Shown here: positions 1 through 52,123 of the stretch, one piece after another | Layout of the letters: each line of letters starts with the position of its first letter | Numbering within the stretch: position 1 is the stretch's first letter | Source: Candidatus Komeilibacteria bacterium CG11_big_fil_rev_8_21_14_0_20_36_20 | Lineage (GTDB): Bacteria; Patescibacteriota; Patescibacteriia; UBA1558; GWA2-36-10 | Reading direction: 5' to 3' | NCBI GenBank assembly: GCA_002787405.1 | Contig: PCWQ01000008.1 | Span: forward strand, 1-52,123 | Length of the DNA: 52,123 nucleotides | Notes under the pieces: model-generated | What the model saw: the letters and a program-made list of their open reading frames with translations, nothing else | Databases searched by the model: none | Told to the model about the DNA's origin: nothing | Program-made: the position numbers and the translations under genes

Positions 1-122
1 TCCGCATTGCCGACCGCACTTTGGTTTTGGATTTCAAAAATGCCTTCAAAATTGCGAAAAAATACCATGCCGAGGCGCTTTGCGCCGAGGCTTCCAACCT
101 TGATTTTTCGAAATGTGATTCT

Positions 123-213
123 TGGCGGAGAGGGAGGGATTCGAACCCTCGACCCTGTTAACCAGAGTAACACCTTAGCAGGGTGCCGCTTTCGACCGCT
201 CAGCCACCTCTCC
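123..213 (-). tRNA. tRNA-Ser (anticodon GCU), CCA encoded
   Basis: Reverse complement GGAGAGGTGGCTGAGCGGTCGAAAGCGGCACCCTGCTAAGGTG...GGTTCGAATCCCTCCCTCTCCGCCA; acceptor stem, long variable arm, T-loop GTTCGAATC, anticodon loop CTGCTAA. Confidence 0.96.
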
Positions 214-397
214 ATAATATAAATTTATTCTTTCCAAAGACCTAACAATTTTTTAAATTTTATACTTTGTAATATATATACTTTATACATAAAATCGCTT
301 TTCTTAACTACCCCCGCGTAGCGGGGTTATAGAATAATAATATAAAAAATTTTGCAGAACAGCTGTATCATAGTATATTTTAGTATTTTTGGCAACC

Positions 398-1063
398 CTA
401 ATTCTTCGCTAGCACCGCACAGGTTATTTGCTCAAAGCCGGCTTTTTTTAAGACTTTGGCAGCTTGATTTAGGGTGGCGCCAGTAGTGGCCACATCATCA
501 ATTAAAATAATTTCTGGTTGTTGATGCTGCAATTGTTGCGGTATTTTTTTGTTTATTTTAAAAACTCCGGCTACATTTTTTTGTCGCTGTTCTTTGGTTA
601 GTTGAGCTTGAGTTTTAGTTGTTTTGATTCGCTGAAGCAGGGGATAATAAGTTAGGTTGAGTTTTTTGGCCAGACCTTTGGCTAAAATTTCAGTCTGGTC
701 GAACCCGCGCTGTCTTTTTTTGCGGGGATGCAGAGGAACATTAACGATAATTGTGTTTGGGTGTAGATCTATTTTTTGAATTTGTTTTTGCAAGATTGTA
801 ATCAAGACTTGGCTTAGATTTTCGAGATAATGATATTTAAAATTTTTGATTAATTTTTCGATAAGAGGATCTTCATAGCTAAGGCAAACATAGCAGCGTT
901 GAAAATAAAAATAACTTGGGTTGGTCCAAGGCGTTGGTTGTAAGGGTAATAATTTTAAATTTTGAGCGCAGGCATCGCAGCATAAGCTGCCTTCTTGGTG
1001 GCAGCCCAGACAAAATTGAGGCCAGATATAATCTAGTAAATTACTAAAAATTTTTTTAATCAT
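398..1063 (-). CDS. comF: ComF family phosphoribosyltransferase
   Basis: N-terminal CxxC zinc-finger (CLGCHQEGSLCCDAC) and PRTase motif IILIDDVATTGATL. Confidence 0.88.
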   Translation of the reverse strand: MIKKIFSNLLDYIWPQFCLGCHQEGSLCCDACAQNLKLLPLQPTPWTNPSYFYFQRCYVCLSYEDPLIEKLIKNFKYHYLENLSQVLITILQKQIQKIDLHPNTIIVNVPLHPRKKRQRGFDQTEILAKGLAKKLNLTYYPLLQRIKTTKTQAQLTKEQRQKNVAGVFKINKKIPQQLQHQQPEIILIDDVATTGATLNQAAKVLKKAGFEQITCAVLAKN

Positions 1064-1084
1064 CGCTTTTCTTAAACTGTTCTT

Positions 1085-3577
1085 TTATTTAATTATAATT
1101 TTATTTTTTTCTAAACTAACTTTTATCTTTTTAACTGATTTATCTAAAATGGCTGCGGCCAGATTATTAGTGAGGTGAGTATCAACTAATCTTTTTAAGC
1201 TGCGAGCTCCTTCTCGGATGGATTTTTCAGATTTTAATAACTGGTTAATGATTCTATAATCTAAATCTATTTGCACTTCCTGTTCTTGTAGTCGGCAGAT
1301 CAACTCTTTAATTTCTTGTTTAATAATCTGCCTAGCGGCTGTTTTGCTGATTGGTTCAAAAACAATAGTGTGATCCAAGCGGTTGAGAAACTCCGGCGGA
1401 AAGTAATCTTTAAGCGAACCAGCAATTTTTTGGCTAAGAGTTTTGAAATTGTTCTGTCGCTTTTCAGCTTCGCTTGAATCATCAGCAATGCTAAAACCCA
1501 ATGAAGCTTCTTGGTTAAATTCAGCTAGTCCGATATTAGAGGTCATAATTATTACGCAGTTTTTAAAATTAACGGTCCGGCCGGTAGCATCAGTCAGCTC
1601 GCCTTCTTCCAAAATCGGCAATAGAAGATTAAAAACATCAGAATGGGCTTTTTCAATTTCATCAAATAAAATCAAGCTATAGGGTTTATTTTTTATTACA
1701 TCAGTTAGCTTGTTGCCTTCTTTGTAGCCGATATAGCCGGCTGGCGCGCCAATTAATTTGGAGATATTAAATTTTTCAGAAAATTCCGACATGTCAATCC
1801 GCACCATTCTGTCTTTGCCGCCAAAGATATAATGAGCCAGCTGTTTGGCAGTTTCGGTTTTGCCTACTCCGCTTGGTCCAAGAAACATAAAGGAAGCCAG
1901 CGGTTTGTTTTTGTCCTGCAGACCGGTTTTTGACTTGCGGATAGTATTGGCAATTGTACCTAGAGCTTTTCCCTGACCAAAAATATGGTTGGTTAAATTT
2001 TTTTCTAGGTGAAGCAGTTGTTTATTCTCATTTTCGTCAACCGAGGAGATAGGTACGCCGGTTATTTTGGAAATAATTTCTTTAATCTGCTGCTGGTCAA
2101 CATTCCCCAAATTACTTTGTTTATTTTTGTCATCCTGAGCTTTGAGTTGTAATAATTCTTCTAAAAATTTTTCTTCCTGATCTTTATATTTTAAGGCCTC
2201 TAAGAAATTTTCATCCAAAACAGCTTGTCTTTTATTGTTGGCGCAAACTTCAATTTTATCTTTCAAATTTTTTATTATTTTGGTCAAACTTTCTTTAGTA
2301 TTTCTGATCTTAAGACGAGCCGCTGCTTCATCAATTAAATCAATGGCTTTATCCGGTAGTTTTTTATCCGGTAAAAACCGTCTGCTTAGTTTAATTGCAG
2401 TTTGGAGAGCGGCGTCAGTGATCAAAACTCTATGGAATTTTTCATAGTTACTTTTGATGCCTTGTAGAATTTCGTAAGTTTCTTCTTCACTAGCTTCGTT
2501 GATGATAATTGGTTGAAACCGTCTTTCCAGAGCTTTGTCACTTTCAATATGCTTTTTATACTCTTCAAACGTAGTGGCTCCAATACAACGCAGATCGCCA
2601 CGGGCTAAAGCCGGCTTTAAAATATTGGCTGCATCCAAAGAGCCGGTCGTGGCTCCCGCTCCCATAATAGTATGTAGTTCGTCAATAAATAAAAGGCAGT
2701 TGGGGTCGTTTTTTACTTCATTAATAACCTGTTTTAAACGACTTTCAAATTCGCCGCGGTACATCGTGCCGGCCAGCAAACTGGAGATATCTAGATTTAA
2801 AATCTTTTTATTTAAGAGGACATCCGGTACCTTATTTTCGGTAATTCGTTTGGCTAATCCTTCAATAATGGCGGTTTTACCCACACCAGCATCTCCCAAC
2901 AGAACAGGATTATTTTTAGTGCGGCGCGATAAAATTTCAATCAGTCGGTCAATTTCTTTTTTGCGGCCAATAACCGGGTCAATGTCTTTTTGGATTTCCT
3001 TGGTGGTTAGATTGATAGTAAAGTTTTCGATAGTGCTGGCTTCAGGTTGATTCTCATCAAAAATATTTTCTAATTCTTTCATATCTTCGTGGTGTGTTAG
3101 ATCACTGAATTTGGAAGTGCTTTTTAAAATCAAACTAAGGTGCTGTTTTAAACTTCGGATATTAATTTTTGCCTTTTCAAAAATTTCAGCCACGGTTTTA
3201 TTATCGCTTTCCAGAATGCCCCAGAGCAGATGTTCGGTGCCAATATATTTATGATGAAATTTATAGGAAGTAATTACAGCTTTTTCAATAATTTTTTGCA
3301 TTTCTTCCGACGGTTGCGGCAGTTCTTCTAAATTGATATCAACCGTAGAGTAATTTTCGGCAAGATCCATAGTTTTTAAAAATTCGGTATTGAGATTTTG
3401 TTTAATTAGAATATCTGACCCAAGAGAGCCCTTGGCTGAAATTAAAGATAAGAGCACATCATCAGATTCAATCCGGGCATGTTTTTTAGTCAGCGCTAAA
3501 TTTTGGGCGCTGATCAATACTTTTTTGAAGTGGTAAGTAAATTTATTTAATATATTTGAAGTATTTTCGTGGTTCAT
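1085..3577 (-). CDS. clpC: ATP-dependent Clp protease ATP-binding subunit (ClpC-like, double AAA+)
   Basis: Clp N-domain, two Walker A motifs (GDAGVGKTAIIEG, GPSGVGKTETAKQ), UVR-like middle segment (ALKYKDQEEKFLEEL). Confidence 0.88.
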   Translation of the reverse strand: MNHENTSNILNKFTYHFKKVLISAQNLALTKKHARIESDDVLLSLISAKGSLGSDILIKQNLNTEFLKTMDLAENYSTVDINLEELPQPSEEMQKIIEKAVITSYKFHHKYIGTEHLLWGILESDNKTVAEIFEKAKINIRSLKQHLSLILKSTSKFSDLTHHEDMKELENIFDENQPEASTIENFTINLTTKEIQKDIDPVIGRKKEIDRLIEILSRRTKNNPVLLGDAGVGKTAIIEGLAKRITENKVPDVLLNKKILNLDISSLLAGTMYRGEFESRLKQVINEVKNDPNCLLFIDELHTIMGAGATTGSLDAANILKPALARGDLRCIGATTFEEYKKHIESDKALERRFQPIIINEASEEETYEILQGIKSNYEKFHRVLITDAALQTAIKLSRRFLPDKKLPDKAIDLIDEAAARLKIRNTKESLTKIIKNLKDKIEVCANNKRQAVLDENFLEALKYKDQEEKFLEELLQLKAQDDKNKQSNLGNVDQQQIKEIISKITGVPISSVDENENKQLLHLEKNLTNHIFGQGKALGTIANTIRKSKTGLQDKNKPLASFMFLGPSGVGKTETAKQLAHYIFGGKDRMVRIDMSEFSEKFNISKLIGAPAGYIGYKEGNKLTDVIKNKPYSLILFDEIEKAHSDVFNLLLPILEEGELTDATGRTVNFKNCVIIMTSNIGLAEFNQEASLGFSIADDSSEAEKRQNNFKTLSQKIAGSLKDYFPPEFLNRLDHTIVFEPISKTAARQIIKQEIKELICRLQEQEVQIDLDYRIINQLLKSEKSIREGARSLKRLVDTHLTNNLAAAILDKSVKKIKVSLEKNKIIIK

Positions 3578-3595
3578 AATATTTTTTAATTTGTT

Positions 3596-4477
3596 TTAAG
3601 CCATTTCCATTAAAGCTTTGACGCGAGCTTCAATTGGCGGATGAGTGGAAAAAAGTTTCTGAACATTGCGTCCACTGAATGGACTGGCAAAATACAGATG
3701 AGCTGTAGCTTTATTAGCTGTGCGGAGAGGTTGTGTTTGCTGGCTTATTTTTTTTAAAGCTTTAGCCAGTCCTTCAGGGTAGCGGGTAAGCAGAGCGCCC
3801 GAGGCGTCGGCTAAAAATTCCCGTTTGCGGGAAACAGCCAGTTGGATTAGTTTGGCAAACAGAGGCGAGAGGAGAGCTAGAATTAAACCGACGATTATCA
3901 AGATGCCGCCGCTGTTTTTGTTATCTGAATTACGACGGTCGCGCCAGAAAAAGCTGCGTAGCATCCAATCGGCCAACAGGGTAATAAGCCCTACGCAGAT
4001 AATTACCACCATTGCTAAGCGGATATCGTAATTTTTAACGTGAGATAATTCGTGAGCAATAACTCCCTCTAGTTCCTCATTTTCCAGATTATTAATCAGG
4101 CCAGTTGTTAAGGCAATAGAAGCGTGTTGGGGATCACGGCCTGTGGCAAAAGCATTCATGTGCGTATCTTCTATAATATATACTTTTGGCATTGGCAGGC
4201 CTGAGGTAATACTTAAATTTTCTACCAAACGCCAGATATAAAGATTATCATCTTTAGTGATTTGTTTAGCTCCGGCCTGGGTCAGAGCTATTTTATCACC
4301 AGCATAAAAGCTGGTTAAACTCATAACCAGAGCAAAAATAGCCGCTAACATGATAACTCCGTAAGCTTCGTCTCCATAATATTGACTCCAAGCCCAGCCC
4401 AAACCAATAATAACTACAATGAAGATAAACATCAGTAGCCAGGTTTTTCTTTTATTACTGTCGATTTGTTTGTACAT
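3596..4477 (-). CDS. htpX: M48 family zinc metalloprotease HtpX
   Basis: HELSH zinc-binding motif, N-terminal TM segments, C-terminal FSTHPPIEARVKAL. Confidence 0.93.
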   Translation of the reverse strand: MYKQIDSNKRKTWLLMFIFIVVIIGLGWAWSQYYGDEAYGVIMLAAIFALVMSLTSFYAGDKIALTQAGAKQITKDDNLYIWRLVENLSITSGLPMPKVYIIEDTHMNAFATGRDPQHASIALTTGLINNLENEELEGVIAHELSHVKNYDIRLAMVVIICVGLITLLADWMLRSFFWRDRRNSDNKNSGGILIIVGLILALLSPLFAKLIQLAVSRKREFLADASGALLTRYPEGLAKALKKISQQTQPLRTANKATAHLYFASPFSGRNVQKLFSTHPPIEARVKALMEMA

Positions 4478-4536
4478 TTTTTAGTTCTTTCTGCAACTTA
4501 ATATAATAATATTTGGGGTGTTTTGTCAACTAAAAT

Positions 4537-4568
4537 AACCTCCGAGTTTGCATTTAACCTCGGAGGTT
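4537..4568. terminator. 10-bp perfect hairpin between lemA and htpX
   Basis: AACCTCCGAG-(12 nt)-CTCGGAGGTT; read on the minus strand it is followed by ATTTTAG. Confidence 0.5.
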
Positions 4569-4581
4569 AGTTGAAAATTTC

Positions 4582-5139
4582 TTAAAATTTTACCTTTACA
4601 TTTTCTCTCTGCTTCTCATCTTCAATAGCAAAGAAATCCCAAGCTTTAAAATTTAACATTCCAGCCACAACATTGTTGGGGAAGACTTCAATTTTAGTGT
4701 TAAAGTCCCGCACTTGTCCGTTGTAGAAACGACGGGCGGCTTGGATTTTATTTTCTGTATCAGAAATTTCATCTTGCAAGCTCAAAAAATTCTGCGAAGC
4801 TTTTAAGTCGGGATAACTTTCGGCTACCGCAAATAAACTTTTTAAAGTTTCCGAAAGCATGTTTTCTGCCTGACCTCTTTCTTCAATACTTTTGGCGCCC
4901 ATGGCTTTAGCGCGAGCTTCAGTTACTTTAGTCAAAACACCTTCCTCATGTTTCATGTAGCCTTTAACAGTTTCCATTAAATTTGGGATCAAATCATATC
5001 TTCTTTTAAGTTGAACATCAATATCTGACCAAGCTTCTTTGACGCGGTTTCTTAATTTTATGAGACCGTTATAAACACCAATCAACCAAAGAAGAATGAG
5101 CACAATAACGACAATAATAATAGTTAAAATTGGATTCAT
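4582..5139 (-). CDS. lemA: LemA family protein
   Basis: N-terminal TM then YNGLIKLRNRVKEAWSDIDVQLKRRYDLIPNL, the LemA signature. Confidence 0.95.
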   Translation of the reverse strand: MNPILTIIIVVIVLILLWLIGVYNGLIKLRNRVKEAWSDIDVQLKRRYDLIPNLMETVKGYMKHEEGVLTKVTEARAKAMGAKSIEERGQAENMLSETLKSLFAVAESYPDLKASQNFLSLQDEISDTENKIQAARRFYNGQVRDFNTKIEVFPNNVVAGMLNFKAWDFFAIEDEKQRENVKVKF

Positions 5140-5202
5140 AGTTTTAAATTAGTTATTTAAATTGACTATATTTATCTTAAATTTTACTAGATAGCAATAT
5201 TT

Positions 5203-5232
5203 TTGGCAAACGGTTTGATTTTATGGTATAAT
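5203..5232 (+). promoter_or_regulatory. sigma70-type promoter for the surface-protein array
   Basis: TTGGCA - 18 nt - TATAAT with extended -10 TGG. It overlaps the track start of the ORF, so translation probably starts at ATG 5269. Confidence 0.7.
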
Positions 5233-5268
5233 AGTTGTATTAAAAGGGCTGGAATATATACTAAATTA

Positions 5269-6810
5269 ATGAATAAAATTAATAAACGTCATTTGTCGAT
5301 TTCAACCGTAGTAATTTTTGTTTTAAGTGTTTTTAGTTTAATATTCTTCAGGCAAAATGTATTAGCTATCTGGCAGGATCCAACTGGTTATCCGGTAGAA
5401 ACCAACCTAGATAATATTGTTTTTAATCCTTTAGGCGAAAATTTGGACTTGAATGATCATTGGATTTTTGATTCCAGTAACCCTGCTTTTGGTCTTGATC
5501 CAAATCCGGCCAGCCAGTACGGTTTGGTTATTGGCGGCACTGACTATGCCGGATATTTTAATGGTCGGGTTAATGCCAGTGTTAATCCTGGCGATGATGC
5601 TCTTTGTATTAATGAAAATTGTATTGCTTCCTGGTCTGACGTTAGCGGAGATACTTTTTGGGAAGCGGGGTCAGGCACAGATATATATTATAATCCTTTG
5701 ACTAAAAATGGTTATGTAGGTATTGGCACTTTTAATCCTAATCGTAAATTGCATATTTATGATACTAATGTTAATGCGGAAATAGATATTCAAAGTACAG
5801 TAGCTGATTACTGGGCCATTTATCATGATAAGGACAGTAATGATTTAAGATTCTGGCAGGATGATAATATTATTACTTTTACTAGTCAAGGCCAAGTGGG
5901 GATTGGTAAAACTAACCCAAATTCCGGTACTATGCTGCATGTTTTTACTAATGAAGCCAATAAAACAGCTATTCTAGGACAGAATTTGGTAGAAGATAAT
6001 TATGCGGTTGGTGTTTATGGTGGAGTTTTTGGTAATAAAGATTCGATTGGTATCTATGGTAATGCGGCGCGAGGTGGCAAAGGTGTTTATGGCATCAGTG
6101 CGGAATATCCAGGAGTTGGTGTTTATGGCGAAGGCAATCTTTTTGGAGTACATGGCTATTCTACGCTTGAAGGTAATGTTGGTGTTGGTGTTTTTGGTGA
6201 AGGGGCTAACGGAGTTTATGGAAGAAGTACGGGCGGCGGCGGATCTGGCGTTTATGGCCAACAAGGAGATGGTGCTTATGCTGGTTATTTTGAGGGAGAC
6301 GTTCGGGTACAAGGAAGTATTTTTGGCCTAGGGGTTAGTATAGTAGAAAATGATGGAATTAAAGATGTAGAGGCCAGAAAAATATTAGACGCTAGTTATA
6401 TGGATGAATACAATGAAGTTATTTTTCCTCAATTTGATGAAGCTATTAATGCCTTGACTTTATATGCTAATAGAAATGATATAGATAGTTATGGCAATGA
6501 TACAGGCGAGATGTATTGGAGCGCTCGGGGCGATGATCCAAATTCAAAATATGCGGCCAGTCTTCGTAATATTTTTCCTACTTCCATTACGGCTGTTTAC
6601 ACGGAAAATAATGGAGATGATTGGAAGGAGGTTCGTAATTTTAATATAGTATATAATCATTGTGATAATAATACAGTCAGAGATAGAATAGAGATAGAAG
6701 GATTAACTTTAGCAGATGAAGTTTATGCTACGGTGTTTTATCGGGTCTGGCCTGATACTGGTTGGCCATGTGGGCAGGGGCCAAATCCTCCAGAATATGA
6801 GGGCTCATAG
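5269..6810 (+). CDS. Secreted fibre-like surface protein 1 (GxYG repeats)
   Basis: Signal peptide ending ...FRQNVLA; NGYVGIGTFNPNRKLHI (tail-fibre-like motif); repeated GVYG/GIYG units. Start moved from 5203 to 5269 because 5203 lies in the promoter. Confidence 0.7.
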   Translation: MNKINKRHLSISTVVIFVLSVFSLIFFRQNVLAIWQDPTGYPVETNLDNIVFNPLGENLDLNDHWIFDSSNPAFGLDPNPASQYGLVIGGTDYAGYFNGRVNASVNPGDDALCINENCIASWSDVSGDTFWEAGSGTDIYYNPLTKNGYVGIGTFNPNRKLHIYDTNVNAEIDIQSTVADYWAIYHDKDSNDLRFWQDDNIITFTSQGQVGIGKTNPNSGTMLHVFTNEANKTAILGQNLVEDNYAVGVYGGVFGNKDSIGIYGNAARGGKGVYGISAEYPGVGVYGEGNLFGVHGYSTLEGNVGVGVFGEGANGVYGRSTGGGGSGVYGQQGDGAYAGYFEGDVRVQGSIFGLGVSIVENDGIKDVEARKILDASYMDEYNEVIFPQFDEAINALTLYANRNDIDSYGNDTGEMYWSARGDDPNSKYAASLRNIFPTSITAVYTENNGDDWKEVRNFNIVYNHCDNNTVRDRIEIEGLTLADEVYATVFYRVWPDTGWPCGQGPNPPEYEGS

Positions 6811-6850
6811 AATTATATTTTGAATAATCTAATTATATTATAATAAAACT

Positions 6851-8740
6851 ATGTTAAACAAATTTGGCAATTTACACTTATTAATACTAATTGGAGCGGT
6901 TGCTGTTTGCAGTTTATTGCTAATTCAGCAAAATGTTTTAGCCGCTTGGCAACCTCCGAGCAGTCAGCCGGGGGGCACCAATTTAGATGGCGTAGTTTTT
7001 AATCCTTTGACCCAGGATTTGGATTTAGGTGGTAAAAAGATTACTGGATCAAGCAAGATTATTATTGATCCTAATAATGGTATTTATAGTAAAGGAATTA
7101 AGGGGGTTTGGGGTGTAGCAAACAATCCTGCTACTGATTTAGCCGGATATTTTGTTGGTAAGGTTAATGTTGTTGGTGATTTTTGTCTAGATAGTGATTG
7201 TATTGCTTCTTGGGCTGATGTAGGGAGTGGTAGTAGTCTTTGGACGGAAGGCGCAGGTACAAATATATATTATGATCCGCTTACTGATAATGGTTATGTT
7301 GGTATTGATACTGATGATCCAGAAGCTTTATTAAGTTTAGGTGTTGGATGGGCTCCAGTAAAACTAGCTATTTATGATGATGGCACAGGTACTAATATGT
7401 ATGGATTTGGTATTGCTGGCGATCAGTTTTTAATTCAAGCGGACGGTAGTGCCAATTTTTCTTTCATTAATGAAGATAGTGGAGCAGAAGTTGTGACTAT
7501 TCAAGCGGCTGATGGAAAAACTGGCATTGGCATAACAACTCCTAATAAGTTACTTCATCTTTATGATACTAGTGAAAATGCCGAGATGGACATTCAAAGT
7601 GTAGTTGGTGCCGGCAATCATTGGGGAATTTATCAAGAAAGTAGTAATAAGGATTTAAGATTCTGGCATAGCGATGATCGGGTAGTTTTTACTGATGGTG
7701 GTAAAGTTGGTGTTAATACCACTGCTCCTGATGGCTATGTGGATGTTTATACTGATTCTACCGCTGGAGGAATTAAAGCTTTTAAAGCTTATGTAGCCAA
7801 TAGTGGTTATGGAGTTTATTCTACAGCATTGAAGGGGTCAGGATCTGATAATGCCATTGGCATTAAAGGTGATGGCGATGAAGTAGGAGTCTGGGGCAGA
7901 AGTCTTAATAATGGCGATTTTGCCAGAGGAGTCTGGGGCAGTGTTGAAGGTGATAGCGGATATGGAGTTTATGGTTATTCTGATGGCGATGGTTCTGTGG
8001 GAGTTTATGGCGAAAATGTGAACTATGTTGGTGTTCGAGGGTTTGGTGATGTTGGTGTCCATGGAGTAGCTAGCGACAAAACACCAGTTAGTTGGGGCGG
8101 TAATCCTTTAGCTGGACTTTTTCAGGGTAATGTCCAAATGTGGGGAAACGTAGCTATTGGCACTGATAGTACTGCTGATCCAGTAGTTAAGTTAGAAGTT
8201 AAAGCAGACGATAATCAAGCTGGTATTTATGCTTATGCTGGAGATAATACTACTACTCATACTTATGATGGTTATGGAGCCACGGTAGCTGGCATTTATG
8301 GCAAGAGTGGTGCTAATACGGTAGTTAATGGATTTAATTATGGAGTTTATGGCAAGGCAGATAATCCTGACGTTGGAACATCGGTTGGTGTGGCTGGCAC
8401 TTCATATGGTTCAGGTAGTTCTTATGCGGGTTATTTTAGAGGCACAGTTAAGGTTTTCCCTAATGGCAGCGACACAGGGCAATTATTTGTTTCAGGAAAA
8501 ACTACTCTTTATAATGATTTAGAGATTTATGCCTATGAAACTCCTGGTAATTATAATTATTTATCAATTGATCATACTGCTTATAACGATGGCGCTCCTC
8601 CAGCTGGTGATTGTGATTCTAATACTAAAAAGGGCCGGATAATATTTGATTATGATGATTTGCGGCTATATGTTTGTACTGGTATTAATAATGGTTGGGG
8701 TTATGTCGATTTGATTACTGGTGGCGGAGGCGGTGGATAA
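6851..8740 (+). CDS. Secreted fibre-like surface protein 2 (paralog)
   Basis: Signal peptide ...IQQNVLA^AWQPP; shared TNLDGVVFNPL..DLDL motif, VGI-type fibre motifs, GVYG repeats, C-terminal glycine run. Confidence 0.75.
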   Translation: MLNKFGNLHLLILIGAVAVCSLLLIQQNVLAAWQPPSSQPGGTNLDGVVFNPLTQDLDLGGKKITGSSKIIIDPNNGIYSKGIKGVWGVANNPATDLAGYFVGKVNVVGDFCLDSDCIASWADVGSGSSLWTEGAGTNIYYDPLTDNGYVGIDTDDPEALLSLGVGWAPVKLAIYDDGTGTNMYGFGIAGDQFLIQADGSANFSFINEDSGAEVVTIQAADGKTGIGITTPNKLLHLYDTSENAEMDIQSVVGAGNHWGIYQESSNKDLRFWHSDDRVVFTDGGKVGVNTTAPDGYVDVYTDSTAGGIKAFKAYVANSGYGVYSTALKGSGSDNAIGIKGDGDEVGVWGRSLNNGDFARGVWGSVEGDSGYGVYGYSDGDGSVGVYGENVNYVGVRGFGDVGVHGVASDKTPVSWGGNPLAGLFQGNVQMWGNVAIGTDSTADPVVKLEVKADDNQAGIYAYAGDNTTTHTYDGYGATVAGIYGKSGANTVVNGFNYGVYGKADNPDVGTSVGVAGTSYGSGSSYAGYFRGTVKVFPNGSDTGQLFVSGKTTLYNDLEIYAYETPGNYNYLSIDHTAYNDGAPPAGDCDSNTKKGRIIFDYDDLRLYVCTGINNGWGYVDLITGGGGGG

Positions 8741-8766
8741 ATATATTTAATAAATAATTTAAATAC

Positions 8767-10905
8767 ATGTTTAAAAAAATCAACAATTGGTTTTGGTTAA
8801 TGTTGATAGCGGTAGTTTCTGTTTTTAGCTTGGCGTTGATTCAGCAGAATGTTTTGGCTGGTTGGCAAGAGCCACCCGCCCAACCGCCGGAAACTAATTT
8901 AGAAGGAGTAGTTTTCAATCCTTTAGTGGGGGATTTGGATTTAAACGATCATATCATTGGAGATTTAAATTATTCCAGTGATTTTCTCATCAATCCTGAT
9001 CCTACTAGTGATTATGGCATTATTGTCGGCGGGGCAATAGATGCCGGATATTTTAAAGGGAATGGATATTTTAACGGCGATCTTCATGTTACTGGAGATT
9101 TAACAGTAGATGGCAGCGGCGGTGGGGGTAGTAGTTATTGGCTAACGGACAATGGTATAGATATCTATTATAATGGTGGTAAAGTTGGTATTAATACTGA
9201 CACTCCAAATGAAAAATTAAGTGTAGAGGGGAATATTGAACTTAAGAAAGGAATCGATTCGGTTCGTTATATTGTCACAGATGAAGATACCACTGGAACT
9301 GGCAAGTTAGTTATTCAATCCGGTTGGGGTTCAGCTAATTCTGGCGGTGCTCTTAATCTCTTTGCTGACGACCATGTTAAAGGAGGATCAGTATCAGTTG
9401 GTTTATCAAATAATCCTAATGCTAAATTTACGGTCAATCAGTCTGGTTTAGCTAATGGCGCAGATGTCTTTGTGGTGCAATATGATGGTAAAGTTGGCAT
9501 TGGCACAATATCTCCAAACAAACAACTACATGTTTATAAAAACTCAGGAGATAATGCTGAAATAGATATTCAAAGCGTGGGTGTTGCTGGAGATAATAAT
9601 CATTGGGCAATTTATCATGATCGGACTTCTGATGATTTAAGATTTTGGAATAATGATCCGATTGGTGACAAAAATATTTTGACCATAACTAATGATGGTA
9701 GAGTCGGCATTAATAAAAGTAATCCAGATTCTTTTACTAGTTTTCAAGTTTATAATATTGATGATTGGGGTACGGCTATTAAAGCTGAAAATAGTGATTC
9801 TACGCACGGCCTGGCTATTCAAGCTATTGGAGGTGAGATTGGAGTTTCTGGTACAGCCCAAGCTAGTAATGGGGTTGGAGTTTCTGGATTAGGGCAAAAA
9901 GGAATTAAGGGTGAGAGTAATGAATCTGGTGGATATGGCGTTTGGGGCGTTCAGAACACTGGTTTGTTAGCTGGATTTTTTCAGGGGGATGTTAGTATCA
10001 ATGGTGGAGGGCTATATGTCGGCAATGTTGGCGAAGGCACGTCAGAGGTAAAAATAGAAGTACAAGCAGATGATGATGAAGCTGGCATTTATGCTTATGC
10101 TGGAGCCAATACTAATGCTTATGTTTATGACGGTTATGGGGCTACTGTAGCTGGTATTTATGGTAAAAGCGGTGCCAATACAGTGAATAATGGTTGGAAT
10201 TATGGAGTCTATGGTAAAGCAGATAATCCTGATCAAGGTATATCAGTGGGTATAGCTGGTACAGCTTATAATGCAGATAATTCATATGCTGGTTATTTTA
10301 GGGGTGACGTGAATATAGTTGAAGGAGGATTATATATTGGTACAAGCAGAGACAATCCTTCAAATGTCAGATTAGAAGTTGAAGCTCAAGACAATCAGTC
10401 TGGTATTTACGCTTATGCCGGAGACAATGGTGGATTACCAGATGGTTATACCACTCCAGCTGGTGTTATTGGTGAAAGTGGTCAACCAAGCTCAGGTTTT
10501 AATTTTGGCATTTATGGTAAAGCCGAAGTGCCTCTAGGAGGCACAAGTGTGGCTGTAGGCGGTACTGGGGCTAATAATGCAAATTCTTATGCTGGTTATT
10601 TTCGCGGCAATGTTAAGATTATAACAATTGGCGCTAACTCTCCAGGCAACTTAAGTGTCCAAGGGAGTTTAACTACTCAAAGTAGTTTAACCGCTCAAGG
10701 CAACATAGTGCTCAATAATAGTCTTGGTAATTCTTATTTACAGTTAGATTATATTAATGCCGCTCCACCAGCCAATGATTGTATTATCTCTAATAATAAT
10801 AGAGGCAAGATGATTTATAATTATAGCAATAAGCATCTTTATATTTGTGATGGACTTAATGGCTGGCTTTCAGTTGAAATGACCGGGGGAGGAGGCGGTC
10901 CATAA
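8767..10905 (+). CDS. Secreted fibre-like surface protein 3 (paralog)
   Basis: Signal peptide ...IQQNVLA^GWQEP; TNLEGVVFNPL; two copies of the GIYAYAG...YAGYFRG repeat; C-terminal GGGGGP. Confidence 0.75.
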   Translation: MFKKINNWFWLMLIAVVSVFSLALIQQNVLAGWQEPPAQPPETNLEGVVFNPLVGDLDLNDHIIGDLNYSSDFLINPDPTSDYGIIVGGAIDAGYFKGNGYFNGDLHVTGDLTVDGSGGGGSSYWLTDNGIDIYYNGGKVGINTDTPNEKLSVEGNIELKKGIDSVRYIVTDEDTTGTGKLVIQSGWGSANSGGALNLFADDHVKGGSVSVGLSNNPNAKFTVNQSGLANGADVFVVQYDGKVGIGTISPNKQLHVYKNSGDNAEIDIQSVGVAGDNNHWAIYHDRTSDDLRFWNNDPIGDKNILTITNDGRVGINKSNPDSFTSFQVYNIDDWGTAIKAENSDSTHGLAIQAIGGEIGVSGTAQASNGVGVSGLGQKGIKGESNESGGYGVWGVQNTGLLAGFFQGDVSINGGGLYVGNVGEGTSEVKIEVQADDDEAGIYAYAGANTNAYVYDGYGATVAGIYGKSGANTVNNGWNYGVYGKADNPDQGISVGIAGTAYNADNSYAGYFRGDVNIVEGGLYIGTSRDNPSNVRLEVEAQDNQSGIYAYAGDNGGLPDGYTTPAGVIGESGQPSSGFNFGIYGKAEVPLGGTSVAVGGTGANNANSYAGYFRGNVKIITIGANSPGNLSVQGSLTTQSSLTAQGNIVLNNSLGNSYLQLDYINAAPPANDCIISNNNRGKMIYNYSNKHLYICDGLNGWLSVEMTGGGGGP

Positions 10906-10934
10906 TCAATTTAAAATAATATTTTTTTAATATA

Positions 10935-12857
10935 ATGAAAACAAATTTTAATTTTCATTTTTATAGTCGGATAATGGTCGGGGCAGTTTTTGTCCTGGGT
11001 GCATATCTTTTATATCAGTCCATTCAAACCACAGCTATTACTCTGCCGCCAGCAGGCGTAGAGGTCGGTGGTTGGGCTTGGTCTGAAAATATCGGCTGGG
11101 TTAGTTTAAACTGCAATAATGATTTTGACGGTGATGGTACGCTAGATGATGGGTGCGCAGTGCCTTATCGATTAGAAGTAATGCCAGCATCTTATAATAG
11201 TATTGCTGGCTGCGCTTGGGCGGGTAGCACCAATAGCGGTGACAATACCAACATGCTCGGTTGGATTTGTTTTTCCAATAATAATCCTCAACCGCCACCG
11301 GCTTCCTTTGGAGTCAACGCGCCTGCTTTTGGTGTTCCGGTAGCTGTAGAAGGGGGGACAGGTATTGTTAACTCCTTGGATGTCAATAGTTTTGCCAGTA
11401 TTGTTAGTTTTGAAGATAGCCCACCCTATACTTCCGATGCCTGGAAGCTGGGATTTCCAAAAAGCCCCACTTCTTCTCCAGGCGCCTTACAGGGTTGTTT
11501 TAATTGTTACGTTGAAGAAATTAAAACTTGTCAGCCAATTGGTAAAAATACATGTATTAATGATATTGAGTGTATTATAGCAGATGACGTCTGTGTGGTA
11601 ACAGAAACAAATAACAATTGTGAAAATTGTCTGGAATATTTTTATAGAGATGCTGATAATTTGCCTAAGTGGGAAAAAGGCGATTTAGAAAAAGTGTTGG
11701 CTGGCTATACTTGCTCAGATTGTGATATTTATGATGTCAATAACAGCTGTGAATTGAATAGTTATAATAAAAATTTAAATAGCTGTAATAGTTGCGTTCA
11801 ATATTATCAGACGCCGGGAGTAATCGTTGATACTAAATACGGCACAATAGCTGATCCGGAAAGAGCATTATTATGCGGTTGGGGATGGAACAATGATAAC
11901 AGCGGCGGCAATGATTATGGCATTGGTTGGTTGCAGTTTTCACCGCGCATTACGACTAGCAGTAATCCTTATATTTCTGTGGAAAAAGGCAATATTTATT
12001 CTCGCGGTAGTATCTTTAGTAAATATGCTCCGCCTTTTGGCCGGTATAATGCCTCATATTTAATTGAAGCTGGCGGTACGATTACTAATTTTATTAGTTC
12101 CAGCACTATTTCAGGTTTGTTTCAAGGGGAATTACCTAATCGTCCTTTATTGAGTTTTCCTGACCTAGTTACCGGCGGTCGATATAAAAACGCCCTAGGT
12201 ACTATTGATATTAATGGATTGATCACTCCTGTTTATACAGAAGGCACCGATGAATATAATAAATACGGTTCTTTAATTAAGACAAACGAGGATATTCCTT
12301 TTACTTGGCCGCCTGATGACGTGGTTCATTATAATGACACTGATTATATAATGAGTTGGCCAATCGGCATACCAGTTGGCCAGAATAGTGAGAAGTCTAC
12401 AGCAGTGGTTATTATTGATGGTGATTTTTATATTGGTACCGACGGAGGATCAAAAAATATAGTTTATCAGCCCGGTGTACCAACTAATTTAAAACATATT
12501 GCTTCGGTGGTTTGGATAGTCAAGGGGGACATAAGAGTTCATCCGGACACTACACAACTTTCGGGCACTTTCATTGTTTTAGGCGATGATAGTATTAATG
12601 ACTGTAGTGAACCAATAGCAGATGGATGTGGTCAATTTATTTCTTGCTATTGTGCTGCGCCACCTTGTGACTGTAGTAATCAATTAACGGTTTATGGCAG
12701 TGTCATGGCCAAATCTTTTGATTTAGGGCGGACTTATTATTCCAACGAAGAACCAGCGGAATTATTCATTAATGACGGTCGATTGCAGGCCAATCCGCCG
12801 AGTGGTTTTTCAGACTTTAGTAGAGTCGTGCCTCGTTTTAGTGAGAATCCTAATTAA
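10935..12857 (+). CDS. Secreted Cys-containing surface protein with GWAWSENIGW segment
   Basis: N-terminal TM/signal; GGWAWSENIGWVSLNC; multiple CxxC pairs; C-terminal segment LTVYGSVMAKSFDLGRTYY. Confidence 0.65.
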   Translation: MKTNFNFHFYSRIMVGAVFVLGAYLLYQSIQTTAITLPPAGVEVGGWAWSENIGWVSLNCNNDFDGDGTLDDGCAVPYRLEVMPASYNSIAGCAWAGSTNSGDNTNMLGWICFSNNNPQPPPASFGVNAPAFGVPVAVEGGTGIVNSLDVNSFASIVSFEDSPPYTSDAWKLGFPKSPTSSPGALQGCFNCYVEEIKTCQPIGKNTCINDIECIIADDVCVVTETNNNCENCLEYFYRDADNLPKWEKGDLEKVLAGYTCSDCDIYDVNNSCELNSYNKNLNSCNSCVQYYQTPGVIVDTKYGTIADPERALLCGWGWNNDNSGGNDYGIGWLQFSPRITTSSNPYISVEKGNIYSRGSIFSKYAPPFGRYNASYLIEAGGTITNFISSSTISGLFQGELPNRPLLSFPDLVTGGRYKNALGTIDINGLITPVYTEGTDEYNKYGSLIKTNEDIPFTWPPDDVVHYNDTDYIMSWPIGIPVGQNSEKSTAVVIIDGDFYIGTDGGSKNIVYQPGVPTNLKHIASVVWIVKGDIRVHPDTTQLSGTFIVLGDDSINDCSEPIADGCGQFISCYCAAPPCDCSNQLTVYGSVMAKSFDLGRTYYSNEEPAELFINDGRLQANPPSGFSDFSRVVPRFSENPN

Positions 12858-12936
12858 AATTAGTGATAACTGTCAAGATATGTTATTATTAATAATTATT
12901 AAGCTGTAATTTAATTTAAAAATCAATTAATAAGAT

Positions 12937-14205
12937 ATGAATTTATTTTCCAGTCACCTTAGCTACTTAGGCATTGATGTTGGAACCTCTAGCATTAAGA
13001 TGGTTGAACTTGAAAGTTATAAGAATCAAGCGCGGTTAACAACTTATGGATATGCTGATGTAGCCACTAATATTTTACGTAGTAGCACCGATAAAAACAA
13101 TCAAATTATTGCTGATTCTATTAATACAATTGCTCAGAAAGCTAGTGTACAAACCAAGCAGGTAGTGGCTGCTTTGCCGACTTTCTCAGTTTTTAATTTT
13201 ATTGTTACTTTGCCGGTTATGTCCAAAAGAGATTTGGGTTCGGCGATTAAATGGGAGGCCAAGAAATTTATTCCAGTGCCGATTGAGGAGATGATTTTAG
13301 ATTGGAAGATTTTAAATAAAAAGAATGTTAGGTTAACTAAACCAAGGGCTTTAACTGATTTATTTGGTCAATCTTCTGTCGATAAAGATGAACAAGGTGG
13401 CAAGTCGGCTGATAAGTCGAAGAAAGAGGGTGATAAAGATCTTGATTTAGAAAGTCTGGCAGGTCAAGAAAAAACTGAAGAAAAAAAGAAGAAAAAAGAT
13501 GATTATTTTGACAAACCAGATGATAAGAAGGTTGATGTAAAATCAGAACGGAGTATTAAAAAAAATGCAGATGACAATTATCGCATTTTATTAACCGCCG
13601 CTCCTAAAAACTTAGTAGCCCGTTATATAGATATTTTTAAAAAGGCCAAACTAAATTTATTAAGCTTAGAAACAGAGGCCTTTGCTCTGTCTAGATCTTT
13701 AATTGGCAATGATCCATCAACAGTGATGGTAGTAGATATTGGAGCCACTACCGCTGATATTTGCGTAATTGAGGAAGGCGTGCCTATTTTAAACCGTGGT
13801 ATTGACACGGGTGGTGAATTCATCACTAAAGCTATTATGAACAGTTTGAACGTTAATAAAGATCGAGCGGAGCAGTTTAAAAGGGATTTTGGCTTGTCCA
13901 GCACTGGTTATAAAAATGTGCCTGATGTTATTCAACGTTCTCTTAATTCAATTATTAACGAGATTAAATATGTTTTTGAGCTCTATCAACGACAGGAGAA
14001 TTTTAAAATTAATAAAATTATTTTAACCGGTGGTAGTTCTTTCTTACCTGATTTACCGCAATATTTGTCGGATTTACTTAATTTACCAGTGATTATCGGA
14101 GATCCCTGGGATCGGGTGGTTTATCCTTTAGATTTAAAACCCGTTCTACAGGAGATTGGCTCACGAATGAGTGTGAGTATTGGTTTAGCGATGAGGGATA
14201 TTTAA
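12937..14205 (+). CDS. pilM: Type IV pilus assembly protein PilM (actin-like ATPase)
   Basis: LGIDVGTSSIKMVEL, VVDIGATTADICVIE, LTGGSSFLPDL. Confidence 0.93.
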   Translation: MNLFSSHLSYLGIDVGTSSIKMVELESYKNQARLTTYGYADVATNILRSSTDKNNQIIADSINTIAQKASVQTKQVVAALPTFSVFNFIVTLPVMSKRDLGSAIKWEAKKFIPVPIEEMILDWKILNKKNVRLTKPRALTDLFGQSSVDKDEQGGKSADKSKKEGDKDLDLESLAGQEKTEEKKKKKDDYFDKPDDKKVDVKSERSIKKNADDNYRILLTAAPKNLVARYIDIFKKAKLNLLSLETEAFALSRSLIGNDPSTVMVVDIGATTADICVIEEGVPILNRGIDTGGEFITKAIMNSLNVNKDRAEQFKRDFGLSSTGYKNVPDVIQRSLNSIINEIKYVFELYQRQENFKINKIILTGGSSFLPDLPQYLSDLLNLPVIIGDPWDRVVYPLDLKPVLQEIGSRMSVSIGLAMRDI

Positions 14206-14208
14206 TAT

Positions 14209-15270
14209 ATGGAAAATAAAAATATCAATTTAATGCCAGAAGAATTGAGGTCGAAGGAATTTAATGCTTTAAATAAAGGAAAGCAGGATTTTCAGCCGGA
14301 TTTGGTAGTCCCAGGAGCTCAGGATGAATTTAAATTAAAAAAAGACAAGGGTGAAAGTGGTGCAAAAAAGAAAAATCCTTTCTGGCGCCGATGGTTTAAA
14401 TCTTCAGCTGACACTAAAAAAATTCGTCGGCCAGAGGAACCTCTTTTAGTTAGAGAATTAAAAAAGAACGGTAAGCAGGTAGAGGAGCAGCCGGAAAAAA
14501 AGCCAGCGCCCTTACTTGCAGAGGAGCCAAAAGACAAGAAAGATGAGGTTAAAGCCATTGAACAAAAGAGTGGCCAAGATTTTTCTATGCCGGAATTGGT
14601 ACTAAAAAAGCCAGCTAAGCAGAGAGTTATTTCGACGGAAGATCAATCGGAAGATGCCTCAAAATTTCATCAGCCCACTAGCAGGGTGAGAGCTAGATTT
14701 ATAGATGAGGGTGGCGGTGTTGATCTAATACCTGTTTCTACTAAAATAAGAAGTTGGAAACAAATTATCCATTTATTGGTCATATCTGTTTTAGCTTCTT
14801 TAGGGGTTTTAGTTTTACTTTATTTAGTTTTATTTATTCAAGGGGCAAGAGTAGAGAACAATCAAGAAGCTAAAGTGCGTACTATTTCAGAGTTAGAAGA
14901 GCAGATTTTGTCTTTTGAGAAGATTAACCAAGATATTAATCAAGATGGTCAGCAGATTGAGTTGGTTTATAATTTACTAAATCGCCATATTTATTGGACC
15001 AATTTTTTTAATCTACTGGAGAAATATACGGTAGAGGAGGTTTATTATAATGGGTTGACTGCGGGCAATAATGGCGCCTTAACTCTAGATGCTGTTGGTT
15101 CTAGTTTCGATGCAATCGCCAGACAACTGAAAATTTTACAGCAGCCAGAAGCGATAGAGTTCGTTACCTTAGCTGAAATTACTTCAGCAGAGTTTAATGA
15201 TCAAGGTGTTGAATTCAGTATTACTCTTATTTTAAACCCAGATTTATTTTATTATGATAATAATGAATAG
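14209..15270 (+). CDS. pilN: PilN-like T4P assembly protein with long N-terminal cytoplasmic extension
   Basis: INLMPEE at N-terminus, second VDLIPVS before the single TM, coiled coil after TM; directly after pilM. Confidence 0.78.
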   Translation: MENKNINLMPEELRSKEFNALNKGKQDFQPDLVVPGAQDEFKLKKDKGESGAKKKNPFWRRWFKSSADTKKIRRPEEPLLVRELKKNGKQVEEQPEKKPAPLLAEEPKDKKDEVKAIEQKSGQDFSMPELVLKKPAKQRVISTEDQSEDASKFHQPTSRVRARFIDEGGGVDLIPVSTKIRSWKQIIHLLVISVLASLGVLVLLYLVLFIQGARVENNQEAKVRTISELEEQILSFEKINQDINQDGQQIELVYNLLNRHIYWTNFFNLLEKYTVEEVYYNGLTAGNNGALTLDAVGSSFDAIARQLKILQQPEAIEFVTLAEITSAEFNDQGVEFSITLILNPDLFYYDNNE

Positions 15271-15272
15271 TT

Positions 15273-15953
15273 ATGCCAGAAGAGCCAGCTATAAAATTTG
15301 AACAACCATCAGAGTTTCTAGTGATACTTAATCGTTATTTGTTTATTATCGTTGCTCTGCTCGTTATTGGTCTTTTATTTTTTGGTTATTCATTTGCTTT
15401 AAAACCAAAAATTCTAACTATCCAATCTCTAGAGGTGAAGTCTGGTGTGTCGCAGAGTGAAAAACAAGAGCAGGAGCAATTATTAGAGGATGTAAAACAG
15501 TTACAGCGTGAGTATGAAGAAATTAAAGTCAGTCGGGCTAGCGATTTAGCGCGGCTAAAAGAAATAGTTCCGGAAGATCCGGCGATCGCTGAATTATTTG
15601 TGGTGGCTGACCGATTAGCTCAGCAAAATGGTTTTCAATTGGTATCTATAGATGTGAGTGATAATTCTCCGGATTCTAATAGGCAGAAAACAGCTAAAGA
15701 AGAAGAGCAGACTACGCAGACAATAGCAGAAGAGTTAGGACTTAAGTCTCTTTTGATTAATCTTTCTTTACTTAGTTTGCCTTTGGAGAATTTTGAAGAT
15801 GGAAGTTCTTATGATGCGTTGAAAAATTATATAGTTGCCATGGAGAATTATTTGCGTCTGATGGATATTCAAACTGTCACCTTTGATGAGTTAAGCTCTG
15901 ATAGGGAAGAGTCATCTTCTTTTAATTTTAATATAATAACTTATTATCAATAA
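15273..15953 (+). CDS. pilO: PilO-like T4P assembly protein
   Basis: Position after pilN, single N-terminal TM, coiled coil, then alpha/beta domain. Confidence 0.68.
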   Translation: MPEEPAIKFEQPSEFLVILNRYLFIIVALLVIGLLFFGYSFALKPKILTIQSLEVKSGVSQSEKQEQEQLLEDVKQLQREYEEIKVSRASDLARLKEIVPEDPAIAELFVVADRLAQQNGFQLVSIDVSDNSPDSNRQKTAKEEEQTTQTIAEELGLKSLLINLSLLSLPLENFEDGSSYDALKNYIVAMENYLRLMDIQTVTFDELSSDREESSSFNFNIITYYQ

Positions 15954-15958
15954 TAACT

Positions 15959-16285
15959 ATGGTCGAAAGAAGATTATTAATTAGTGTCTTAGGCCTGTTG
16001 GCGGTGGTGGCTATTGTTGGCGGTTGGTGGCTATTTAATATAACTACTTCACAGCCGACAGATGTGACTTTTGATTTAGTACAGTTAGAAGATTTGAAGC
16101 GTATAGAGAGTACTAAGAAAATGGCTCGAGATAATATTAGATATTTTTTGACTACTAATATTTTTGAGAAAATATATAATAGTGAGCAATATAATAGTTT
16201 AGGAATGTTTGATATTGATATCAGTTTAGATCATGTTGGGAATTCTGAACCATTTATTCCTCTAAATTTTGAGGGATCAGAATAA
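15959..16285 (+). CDS. Small single-TM protein in the T4P operon, unknown function
   Basis: ORF with N-terminal TM (LLISVLGLLAVVAIVGGWWLF), 5-nt gap after pilO, followed by pilB. Confidence 0.6.
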   Translation: MVERRLLISVLGLLAVVAIVGGWWLFNITTSQPTDVTFDLVQLEDLKRIESTKKMARDNIRYFLTTNIFEKIYNSEQYNSLGMFDIDISLDHVGNSEPFIPLNFEGSE

Positions 16286-16301
16286 TTTTAAAATATAAAA
16301 A

Positions 16302-18038
16302 ATGGCGCCTATAGATATAACTAGGTTTTTAAATTTTTTGAGAGAGAAAAATTTTATTAATGACGAACAATATAGTAAGTTTACTAAGGAGAAGTTTAAT
16401 TCTTTTTCCGAAGTTGAGAAATATATTCGTCGTCTTGTTTTGATTTCCGATGAAGATTGGGCTCAAGCTAAGGGAATTTTTTACGAGATTGATTATGCTA
16501 ATTTGATAGGTCGGAGTATTGACGCAGAAGTTTTAAACATTTTACCGCAGGATCTGTCTGAAAATTATCAGTTAATAGTTTTTTATAAAGAAGGCGACAT
16601 TATTGAAGCAGGTTTGGTAGATCCGACAAATTTTAAAGCCATTGAGGCCTTAAATTTTTTAGCTCGCAAAAACAGGTATAAGGTTAAATATCACATCATC
16701 TCTTTTGACAGCTATCAAGCTGCTTCCAAACAATATGAGAGTTTAGGAGAAGAAGTTGGCGAGGCCCTGGATACAGCGGAAGAGATTTTTGCCCCCCAAG
16801 AAGCCCTTTTAGATAAAGATAAAGACGTGGGTGAGGTGGTTAAAAGTGCTCCTGTTTCGAAGATTGTAGCAGTTATTTTGCGTCATGCTATTGAGGGACG
16901 CGCTTCGGATATTCATATCGAGCCAGCTGGCAATCAGAGTAAGGTTAGATATAGAATTGACGGTGTGTTAAATACTACGATTGTTCTACCTATTTATGTC
17001 CATTCAGCTTTAATTTCCAGAATCAAGGTGATGGCTAATTTGAAAATTGATGAAACTCGCATACCGCAGGACGGTCGTATTCGAATGGCTATTCATAAAA
17101 AGGAGATAGACTTTCGTGTTTCAACAATTCCCTTAATGAACAATGAGAAGGTAGTTATGCGTATTTTAGAGACGCCGGAAAAGGCGCCAAAATTTGGTGA
17201 TTTGGGATTTCGGGGATTGCAGGCAAAGATTATGGAAGAGAATGTTAAAAAGCATCATGGCCTGTTTTTATTGACCGGTCCGACTGGGTCTGGTAAATCA
17301 ACTACTTTGTTTGCCGCTCTTAGTTATTTAAACAGCGATGAAGTCAATATTGCTACCTTAGAGGATCCGGTAGAATATTATATTCCGGGAGTAAATCAGT
17401 CGCAAGTTAGGCCAGAAGTAAACTTTACTTTTGCCACTGGGCTACGCGCTTTATTGAGGCAAGATCCTGATATTATCATGGTTGGTGAGATTCGTGACAA
17501 TGAGACAGCTGAGTTAGCTATTCATGCTGGCTTGACCGGTCACTCTGTTTTAAGTACCTTACATACTAATGATGCGATGGGAGCAGTGCCCCGTTTATTT
17601 GATATGCACGTTGAGCCGTTTTTATTATCTAATACTTTAAATGCTGTTGTGGCGCAACGTCTGGTCAGGAAAATATGCGAGAAGTGTAAGGTTAAGTATG
17701 ATGTGCCATCAGAGATAAAACAGCAAATTTTAAAAACTCTGGAAGCTGCACCCAAGGAGGCGCTTTATACGGATATTAATTTTAAAAAATTACAGTTTTA
17801 TAAAGGTAAGGGCTGTTCTAATTGCGGTAATATTGGCTATCGGGGACGTTTAGCTATTGCTGAGGCAATTGATGTTAACAGAGGAATACAAAAGATTATT
17901 GCTAAGGGATTTGATCGGGATGCGGTGGAAGAAGAACTAAAAAAACAACATTTTATGACCATGGAACAGGATGGTATCATTAAATCTTTATTAGGTGAAA
18001 CAACAGTAGAGGAGATTATTAGAGTGAGCAAAATATAA
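16302..18038 (+). CDS. pilB: Type IV pilus extension ATPase PilB
   Basis: Walker A LLTGPTGSGKST, Walker B DPDIIMVGEIRD, LSTLHTNDA, zinc CEKC...CSNC. Confidence 0.95.
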   Translation: MAPIDITRFLNFLREKNFINDEQYSKFTKEKFNSFSEVEKYIRRLVLISDEDWAQAKGIFYEIDYANLIGRSIDAEVLNILPQDLSENYQLIVFYKEGDIIEAGLVDPTNFKAIEALNFLARKNRYKVKYHIISFDSYQAASKQYESLGEEVGEALDTAEEIFAPQEALLDKDKDVGEVVKSAPVSKIVAVILRHAIEGRASDIHIEPAGNQSKVRYRIDGVLNTTIVLPIYVHSALISRIKVMANLKIDETRIPQDGRIRMAIHKKEIDFRVSTIPLMNNEKVVMRILETPEKAPKFGDLGFRGLQAKIMEENVKKHHGLFLLTGPTGSGKSTTLFAALSYLNSDEVNIATLEDPVEYYIPGVNQSQVRPEVNFTFATGLRALLRQDPDIIMVGEIRDNETAELAIHAGLTGHSVLSTLHTNDAMGAVPRLFDMHVEPFLLSNTLNAVVAQRLVRKICEKCKVKYDVPSEIKQQILKTLEAAPKEALYTDINFKKLQFYKGKGCSNCGNIGYRGRLAIAEAIDVNRGIQKIIAKGFDRDAVEEELKKQHFMTMEQDGIIKSLLGETTVEEIIRVSKI

Positions 18039-18052
18039 ATAATTTTAAACAT

Positions 18053-18433
18053 ATGAAGAATTATAAAATACTGATTGTGGAGGATGATGAATTTTTACTG
18101 CAGATGTATACGACTAAGCTGAATCTGGAGGGTTTTAAAGTTTTAGGTACACCCAGTGGTAAACAGGGGTTAAAGATGGCTAAAAAAGACACACCAGATC
18201 TTATTTTATTAGATTTAATGTTATTGGAAATGAATGGTATTGAGGTTTTAGAGAATCTTAAAATAGATGATAATACTAAGAATATCCCGGTCATTATTCT
18301 GACTAATTATTCCCAGAAAGAGAATATTGACCGTTGTTTGGAGTTAGGGGCAGATGATTACTTGATTAAAGCTCATTTTGTTCCTTCCGAAGTCATTGTT
18401 AAAATCAAGAAGATTTTGTCATCAGAAAATTAA
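18053..18433 (+). CDS. Stand-alone response regulator receiver (CheY-like)
   Basis: ILIVEDDEF, phosphoacceptor LILLDLML, ILTN, LIKAH; no output domain. Confidence 0.92.
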   Translation: MKNYKILIVEDDEFLLQMYTTKLNLEGFKVLGTPSGKQGLKMAKKDTPDLILLDLMLLEMNGIEVLENLKIDDNTKNIPVIILTNYSQKENIDRCLELGADDYLIKAHFVPSEVIVKIKKILSSEN

Positions 18434-18464
18434 TTAAAATTTAAGTTGATAATATTATTTTATA

Positions 18465-19529
18465 ATGTCGGACACTTTGTTGATTAATAATATTTTAAAT
18501 GCTGCTTCAGAGAGAAAAGCAACGGACGTGCATTTAATTGCCGGTAGCAATCCAGTTATTAGAGTGGATGGTCGTTTGGTGACTTTAACCAAAGAACAGG
18601 TTTTAACTCCTGATCATTTGTTAAATATTGCCAATTTATTTTTAAGCAAAGAAGACTTGGATCGTTTGTCCAAAGAAAAAGAGATAGTCACTATTTATAA
18701 CTGGGCTAATCGGTCACGTTTTCGAGCTAAAGTTTTTTATCAAAAAGGATATCTAGCAATTTCTCTACGTTTAATACCAGCTTTTATCCGTTCCCCTAAA
18801 GATTTAGGCGTGCCTTCGGTCATCACTCAGCTATTAAGTAAAGATAAAGGATTAATTATTGTCGCCGGACCTTATGGTAGCGGACGTTCAGCCACTGTTG
18901 CTGGATTATTAGAAACATTAAATCAAAATAAAGGAGTTCATATTCAGACTTTAGAAAACCCAATAGAATATTTATTTTCCAATAACCAGTCTATTGTTGA
19001 GCAAAGACAGGTTGGTCGCGATACAGCTAGTTTTATTAAGGGGTTGAGGGATATTTTTGATGAAGACGTTGATGTTGTTTGTGTTAGTTCTATGCAAGAA
19101 GAGGGTATTCAGGAGGTTGTTCTAGAACTGGCGGAAAGCGGCAAACTGATGATTGTGGTGATGGACACTGATTCAGTGATATCAACCTTAGAGGAATTTA
19201 TAGTTAATTTGTCGGCTAGTAAAAGAGATTGGGGACAAAGTTTGCTGTCGGAAGTTTTATTAGGAATTTTGGTGCAGAGATTATTGCCGAGGATTGGTGG
19301 TGGTTTAACTTTAGCCACGGAAGTCTTAACTATGACTTCGGCTGTAGGCGCTAGCATCAAAGAAGATCGCCTTTATCAGTTAAATAGTATTATGCAGACC
19401 TCTCGGGATGAAGGCATGATGAATCTTGATAAATCTCTAGAAGAGTTAGTTAATGTGGGTGAAATTACTTCTGAAGATGCCAGTAAATATGCTCTGGTCA
19501 CTAAAGCATTTAAACAAAATTATAGATAA
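18465..19529 (+). CDS. pilT: PilT-like ATPase paralog with degenerate catalytic motifs
   Basis: ATDVHLIAGSNPVIRVDGRLV matches the PilT N-domain; P-loop position reads GPYGSGRSAT; C-terminal SIKEDRLYQLNSIMQTSRDEGMMNLDKSL is PilT-like. Confidence 0.85.
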   Translation: MSDTLLINNILNAASERKATDVHLIAGSNPVIRVDGRLVTLTKEQVLTPDHLLNIANLFLSKEDLDRLSKEKEIVTIYNWANRSRFRAKVFYQKGYLAISLRLIPAFIRSPKDLGVPSVITQLLSKDKGLIIVAGPYGSGRSATVAGLLETLNQNKGVHIQTLENPIEYLFSNNQSIVEQRQVGRDTASFIKGLRDIFDEDVDVVCVSSMQEEGIQEVVLELAESGKLMIVVMDTDSVISTLEEFIVNLSASKRDWGQSLLSEVLLGILVQRLLPRIGGGLTLATEVLTMTSAVGASIKEDRLYQLNSIMQTSRDEGMMNLDKSLEELVNVGEITSEDASKYALVTKAFKQNYR

Positions 19530-19534
19530 AATAT

Positions 19535-20743
19535 ATGGCTATTTATAATTATCGAGCTAGAGATCAACAAGGTAGAGTCACTGCCGGAGCAGTAGAGGCT
19601 CTTACTGAGAATGAAGCTGCTGAATTATTAAAAGATAGAGGGCTATTTGTTTTGTCTTTGAACAAAACCAGCAAGAGAAAACGTCAGGGGTTGAATATTA
19701 ATATTGGTCGAGTCAAACAAAAGGATATAGTTATTTTTTCTCGTCAGTTGTCAGTGATGATTTCCGCTACAGTACCAATTGTTCAGTCTTTGCGGATTCT
19801 AGCCCAACAGACTTCCAACCCTCTTTTTATTGAGAAGATTTCTGAAATGGCTGATGATGTAGATGGTGGTATGAAGCTCTCCAGCTCCTTGGGAAAACAC
19901 GAAAAAGTCTTCAGCCGTTTTTATGTGGCGATGGTTAAATCTGGCGAAACATCAGGCAAACTAGATGAGGTTTTGCAGTATTTAGCTGATCAGATGGAAA
20001 AAGATTATGATTTAGTTTCTCGGATTAAGGGAGCTATGATTTATCCGGTTTTTATTGTTGTTGGTATGATTTCGGTCGGTTTCATAATGATGGTTTTTGT
20101 GGTGCCAAAAATGACGGCCATGTTGAAAGAAACCGGCTCTGAATTGCCGTTTTTAACCAGAGTTTTAATTTTTATCTCCGATTTCATGAAAGATAATTGG
20201 ATTTTTATCTTAATTGGTTTAGTTGTCTTGATAGTATTATTTAAATTGTGGGTTAAATCTAAGGCCGGACAAATAGCTTGGGATTCTATTAAAATCAAAA
20301 TTCCTTTGTTTGGAACCTTATTTAGAAAAATATATATTATTCGCTTTACTCGCGGTTTGGCCACTTTGATTTCCGGTGGTGTCCCTATTGCCAAGGCCTT
20401 AGGAATTACGGCCGAGGTTGTGGATAACAAAGCTTATAAACAATTGGTTCTAGATACAGTGGATCAAGTAGAAGATGGTAAATCAGTGGCAGCTTTGTTT
20501 GCTACTTCCGATTTAATGCCGAAAATGCTTTCCCAAATGATGATTGTTGGCGAAAAAACAGGCAGATTAGACACTATTTTAGAGAAATTAAGCGATTTTT
20601 ACAGTCGAGAAATTGATAATCTGGTCGCTGGACTAACTTCTTTAATTGAACCCTTGATTTTAATTATCATGGGTGTGGGAGTAGGCGGGATGGTGGCGGC
20701 TATTATGTTACCGATGTTTAAAGTAGCCCAAGGTATGGCTTAA
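19535..20743 (+). CDS. pilC: Type IV pilus inner-membrane protein PilC
   Basis: T2SF fold: FSRQLSVMISATVPIVQSL, VKSGETSGKLDEVL, GEKTGRLDTILEKLSDFY. Confidence 0.95.
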   Translation: MAIYNYRARDQQGRVTAGAVEALTENEAAELLKDRGLFVLSLNKTSKRKRQGLNINIGRVKQKDIVIFSRQLSVMISATVPIVQSLRILAQQTSNPLFIEKISEMADDVDGGMKLSSSLGKHEKVFSRFYVAMVKSGETSGKLDEVLQYLADQMEKDYDLVSRIKGAMIYPVFIVVGMISVGFIMMVFVVPKMTAMLKETGSELPFLTRVLIFISDFMKDNWIFILIGLVVLIVLFKLWVKSKAGQIAWDSIKIKIPLFGTLFRKIYIIRFTRGLATLISGGVPIAKALGITAEVVDNKAYKQLVLDTVDQVEDGKSVAALFATSDLMPKMLSQMMIVGEKTGRLDTILEKLSDFYSREIDNLVAGLTSLIEPLILIIMGVGVGGMVAAIMLPMFKVAQGMA

Positions 20744-20747
20744 ACTG

Positions 20748-20776
20748 TTGTTGTTTTTTTAAAAAAATGCTATAAT
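20748..20776 (+). promoter_or_regulatory. Promoter of major pilin candidate
   Basis: TTGTTG - 17 nt - TATAAT with extended -10 (TGC TATAAT), immediately after the pilC stop. Confidence 0.7.
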
Positions 20777-20889
20777 TAGATATATAATAATTAATTAATA
20801 ATTCTCAAGTGTTTCTTATAGGTTAGAGCTTTAGGAATTCCCAGCTTTAATCAGCAATTAAGATGCTTGATAGAAAGGGAGGTGACAAA

Positions 20890-21306
20890 ATGAAAAACAA
20901 AAGAGGGTTTACATTAGTTGAATTGCTAGTAGTCATAGCAATCATCGGTATCCTATCATCCGTGGCTATTGTTAATTTGAACAGCGCCAAACAAAAAGCG
21001 CGAGCTGCCAGCGTTCAAGCGGCTTTAAGCCAATTAACTACAGCAGTTATAATTTGTCATGATGATAATCTTAACTTAACGCCTGATGGTGGAACCCCAG
21101 CTGCAGTCTGTGATGGAGAAGTTGGTGATGTGCCAGCAGTAGGTAGACCGATTTGCGCGGGCTCTACAGCTAACTGGCCAACTATTGATACTACTTTTAC
21201 TTATTCAGGAGCATGTGACTCAACTATTGGTACTAGTTGGAGTTTTGCCGCTAGTGATGGCACTAAAACAGTGACCTGTACTCAAACCGGATGTGCTATA
21301 TCATAG
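20890..21306 (+). CDS. pilA: Type IV pilin (major pilin candidate)
   Basis: MKNKRG^FTLVELLVVIAIIGILSSVAIVNL prepilin; SD GGGAGGTGACAAA before ATG 20890; own promoter and terminator. Confidence 0.9.
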   Translation: MKNKRGFTLVELLVVIAIIGILSSVAIVNLNSAKQKARAASVQAALSQLTTAVIICHDDNLNLTPDGGTPAAVCDGEVGDVPAVGRPICAGSTANWPTIDTTFTYSGACDSTIGTSWSFAASDGTKTVTCTQTGCAIS

Positions 21307-21333
21307 TAGGTAATTAAAAACATATTTATTAGC

Positions 21334-21363
21334 AAAAAATCTCTCTTTCTTGGGGGATTTTTT
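21334..21363 (+). terminator. Rho-independent terminator after pilin 1
   Basis: 12-bp stem AAAAAATCTCTC / GGGGGATTTTTT with TTTCTT loop. Confidence 0.8.
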
Positions 21364-21436
21364 GTTGTTGATGAAATATTTTAGTTTTTGTGGTATAATA
21401 CAGTCATTATAATTTATATTCACACTAACACACTAA

Positions 21437-21910
21437 ATGAAAAATAAAACTTTTCGACAGAGTTCTCTTCAAGTCCGATTCTCAGAGCCGAAGGCAGAGC
21501 GAGTAGGGTTTACATTAGTTGAATTGCTAGTAGTCATAGCAATCATCGGTATCCTATCATCCGTGGCTATTGTTAATTTGAACAGCGCCAGAGAAAAGGC
21601 ACGCACAGCGGCTTTAGAGCAAGCTTTAGGCGCCGCTATACCTGGTGCTGTTTTTTGTATTCAATCGGATGATAATTTACTAGATGACGCTAATAGTCCT
21701 TGCAGCACTAGTTTCCCCCCGGCCGGAACTACTTGGCAGTCGGGTGATGATATGTGTAGCGGAGGTCCACTGTGGCCCATTCTTCCTGACGGGGCAACTC
21801 CTCTTACTTGTGGCAGTAACATCAATACTGGTTATTTTGCTTTTGCCGCCCAAAGTGTTGACGGGGTGATAGTTGCTTGCACTAATAGTCAGGGCTGTTT
21901 TGAGTGGTAA
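21437..21910 (+). CDS. Type IV pilin 2 with extended leader
   Basis: Leader MKNKTFRQSSLQVRFSEPKAERVG^FTLVELLVVIAIIGILSSVAIVNL; TATAAT at 21394-21399. Confidence 0.87.
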   Translation: MKNKTFRQSSLQVRFSEPKAERVGFTLVELLVVIAIIGILSSVAIVNLNSAREKARTAALEQALGAAIPGAVFCIQSDDNLLDDANSPCSTSFPPAGTTWQSGDDMCSGGPLWPILPDGATPLTCGSNINTGYFAFAAQSVDGVIVACTNSQGCFEW

Positions 21911-21919
21911 GAATTATTT

Positions 21920-22348
21920 ATGTTTAATTATAGTAAGAAAACCAAAATCATCAGCAGTGCTATACTTATCGCTATTATTATAGCGATATTTATTATAGTT
22001 AAGATTTATAACAGCCAAAGTAAAGATTTAGTTTTAGTTAGTCAAGTCAAGATATTGGCTAATAGTTTAGAAAAATATTATGATAAATTTAACGCTTATC
22101 CTATTGTGCAGAAAATATCAGGAGAGGATATTAAGCTAATCAGTGATCAAGGGTTAAATCAAATGGGGGAGGTTATTTATTTTGCCGGTAATAATTTTAC
22201 TTGGGTTAGGCCGATAATTCTAATTAGCGATGGTTATAACTATCGGATTGATTTTAGCTTAGATAATTCTTGGCCTTTATGGAAGCTTAGTGGTGGCGGA
22301 GATTGTCGCCTGCGTACTGGCCTGAAAATGGAGTGTGTAAGTAAATAG
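21920..22348 (+). CDS. Pilin-like membrane-anchored protein lacking a prepilin cleavage motif
   Basis: N-terminal TM, then ILANSLEKYYDKFNAYP (CPR-pilin-like), but no GFxxxE. Confidence 0.6.
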   Translation: MFNYSKKTKIISSAILIAIIIAIFIIVKIYNSQSKDLVLVSQVKILANSLEKYYDKFNAYPIVQKISGEDIKLISDQGLNQMGEVIYFAGNNFTWVRPIILISDGYNYRIDFSLDNSWPLWKLSGGGDCRLRTGLKMECVSK

Positions 22349-22384
22349 ACCTAATTACTCTAAATATGTTATAATAAAGCTACT

Positions 22385-23164
22385 ATGATAGTAGTTTTTG
22401 TCTTTATTTTAGGGTTATTTGTCGGTAGTTTTTTGAATGTGGTTATTTACCGCCTTCATCGGCAAGAATCTTTTGTTAAAGGATTTTCTAAGTGTTTATT
22501 CTGTGGTCACCGGCTTTACACTAAGGATTTAGTGCCTTTATTTAGTTATTTTTATTTAAAAGGAAAATGCCGTTATTGTCGGCATCGTTTCTCTCATCAA
22601 TACCCTTTAGTTGAATTAGCCACTGCTTTCTCTCTATCTCTTATTTTTATCACCATCTCACCTAGTTTTGATTTCTATGCCCTACAACCAGGTAATTTAC
22701 TGCAATTATTAAGTTGGTGGGTTATAACTTCTTTTTTAATAGTGATTTTCGTTTATGATTTAAAATATTATCTAATTTTAGATATTGTTATTTTCCCTAT
22801 AATTCTTTTTAGTCTAGTGGCTAATATATTTTTAGGTTATAATGTGGGCGAATTATTATTGGCGGCTATTATTGGAGGAGGTTTTTTTGGACTGCAGTTT
22901 ATTTTATCAAAAGGCCGTTGGATTGGTGGTGGCGATATTCGTTTAGGTTTTTTAATGGGTATCATTTTGGGTTGGCCCCATATTTTTACAGCTTTATTTA
23001 TTGCTTATATCATAGGTAGTTTAGTTAGTATTTTTCTGCTGATAGCTGACAAGAAAAAATGGGGCGATAAAATTCCTTTTGGCACATTTTTAACTTTAGC
23101 CACTTTTATTACTTTGTTATATGGCGATAGATTGATAGATTGGTATTTATCATTATTTATATAA
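22385..23164 (+). CDS. pilD: Prepilin peptidase / N-methyltransferase PilD (A24)
   Basis: GSFLNVVIYRL, CLFCG...CRYCR zinc motif, YDLKYYLILD, GGGDIRLG. Confidence 0.95.
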   Translation: MIVVFVFILGLFVGSFLNVVIYRLHRQESFVKGFSKCLFCGHRLYTKDLVPLFSYFYLKGKCRYCRHRFSHQYPLVELATAFSLSLIFITISPSFDFYALQPGNLLQLLSWWVITSFLIVIFVYDLKYYLILDIVIFPIILFSLVANIFLGYNVGELLLAAIIGGGFFGLQFILSKGRWIGGGDIRLGFLMGIILGWPHIFTALFIAYIIGSLVSIFLLIADKKKWGDKIPFGTFLTLATFITLLYGDRLIDWYLSLFI

Positions 23165-23177
23165 TCTTAATAAATAT

Positions 23178-23837
23178 ATGTTTAAGAATCAGACAAAGCA
23201 TATTTATGGTTTTACTCTAGTGGAATTATTAGTGACGATTGCTATTGTTGGTTTGCTTTCCTCGGTTTTCATTATCACTATCCGTAACAGTTCACGCACA
23301 GCATTAAAAATGACTACCGAACAGTTGATAGCTGATATGAAATATATCAGAAATTTAGCTACCTCTAGGGTAAAATATGATTTTGACGGTCAAATGCAGT
23401 ATCCACCTGGGGGCTATGGCATCTGTTTCAATTGTGGTGTTGTTGTTCCATCTGATCAGTATATAGTCTATGCTGATAATGGACAGACTGCCGGTTATCA
23501 AAAACCAGAGGATGAGATTATTAGAACAATTTCCTTTGAAGATAATTTTGAATTTAACGATAAGAATGATGAATCAGTTTGGTTTTATTTTGCCTTTTTA
23601 ACAGAGAGTGATGTTGAGAGTAATATGATTCTAAGCGATGATTCAAAGTATGAACTAGAAATTATTGATGGTGATATTTCTTATCAAGCCGCTGTTATTC
23701 TAGGCGAGGAATCGCACGATGGCTATGTTTGGAGTAATATGAGCGTGGCTTATGCTCCTCACAAAGAGTGGTCGCCGACAGGGTTGGGTTCAAATGGCAA
23801 TACCAATGGGGGGGCGATTTTGGACAGCATTCATTAA
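23178..23837 (+). CDS. GspH/FimT-like minor pilin
   Basis: YG^FTLVELLVTIAIVGLLSSVFI prepilin motif. Confidence 0.87.
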   Translation: MFKNQTKHIYGFTLVELLVTIAIVGLLSSVFIITIRNSSRTALKMTTEQLIADMKYIRNLATSRVKYDFDGQMQYPPGGYGICFNCGVVVPSDQYIVYADNGQTAGYQKPEDEIIRTISFEDNFEFNDKNDESVWFYFAFLTESDVESNMILSDDSKYELEIIDGDISYQAAVILGEESHDGYVWSNMSVAYAPHKEWSPTGLGSNGNTNGGAILDSIH

Positions 23838-23859
23838 TTTAATTATTTATATCAAGATT

Positions 23860-24516
23860 ATGCAGAAGAGAAATTTTAAGAATCAAATTATTAATGGTTT
23901 TACTATTATTGAATTGTTGATTGTGATTGCTATTATTTCTATTTTATCAGTAGTGATTATTGTCAATGTGCGTACTAGTGAACGGCAAGATCTAGTTCAG
24001 GCCACGGAGCAATTAGTAGCCGATATAAAATATGTCAGGAATTTAGCTGTTTCCAGAGTAGAGCATCATTTTACATCTCCATTTGAGTCAATAGAATACC
24101 CACCGGTTGGCTATGGCATATATTTTAACTGGGCAGGCGGCAGAAATTATATAGTTTACGCGGATAGAGATTTAATGGGCTATCAGCCCGCCGAAGATAG
24201 TATTATTAAGATGGTTAATTATGATAATAAGTTTGAACTTTCTGATAATAACAGTGAGAATAATGAATTTTATTTCATTTTTATCACAGAAAACGATATT
24301 AGAAGCAACATGACTTTAAGTGATGATTCAAAGTATGAATTAAAATTTCTCTATCAAGATATTAGCCGAAAAAGCATAGTGACGATAGGAGAAGAGTCAG
24401 ATGATGGTTATGTTTGGACAAGCATCGGAGCTGTTTATGGAGTAAACAAAGAATATGCTGGTGGAATGAATGGCAACGGCAACGGCAACTGCGGTTCAAT
24501 TTGTCCTAGTAACTAA
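23860..24516 (+). CDS. GspH/FimT-like minor pilin, tandem paralog of previous
   Basis: NG^FTIIELLIVIAIISILSVVII; ATG 23860 chosen over 23752, which overlaps the upstream gene. Confidence 0.86.
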   Translation: MQKRNFKNQIINGFTIIELLIVIAIISILSVVIIVNVRTSERQDLVQATEQLVADIKYVRNLAVSRVEHHFTSPFESIEYPPVGYGIYFNWAGGRNYIVYADRDLMGYQPAEDSIIKMVNYDNKFELSDNNSENNEFYFIFITENDIRSNMTLSDDSKYELKFLYQDISRKSIVTIGEESDDGYVWTSIGAVYGVNKEYAGGMNGNGNGNCGSICPSN

Positions 24517-24539
24517 ATTTTAAGATTAATATTTTAGAG

Positions 24540-25205
24540 ATGATTACCGATAATCAACAGAGTGGATTTACGATCATGGAGCTGGTTATTGCTCTTGGTA
24601 TTTTTACGGTGGGTATTATGGGGGCTTTTACACTAGCTATTTCTAATTTGAATGTAGCTCGGGATAATTTTAATCGGACCTTAGCTGGTAATCTAGCTAG
24701 GGAAGGAGTAGAACTAGTTAGAAATATACGAGATAGCAACTGGCTGAAAATTGACGCGAATGCATACTGTTCTGGTTCACCATGTTCTTGGGATGAATAT
24801 TTAATAAATACTAACTTTGATGGTAACATCGATGGTTTTGTTACTGATTATGCACAAATATGGGTTCCTTTAAGTCCTTTAAGGAAAGTTGTTGAGAACT
24901 GTAGTGATTTAAATACTTGTATGGCCAACTGCGGTCAATCATGTCTGCTATATATTGACGACGGTGATTATGAAGAAGGATATTACAGTATATCTCCTCT
25001 AGGGGCACCAACTAATATGTATAGACTAATTCAAATTAAAAATATTTGTTTTGACGGGGTAAGTGAAGTAGTAGAGGATGATTTATTTTGTGATGCTGGT
25101 TTTGAAAAAATAGGTCTACAGGTAACAGTACGAGTCGGATGGACCTCCGCGGATGGTTTGCATTATATTGATGCTGTTGATTATCTTTATAATTGGAGGA
25201 GGTAG
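24540..25205 (+). CDS. pilV: PilV/GspI-like minor pilin
   Basis: SG^FTIMELVIALGIFTVGIMGAFTLAISNL. Confidence 0.83.
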   Translation: MITDNQQSGFTIMELVIALGIFTVGIMGAFTLAISNLNVARDNFNRTLAGNLAREGVELVRNIRDSNWLKIDANAYCSGSPCSWDEYLINTNFDGNIDGFVTDYAQIWVPLSPLRKVVENCSDLNTCMANCGQSCLLYIDDGDYEEGYYSISPLGAPTNMYRLIQIKNICFDGVSEVVEDDLFCDAGFEKIGLQVTVRVGWTSADGLHYIDAVDYLYNWRR

Positions 25206-25207
25206 GT

Positions 25208-25891
25208 ATGATGTATAATTATTTAAAAAAAATTAAAATTTTTTATCAGAGATTTGGTGGGGCTAACCAGAAAGGTTTTACTTTTGTGGAGCTCTTAGTA
25301 GCTGTTTCTGTTTTTTCCATACTGACTATTATTTTATCAGGCATTTATGTTGGATTTTCTAACGGTCAGATTCGAGCTAAGGCCTCACAGCAACTTTTAA
25401 ATAACGGTCAATATGCCTTAGAAATAATGGCCAGAGAAATAAGGAATAATGCTCTTTTTAGCTATCAGCCATTGGCTGATGATAAATGTGGACTTGGCCT
25501 TAGCGGGGCAGATTATGAGGATTGCATTATTTTAATTAAAGAAGATCATCAAATAGTGATGTTTGGTTGGGATGAGGATACTCAAACCTTAGAGCACGCC
25601 ATTGTTACTTGTGTTTCAGAAGGTGATTATTTGCCAGGGATTGATTGTACTATTGATCGGAATAATCCACAGACTAATACTTTGTTGTTGGGGCCAGATT
25701 TAAATGAGGTTAATGTTGAAAGAGTTGGTTTTTCCATTAAACCCAATGTCAATCCTTATCTAAGTGAAATAGTGAATCGGCAGCCACAAGTAACTATTCA
25801 ACTTAAGATTGGCTCAGCTAAAGAAAGAGAGGTAGAGCAAGTGTCATATTCTTTACAAACATCGGTCTCTTCTAGAATATATAAGCGTTGA
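25208..25891 (+). CDS. pilW: PilW/GspJ-like minor pilin
   Basis: KG^FTFVELLVAVSVFSILTIILSG; SD GGAGGAGGTAGGT overlaps the pilV stop and precedes ATG 25208. Confidence 0.83.
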   Translation: MMYNYLKKIKIFYQRFGGANQKGFTFVELLVAVSVFSILTIILSGIYVGFSNGQIRAKASQQLLNNGQYALEIMAREIRNNALFSYQPLADDKCGLGLSGADYEDCIILIKEDHQIVMFGWDEDTQTLEHAIVTCVSEGDYLPGIDCTIDRNNPQTNTLLLGPDLNEVNVERVGFSIKPNVNPYLSEIVNRQPQVTIQLKIGSAKEREVEQVSYSLQTSVSSRIYKR

Positions 25892-25894
25892 TTT

Positions 25895-28766
<2,872 letters not shown>

Positions 28767-28768
28767 GT

Positions 28769-29062
28769 ATGAAATTTAGTAAAGCAGAAGTATTGAATTT
28801 AGCCAATTTGGCTAAACTAAAATTAAATAAAGAAGAAGTTTCTTTATACCAAAAACAACTAAAAGATGTTTTGATTTATGTTAATAAAATTAAAGAATTA
28901 AAGTTAAATAAAATCAAAGAGAGTTTGACTGGCGTAGCTGAGGCCAACCGCGAACTTCGTTCGGATAAAGTCAGGTCTTCTCAGCCGGAGATTATCGGTC
29001 AAGCTTGTCAGATTAATGACAGCTATATGGTTGCTCCTTCGGTTTTTGATAAAGAAGAGTAA
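28769..29062 (+). CDS. gatC: Asp-tRNA(Asn)/Glu-tRNA(Gln) amidotransferase subunit C
   Basis: VLNLANLAKLKLNKEEVSLYQKQLKDVLIYVNKI. Confidence 0.92.
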   Translation: MKFSKAEVLNLANLAKLKLNKEEVSLYQKQLKDVLIYVNKIKELKLNKIKESLTGVAEANRELRSDKVRSSQPEIIGQACQINDSYMVAPSVFDKEE

Positions 29063-29063
29063 G

Positions 29064-30509
29064 ATGAAAAATATAGATTTAGAAAATTTAAACATTGAAA
29101 ATATTCAACAATGCTTGCGGCAAAGAAAATTTTCCAGTGGGGAGCTCACTAATGCTTACTTGCAGAAGATTAAAGCTGACGAGACCAATGCTTTTATTTC
29201 CATTAATGAAAACGCTGTAGCAGAAGCCAAGCAAGCTGACGAGAAAATTTTAAAAGGTGAAACTACGCCTTTGACGGGCGTGCCTTTAGCAGTTAAGGAT
29301 ATTATTTTAGTAAAAGGTTTAGCGGCTACCGCTGCTTCCAAGATGTTGGAAAATTATACCGCCAGCTATACAGCCACAGCAGTTAAGCGTTTACAGGATG
29401 CAGGGATGGTTATTCTAGGTAAGACCAACTGTGATGAATTTGCTATGGGCTCTTCTAATGAAAATTCATTTTTTGGGCCAGTTTTAAATCCCTATGATAA
29501 AGAGAGAGTAGCTGGTGGTTCTTCGGGAGGTTCGGCCGCGGCAGTAGCTGGTAATTTAGCTCCGGTAGCTTTAGGGACTGACACCGGCGGCTCAATTCGA
29601 CAGCCAGCTTCTTTTTGTGGCGTGGTCGGATTAAAGCCGACTTATGGGCGAATTTCCCGCTATGGTTCCATGGCTATGGCTTCATCTTTAGATCAGATCG
29701 GACCGCTAGGCAAGACAGTAAAAGATTTGGCTTATCTCTTACAATATATGGCTGGAGTGGATGATAAAGATGCCACTAGCGCGCAGGTTAAATTGCCTGA
29801 TTATTCTTTAGCTTTGGAAGCTGACGCTACTAAATTACGTTTAGGACTGCCTCAGGAATATTTTAGCGGCTCAATAGATAGTTATGTTAGCCAAAGTATT
29901 GAGAGGGTTGTAAAATTATTAGAAGAGAAAGGATTCATAATTGAGAAAGTCAATTTGCCAAATACGGATTATGCTCTGGCGGCTTATTATTTGTTGATGC
30001 CGGCAGAAGTTAGCTCTAATTTAGCTCGTTTTGATGGTTTGCTTTATGGTCTAGCCGGCCAGAAGGAAATGAGTTTGGATCAATGGTATAAAGAGGTGCG
30101 TAGTCAGGGTTTTGGTGCTGAAACAAAAAGAAGGATTATTCTCGGCACGTATATTTTGTCAGCTGGCTATTATGACGCTTATTATAAACAAGCCCAGAAA
30201 CTAAGAACTTTAATCAAACAGGATTTTGTTGAAGTTTTTAAGAAGGTTGACGTTTTAATTACGCCATCCACACCAACCACTGCTTTTGCTGTTGGCGAAA
30301 AGACACAAGATCCTTTACAGATGTACCTCTCTGATGTTTTTACTGTCGGAGCCAATATTGCTGGTATTTGTGGCTTATCATTGCCGATTGGATTTGATAA
30401 AAATAATTTACCAATTGGTCTGCAGCTTTTAGCAGAACCATTTGCTGAAGACAAATTATTTACTTTGGGTCATTTTATAGAAAATTTATTAATCAATAAT
30501 ATAAAGTAA
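29064..30509 (+). CDS. gatA: Glu-tRNA(Gln) amidotransferase subunit A
   Basis: Amidase signature GGSSGGSAAAVAGNLAPVALGTDTGGSIRQPASFCG; ATG 29064 overlaps the gatC stop. Confidence 0.96.
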   Translation: MKNIDLENLNIENIQQCLRQRKFSSGELTNAYLQKIKADETNAFISINENAVAEAKQADEKILKGETTPLTGVPLAVKDIILVKGLAATAASKMLENYTASYTATAVKRLQDAGMVILGKTNCDEFAMGSSNENSFFGPVLNPYDKERVAGGSSGGSAAAVAGNLAPVALGTDTGGSIRQPASFCGVVGLKPTYGRISRYGSMAMASSLDQIGPLGKTVKDLAYLLQYMAGVDDKDATSAQVKLPDYSLALEADATKLRLGLPQEYFSGSIDSYVSQSIERVVKLLEEKGFIIEKVNLPNTDYALAAYYLLMPAEVSSNLARFDGLLYGLAGQKEMSLDQWYKEVRSQGFGAETKRRIILGTYILSAGYYDAYYKQAQKLRTLIKQDFVEVFKKVDVLITPSTPTTAFAVGEKTQDPLQMYLSDVFTVGANIAGICGLSLPIGFDKNNLPIGLQLLAEPFAEDKLFTLGHFIENLLINNIK

Positions 30510-31279
30510 TGGATAATAAAAGTAAAATAAGAGCCAGAATGGCTGATGCCGTTGCTTATAGTTATTATAAAAAATGGTATCAGAGATGGTGGGGGAAAGT
30601 AGCGGGTATTCTTTTTATATTAGTAATTATTGGGATGATTTATTTAGTGGCACTGGTGATTAGTAATGTTAGCCATTTAAATAAAGGAGAAATTTTTGAT
30701 CCGCAGTCTGGTTTTTGGATTTCCGCTGAAAAATTTGAAGAAGGGCAAAAAGTATTTACTGATATAGTAACCGAAGATGATCCTTGGCTTGGTTCGAACG
30801 AGCCAGTGGTTTATGTTGTGGTTTATGAGTCATTTGGCTGTCCTTTTTGCAAAGAAAGCCAAGTTTATATTAAACAAATGTTGTCTAAATTTGGCAGTAT
30901 TGTTCGTTATATTGTCAAAGATTTCCCTACTGAAGGGTTGCACCCAGGAGTTTTTGATGCTCATCTAGCGGCTGCTTGCGCTAAAGAACAAGGTAGATAT
31001 TGGGATTACGCTGATATTTTGTTTCAAAATCAGGGGAGTTTTGCAAAGACGGACTTAAAAAAATATGCTAAAAACATTGGTTTAAGTGAGGAGCAGTTTA
31101 ATAATTGTCTAGATACTGAAAAATATAGTCAGGAGATCCGACAAGACTATGCTAGTGGTGTCCAAGCCGGTGTAGTTGGCACACCCAGTTATATTATTAA
31201 CGATAATTTAATTCCAGGAGTGATTACTTATGACATTTGGGAGGAGATGATCGGTTTTATAATTAAGGGTGAATATTAG
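30509..31279 (+). CDS. DsbA/thioredoxin-like membrane-anchored oxidoreductase
   Basis: TM anchor, FGCPFCKES active site, cis-Pro VGTPSYIIN. Confidence 0.9.
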   Translation: MDNKSKIRARMADAVAYSYYKKWYQRWWGKVAGILFILVIIGMIYLVALVISNVSHLNKGEIFDPQSGFWISAEKFEEGQKVFTDIVTEDDPWLGSNEPVVYVVVYESFGCPFCKESQVYIKQMLSKFGSIVRYIVKDFPTEGLHPGVFDAHLAAACAKEQGRYWDYADILFQNQGSFAKTDLKKYAKNIGLSEEQFNNCLDTEKYSQEIRQDYASGVQAGVVGTPSYIINDNLIPGVITYDIWEEMIGFIIKGEY

Positions 31280-31281
31280 AA

Positions 31282-32091
31282 ATGTTTTTTTGGCAAAGTT
31301 ATTTACCTCAACCCATATTATTTTCAGTTGGCCCATTTTCAGTACACTGGTATGGGTTGATTTTAGTAGTAGCTATTTTAGTTGGGGGTTTATTTATCCA
31401 GCGCAATTTACTTAAAAATTCAATTATAACAAAAAAACAAGTTGAAGATTTGTTTTTTTATTTAGTTATCTTTGGTTTGATTAGCGCCCGGCTGGGGCAT
31501 GTTATTTTTTTCAATTTAAATTATTATCTTCATCATTTAGCAGATGTTCTGAAAGTTTGGCAGGGTGGCTTGTCTATTCAGGGTGCGATTTTAGGCGGTT
31601 TAATTACTTTATTTTTCTGGTCAAAAAAACACCAAGTTAATATTTGGTGTTTAGCCGATAAATTGACCCCAGCCCTTTTACTCGGTCAGATTATTGGTCG
31701 CTGGGGTAATTATTTTAATCAAGAGCTTTTTGGTCAGCCGACTGATAGTTGGATAGGCATTCCCATTAGTCTGGCCAATCGGCCAATCGGTTTTGGGCAA
31801 TTTAGTTATTTTCAGCCAGTTTTTTTCTATGAAGGTTTGCTCAATTTGATTTTGTTTATAATACTTATTTGGTTAGGAAAAAAAGACAAGCTCAAGACCG
31901 GTTTAATAACTCTTTTGTATTTGACTAGTTATTCTTTGATTCGTTTCCTGATGGAATTTATTCGCATTGATGAGACTCCAGTAATTTTGGGCTGGCGTTT
32001 ACCGCAGTTGCTTAGCTTGATAATAGTAGTCGTTGGTTTGCTGTTGTTGTTTAGCTTGTATTTAAAACCCTTGTCAAAATTGAAGAAATAA
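31282..32091 (+). CDS. lgt: Prolipoprotein diacylglyceryl transferase
   Basis: FSVHWYGL, RLGHVIFF, QGAILGG, GRWGNYFNQELFGQPT. Confidence 0.95.
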   Translation: MFFWQSYLPQPILFSVGPFSVHWYGLILVVAILVGGLFIQRNLLKNSIITKKQVEDLFFYLVIFGLISARLGHVIFFNLNYYLHHLADVLKVWQGGLSIQGAILGGLITLFFWSKKHQVNIWCLADKLTPALLLGQIIGRWGNYFNQELFGQPTDSWIGIPISLANRPIGFGQFSYFQPVFFYEGLLNLILFIILIWLGKKDKLKTGLITLLYLTSYSLIRFLMEFIRIDETPVILGWRLPQLLSLIIVVVGLLLLFSLYLKPLSKLKK

Positions 32092-32204
32092 TATATACTA
32101 CTCAAGTCAAAGTTTTGGAATTAGCTCTGCACTTGTTTGCTGAGGAGGTAACTTCACACATAATTAGCTTCGCTCATTAGCGAGGCAAGCAGTTGGTTTC
32201 TTGT

Positions 32205-32281
32205 GGGGTGGTAGTTCAGTTGGTTAGAACGCCTGCCTGTCACGCAGGAGGTCGAGGGTTCAAGTCCCTTCCATCCCGCCA
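32205..32281 (+). tRNA. tRNA-Asp (anticodon GUC), CCA encoded
   Basis: GGGGTGGTAGTTCAGTTGGTTAGAACGCCTGCCTGTCACGCAGGAGGTCGAGGGTTCAAGTCCCTTCCATCCCGCCA folds as a cloverleaf. Confidence 0.97.
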
Positions 32282-32380
32282 GCCTGACTGCCTGTCCCGT
32301 TAGCGAGTGAAACGAGCGATAGTAGGATTTTGCTGGATTTCGGGGGTTGTAAATGCTATGATCATTTATGATCTCCTTAG

Positions 32381-32418
32381 ACGGGTTGGTTTGTTACGAA
32401 AACCAGCCCGTATTTTTT
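32381..32418 (+). terminator. Rho-independent terminator
   Basis: 12-bp stem ACGGGTTGGTTT / AAACCAGCCCGT followed by ATTTTTT. Confidence 0.78.
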
Positions 32419-32464
32419 ATGGCTTTTTATCGCCATTTCGGAGATTTTTTGATAGAATAACTTT

Positions 32465-32950
32465 ATGAGCTATTTAGTAATTATTAGAGGACCACTTGGA
32501 GCCGGCAAAACTACTATCGCTAAAAAACTTGCCCCTAAAATAAAAGGCAAGTATATTTCGGTTGATGATATTCTTAGAATATACAAATTAGGATATGACA
32601 CTGAAGATGGCAATATTTCTCAAAAAAGTTTTTTAAAAACAAATGAAGTTCTAGCTCCCAAAGCTAAAAAATTTTTAGATAAAAACATACCAGTGATTTT
32701 TGATGGTAATTTTTATTGGCCATCACATATTGACGATTTAGCGCAAAGATTAAAAGTAAAACATTATATTTTCACTATGCATGTGCCGCTAGAAGTGTGT
32801 ATTAAACGAGATAAAGATAGAGATAAAACCTATGGCGTTGAAGCGGCTAAGGCAGTTTACAAAAGGTCAGTAGCACTTCAGCGGGGTATTATTATTGATA
32901 CTCTGCAACCTGAAGATGATACTGTTGAACAAATTATTTCTTTTTTGTAA
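32465..32950 (+). CDS. P-loop ATPase / kinase-like protein (AAA_33 type)
   Basis: RGPLGAGKTTIAKKLA Walker A; VIFDGNFY; RDKDRDKTYG. Confidence 0.75.
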   Translation: MSYLVIIRGPLGAGKTTIAKKLAPKIKGKYISVDDILRIYKLGYDTEDGNISQKSFLKTNEVLAPKAKKFLDKNIPVIFDGNFYWPSHIDDLAQRLKVKHYIFTMHVPLEVCIKRDKDRDKTYGVEAAKAVYKRSVALQRGIIIDTLQPEDDTVEQIISFL

Positions 32951-33052
32951 TAAAATATAACTTCGCCTCTTAGGCCCGCTTCGCCAGCGTAATAGCGAGG
33001 CGAGCGATTGTTTGGTATAATATAATTATACTTATTAATTAACAATTATTTT

Positions 33053-34357
33053 ATGAAAAAAACAAGAATTCTAATCTTCATTATTACAGTCATAGTATTC
33101 ACTACTGTATCATCTATAACAGTTAAAGCTATTAATAATGAAGTTATTAATGAAGATGTAGTTGACGATTCAGTTATTGACTCAAGTAATGTAGAAAAAA
33201 ATACTATTCTTCATTACAATTTTGACCAAGCTGCTTTATCTATAAGTGATGTCCAAGATATATCTGGAAACGGACATATTGGCAAAGGCGTGGGTCTTGA
33301 ATATGGTAAAGGTTCTAGTGGTCAGGGCCTGATGCTTGATCGTAATAAAGTAAGATACGTCAGAGTGGAACATTCAGATGATTTTAATTTAAAAACGTTT
33401 TCTATTGAAGCTGACGTAAAATTTAATCTTCCAGAAGAAGATTGGCCATTTGGTTATCAAACTATAGCTTCAATAGAAGGACAGTACATTTTAAGAGCTG
33501 GGCATGGTCGCGGTGAAGGGCGTGCTGATACTAGTTTTTTCTCAGCTATTTTATTCTATAGGCAAGGTCATATTATATCTGTGAATCTTTGGGAAGATGA
33601 GTTTAAATTTGAGCCAGACAGATGGTATAGTATAAAATATATCTATGATGGAGAATATATAAAATTATTTGTTGATAATAATCTTATAGAAAAGAAATCA
33701 GCTCCTATTACTCAATATACACCAGTTTATTCATCAAATCCTTTATATATCGGTAATCATAAAATGGGATCTGGCCCAGGAAATCCCGGTCTTTTTGATG
33801 CATTTATTGGCACTATTGATAATTTTAGAATTTCTTCAATCAGCGTTGAAGGTTTAGAAGCTGATGAAGATATAGATGAAGAGGTTGATAATGTTATTGA
33901 AAAACCAGCTCCAATTGATAATGTGCTTACTAATAAATTAAAAGGAAAGATATTATTGCAAGTAGAGGATCGTGGACAAGCCTGGTATGTTAAACCAGAT
34001 AGTGGAAAAAGAGTTTATATGCAGGACGGTAAAGCGGCCTATAATCTTATGAGGAATGAAGGATTAGGAATTACTAATACAAATTTAAATAAAATACCGA
34101 TTGGTACAATAGATAAATCGCAAGGTGTTAATTCAGATAATGGTTTATCAAATCAATTAAAAAAAGATAATTCTTTAGTTAATAAAGTAAAAGGTAAAAT
34201 TCTTTTGCAAGTAGAAGAAAAAGGAGAGGCGTGGTATGTAAATCCAGATGATGGCAAGAGGTATTATATGAAAGATGGTGATTCAGCATATCAGGTAATG
34301 AAATTTTTGAGCTTAGGCATTAATAATTCTAATCTTGAAAAAATCGCAGAAGATTAA
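33053..34357 (+). CDS. Secreted LamG/concanavalin-like protein with two C-terminal KGKILLQVE repeats
   Basis: Signal peptide; LHYNFDQAALSISDVQDISGNGHIGKG...FNLKTFSIEADVKF (LamG); two K(L/V)KGKILLQVE..G.AWYV.PD.GKR.YM repeats. Confidence 0.8.
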   Translation: MKKTRILIFIITVIVFTTVSSITVKAINNEVINEDVVDDSVIDSSNVEKNTILHYNFDQAALSISDVQDISGNGHIGKGVGLEYGKGSSGQGLMLDRNKVRYVRVEHSDDFNLKTFSIEADVKFNLPEEDWPFGYQTIASIEGQYILRAGHGRGEGRADTSFFSAILFYRQGHIISVNLWEDEFKFEPDRWYSIKYIYDGEYIKLFVDNNLIEKKSAPITQYTPVYSSNPLYIGNHKMGSGPGNPGLFDAFIGTIDNFRISSISVEGLEADEDIDEEVDNVIEKPAPIDNVLTNKLKGKILLQVEDRGQAWYVKPDSGKRVYMQDGKAAYNLMRNEGLGITNTNLNKIPIGTIDKSQGVNSDNGLSNQLKKDNSLVNKVKGKILLQVEEKGEAWYVNPDDGKRYYMKDGDSAYQVMKFLSLGINNSNLEKIAED

Positions 34358-34412
34358 ATATCAAAATTTTGAGTTGCAGATGGAGATTTGATTAGACATT
34401 TTTTAACTTAAC

Positions 34413-34439
34413 AAAAAATCCGCCACGGGCGGGTTTTTT
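34413..34439 (+). terminator. Rho-independent terminator
   Basis: AAAAAATCCGCC-ACG-GGCGGGTTTTTT. Confidence 0.88.
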
Positions 34440-34472
34440 GTTTATAATTTACTTTTAAATTTAAAAGTTTTT

Positions 34473-34634
34473 CTATCGTCTAGTTGGTCTTTTTTTGCGA
34501 TAACAGTCTCGACAGAAAATTGGTCGTTCACCATCTGGTTCAAAAGGAAGTTGGGTAATTTCAGCACCGCATTCAGCGCATTCCCAGTGACCTTCAACCA
34601 TTGGCCTTTGACCAAAATTTTGTTGATTGTCCAT
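34473..34634 (-). CDS. 53-aa CxxC...CxxC zinc-ribbon micro-protein (absent from ORF track)
   Basis: Minus-strand translation MDNQQNFGQRPMVEGHWECAECGAEITQLPFEPDGERPIFCRDCYRKKRPTRR*, with two CxxC knuckles. Confidence 0.85.
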   Translation of the reverse strand: MDNQQNFGQRPMVEGHWECAECGAEITQLPFEPDGERPIFCRDCYRKKRPTRR

Positions 34635-34815
34635 ATTTAGTTGGTCTTTTTCTGTATTTTGTAAAATTTAATAAAAATTTAACAAAATATCTTAATTAAT
34701 TAGTGGTTATAGAATAGCATATTTTTAACATTTTGGCAAGGGCTTTGACGGAAATTATTCCATTAATCTTACATCAGTTATCGCCTGATTCTGACTTTTT
34801 TGCTATAATTATGAT

Positions 34816-35532
34816 ATGCAGGAAATACCAAAAAGGTCAGATTTTATCCATCATCAGAATTCCAGATTAGTTTCCGGTATTCGGGAGATTGTTTTTGGTT
34901 CGCAAGATGGAATGGTGTCCACTTTAGGCGCTTTAGTGGGTATAGCTATTGGCACACATAACCAATTCACTGTTGTCCTGGCTGGTTTAGTGATTATCGC
35001 AGTTGAGTCAATCTCGATGGGGGTTGGCTCTTATTTATCTCATAAATCTGTTAGAGAGGTTGAAAAAAGAAAATTGTACGAGGAGCAAATAGAAATAGAG
35101 AAATATCCGGAAGCGGAAAAACTGGAATTGATTGATATCTACATCAAAGACGGCTGGCCGGGAAAAGTCGCTCGACAGATAGTAGAGATTATTGCCAAAG
35201 ATGATAACTTATTACTAAAAGAAATGGCTTATCGGGAATTAAGAATTATTCCTGATCACCAGTCCAGTCCTTTCCGCCAAAGTATTTTTATGTTTGTTTC
35301 CTATGTTGTCGGAGGGGTTATACCAATCTTACCTTATTTGTTGTTACCAATAACGGTGGCTATTATTTATTCTATTATTATTACTTTTTTTGGATTATTT
35401 ATTTTGGGTATAGTTACCACAAAGTTTACTAAGCGTATTTGGTGGTGGTCTGGTTTGGAAATGTTGCTCCTGGCTGGTTCGGCCACTGTAGTGGGCTATT
35501 TGATTGGCAAATTTGCCAGCGCTATTGTCTAA
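34816..35532 (+). CDS. VIT1/CCC1 family transporter
   Basis: IREIVFGSQDGMVSTLGALVGIAIGT, AVESISMGVGSYLSHKS. Confidence 0.92.
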   Translation: MQEIPKRSDFIHHQNSRLVSGIREIVFGSQDGMVSTLGALVGIAIGTHNQFTVVLAGLVIIAVESISMGVGSYLSHKSVREVEKRKLYEEQIEIEKYPEAEKLELIDIYIKDGWPGKVARQIVEIIAKDDNLLLKEMAYRELRIIPDHQSSPFRQSIFMFVSYVVGGVIPILPYLLLPITVAIIYSIIITFFGLFILGIVTTKFTKRIWWWSGLEMLLLAGSATVVGYLIGKFASAIV

Positions 35533-35646
35533 CAAAATAATATATTTAGCTAGAGTTTGTTTGGCAGTTTAGTTCAATAATGGTAATTGTTTTTTGTCGG
35601 GGGAAATGATAAAATTACACAATATTATTAAATAATAGGTGACATC

Positions 35647-37308
35647 ATGAAAATAGCTAAAAAATTGATTTGGTTAATAATTATACTATTGATAGTAGTT
35701 ATTGGAGTTTATTTTACGCTTCGTCATTTTTCTCCCAACCAGACCAGTTATATAACAGAAACAGTTATAAGAACCAACTTACAGCAAACAGTAGAAGTAA
35801 CCGGTTCAGTGGAGTCAGCTGATGAGATTGATTTAAATTTTGCGACGGCTGGGACATTAGACAGACTTTTAGTGGAGGTAGGCGATGAGGTAATAGCCGG
35901 CCAGCAGTTAGCTATTTTATCAGCCGGATCAATTAGTTCTAAAGTGGAGGATGCCGTAGCTGCTGTAGAAGTAGCACAGAGCGATTTAGATGCTTTGATT
36001 GCCGGGGCGAGTGTGGAGGACATTAAGGTAGCTGAAGAAGAAGTATCTATTACCCAAAGCACCTATCAAACCAATTTAGATAAATTAAGTAATTTAGAAA
36101 GTACGCGTGATCAGGAGTTAGAGGATTTAAGACTGGCCGCGGTCAACACTATTGAGGATAAGTATTTTATTGGCAAACATTCTTTAAATGTGGTCGATGA
36201 TGCTATTATGGATGAAATAGCAGATAACTATCTTCTAGTCTACGACGCAGACCTTTTGGCTCGGGCTAAGAGTAATTATAATTTAGCTAACAGTCAATAT
36301 AATGCTTTGGAGTTAGGAATTAATAATCTAAACGATCATTCCAGTCAGGAGCAGGTTATTTTAGTTTTAGATGATTTGAAATCAGTTTTAGATTTAATTT
36401 ATGATGCTTTAATTGACACTTATAGTGTTATGATTTATACCATTGAAAATACAGAGTATACTAAGACGATTATTGATACTTTGAAATCAAGTCTAAACAC
36501 TCAAAATACATCCGTGGCCACAGCCATAACCTCGGTTCATGATGCGGCCTATGATTTACGCACGCGGGATTTATATTATCAGACCTCTATTATTAATGCT
36601 AAAAATGATGTTAATTATGCTTTGTCTAATTTAGATTTAGCTAAAGCGAAATTAAATCTAAAAAAAGCCCAGCCGCGGGAATTTGAAATCAAGGCAGCCG
36701 AAGCAAAGGTGCGACAGGCACAGGCCAATTTGGGAGGTTATTTAAGTGATTTATCAGATACGATTATTAAAGCTCCAGTAGATGGTATTGTTACTTCTTT
36801 AAATTTTGATGAAGGAGAAAATACCTCCTTGTCTTTGCCAGTAGTTTCGATGATTGGATTAAGTGAAGTGCAGATTGAAGTTAATGTTCCCGAGTCAGAT
36901 ATTACAAAAGTTAAGCTTGGTGACAAAGTGGAGATTGTTCTAGACGCTTTTTCCATTGAAGATAATTTTTCCGGCATTGTCACTTTTATTGATCCAGCGG
37001 CGACCATTATCAATGACGTGGTTTATTATCAAGTTACAGTAGTCTTGAGCGAAAAAGATGAGCGGATTAAAATTGGCATGACAGCCGATTTAACTATTAT
37101 TACTTCCAGTAAAGATGATGTTTTAGTTGTGCCAACACGGGCTATTATTTATCAAGACAATAAAAAATATTTGCGAATTTTGGAAGGGGAGACTATGCGT
37201 GAAATTGAAGTGCAAACTGGCTTGTCTGGTGATAACGGTCTAGTGGAACTATTATCTGGTCTAAAAGAAGGAGAAGAGGTAGTTACTTTTGTTAAAAATG
37301 GCAATTAA
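35647..37308 (+). CDS. HlyD/MacA-like efflux periplasmic adaptor
   Basis: TM anchor, VEVTGSVESADEIDLNFATAGTLDRLLVEVGDEV lipoyl-like half motif, IIKAPVDGIVTSLNFDEGE second half. Confidence 0.9.
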   Translation: MKIAKKLIWLIIILLIVVIGVYFTLRHFSPNQTSYITETVIRTNLQQTVEVTGSVESADEIDLNFATAGTLDRLLVEVGDEVIAGQQLAILSAGSISSKVEDAVAAVEVAQSDLDALIAGASVEDIKVAEEEVSITQSTYQTNLDKLSNLESTRDQELEDLRLAAVNTIEDKYFIGKHSLNVVDDAIMDEIADNYLLVYDADLLARAKSNYNLANSQYNALELGINNLNDHSSQEQVILVLDDLKSVLDLIYDALIDTYSVMIYTIENTEYTKTIIDTLKSSLNTQNTSVATAITSVHDAAYDLRTRDLYYQTSIINAKNDVNYALSNLDLAKAKLNLKKAQPREFEIKAAEAKVRQAQANLGGYLSDLSDTIIKAPVDGIVTSLNFDEGENTSLSLPVVSMIGLSEVQIEVNVPESDITKVKLGDKVEIVLDAFSIEDNFSGIVTFIDPAATIINDVVYYQVTVVLSEKDERIKIGMTADLTIITSSKDDVLVVPTRAIIYQDNKKYLRILEGETMREIEVQTGLSGDNGLVELLSGLKEGEEVVTFVKNGN

Positions 37309-37313
37309 AAATT

Positions 37314-38021
37314 ATGATTGAAATAAAAGATTTATATAAGGAGTTTGTCAATGAGGAAGTAGTGACTAAGGTTCTGTATAACGTGAATCTTACAATAAAT
37401 AAAGGAGAATATTTGGCTATTATGGGGCCTTCTGGTTCTGGCAAATCTACCTTGATGCATATTTTGGGATTTTTGGATACCCTAACTATGGGGCAATATA
37501 TTTTTGAGGGTCAGGATGTTAGTCATTTGGACGATAATATTTTGGCCCAATATCGCAATAAAAAAGTGGGTTTTGTTTTTCAGAGTTTTAATCTTTTACC
37601 TAAAACAACTGTTTGGGAAAACGTGCGTTTACCTTTGCTTTATGCCCGGCAAAAAGTTGATTTAAAAGAAGTTGATCGTTCAATTAAAAGCGTTGGTCTG
37701 GAGCATCGTCAATATTATTTATCTAATCAGCTCTCCGGCGGTGAAAAGCAGCGCGTGGCGATTGCTCGGGCTTTGGTTAATAACCCAGACATTATTTTTG
37801 CCGATGAGCCAACCGGCAATTTAGATTCTAAAACCGGCAATCAAATTATGAAGATACTGCAGCAGTTAAATAGCGAAGGCAAAACAATTGTCATTGTTAC
37901 TCATGAGACCATCACAGCTAGGCATACGGATCGTATTATTGGATTAAAAGATGGAGTAATTGTTAGTGATGAAAAAAATACTCATAAAGATGAGGTTGAT
38001 TTTAATCATCGATTAAAATAA
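37314..38021 (+). CDS. ABC transporter ATP-binding protein (MacB/LolD type)
   Basis: [39 protein letters not shown]. Confidence 0.96.
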
Positions 38022-38022
38022 T

Positions 38023-39261
38023 ATGCGTTTTAATTTTTCATATTATCTATTGATTTTCAAGATTTTAAAGCGTAATAAATTACGCTCTTTTTTAACTAGT
38101 TTAGGTATTATTATTGGTATTGCCTCTATTATTATCATCATGTCGGTGGGAGCTGGCGCCCATAGTTTAATTGTCAACGAAATCAATACAGTTGGTTCGA
38201 ATCTCATTGGTGTTTTGCCTGGAGCGACTGACGACAGCGGTATACCAGCCGCGGTCATGGGCGTTAGTGTTACTACTTTGACTGTTGATGATGGACTGGC
38301 CATTGAAGAGCAGGTTGCCCAAATAGAAGTAGTGGCGGCTTATTTAAAAGGTGTGGCTACGATTTCTTGGCAAAATAAAGTAGTGGATACTACCTTAACT
38401 GGTATTACTCCTAATTATTTAGAAGTAGAGTCTGCTAATATTAAAGAAGGGCAATTTATCAGCGAAGAATATGAAGGCACAACTGCTAGAGTGGTGGTTT
38501 TAGGTAGCCAAGTAGCGGAAGATTTATTTTTTGGTGTTGATCCAGTTAATGAAAAAGTGAAGATTAACAAGGAGATTTTTAGGGTGATTGGCATCTTAGA
38601 GAGTCGAGGTTCATCTGGACTGCAGAATCAGGATAATCAAATTTTTGTTCCTTTATCAACTGCTCAGAAATTAATTATGGGCGTTAATCATGTCAGCTTA
38701 TTGAGAGGTAAAGTGGTTGAGGGGGCTGATTTGAATTACACAATTCAAGAAGTTGAAACTGTTGTACGGGAACGTCATAATATAGACGATCCGGAAAAAG
38801 ACGATTTTACTGTAAAATCATCAGAACAAGCTTTGGATACTTTGGCTGATATCACCGGCATCTTAAATTATTTTCTAGCCATGGTGGCCGCTATTTCTCT
38901 TTTAGTCGGCGGCATTGGTATTATGAATATTATGCTGGTCTCGGTTCATGAAAGTGTTAAGGAGATCGGTTTACGCAAAGCGGTCGGCGCTACTGCTGGT
39001 GATATTGTTTTACATTTTCTTATTCAGACTATTATTCTAGCTTTAATTGGTGGTATTGTTGGTATTATTGCTGGCGCTTTTGTTTCTTGGCTGATTAGTC
39101 TGGTGGCTAATTATTTAGGGTATAACTGGGATTTTATTATTTCACCGTCTTCCGTCATTTTAGCCACTTTTTTTATTATTTCAGTCGGCGTATTTTTTGG
39201 CTGGTATCCATCAAAACAGGCCTCTGCTTTACAGCCGGTTGACGCCCTACGTTATGAATAA
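38023..39261 (+). CDS. ABC transporter permease (MacB/FtsX family) 1
   Basis: LRSFLTSLGIIIGIASIIIIMSVGAG; GGIGIMNIMLVSVHESVKEIGLRKAVGAT. Confidence 0.94.
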   Translation: MRFNFSYYLLIFKILKRNKLRSFLTSLGIIIGIASIIIIMSVGAGAHSLIVNEINTVGSNLIGVLPGATDDSGIPAAVMGVSVTTLTVDDGLAIEEQVAQIEVVAAYLKGVATISWQNKVVDTTLTGITPNYLEVESANIKEGQFISEEYEGTTARVVVLGSQVAEDLFFGVDPVNEKVKINKEIFRVIGILESRGSSGLQNQDNQIFVPLSTAQKLIMGVNHVSLLRGKVVEGADLNYTIQEVETVVRERHNIDDPEKDDFTVKSSEQALDTLADITGILNYFLAMVAAISLLVGGIGIMNIMLVSVHESVKEIGLRKAVGATAGDIVLHFLIQTIILALIGGIVGIIAGAFVSWLISLVANYLGYNWDFIISPSSVILATFFIISVGVFFGWYPSKQASALQPVDALRYE

Positions 39262-39266
39262 TTTCT

Positions 39267-40502
39267 ATGAATATCTTTAAAGTTTTAACCATTGCCAGAC
39301 AAGCTATTGCGAAAAATAAGTTAAGGACTTTTTTCACGGTTCTTGGTATTGTAATTGGAATTACTGCAGTTTCGGTGATTGTTTCGGCTGGTCGAAGTGT
39401 GGAAGGTTTAATTTTTAGTCAAATGGAAAGTTTTGGCTCTAATTTAATTCAAACGGAAGTGAGAGTGCCGAAGGGCAGTGGAGGAATGGCTACTCAAGTG
39501 CAGGGAGTGGTCATCACCACGATGACTCTGGGTGACAAAGAGGCGATTGATAATTTACCTAATATAAAAAGAAGCTATGCGGCTGAAATGAGTCAGGAAT
39601 TGTTATCATGGAACGGCAACATTAAGAGCGCTTTAGTTTACAGTACTACTTATGAATTTATTGACATTGATAGTTCAGAAATAGAAAGTGGCCGTTTTTA
39701 TACAGAACAAGAGGATAACAATAAAACTCGAGTAGTTGTTTTAGGCCAGCAGGTCAAAGAAGATCTATTCGGGGAGAGCGAAGCCATTGGTCAGAATATA
39801 AAGATTCGCAAAGTAAATTTTAAGGTTATTGGAGTTTTAAAACCAAGAGGTAGCGTCATGTTTTTTGACATGGATAATTTAATTTATACCCCTATTCAGA
39901 CAGCGCAGAAATTACTATTGGGGATTGATCATGTCTCAGCTATTACTGCTCAAATGAATGACGCTAATTTAGACGAACAGACAGTTAATGACATCAGGAC
40001 AACAATCAGAGAAAGGCATGATATTACTAATCCGGATAAGGATGATTTTGAAACTATGTCCATGAGTGACGCTCAAAACATTATGGGTAATGTCTTGGGC
40101 GGTATTACTTTGTTATTAATTGCCTTGGCTAGTATTTCTTTAATTGTTGGCGGAGTTGGTATTATGAATATCATGTATGCCAGTGTGGCGGAGAGGACTT
40201 TTGAAATTGGTTTGCGTAAATCAATCGGCGCTAGCCAGAAAAATATTATGACCCAATTTCTAATGGAAGCAATTATTATTACTAGTTTAGGAGGATTAGG
40301 TGGAGTTGTTTTAGGTTTGATTATTACTTATTTTATATATTTATTGGCCAATTATTATAATTTTGACTGGTCATTTTCAATCTCCCTAGGCGGAATTATT
40401 TTAGCTATGTTATTTTCCACAGCGGTTGGTTTGGTTTTTGGTCTTTATCCAGCTAAAAAAGCAGCTGATCTGGATCCGATTACTGCTTTACGAAAAGAAT
40501 AG
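39267..40502 (+). CDS. ABC transporter permease (MacB/FtsX family) 2
   Basis: LRTFFTVLGIVIGITAVSVIVSAG; GGVGIMNIMYASVAERTFEIGLRKSIGAS. Confidence 0.94.
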   Translation: MNIFKVLTIARQAIAKNKLRTFFTVLGIVIGITAVSVIVSAGRSVEGLIFSQMESFGSNLIQTEVRVPKGSGGMATQVQGVVITTMTLGDKEAIDNLPNIKRSYAAEMSQELLSWNGNIKSALVYSTTYEFIDIDSSEIESGRFYTEQEDNNKTRVVVLGQQVKEDLFGESEAIGQNIKIRKVNFKVIGVLKPRGSVMFFDMDNLIYTPIQTAQKLLLGIDHVSAITAQMNDANLDEQTVNDIRTTIRERHDITNPDKDDFETMSMSDAQNIMGNVLGGITLLLIALASISLIVGGVGIMNIMYASVAERTFEIGLRKSIGASQKNIMTQFLMEAIIITSLGGLGGVVLGLIITYFIYLLANYYNFDWSFSISLGGIILAMLFSTAVGLVFGLYPAKKAADLDPITALRKE

Positions 40503-40514
40503 TATATCTCCTCC

Positions 40515-40538
40515 AAACCCCCTTCATAAGGGGTTTTT
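40515..40538 (+). terminator. Rho-independent terminator after ABC operon
   Basis: AAACCCCCTT-CAT-AAGGGGTTTTT. Confidence 0.7.
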
Positions 40539-40610
40539 AGTTTACAAAAATTAATTAATTATCAGTAAAGTGGGATCCTGTCTGCGGGAGGAGAGATCGA
40601 GAGGGGATAT

Positions 40611-41564
40611 TTAAGGGGTTAGCTCACTCCAAAGGCAGTTAGCGATTTGATTGTTGCAAGTGTAGCGGACTTTGCGAGTGGCTTTAGTAGTGCTAGCAGT
40701 TGCTTCAATATTGGAATTGCATTCTAGATCTTCGCCGCAACCTTCTGGATAGGGGGTGATGATTAAAGATGGATCATCAAAACTGAAACTCATGCCTGAT
40801 TCTATAGTATGCCGTTCAGTAAAATAAATCTCAACAATATTATCTCCGGCTGTCAGAAAGATGTCGCCAGTTTTAGTAAAAGCAGGATGAGTGCCGCTGT
40901 TATTAACAATCACTATACCTCCTACTAGCACCCAGGAGTCGTCATCAGAGGCCAGAGCATAGCTGTAATTATCATCAGCGGGAGCAGTGACTATGGCTCG
41001 CCAATGCATACCAAAATGGTAGTCATGATTAAAACCTTCCATGTCCTCCCATTCAGTGCCATCATAAGGGAACCACATGCTGGTTAAAAATTCCAAATTG
41101 GCGTCAATCTGCTCGTGAGTTTTATAGTTGTCGTCATACCAATCATGTTCAGTTGGAGTAGGCGTTGGTCCGGGATAAGGATTAACTTCCATATCCGGAT
41201 GATTAACAGAGTAGTTAAAATATTCAGACCACCAGCCGCTATCTGATGGATAATCGCACTGCTCCGGTTGGTCACAACTACCACCTTCTTCTTCTATAAA
41301 TTCGGTACTGACAGTTAATCCACCAACAACAATATCATTAAAAGTTAGGTTAGCGGGCTCTTTACGCAGCTGCATTAAAGCTTCTCCAGCACCTGCTTCA
41401 GCTGAATAAAAACTTTGTACAGAATCAGCGAATGATTCTAAACTTGCTTTATTGTTTAGGGCAATGATGGTTACGGAAAGGGAGATAGATAAAACACCGG
41501 CAGCCACAACAATTGCTCCAATAATGGCAGCTGCTCCTTTTTGTGTTTTTAGGGTCGTTTTCAT
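40611..41564 (-). CDS. PilX-like minor pilin with PA14/fibro-slime-like insert
   Basis: GAAAIIGAIVVAAGVLSISLSVTIIALN...FYSAEAGAGEALMQLR plus WRAIVTAPADDNYSYALASDDDSWVLVGGIVIVNNSGTHPAF...DNIVEIYFTERHTIESGMSFSF. Confidence 0.72.
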   Translation of the reverse strand: MKTTLKTQKGAAAIIGAIVVAAGVLSISLSVTIIALNNKASLESFADSVQSFYSAEAGAGEALMQLRKEPANLTFNDIVVGGLTVSTEFIEEEGGSCDQPEQCDYPSDSGWWSEYFNYSVNHPDMEVNPYPGPTPTPTEHDWYDDNYKTHEQIDANLEFLTSMWFPYDGTEWEDMEGFNHDYHFGMHWRAIVTAPADDNYSYALASDDDSWVLVGGIVIVNNSGTHPAFTKTGDIFLTAGDNIVEIYFTERHTIESGMSFSFDDPSLIITPYPEGCGEDLECNSNIEATASTTKATRKVRYTCNNQIANCLWSELTP

Positions 41565-41568
41565 AGGT

Positions 41569-42120
41569 TTAGCGGACGCTGATAAAAGTGTTTAGATTTT
41601 GTTGTTTATAGCCATAAATATCTTCTGGCTGGCCGATAGTTAAGATAAGGTTTAGGTTTATACCTTGATTGTCATTACCATAATTGTCCGAAATTGGTGT
41701 TAAAACTAAGTCAGAGATTCGGGTCAGATTAGTGTTAAGAATAATCGGATCCGCCGTTGATTGTTCAGGGAATCCTTCTCCCAGGTCGTGAGTTTCGCGA
41801 TAAACCAGATTATCTGATTCGACAGTTAAGCTGAAGCGCGTAGAAGTTGAAGAATAAAAAAGCACTTGTTCTAGGGCCGGATTGGCATCTTCAATATTGT
41901 CAACATTATGAATACGGTTGCTGACAAAATTTAAAATAAAGCGAGTGTCATGTTGGACCAAATCAGAAACCTTGAGTCGTCTTTTAACATTAAAACTGTT
42001 TGTTACTAGACTACTGATGACCAACAATAACATGCTGGTAATAAAAAGATAAACCAGTATTTCAATCAAGCTGAAACCAGTTTTATTCTTGGTGATTGAT
42101 ATTTTTTTGCTGATTATCAT
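41569..42120 (-). CDS. PilW/GspJ-like minor pilin
   Basis: KTG^FSLIEILVYLFITSMLLLVISSLV. Confidence 0.83.
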   Translation of the reverse strand: MIISKKISITKNKTGFSLIEILVYLFITSMLLLVISSLVTNSFNVKRRLKVSDLVQHDTRFILNFVSNRIHNVDNIEDANPALEQVLFYSSTSTRFSLTVESDNLVYRETHDLGEGFPEQSTADPIILNTNLTRISDLVLTPISDNYGNDNQGINLNLILTIGQPEDIYGYKQQNLNTFISVR

Positions 42121-44018
42121 GGGTAAATGGAATAACTAATAGTTACTTCTTCTAAGATCGGTACTTGGATATCGGCGCTACTGCTTAAAAATAATTTATA
42201 ACGCAGATATCTTTTATTTAGATGACTAGTGTAATTAATAAATTCTTTAGCGGCTATAGTATAATAAGTGGAGCTACTACCGTCTGGTCCGATAAAATTC
42301 CAAGGACCAGCTTGATTGTCACTAGTGGCTATTTGAAAACGAATATCGGTATTAAGTGGCTCGGAGCCAGTCCAACTAATCCAGTTATAGGCAATGGTTT
42401 CATGGCCAGTATCAAAAGTAGAGGATTCCAAAATGCCGCTGGAAGCATAGCCGCAGTCATCAACTTCTGTGGAGATAATGAAAAATTCATTTTGATTACT
42501 AGAAGTAGCGGCATAAATAACTGAACAATTAGCTGACATACCTAAGATATGTCCATTTAAATCAAAACCAGATACTTTATTAATCGTGGCCGGGTAGCTG
42601 ACGTCAATCACTACTAATTCTTCATTAAGAAAATTAGTACCGAGTAAAGCATAAGGTCCGACAATAGCAAAAGAGTAAATCATCTCTCCAGTTTCATAGG
42701 AGCCGATAAAAACCGGATCGGTTGGGTCTGAAATTTCAAAAATAAAGAATTCTGGCCCGGAACCGTTGTTTTGAGTGGAAATATAAGCCCGGGTGCCGCG
42801 GACATAGACGTCGGTGCCCTTCAGGGAGCCGGGCAGATTATATTCACCGATTGGTTGCAAATTCGCTGGATTGGTGACATCAATAATCTGCAATTCTTTA
42901 TCACTATCTTCAGTGGCAATATAGATATTATTTTCTGATAAAAACAATTCTTTAGCATCATCATCGACATCAATAGTATCCAGGAATTGAGGAGAAGTTG
43001 GCTGAACAATACTAAAAGAATATAGGTCATCATCTTGGATGATATAAAGTTCATTTTCATTAACTACTATATCTTGAGCATTATTATTACTAGGTAGATT
43101 ATAAGCAGCAGTGATAAAAGGATGATGGCTGTCTGACACATCGACGACTTGTAGTTCACTATTGTCTTTTTTGGTAGATAAATATGCGTACTGATTTTCT
43201 ACCACTACAGAAGTAACCCCGCTACCGATATTGAGCGAAGACAGTTGAAAAGGATGATAGATATCGTTGACATCTAAAATGTAAAATTCTGAACCATCAG
43301 AGTTATTCTCGGTGACCAAATAGGCCAGGCCATTTAATTCATAGACATCATTGTCATCAAAGTTACCAGGTGTGTCAAAGACACCAGTGGTAGTGGCTTG
43401 GTTCCAATCCAAAAAACCGGACAAAAGAGTGGTAATTCCAGGAACACTAATATCAATCCCAGAATCTTTAGTATAAAAACGTGTTTCATCAGCCCAGTTG
43501 TCTTGTCCGGCTCCACCAACCCAGTTAGTCTGTACCCAGCGATTGGCTTCCCAGCGGTAGAGATAAGTCTCCAGCTCTTCTGTTTGTAATTTACCGACTT
43601 GATTTGTCCACTCCAATCGGGCGGTTATTTTTTTGGTATCAGGGTCAAAAAATCCCATTTCCATTATTGGTCCGTAGACCGTTCCATTAGTGGAGTTGGC
43701 TCTATAGACATTATCAATGACAATGGTGCGGGTGAATTTGCCGTTAATCAAGTCACTACCGGCTATTAAATTCCAAACATTTCCTTGAATTGTTGGATAA
43801 TAATCTCCGGCAGCTAAATCATTCCAATTTATTAATTTTATTGCTTCCATTGCTTCGCTGGCGTAGAGGAGAGCTTGGGTACGCTCTTCGTTTAGTTTTC
43901 CTAATTTACTGTTAAAGGCAGTTAAACCAAAAATAAGAACAATAATGACGCTCATGAATGAGATGGCCACTAGTAATTCTACCAAAGAAAAGCCCGGTTG
44001 ATTATTTTTTGTCTTCAT
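42117..44018 (-). CDS. Giant minor pilin with LVIVD-type beta-propeller
   Basis: NQPG^FSLVELLVAISFMSVIIVLIFG prepilin; repeated LQVVDVSDSHHPF, LQIIDVTNPANLQPIG, LVVIDVSYPATI. Confidence 0.85.
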   Translation of the reverse strand: MKTKNNQPGFSLVELLVAISFMSVIIVLIFGLTAFNSKLGKLNEERTQALLYASEAMEAIKLINWNDLAAGDYYPTIQGNVWNLIAGSDLINGKFTRTIVIDNVYRANSTNGTVYGPIMEMGFFDPDTKKITARLEWTNQVGKLQTEELETYLYRWEANRWVQTNWVGGAGQDNWADETRFYTKDSGIDISVPGITTLLSGFLDWNQATTTGVFDTPGNFDDNDVYELNGLAYLVTENNSDGSEFYILDVNDIYHPFQLSSLNIGSGVTSVVVENQYAYLSTKKDNSELQVVDVSDSHHPFITAAYNLPSNNNAQDIVVNENELYIIQDDDLYSFSIVQPTSPQFLDTIDVDDDAKELFLSENNIYIATEDSDKELQIIDVTNPANLQPIGEYNLPGSLKGTDVYVRGTRAYISTQNNGSGPEFFIFEISDPTDPVFIGSYETGEMIYSFAIVGPYALLGTNFLNEELVVIDVSYPATINKVSGFDLNGHILGMSANCSVIYAATSSNQNEFFIISTEVDDCGYASSGILESSTFDTGHETIAYNWISWTGSEPLNTDIRFQIATSDNQAGPWNFIGPDGSSSTYYTIAAKEFINYTSHLNKRYLRYKLFLSSSADIQVPILEEVTISYSIYP

Positions 44019-44020
44019 AA

Positions 44021-44491
44021 TTAATAAATTTGCCCGGAGGGGTCTACTATAATGGTTTTAGTGATATTATGGTCGCTGACGGTCATTAAAGTAATAGTGC
44101 CGGTATTGGCAGTTTGTCCGGTGAATTTAGAGAAAATGACATTAGAGCCAAAACCACCAGTGCCGTCAGCAAAGGTTGAAGTAGGATGCAAAATTTCTGT
44201 TCCTTTCAACACCCATAATATATTGTGGGGGTCATTTTCATTGTAAGAGTAACCTTGAAACATCATATAGCGGTCATTGTCTAGATGAATTCCCCAAACA
44301 TTATTGTCAGCCGCAGCAGTAGCTAATTGTTGGGCTCTGGCTAAAGCGCTATTTAATTCATCTAAGTTGTTGTTCAACTGTACTTGTTGTTGCCAGCGGT
44401 GGTAAGAAACAGCGCTTAAAGTAGCAATAATGCCAGCGATAAATAAAACAAGTATAATTTCTAAAATAGTTAGTCCAAGTTGATTTTTCAT
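44021..44491 (-). CDS. GspH-like pilin
   Basis: MKNQLG^LTILEIILVLFIAGIIATLSAVSY. Confidence 0.8.
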   Translation of the reverse strand: MKNQLGLTILEIILVLFIAGIIATLSAVSYHRWQQQVQLNNNLDELNSALARAQQLATAAADNNVWGIHLDNDRYMMFQGYSYNENDPHNILWVLKGTEILHPTSTFADGTGGFGSNVIFSKFTGQTANTGTITLMTVSDHNITKTIIVDPSGQIY

Positions 44492-44619
44492 CCCGTTAGA
44501 AATTATCGCTCAGTCATTCGACCCTGAACGGAAGGTCGACCACCCTGTCTGGTAGTACAACGAATTAAATAAATTTTTGTTTTGTTCTCCCGATAGATTC
44601 TGTAAATTTCTAACGGGAT
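44490..44619. repeat. 15-bp perfect inverted repeat flanking 100 bp between pilC2 and the first pilin
   Basis: ATCCCGTTAGAAATT (44490-44504) and AATTTCTAACGGGAT (44605-44619). Confidence 0.9.
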
Positions 44620-44623
44620 TCAT

Positions 44624-45862
44624 TTAATTAGCGAAGGTAAGGGTTAATTCATACATTGGTCCTAAAACTGACAGAGCTATAAAACCAACGGCTACGCCTA
44701 CAGCAATTAACAGCACTGGCTCAAGGATAGTCGATAGATTGGCTAAGACATTATTAACCCGTTCTTCATAATATTTAGATATTTTTTTTAAGATATCTTC
44801 TAATTCGCCGGTTTTTTCTCCTACTTGGCATAACTGAATAGCTAGGGAAGGGAAGAGATGAGGGCGTTCACTCATGGCTGTATCTAAAGATAATCCTCTT
44901 TCCAGTTCTTTAGTCATAGCTAGAGTTTCTCTCCTGTATTTTAAATTATTTAATGTTTTTGAGGTCACTTCTAGCGATTTTATAATATCCAAACCTGAGG
45001 CGAGGAGAGAGTTTAAATTTCCGGCAAAACGGGTGAGAGCTAAATCGCCAGCAATGCGACCAATGAAGGGTATTTTTAAAATAAAAAAATGTAGCCATAA
45101 TTTTGGCTTGGGCAATTTAAATATAATTTTGAATAATATTATTACAGCAATCAAGCCACCTAAAACATACCAATAGTAACTTTGTAAAAATTCATTTAGA
45201 AATTGAACTGCCACTAAAACAAAAGGTAGCTTAACTTTTGCGTCTTGGAAGATTGTGATTAGTTGGGGAAAGACAAATAAAGCTAAAAGCAAACTGACAG
45301 CCACTAAGGCAATTAAGACAATTATTGGGTACATTAAGGCGCCAATAACTTTACTGCGTAGTTTTTTTTGTGATTTTAGATTGTCAGCTAGACGTCGGAG
45401 AGAGTCTGGCAGCATACCAGTGTGTTCGCCAACTTCTACCGTAGCAATCATTATGTCGGAAAAAATTTCAGGATATTTTTTCATACCTTTAGACAAAGCT
45501 TGCCCATTTTCTACATGGTTTTCCAGATACAATAGGATCTCTTTGAGATATCTATTCTTTGTTTCCTTGCTTAATGTTCGCAGAGCGGGGGCTAAAGGCA
45601 AACCCGCTTTAAGCATAGTAGATAGATTATCAACAAACATCATCTTGTTAGTCAGAGTGATTCTAGACAAGATTAGTTTACTTTTTTTATATTTTTTAAT
45701 GGGACTGATGTCTACTTTTTCTTTTTGTTTTGGGAGAGTCGGAGAAGCTGTCTGATTATGACTATCTTGGTAGTCTATGTTTTTATATTTCTTCGGCTTT
45801 TTATTTTCCGAAAGTTGATCAGTATCATCAATCTCGTTGTGTTTATGATCCAGATACTTCAT
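44624..45862 (-). CDS. pilC: Type IV pilus inner-membrane protein PilC (second copy)
   Basis: FVDNLSTMLKAGLPLAPALRTL, VEVGEHTGMLPDSLRRLA, GEKTGELEDILKKISKYYEERV. Confidence 0.94.
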   Translation of the reverse strand: MKYLDHKHNEIDDTDQLSENKKPKKYKNIDYQDSHNQTASPTLPKQKEKVDISPIKKYKKSKLILSRITLTNKMMFVDNLSTMLKAGLPLAPALRTLSKETKNRYLKEILLYLENHVENGQALSKGMKKYPEIFSDIMIATVEVGEHTGMLPDSLRRLADNLKSQKKLRSKVIGALMYPIIVLIALVAVSLLLALFVFPQLITIFQDAKVKLPFVLVAVQFLNEFLQSYYWYVLGGLIAVIILFKIIFKLPKPKLWLHFFILKIPFIGRIAGDLALTRFAGNLNSLLASGLDIIKSLEVTSKTLNNLKYRRETLAMTKELERGLSLDTAMSERPHLFPSLAIQLCQVGEKTGELEDILKKISKYYEERVNNVLANLSTILEPVLLIAVGVAVGFIALSVLGPMYELTLTFAN

Positions 45863-45891
45863 TGTTTGATTTTTGTTTTAATTAACTTATT

Positions 45892-47622
45892 TTATTCGCG
45901 TTTAATGCTCAATACCTCTTCAATTGTGGTGATTCCGGTTAGGGATTTTTGCATACCATCTTCAAAGATGTTGATCATTCCTTGTGCCATAGCCATTTTT
46001 TCTATTTCATTAGAAGGAGAGTTTTTAATAATACAGTTTTGAATAACCTCGCTGTTTTCTAGGATTTCCATAACTGCCACTCGACCTTTGTAGCCAGAGC
46101 CGTTGCATCGTTCGCATCCTTTACCATGATAAAAAGTAAGGTCGGCGAATGAAGTAGAGTTATCTTCAATAATTTTTAGTTTTTTAAAACGATGAAACAT
46201 TTGTTCTAAATTAAATTCTTTGCCCAGAACGTGCAGTTCATTAGCCGAAAGTTTAAAACTCTGGATACAATCTTGGCAGATTTTCCGGAGTAGACGTTGG
46301 GCCACTACGACATTGAGGGTAGAGGCCACTAAATATGGTTCAACGCCCATATCCAAAAGTCGTGGTGGCACTCCGGCGGCGTTGTTGGTATGGAGAGTAG
46401 AAAGGACCAAGTGTCCAGTTAGTCCGGCTCGGACGGAAATAGCCGCAGTTTCTTTATCTCGGATTTCTCCTACCATGATAATATCAGGGTCTTGTCTTAG
46501 GAGGGCTCTTAAGCCATTAGCAAAATCATAACCAGCTTTAATATTGACCTGAGTTTGATTAACGCGGTTGATACCATATTCAAGTGGGTCTTCAATAGTG
46601 CAAATATTAGTACCTTCTGTGTTTAAAATATTGATTAAAGCATAGAGGGTGGTAGTTTTACCGGAACCGGTCGGTCCGCAGACCAAAATCATACCAAACG
46701 GTTTTTTTAACTGTTTTTTCATTAGTTTTATATTCTGTTCAGAGAGTCCAATATCGCCCAGAGTAAAATCCTGGGCTTCGTCCGTCATCAATCTCATTTC
46801 CACTTTTTCACCATAAAAAGCAGGAATAACTGACACTCTAATTGATTCTTCTTCTTCATCTAGTTTAAAAGAAAAGCGTCCGTCTTGCGGCACCCGATGC
46901 TCATCGGTTCTCAAGTTGGATAAAATTTTGATGCGAGCTACCATAGCATTATGGACAGACAAAGGCATCTCCACTTTATCATGCAGTTCTCCGTCAACAC
47001 GGAAACGGACTACCACTGCGTCGGAGAGGGCTTCAATATGAATATCTGACGCCCGTTCAAATAGAGCGGCTTCTAAAATAGCGTCAATAATTCTAATAAT
47101 CGGCAGCTCCATTTTATTTGGCGTATCTGGAGATTGAGGGATTTTAGTTTCCAGAATTTTTTTGATTTCTTCCTTAATATTTTTTTGGTAAAGACGCGAG
47201 GCAGAGCGGAATCCTTTATAATTAGTGATATAGATATCAATTTTTTTCTTAGTGGCCTGCTTGATCATCTCCAGACTTTCTTTATTAGTCGGATTGACAA
47301 AAGCTACTTTTAATTTTCTACCTTCCAATGCAAAGGGTATAGCTTTGGCGGCACGAATTGTTTTTTCATCCAACTCTTCCAAAATTTCCGGTTTTAGTTT
47401 TTGTTTACGCAGATTAATGTAGGGTATTTTTAACTCATCTCCGATTAATTCATATAAATACCGCTCATTCAAAAAACCCCGTTCAATCAGTACGTCTTCT
47501 ATGCCGCGTCGCCGGCGGTTAGCATTTTTTTTCATCTGATGCCAGTCAATTTCGCTGACGATTTTATTTTTTAACAAAATTTCCTTTAATTTTTCAGGGG
47601 GGATTGGTAAAAATGATGCCAT
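45892..47622 (-). CDS. pilB: Type IV pilus extension ATPase PilB (second copy)
   Basis: GPTGSGKTTTLYALINIL, TIEDPLEYGI, DPDIIMVGEIRDKETA, CQDC...CERC. Confidence 0.95.
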   Translation of the reverse strand: MASFLPIPPEKLKEILLKNKIVSEIDWHQMKKNANRRRRGIEDVLIERGFLNERYLYELIGDELKIPYINLRKQKLKPEILEELDEKTIRAAKAIPFALEGRKLKVAFVNPTNKESLEMIKQATKKKIDIYITNYKGFRSASRLYQKNIKEEIKKILETKIPQSPDTPNKMELPIIRIIDAILEAALFERASDIHIEALSDAVVVRFRVDGELHDKVEMPLSVHNAMVARIKILSNLRTDEHRVPQDGRFSFKLDEEEESIRVSVIPAFYGEKVEMRLMTDEAQDFTLGDIGLSEQNIKLMKKQLKKPFGMILVCGPTGSGKTTTLYALINILNTEGTNICTIEDPLEYGINRVNQTQVNIKAGYDFANGLRALLRQDPDIIMVGEIRDKETAAISVRAGLTGHLVLSTLHTNNAAGVPPRLLDMGVEPYLVASTLNVVVAQRLLRKICQDCIQSFKLSANELHVLGKEFNLEQMFHRFKKLKIIEDNSTSFADLTFYHGKGCERCNGSGYKGRVAVMEILENSEVIQNCIIKNSPSNEIEKMAMAQGMINIFEDGMQKSLTGITTIEEVLSIKRE

Positions 47623-47749
47623 AAATTAATAGATTAATAACGATTCTAATAATTGAATTATAACAAAAATAGGCTAATAACACAAAATTAAAAACCGATT
47701 ATTGATTTTTTTGGTTAAAAATGAGATAATAGGGGGCGACTATTGAAAA

Positions 47750-48414
47750 ATGAAAGAGTTTATGAAATCAGTACCAAAATTTTCCCATCAAGTTCCCATT
47801 CCTAAGCTTAAAAGATCATTTGATATATTATTTTCCTTAACAATTATTCTCATTACTTTGCCTTTATCAATTTTGATTTTAACCTTGATTGTCATTGGGC
47901 ATATTTTGACAGGCAATTTTTTGCGCCCTTGTTTTATGGAGAAACGAGGATCTCCCAGGGGCAACCTTTTAATTTCAGAAAATTCAACGTTTTCAAGCCA
48001 GAAGTCATTGCTGAATTGAAAAAAGAAAAAAAATTTATTCACACCAAGGTTTTGGAGCATGATCATCATAGTTTGACTTTTTTAGGACGGGTTTTGCAAA
48101 AAATCTACTTAGACGAACTGCCGCAATTTTTTAATATTTTAAAAGGGGACTTAAGTGTAGTTGGCCCTCGGCCGGTTAATTTAGAGGTTTATCAAAAGGG
48201 CTTACAGAGAGGATTGACCACCAAAAAAGTTATTAAAGCCGGTTTGACTGGTAGCTTTCAGTCTCAAAAAGGATCAACCAAGAAGACCGACGCCGAACTT
48301 GACGCTGAATATGTAAGTTATTGTTTGAAAAATCCGACTTGGAAAATAGTCATTTTTGATATTAAAATTATTTTTCGCACAGTTTTTGTCATCTTTAGAG
48401 CCCAAGGAATATGA
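47750..48414 (+). pseudogene. Sugar transferase (WcaJ/PF02397-like) split by a -1 frame change
   Basis: Frame 1 [30 protein letters not shown] then frame 2 [24 protein letters not shown]...[23 protein letters not shown]; junction at T6G, 47917-47923. Confidence 0.75.
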
Positions 48415-48809
48415 TTACTAAAAAACAAAAAATTCAATTACTATATTTTTTATTAACTGTTATTTGGGGAGGGTTCATTTTTTATCTATCTTCTATTCCT
48501 GATTTACAGAGTGGCCTGTTAAATTGGCAGGATTTAATTTTAAGAAAACTAGCTCACGCCACAGTCTTCTTTATTTTAACTTATCTGATTATTAGCAGTT
48601 TATCCAGCCATCAGCGGCCTTATTTATTTTTTGCTATTGTTGTTTCTATTTCTTATGCGGTTATTGACGAGTTGCATCAGGTTGGTGTCTTAAATCGTTC
48701 TGGTAACCCTTATGATGTTTTAATTGATTCTTTTGGCGTTTTTTGGGGAATGTTAGTTTATAAATATCGGCATCAAAAAATAACCCGCTTTTTGGACGAT
48801 AATGATTAG
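48411..48809 (+). CDS. VanZ family protein
   Basis: [32 protein letters not shown]. Confidence 0.85.
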
Positions 48810-48838
48810 GGGTTATTTTTGGTAAATCGTTTGTGAAT

Positions 48839-49183
48839 TTATTTCAAATTTTTGGTGATATTCTCAAAAACTTTTGGCTGTTGTTCAGCTATCTGAGACA
48901 ATACTTTGCGATCAAGTTCGCAATTATTTTTTTTCAGAAGATAGATAAATGTAGAATATTTATATCCCAAAATTCTTAAAGCAGCATTAAGTTTGGTTTG
49001 CCATAAACGGCGGTTGACTCTCTTTTTTTTGCGTCGATCACGTAAAGAGTGTTGGCCAGCATGAAGAATAGCTTCTTTGGCTTGTTTAATTTTATTTTTG
49101 CGACCCCATTTGTATCCTTTGGTTTGCTGAAGAATATTTTTTCTTCTTTTTACATGAGCGACGCCTCTTTTGACTCTTGGCAT
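48839..49183 (-). CDS. rplT: 50S ribosomal protein L20
   Basis: MPRVKRGVAHVKRRKNILQQTKGYKWGRKN. Confidence 0.98.
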   Translation of the reverse strand: MPRVKRGVAHVKRRKNILQQTKGYKWGRKNKIKQAKEAILHAGQHSLRDRRKKKRVNRRLWQTKLNAALRILGYKYSTFIYLLKKNNCELDRKVLSQIAEQQPKVFENITKNLK

Positions 49184-49263
49184 ATTTTTTGCTTATAGAT
49201 TATCGCTTATGGCGTATAGTTTTTAGTTGAGAACTATTCTATAGGCCATATGCTATTGGCTAA

Positions 49264-49458
49264 TTATAAATAAGGTAAAAGTTTTTTGACGTTTTTAACA
49301 TTGACCGGCGAAAGTTTTTTATCACGGCGTTTGTTTTTGGTAACCTTGCCTGATTCTCTAGCGTTAAAGTGATCCTGTCCGCCTTGGCGAATCATGATTT
49401 TTTTTCCTTTAGTTACCCTGACTCTTTTTTTCAGTAATTTCTTAGTTTTCAGCTTCAT
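49264..49458 (-). CDS. rpmI: 50S ribosomal protein L35
   Basis: MKLKTKKLLKKRVRVTKGKKIMIRQGGQDHFN in infC-rpmI-rplT order. Confidence 0.93.
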   Translation of the reverse strand: MKLKTKKLLKKRVRVTKGKKIMIRQGGQDHFNARESGKVTKNKRRDKKLSPVNVKNVKKLLPYL

Positions 49459-49462
49459 ATAG

Positions 49463-49996
49463 TTAATTATTTTTAGTTATAATTGTAGTAATAAGGCTAC
49501 CTTGCTGGCTCAGTGGTTTATCCACTTTATAATTTTCTCCTAAATCTTGGATAAATTGGTGCATTAATTCTTTAGCGCGGTCTTTAAAAGCTCTTTCTCG
49601 ACCTCTTAGTCTTAATTCTATTTTTACTTTATGTCCTTGTTCTAAAAATTTGCAGACTTGTTTTTGTTTAACTGATAAATCGTGTTGGCCAATTTTGAAA
49701 GACAAGCGGACGCCTTTGATTTCAACTTTTTTACTTTTTTTCTGTTGACTGCGGTTTTGTTGATATTGAAATTTGCCATAATCCATAATTCGGCAGACGG
49801 GAGGATCGGCTATTGGCGAAACTTCAACCAAATCAAGACCAGCTTTAGTAGCTAGGTCCATTGCTTCTTGAATTGTCAATACACCTAATTGTTGGCCTTC
49901 TTCATTAATAACATTAACCTTCGGAGACCTAATCCAATTGTTAATACGGTATTTTTTCCCAACTATTTTGGGTTTATAGCGTCTGTTGTTTCTAAT
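49463..49996 (-). CDS. infC: Translation initiation factor IF-3, probable ATT start
   Basis: ORF-track TTG start truncates the N-terminus; the upstream frame reads ATT-RNNRRYKPKIVGKKYRINNWIRSPKVNVINEEGQQLGVLTIQEAM. Confidence 0.9.
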   Translation of the reverse strand: MRNNRRYKPKIVGKKYRINNWIRSPKVNVINEEGQQLGVLTIQEAMDLATKAGLDLVEVSPIADPPVCRIMDYGKFQYQQNRSQQKKSKKVEIKGVRLSFKIGQHDLSVKQKQVCKFLEQGHKVKIELRLRGRERAFKDRAKELMHQFIQDLGENYKVDKPLSQQGSLITTIITKNN

Positions 49997-50249
49997 AGTT
50001 TTATTTTATTTTTTTAAATAGTAGCTTAATTATCCTTTAGGGATTCTTAAAACATGATTATAAATTGAATAATTCTCGTGCCCTTCGTCTCCCTGCCTGC
50101 CGGCAGGCAGGCGCTCAAGACACTCACCTCGTCTTTTATATAAAATCGAATGGTTGGCGCTCCGAGTAAAGCGAGGGGCAGAAACCACCGTTCGGCCCGA
50201 GCTCACGGCCGAGGGCGAGCGAGGAGGAATGTAATGACGACGAGTCGAG

Positions 50250-50632
50250 TGGTGGAGATGAGGGGAATTACACCCCTGTCTGTCGCATGTCCCAATATAT
50301 TTCTACAAGCTTAGTTAATTTAACTTGTTTGATTAATAGCTTAAAAATTAACAAAAAGGCATTAATCTAGTTGGCTTTATTCTCAAAACATCCTAGCCAA
50401 CACAGAATGTTTTCAAGCCTGATAAATTGACGCTCCTAACTAACCCCAGGCAGATTAAACTAGAAACGGTCAAAGCAAATTTATGCTAAGACTGGTGAAA
50501 GTTGTGGAACTTGAAAAAGTTCTTTAACTTTGGCAAATGTATTTTTTGCACTTATTTTTGGCGATTTTTATGAGATCGTGAACTCAACTTGCTATATATT
50601 ATTTCATACAACGTCGAATATAAAACATCCCC
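50250..50632 (-). ncRNA. ssrA: tmRNA (ssrA)
   Basis: 5' GGGGATG pairs with 3' CATCTCC-A-CCA; tRNA-like 3' end GACAGGGGTGTAATTCCCC; internal tag ORF; 6 nt downstream of smpB. Confidence 0.92.
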
Positions 50633-50638
50633 CTGAAT

Positions 50639-51088
50639 TTAAAAACTTTTGATTTTACGGGCCATAACTCGTTCTATATCTCTTTTCTTAATGGTTTCTC
50701 TTTTGTCAAATTTCTTTTTTCCCTTTACCAAGGCGATTTTTACCTTGATAATTCTCCGAGAAGTATACACTGAAATAGGTATAATTGTCAAGCCCTTTTG
50801 TTGAGTTTTGCTAGTCAGGTAAATAATTTCCTTATCTTTTAAAAGAAGTTTACGGTCATGTTCTGCCTCATAATTTTTTAAAGAATGACCAGCTTTATGG
50901 TAGGGAGCAATGTATAATTTTTTAATCCAGACCTGCCCGTTTTTAATAGAAACAAAAGCACCTTTTAAATCCATCCGCCCCAGTTTGGCTGATTTGACTT
51001 CCTGACCGGTCAAAACCAAACCAGCTTCAAATTCTTCCAGAAGCTGAAAATTAAATTTAGCTTTTTTATTGATGGCCAGAGTTGACAT
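50639..51088 (-). CDS. smpB: SsrA-binding protein SmpB
   Basis: FEAGLVLTGQEVKSAKLGRMDLKGAFV; KKKFDKRETIKKRDIERVMARKIK. Confidence 0.97.
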   Translation of the reverse strand: MSTLAINKKAKFNFQLLEEFEAGLVLTGQEVKSAKLGRMDLKGAFVSIKNGQVWIKKLYIAPYHKAGHSLKNYEAEHDRKLLLKDKEIIYLTSKTQQKGLTIIPISVYTSRRIIKVKIALVKGKKKFDKRETIKKRDIERVMARKIKSF

Positions 51089-51198
51089 TTTTGCGTCAGT
51101 GTTGTATAAGATGAATAACCCTTTGGGTTATTGTTTTGAATATAACATATTTTATGTTTATATTCAAAGAAACGTTCATTTGGGAAAGGAGTCTGATT

Positions 51199-51402
51199 AT
51201 GGAGCAGGCTACAAGAGAACAGAAAGTTGATAAAATTTATAATTTTTTTCAACAAAAACAAATTTATGATATGACCAAAAGCCAGATAGGTTCACAATCC
51301 GACGAGCTCATTGAGCGAGCTTACCAACAGCTGAATGCTGGAGGAGGATTTGGCGGGCCGGTTAATGAACTTTTGGACGAAGCCAAAAAAGCGGAAAAGT
51401 AG
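51199..51402 (+). CDS. Small uncharacterised protein (67 aa)
   Basis: SD GAAAGGAG before ATG 51199; MEQATREQKVDKIYNFFQQKQIYDMTKSQIGSQSDELIERAYQQLNAGGGFGGPVNELLDEAKKAEK. Confidence 0.6.
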   Translation: MEQATREQKVDKIYNFFQQKQIYDMTKSQIGSQSDELIERAYQQLNAGGGFGGPVNELLDEAKKAEK

Positions 51403-51488
51403 GCGATGTCATGGATGATCTACAACAAAAGGGAATGGGCGTATTTAATCAATGCGCTCATTTTTTGTTTTTACAATAATTTTAAAAG

Positions 51489-51518
51489 AAAAAGACGGCC
51501 CTTAGTAGGTCGCCTTTT
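51489..51518. terminator. Probable bidirectional terminator between convergent genes
   Basis: AAAAAGACGGCC...GGTCGCCTTTTTA hairpin with A and T runs. Confidence 0.6.
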
Positions 51519-51526
51519 TAAAATCA

Positions 51527-51943
51527 TTAGGCCTCAAGCACTATGTTTACATCAATCTCATGTGTTAGGTCTTGAGTAACCAGCGCGATAGGAAATCTTG
51601 GCATTTTTAGTGACAGTTTTTTAACTGTCCAGCCAGGCAGAGCCTTGCCTAATTCTGGAATCATTGACTGTGCTTTTTTAGCAGCTCGCTCAAATAGGGG
51701 CAGGAATTTTTTTTCGAACACACCTGGCTGCAGGTGGACCCAGCGAGCTGGCATTGGCTCGCGAAAATATTCCTTAGCTTCTAGTTCAGGAGAGTTAAAT
51801 TCTCCTACATTAAGAATACATTGACCATTGGGAGTTAGCAGATAATCTTCACAGTAAGCTGGAAAATTATCGATTTTTATTGGTGCTGCAACAGTAAGTT
51901 TTGCAATTATTGCAACGGCCTGCGAGGGTATCTTTGGTTCCAT
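51527..51943 (-). CDS. Hypothetical protein
   Basis: 138-aa ORF, no recognised family. Confidence 0.5.
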   Translation of the reverse strand: MEPKIPSQAVAIIAKLTVAAPIKIDNFPAYCEDYLLTPNGQCILNVGEFNSPELEAKEYFREPMPARWVHLQPGVFEKKFLPLFERAAKKAQSMIPELGKALPGWTVKKLSLKMPRFPIALVTQDLTHEIDVNIVLEA

Positions 51944-52123
51944 AATTTTTTCTCGTTTTTTGTAGATTTTTTAATGTTCTTAATCTAAAGAATATATTAG
52001 CACGAGTGGTTCTTATGTCAATTGTATTATCCCGTATTATTCTAATTAAAAATGCGACATAGACAGATGATATAATTGGTTATGTAGAAATAACAATTAA
52101 ACATCAAAATCTATGCCGCACTA

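Follow-up and report, generated by a model that had tools for sequence, protein, structure and literature searches.

The window, a stretch of 52,123 nucleotides from a Candidatus Komeilibacteria genome, carries a type IV pilus gene cluster on its forward strand. The cluster comprises pilM-, pilN- and pilO-like genes and a small gene encoding 108 amino acids (12937-16285), all named by position and sequence, followed by the extension ATPase PilB with all of its motifs intact (16302-18038), a single-domain CheY-like receiver with an intact phosphoacceptor Asp54 and acidic pocket (18053-18433), the open reading frame analyzed here (18465-19529), from now on referred to as pilTx, and the platform protein PilC (19535-20743). 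Further downstream are two pilin-like genes, recognized in the sequence by their N-methylation-type N termini (20863-21910), and a PilD-like prepilin peptidase assigned from sequence and position (22385-23164). PilB belongs to the same operon as pilTx and is encoded two genes upstream of it. The order commonly found at related loci is pilB, receiver, pilTx, pilC, pilins and pilD. Of 134 locus records, a set that contains duplicates, about 111 have the receiver next to pilTx and about a sixth lack it, so that an obligate link between the two genes can be rejected as a universal feature. The 75 distinct receiver sequences found beside pilTx all keep Glu10, Asp11 and Asp54. Another pair, made up of a PilB/GspE-type ATPase and a PilC/GspF protein and constituting a second pilus or secretion-like system, is encoded on the minus strand of the window (44624-47622), near an LVIVD/beta-propeller protein with a weak N-methylation motif (42117-44018); four PilB/GspE proteins are encoded in the whole genome.

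The pilTx frame is uninterrupted and encodes a protein of 354 amino acids. Solved PilT structures align with it end to end, and residue-by-residue alignment with A. aeolicus PilT (PDB ID: 2EWV, E 4e-69) confirms the register of its motifs. The protein scores 62 bits against Pfam T2SSE and 290.5 bits against NCBIfam TIGR01420, the PilT/PilU family of type 4a pilus ATPases, which is below the curated cut-off of 319.1 bits; its orthologues score 255-300 bits within the order and 345-369 bits in two other members of the class. The structure predicted by AlphaFold2 from 26 orthologues (pLDDT 90.7) represents a complete PilT fold, with Geobacter PilT4 (6OJY) as the top structural match (TM up to 0.91), and both the N2 domain and the RecA-like domain are present in the alignment as well as in the predicted structure. 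Judged by sequence, pilTx is a PilT by descent.

The catalytic motifs of pilTx are degraded. Its Walker A stretch reads GPYGSGRSAT (residues 135-144; GPYGSGRS at 18867-18890) and departs from the consensus GxxxxGK[ST] through replacement of the Lys by Arg141. The Asp-box stretch TLENPIE (residues 162-168; LENPIE at 18951-18968) has lost its Asp (N165) with both glutamates kept. The Walker B region (DVDVVCVSSMQEE, residues 201-213; DVVCVSSMQEE at 19071-19103) has lost the catalytic Glu and the MRD, with SSMQE in place of GE[MV]RD. At the His box, VMDT is found instead of TLHT and the histidine is lost (VMDTDS, residues 232-237, 19158-19175). Lys, Glu and His are therefore all three gone from the window protein, while the AIRNLIRE-like C-terminal motif is kept in part as AVGASIKE (19341-19364).

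To place these losses in context, 96 distinct pilTx orthologue sequences from about 39 families of the class, mainly from loci with the order pilB-CheY-pilTx-pilC, were compared with 62 canonical PilTs. Among the 31 genomes of the order that are at least 80% complete, 27 carry the gene, and the class sample adds at least 82 more genomes with it; the closest named records are Candidatus Komeilibacteria and Parcubacteria MAGs. Every class orthologue retrieved is degraded (96/96). The MRD is kept in none, the first His of the His box likewise in none and the second (position of His234) in 2/96, as opposed to 62/62 canonical PilTs. The Walker A Lys is present in 22/96 and Arg in 71/96, Arg141 being invariant in the window's order (30/30 sequences), and the Asp-box Asp is kept in 12/96. 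A Glu aligns with the catalytic position in 33/96, so that absence of this residue from all class members is rejected. Lys and Glu are both kept in 14 of the 96, some of which could, going by these residues, have weak ATPase activity, and no orthologue combines Lys, Glu and His. Canonical PilTs keep the same sites nearly without exception, and in this alignment the shared degradation is far beyond chance. Four loci of family f55 (L114, L115, L133 and L135) encode a degraded PilT outside the pilB-pilC neighborhood, directly upstream of a pilM-like gene, and these copies keep the Walker A Lys and the catalytic-position Glu.

At 20/20 loci outside the class, the operonic PilT has canonical motifs. 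This state agrees with the canonical ATP sites described for TM7x in a recent Patescibacteria survey, which by BLAST rated pilT as well conserved (PMC12206443). Fixed degradation of the operonic PilT within the class is well supported. No report of class-wide PilT degradation was found in the open-licence literature searched, which is weak evidence of absence. The dN/dS of pilTx is 0.03-0.09 in closer pairs with measurable dS, dS being saturated in the most distant pairs, and purifying selection on pilTx is strong. Assembly error, or decay of a relict gene, could account for a protein in which every catalytic motif is changed; however, frames are intact, identical sites are degraded across about 39 families and dN/dS is low, making this explanation extremely improbable, and local decay or sequencing error is rejected on the basis of the orthologues and the dN/dS values. 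Catalytic residues have thus been lost in a conserved and selected clade, and the motif loss in all class orthologues retrieved, together with intact frames and low dN/dS, argues for pilTx being a pseudo-ATPase.

The residue losses are not spread evenly over the nucleotide site. The window protein keeps E164, E168, the P-loop residues G135/S139/G140/S142, the Walker B Asp D203 and the N-domain Arg R85, and its losses fall in the gamma-phosphate sensing and switch regions. Across the class, E164 is kept in 93/96, E168 in 95/96 and Arg85 in 95/96 orthologues. The P-loop glycines, the Walker A Ser/Thr and a Walker B Asp or Asn are kept as well. The counterpart of E168 in Geobacter PilT is Glu164, which contacts Mg (PMC6858323). 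As the Mg-contacting Glu, the P-loop glycines and the inter-subunit Arg are kept, it is plausible that pilTx binds ATP without going through a normal hydrolysis cycle. Several residues of both the open and closed subunit interfaces of Geobacter PilT are also lost, which suggests that a pilTx ring may form in another way or with another partner. A sequence-only reading of this DNA had given the motifs exactly as described here, had recognized an intact PilT-like frame and had proposed a pseudo-ATPase, a proposal now strengthened by the class-wide degradation, purifying selection and complete predicted fold. Its statement that every catalytic element is altered is correct for the motifs but too broad for the residues just listed. 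Canonical motifs in close relatives, named in that reading as the observation that would speak against it, were looked for, and the orthologues proved to be degraded.

The window does not encode a second PilT, as had been noted from its sequence, and a genome-wide search located an intact copy with all motifs on another contig (G000:C16:25119-26141; the window is contig C9). The absence of an active retraction motor suggested earlier consequently does not extend to the organism, and a genome devoid of such a motor is rejected. Intact PilT co-occurs with pilTx in 100 of 107 pilTx-bearing genomes: in the order, an intact-type PilT is found in 27/27 (one partial and one split over contigs), and in the class outside the order in 73/80, two of them only as partial genes, with these 73 judged by score and motifs read only in fetched loci. 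No intact PilT was found in the other seven of these 80 genomes. One exception to co-occurrence is G063 (99% complete; locus L134), where a degraded operonic PilT is present and an intact one was not found. Neither pilB nor pilC adjoins any stand-alone intact PilT that was examined in the class. Directly downstream of the intact pilT on contig C16, a protein with cyclic-nucleotide-binding and GAF domains is encoded (L005:2526-3482); such a gene lies beside intact pilT in the window's family (this genome and 11 relatives fetched), is absent at the intact-pilT loci fetched from the other families of the order, and is a candidate regulator of the live motor. Outside the class, PilT matches inside open frames of 545-770 amino acids (G317, G337, G417, G456, G483, G513 and G521) suggest that PilT is fused to additional sequence there, or that the two are read as one frame.

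In a PilT tree built with the motif columns removed and rooted on PilTs of other phyla, an outgroup that is itself poorly resolved, the degraded PilTs form one clade (100/100) nested within the operonic PilT lineage (97/95), and the stand-alone intact PilTs form a separate clade (100/100) outside that lineage. Based on this topology, the operonic gene most likely started to lose catalysis a single time, close to the base of the class, and a second PilT most likely took over the motor role, or already had it, as the operonic copy lost catalysis. Duplication within the class as the origin of both copies is disfavored by the tree but possible, as a common clade of both is not rejected (AU p 0.089). 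In five genomes of the order pilTx was not found, and these have no close relative of its cognate pilC either: four carry only distant PilC homologues (26-36% identity) and one carries none.

In V. cholerae, PilU needs PilT to be present, PilT inactivated in Walker A or Walker B still supports PilU-powered retraction, and two-hybrid assays show that inactivation of Walker A leaves the binding of PilT to PilU and PilC in place (PMC6762196, PMC6821130). We hypothesize that the Patescibacteria pair may be a natural, fixed form of this dead-PilT state. The vertically inherited operonic PilT has lost the catalytic switch, namely His box and MRD loop, and in many lineages also the Walker A Lys and the catalytic Glu, while its predicted PilT fold and a large part of its nucleotide pocket are preserved. 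The pseudo-PilT, possibly ATP-bound, would dock at the PilC platform as a coupling or gating element, the separately encoded intact PilT would hydrolyze ATP for retraction, and pilTx may take its input from the receiver encoded immediately before it. We infer that pilTx lacks ATPase activity, binds nucleotide, docks at PilC, couples to the distal PilT and takes input from the receiver. That pilTx is a fixed pseudo-ATPase with a docking or coupling role at PilC, and that retraction is powered by the distal PilT, is a view that we hold with about equal belief and doubt; the fuller proposal of a split motor, in which the operonic PilT docks or gates under control of the receiver and a separate PilT burns the ATP, is put forward more tentatively. 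The complete fold, the canonical operonic PilTs outside the class, the co-occurrence with intact PilT, the single degraded clade, the missing close pilC relatives in genomes of the order without pilTx and the V. cholerae precedent make this the best explanation, whereas the 14 orthologues with Lys and Glu, the seven genomes without a detected intact PilT, the receiver gaps, the interface losses and the uncertain origin of the intact copy count against it.

The main rival to a split motor is a brake, in which an ATP-locked pseudo-PilT occupies PilC and blocks retraction, so that pili stay extended until the receiver releases it. Retention of the P-loop, the Mg-contacting Glu and the inter-subunit Arg alongside loss of the catalytic Glu and His box would fit such a state, as would the invariant phosphorylation site of adjoining receivers and the hyperpiliation of V. 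cholerae PilT E204A, interpreted as ATP-locked (PMC6821130). However, ATP binding may be weakened by the substitution of Arg for Lys, the receiver is absent at a number of loci, and the near-universal company of intact PilT fits a joint role equally well as an opposing one; we regard a brake as rather unlikely. A PilC brake and a receiver-coupled switch had both been among the suggestions of the sequence-only reading, and either may apply.

The operon shared with PilB and PilC could instead point to an aid in pilus assembly unrelated to retraction, and PilT is reported to promote MSHA pilus extension (PMC9815625). This putative link to PilB sits poorly with the high co-occurrence of intact PilT, leaving an assembly role improbable. 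Slow or unconventional ATPase activity, in which Arg would stand in for Lys and the role of the catalytic Glu would fall to a different acidic residue, would be in keeping with the non-random conservation of Arg in the order and with the orthologues that keep Lys or a catalytic-position Glu, but it appears distinctly improbable: Lys, Glu and His never occur together, MRD is lost throughout, the window protein lacks all three residues at once, and PilT E204A or H229A abolishes twitching in P. aeruginosa (PMC6858323).

Host attachment, movement and DNA uptake all depend centrally on type IV pilus retraction, and Patescibacteria of this class seem to have converted a former motor into a non-catalytic component of the pilus machinery. 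Homology counts of pilT in published Patescibacteria surveys include genes unlikely to be motors. A natural and long-lived pair of dead and live PilTs also makes the non-catalytic role of PilT, and with it the question of why PilU needs even a dead PilT, testable.

Compared with known systems, pilTx resembles PilT (TIGR01420) in operon position, length, N- and C-terminal domains and predicted fold, and belongs to the lineage of operonic Patescibacteria PilTs; it differs in lacking the Walker A Lys, catalytic Glu, MRD and His box and in its score below the family cut-off. It resembles PilU as a second PilT-like protein beside an intact PilT, possibly with interdependence between the two. However, the Walker motifs of PilU are intact and it is the ATPase of PilU that counts, whereas pilTx is degraded and is itself the operonic PilT orthologue, the live pilT being unlinked. 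The earlier comparison to a PilU-like partner is thus apt only with the roles reversed, the operonic orthologue being dead and the stand-alone copy live. The closest parallel in function may be the Walker-dead V. cholerae PilTs (K136A, E204A), non-catalytic proteins able to act with an active paralogue; those are engineered laboratory mutants, whereas pilTx, for which such coupling is inferred here, is natural, ancient and class-wide.
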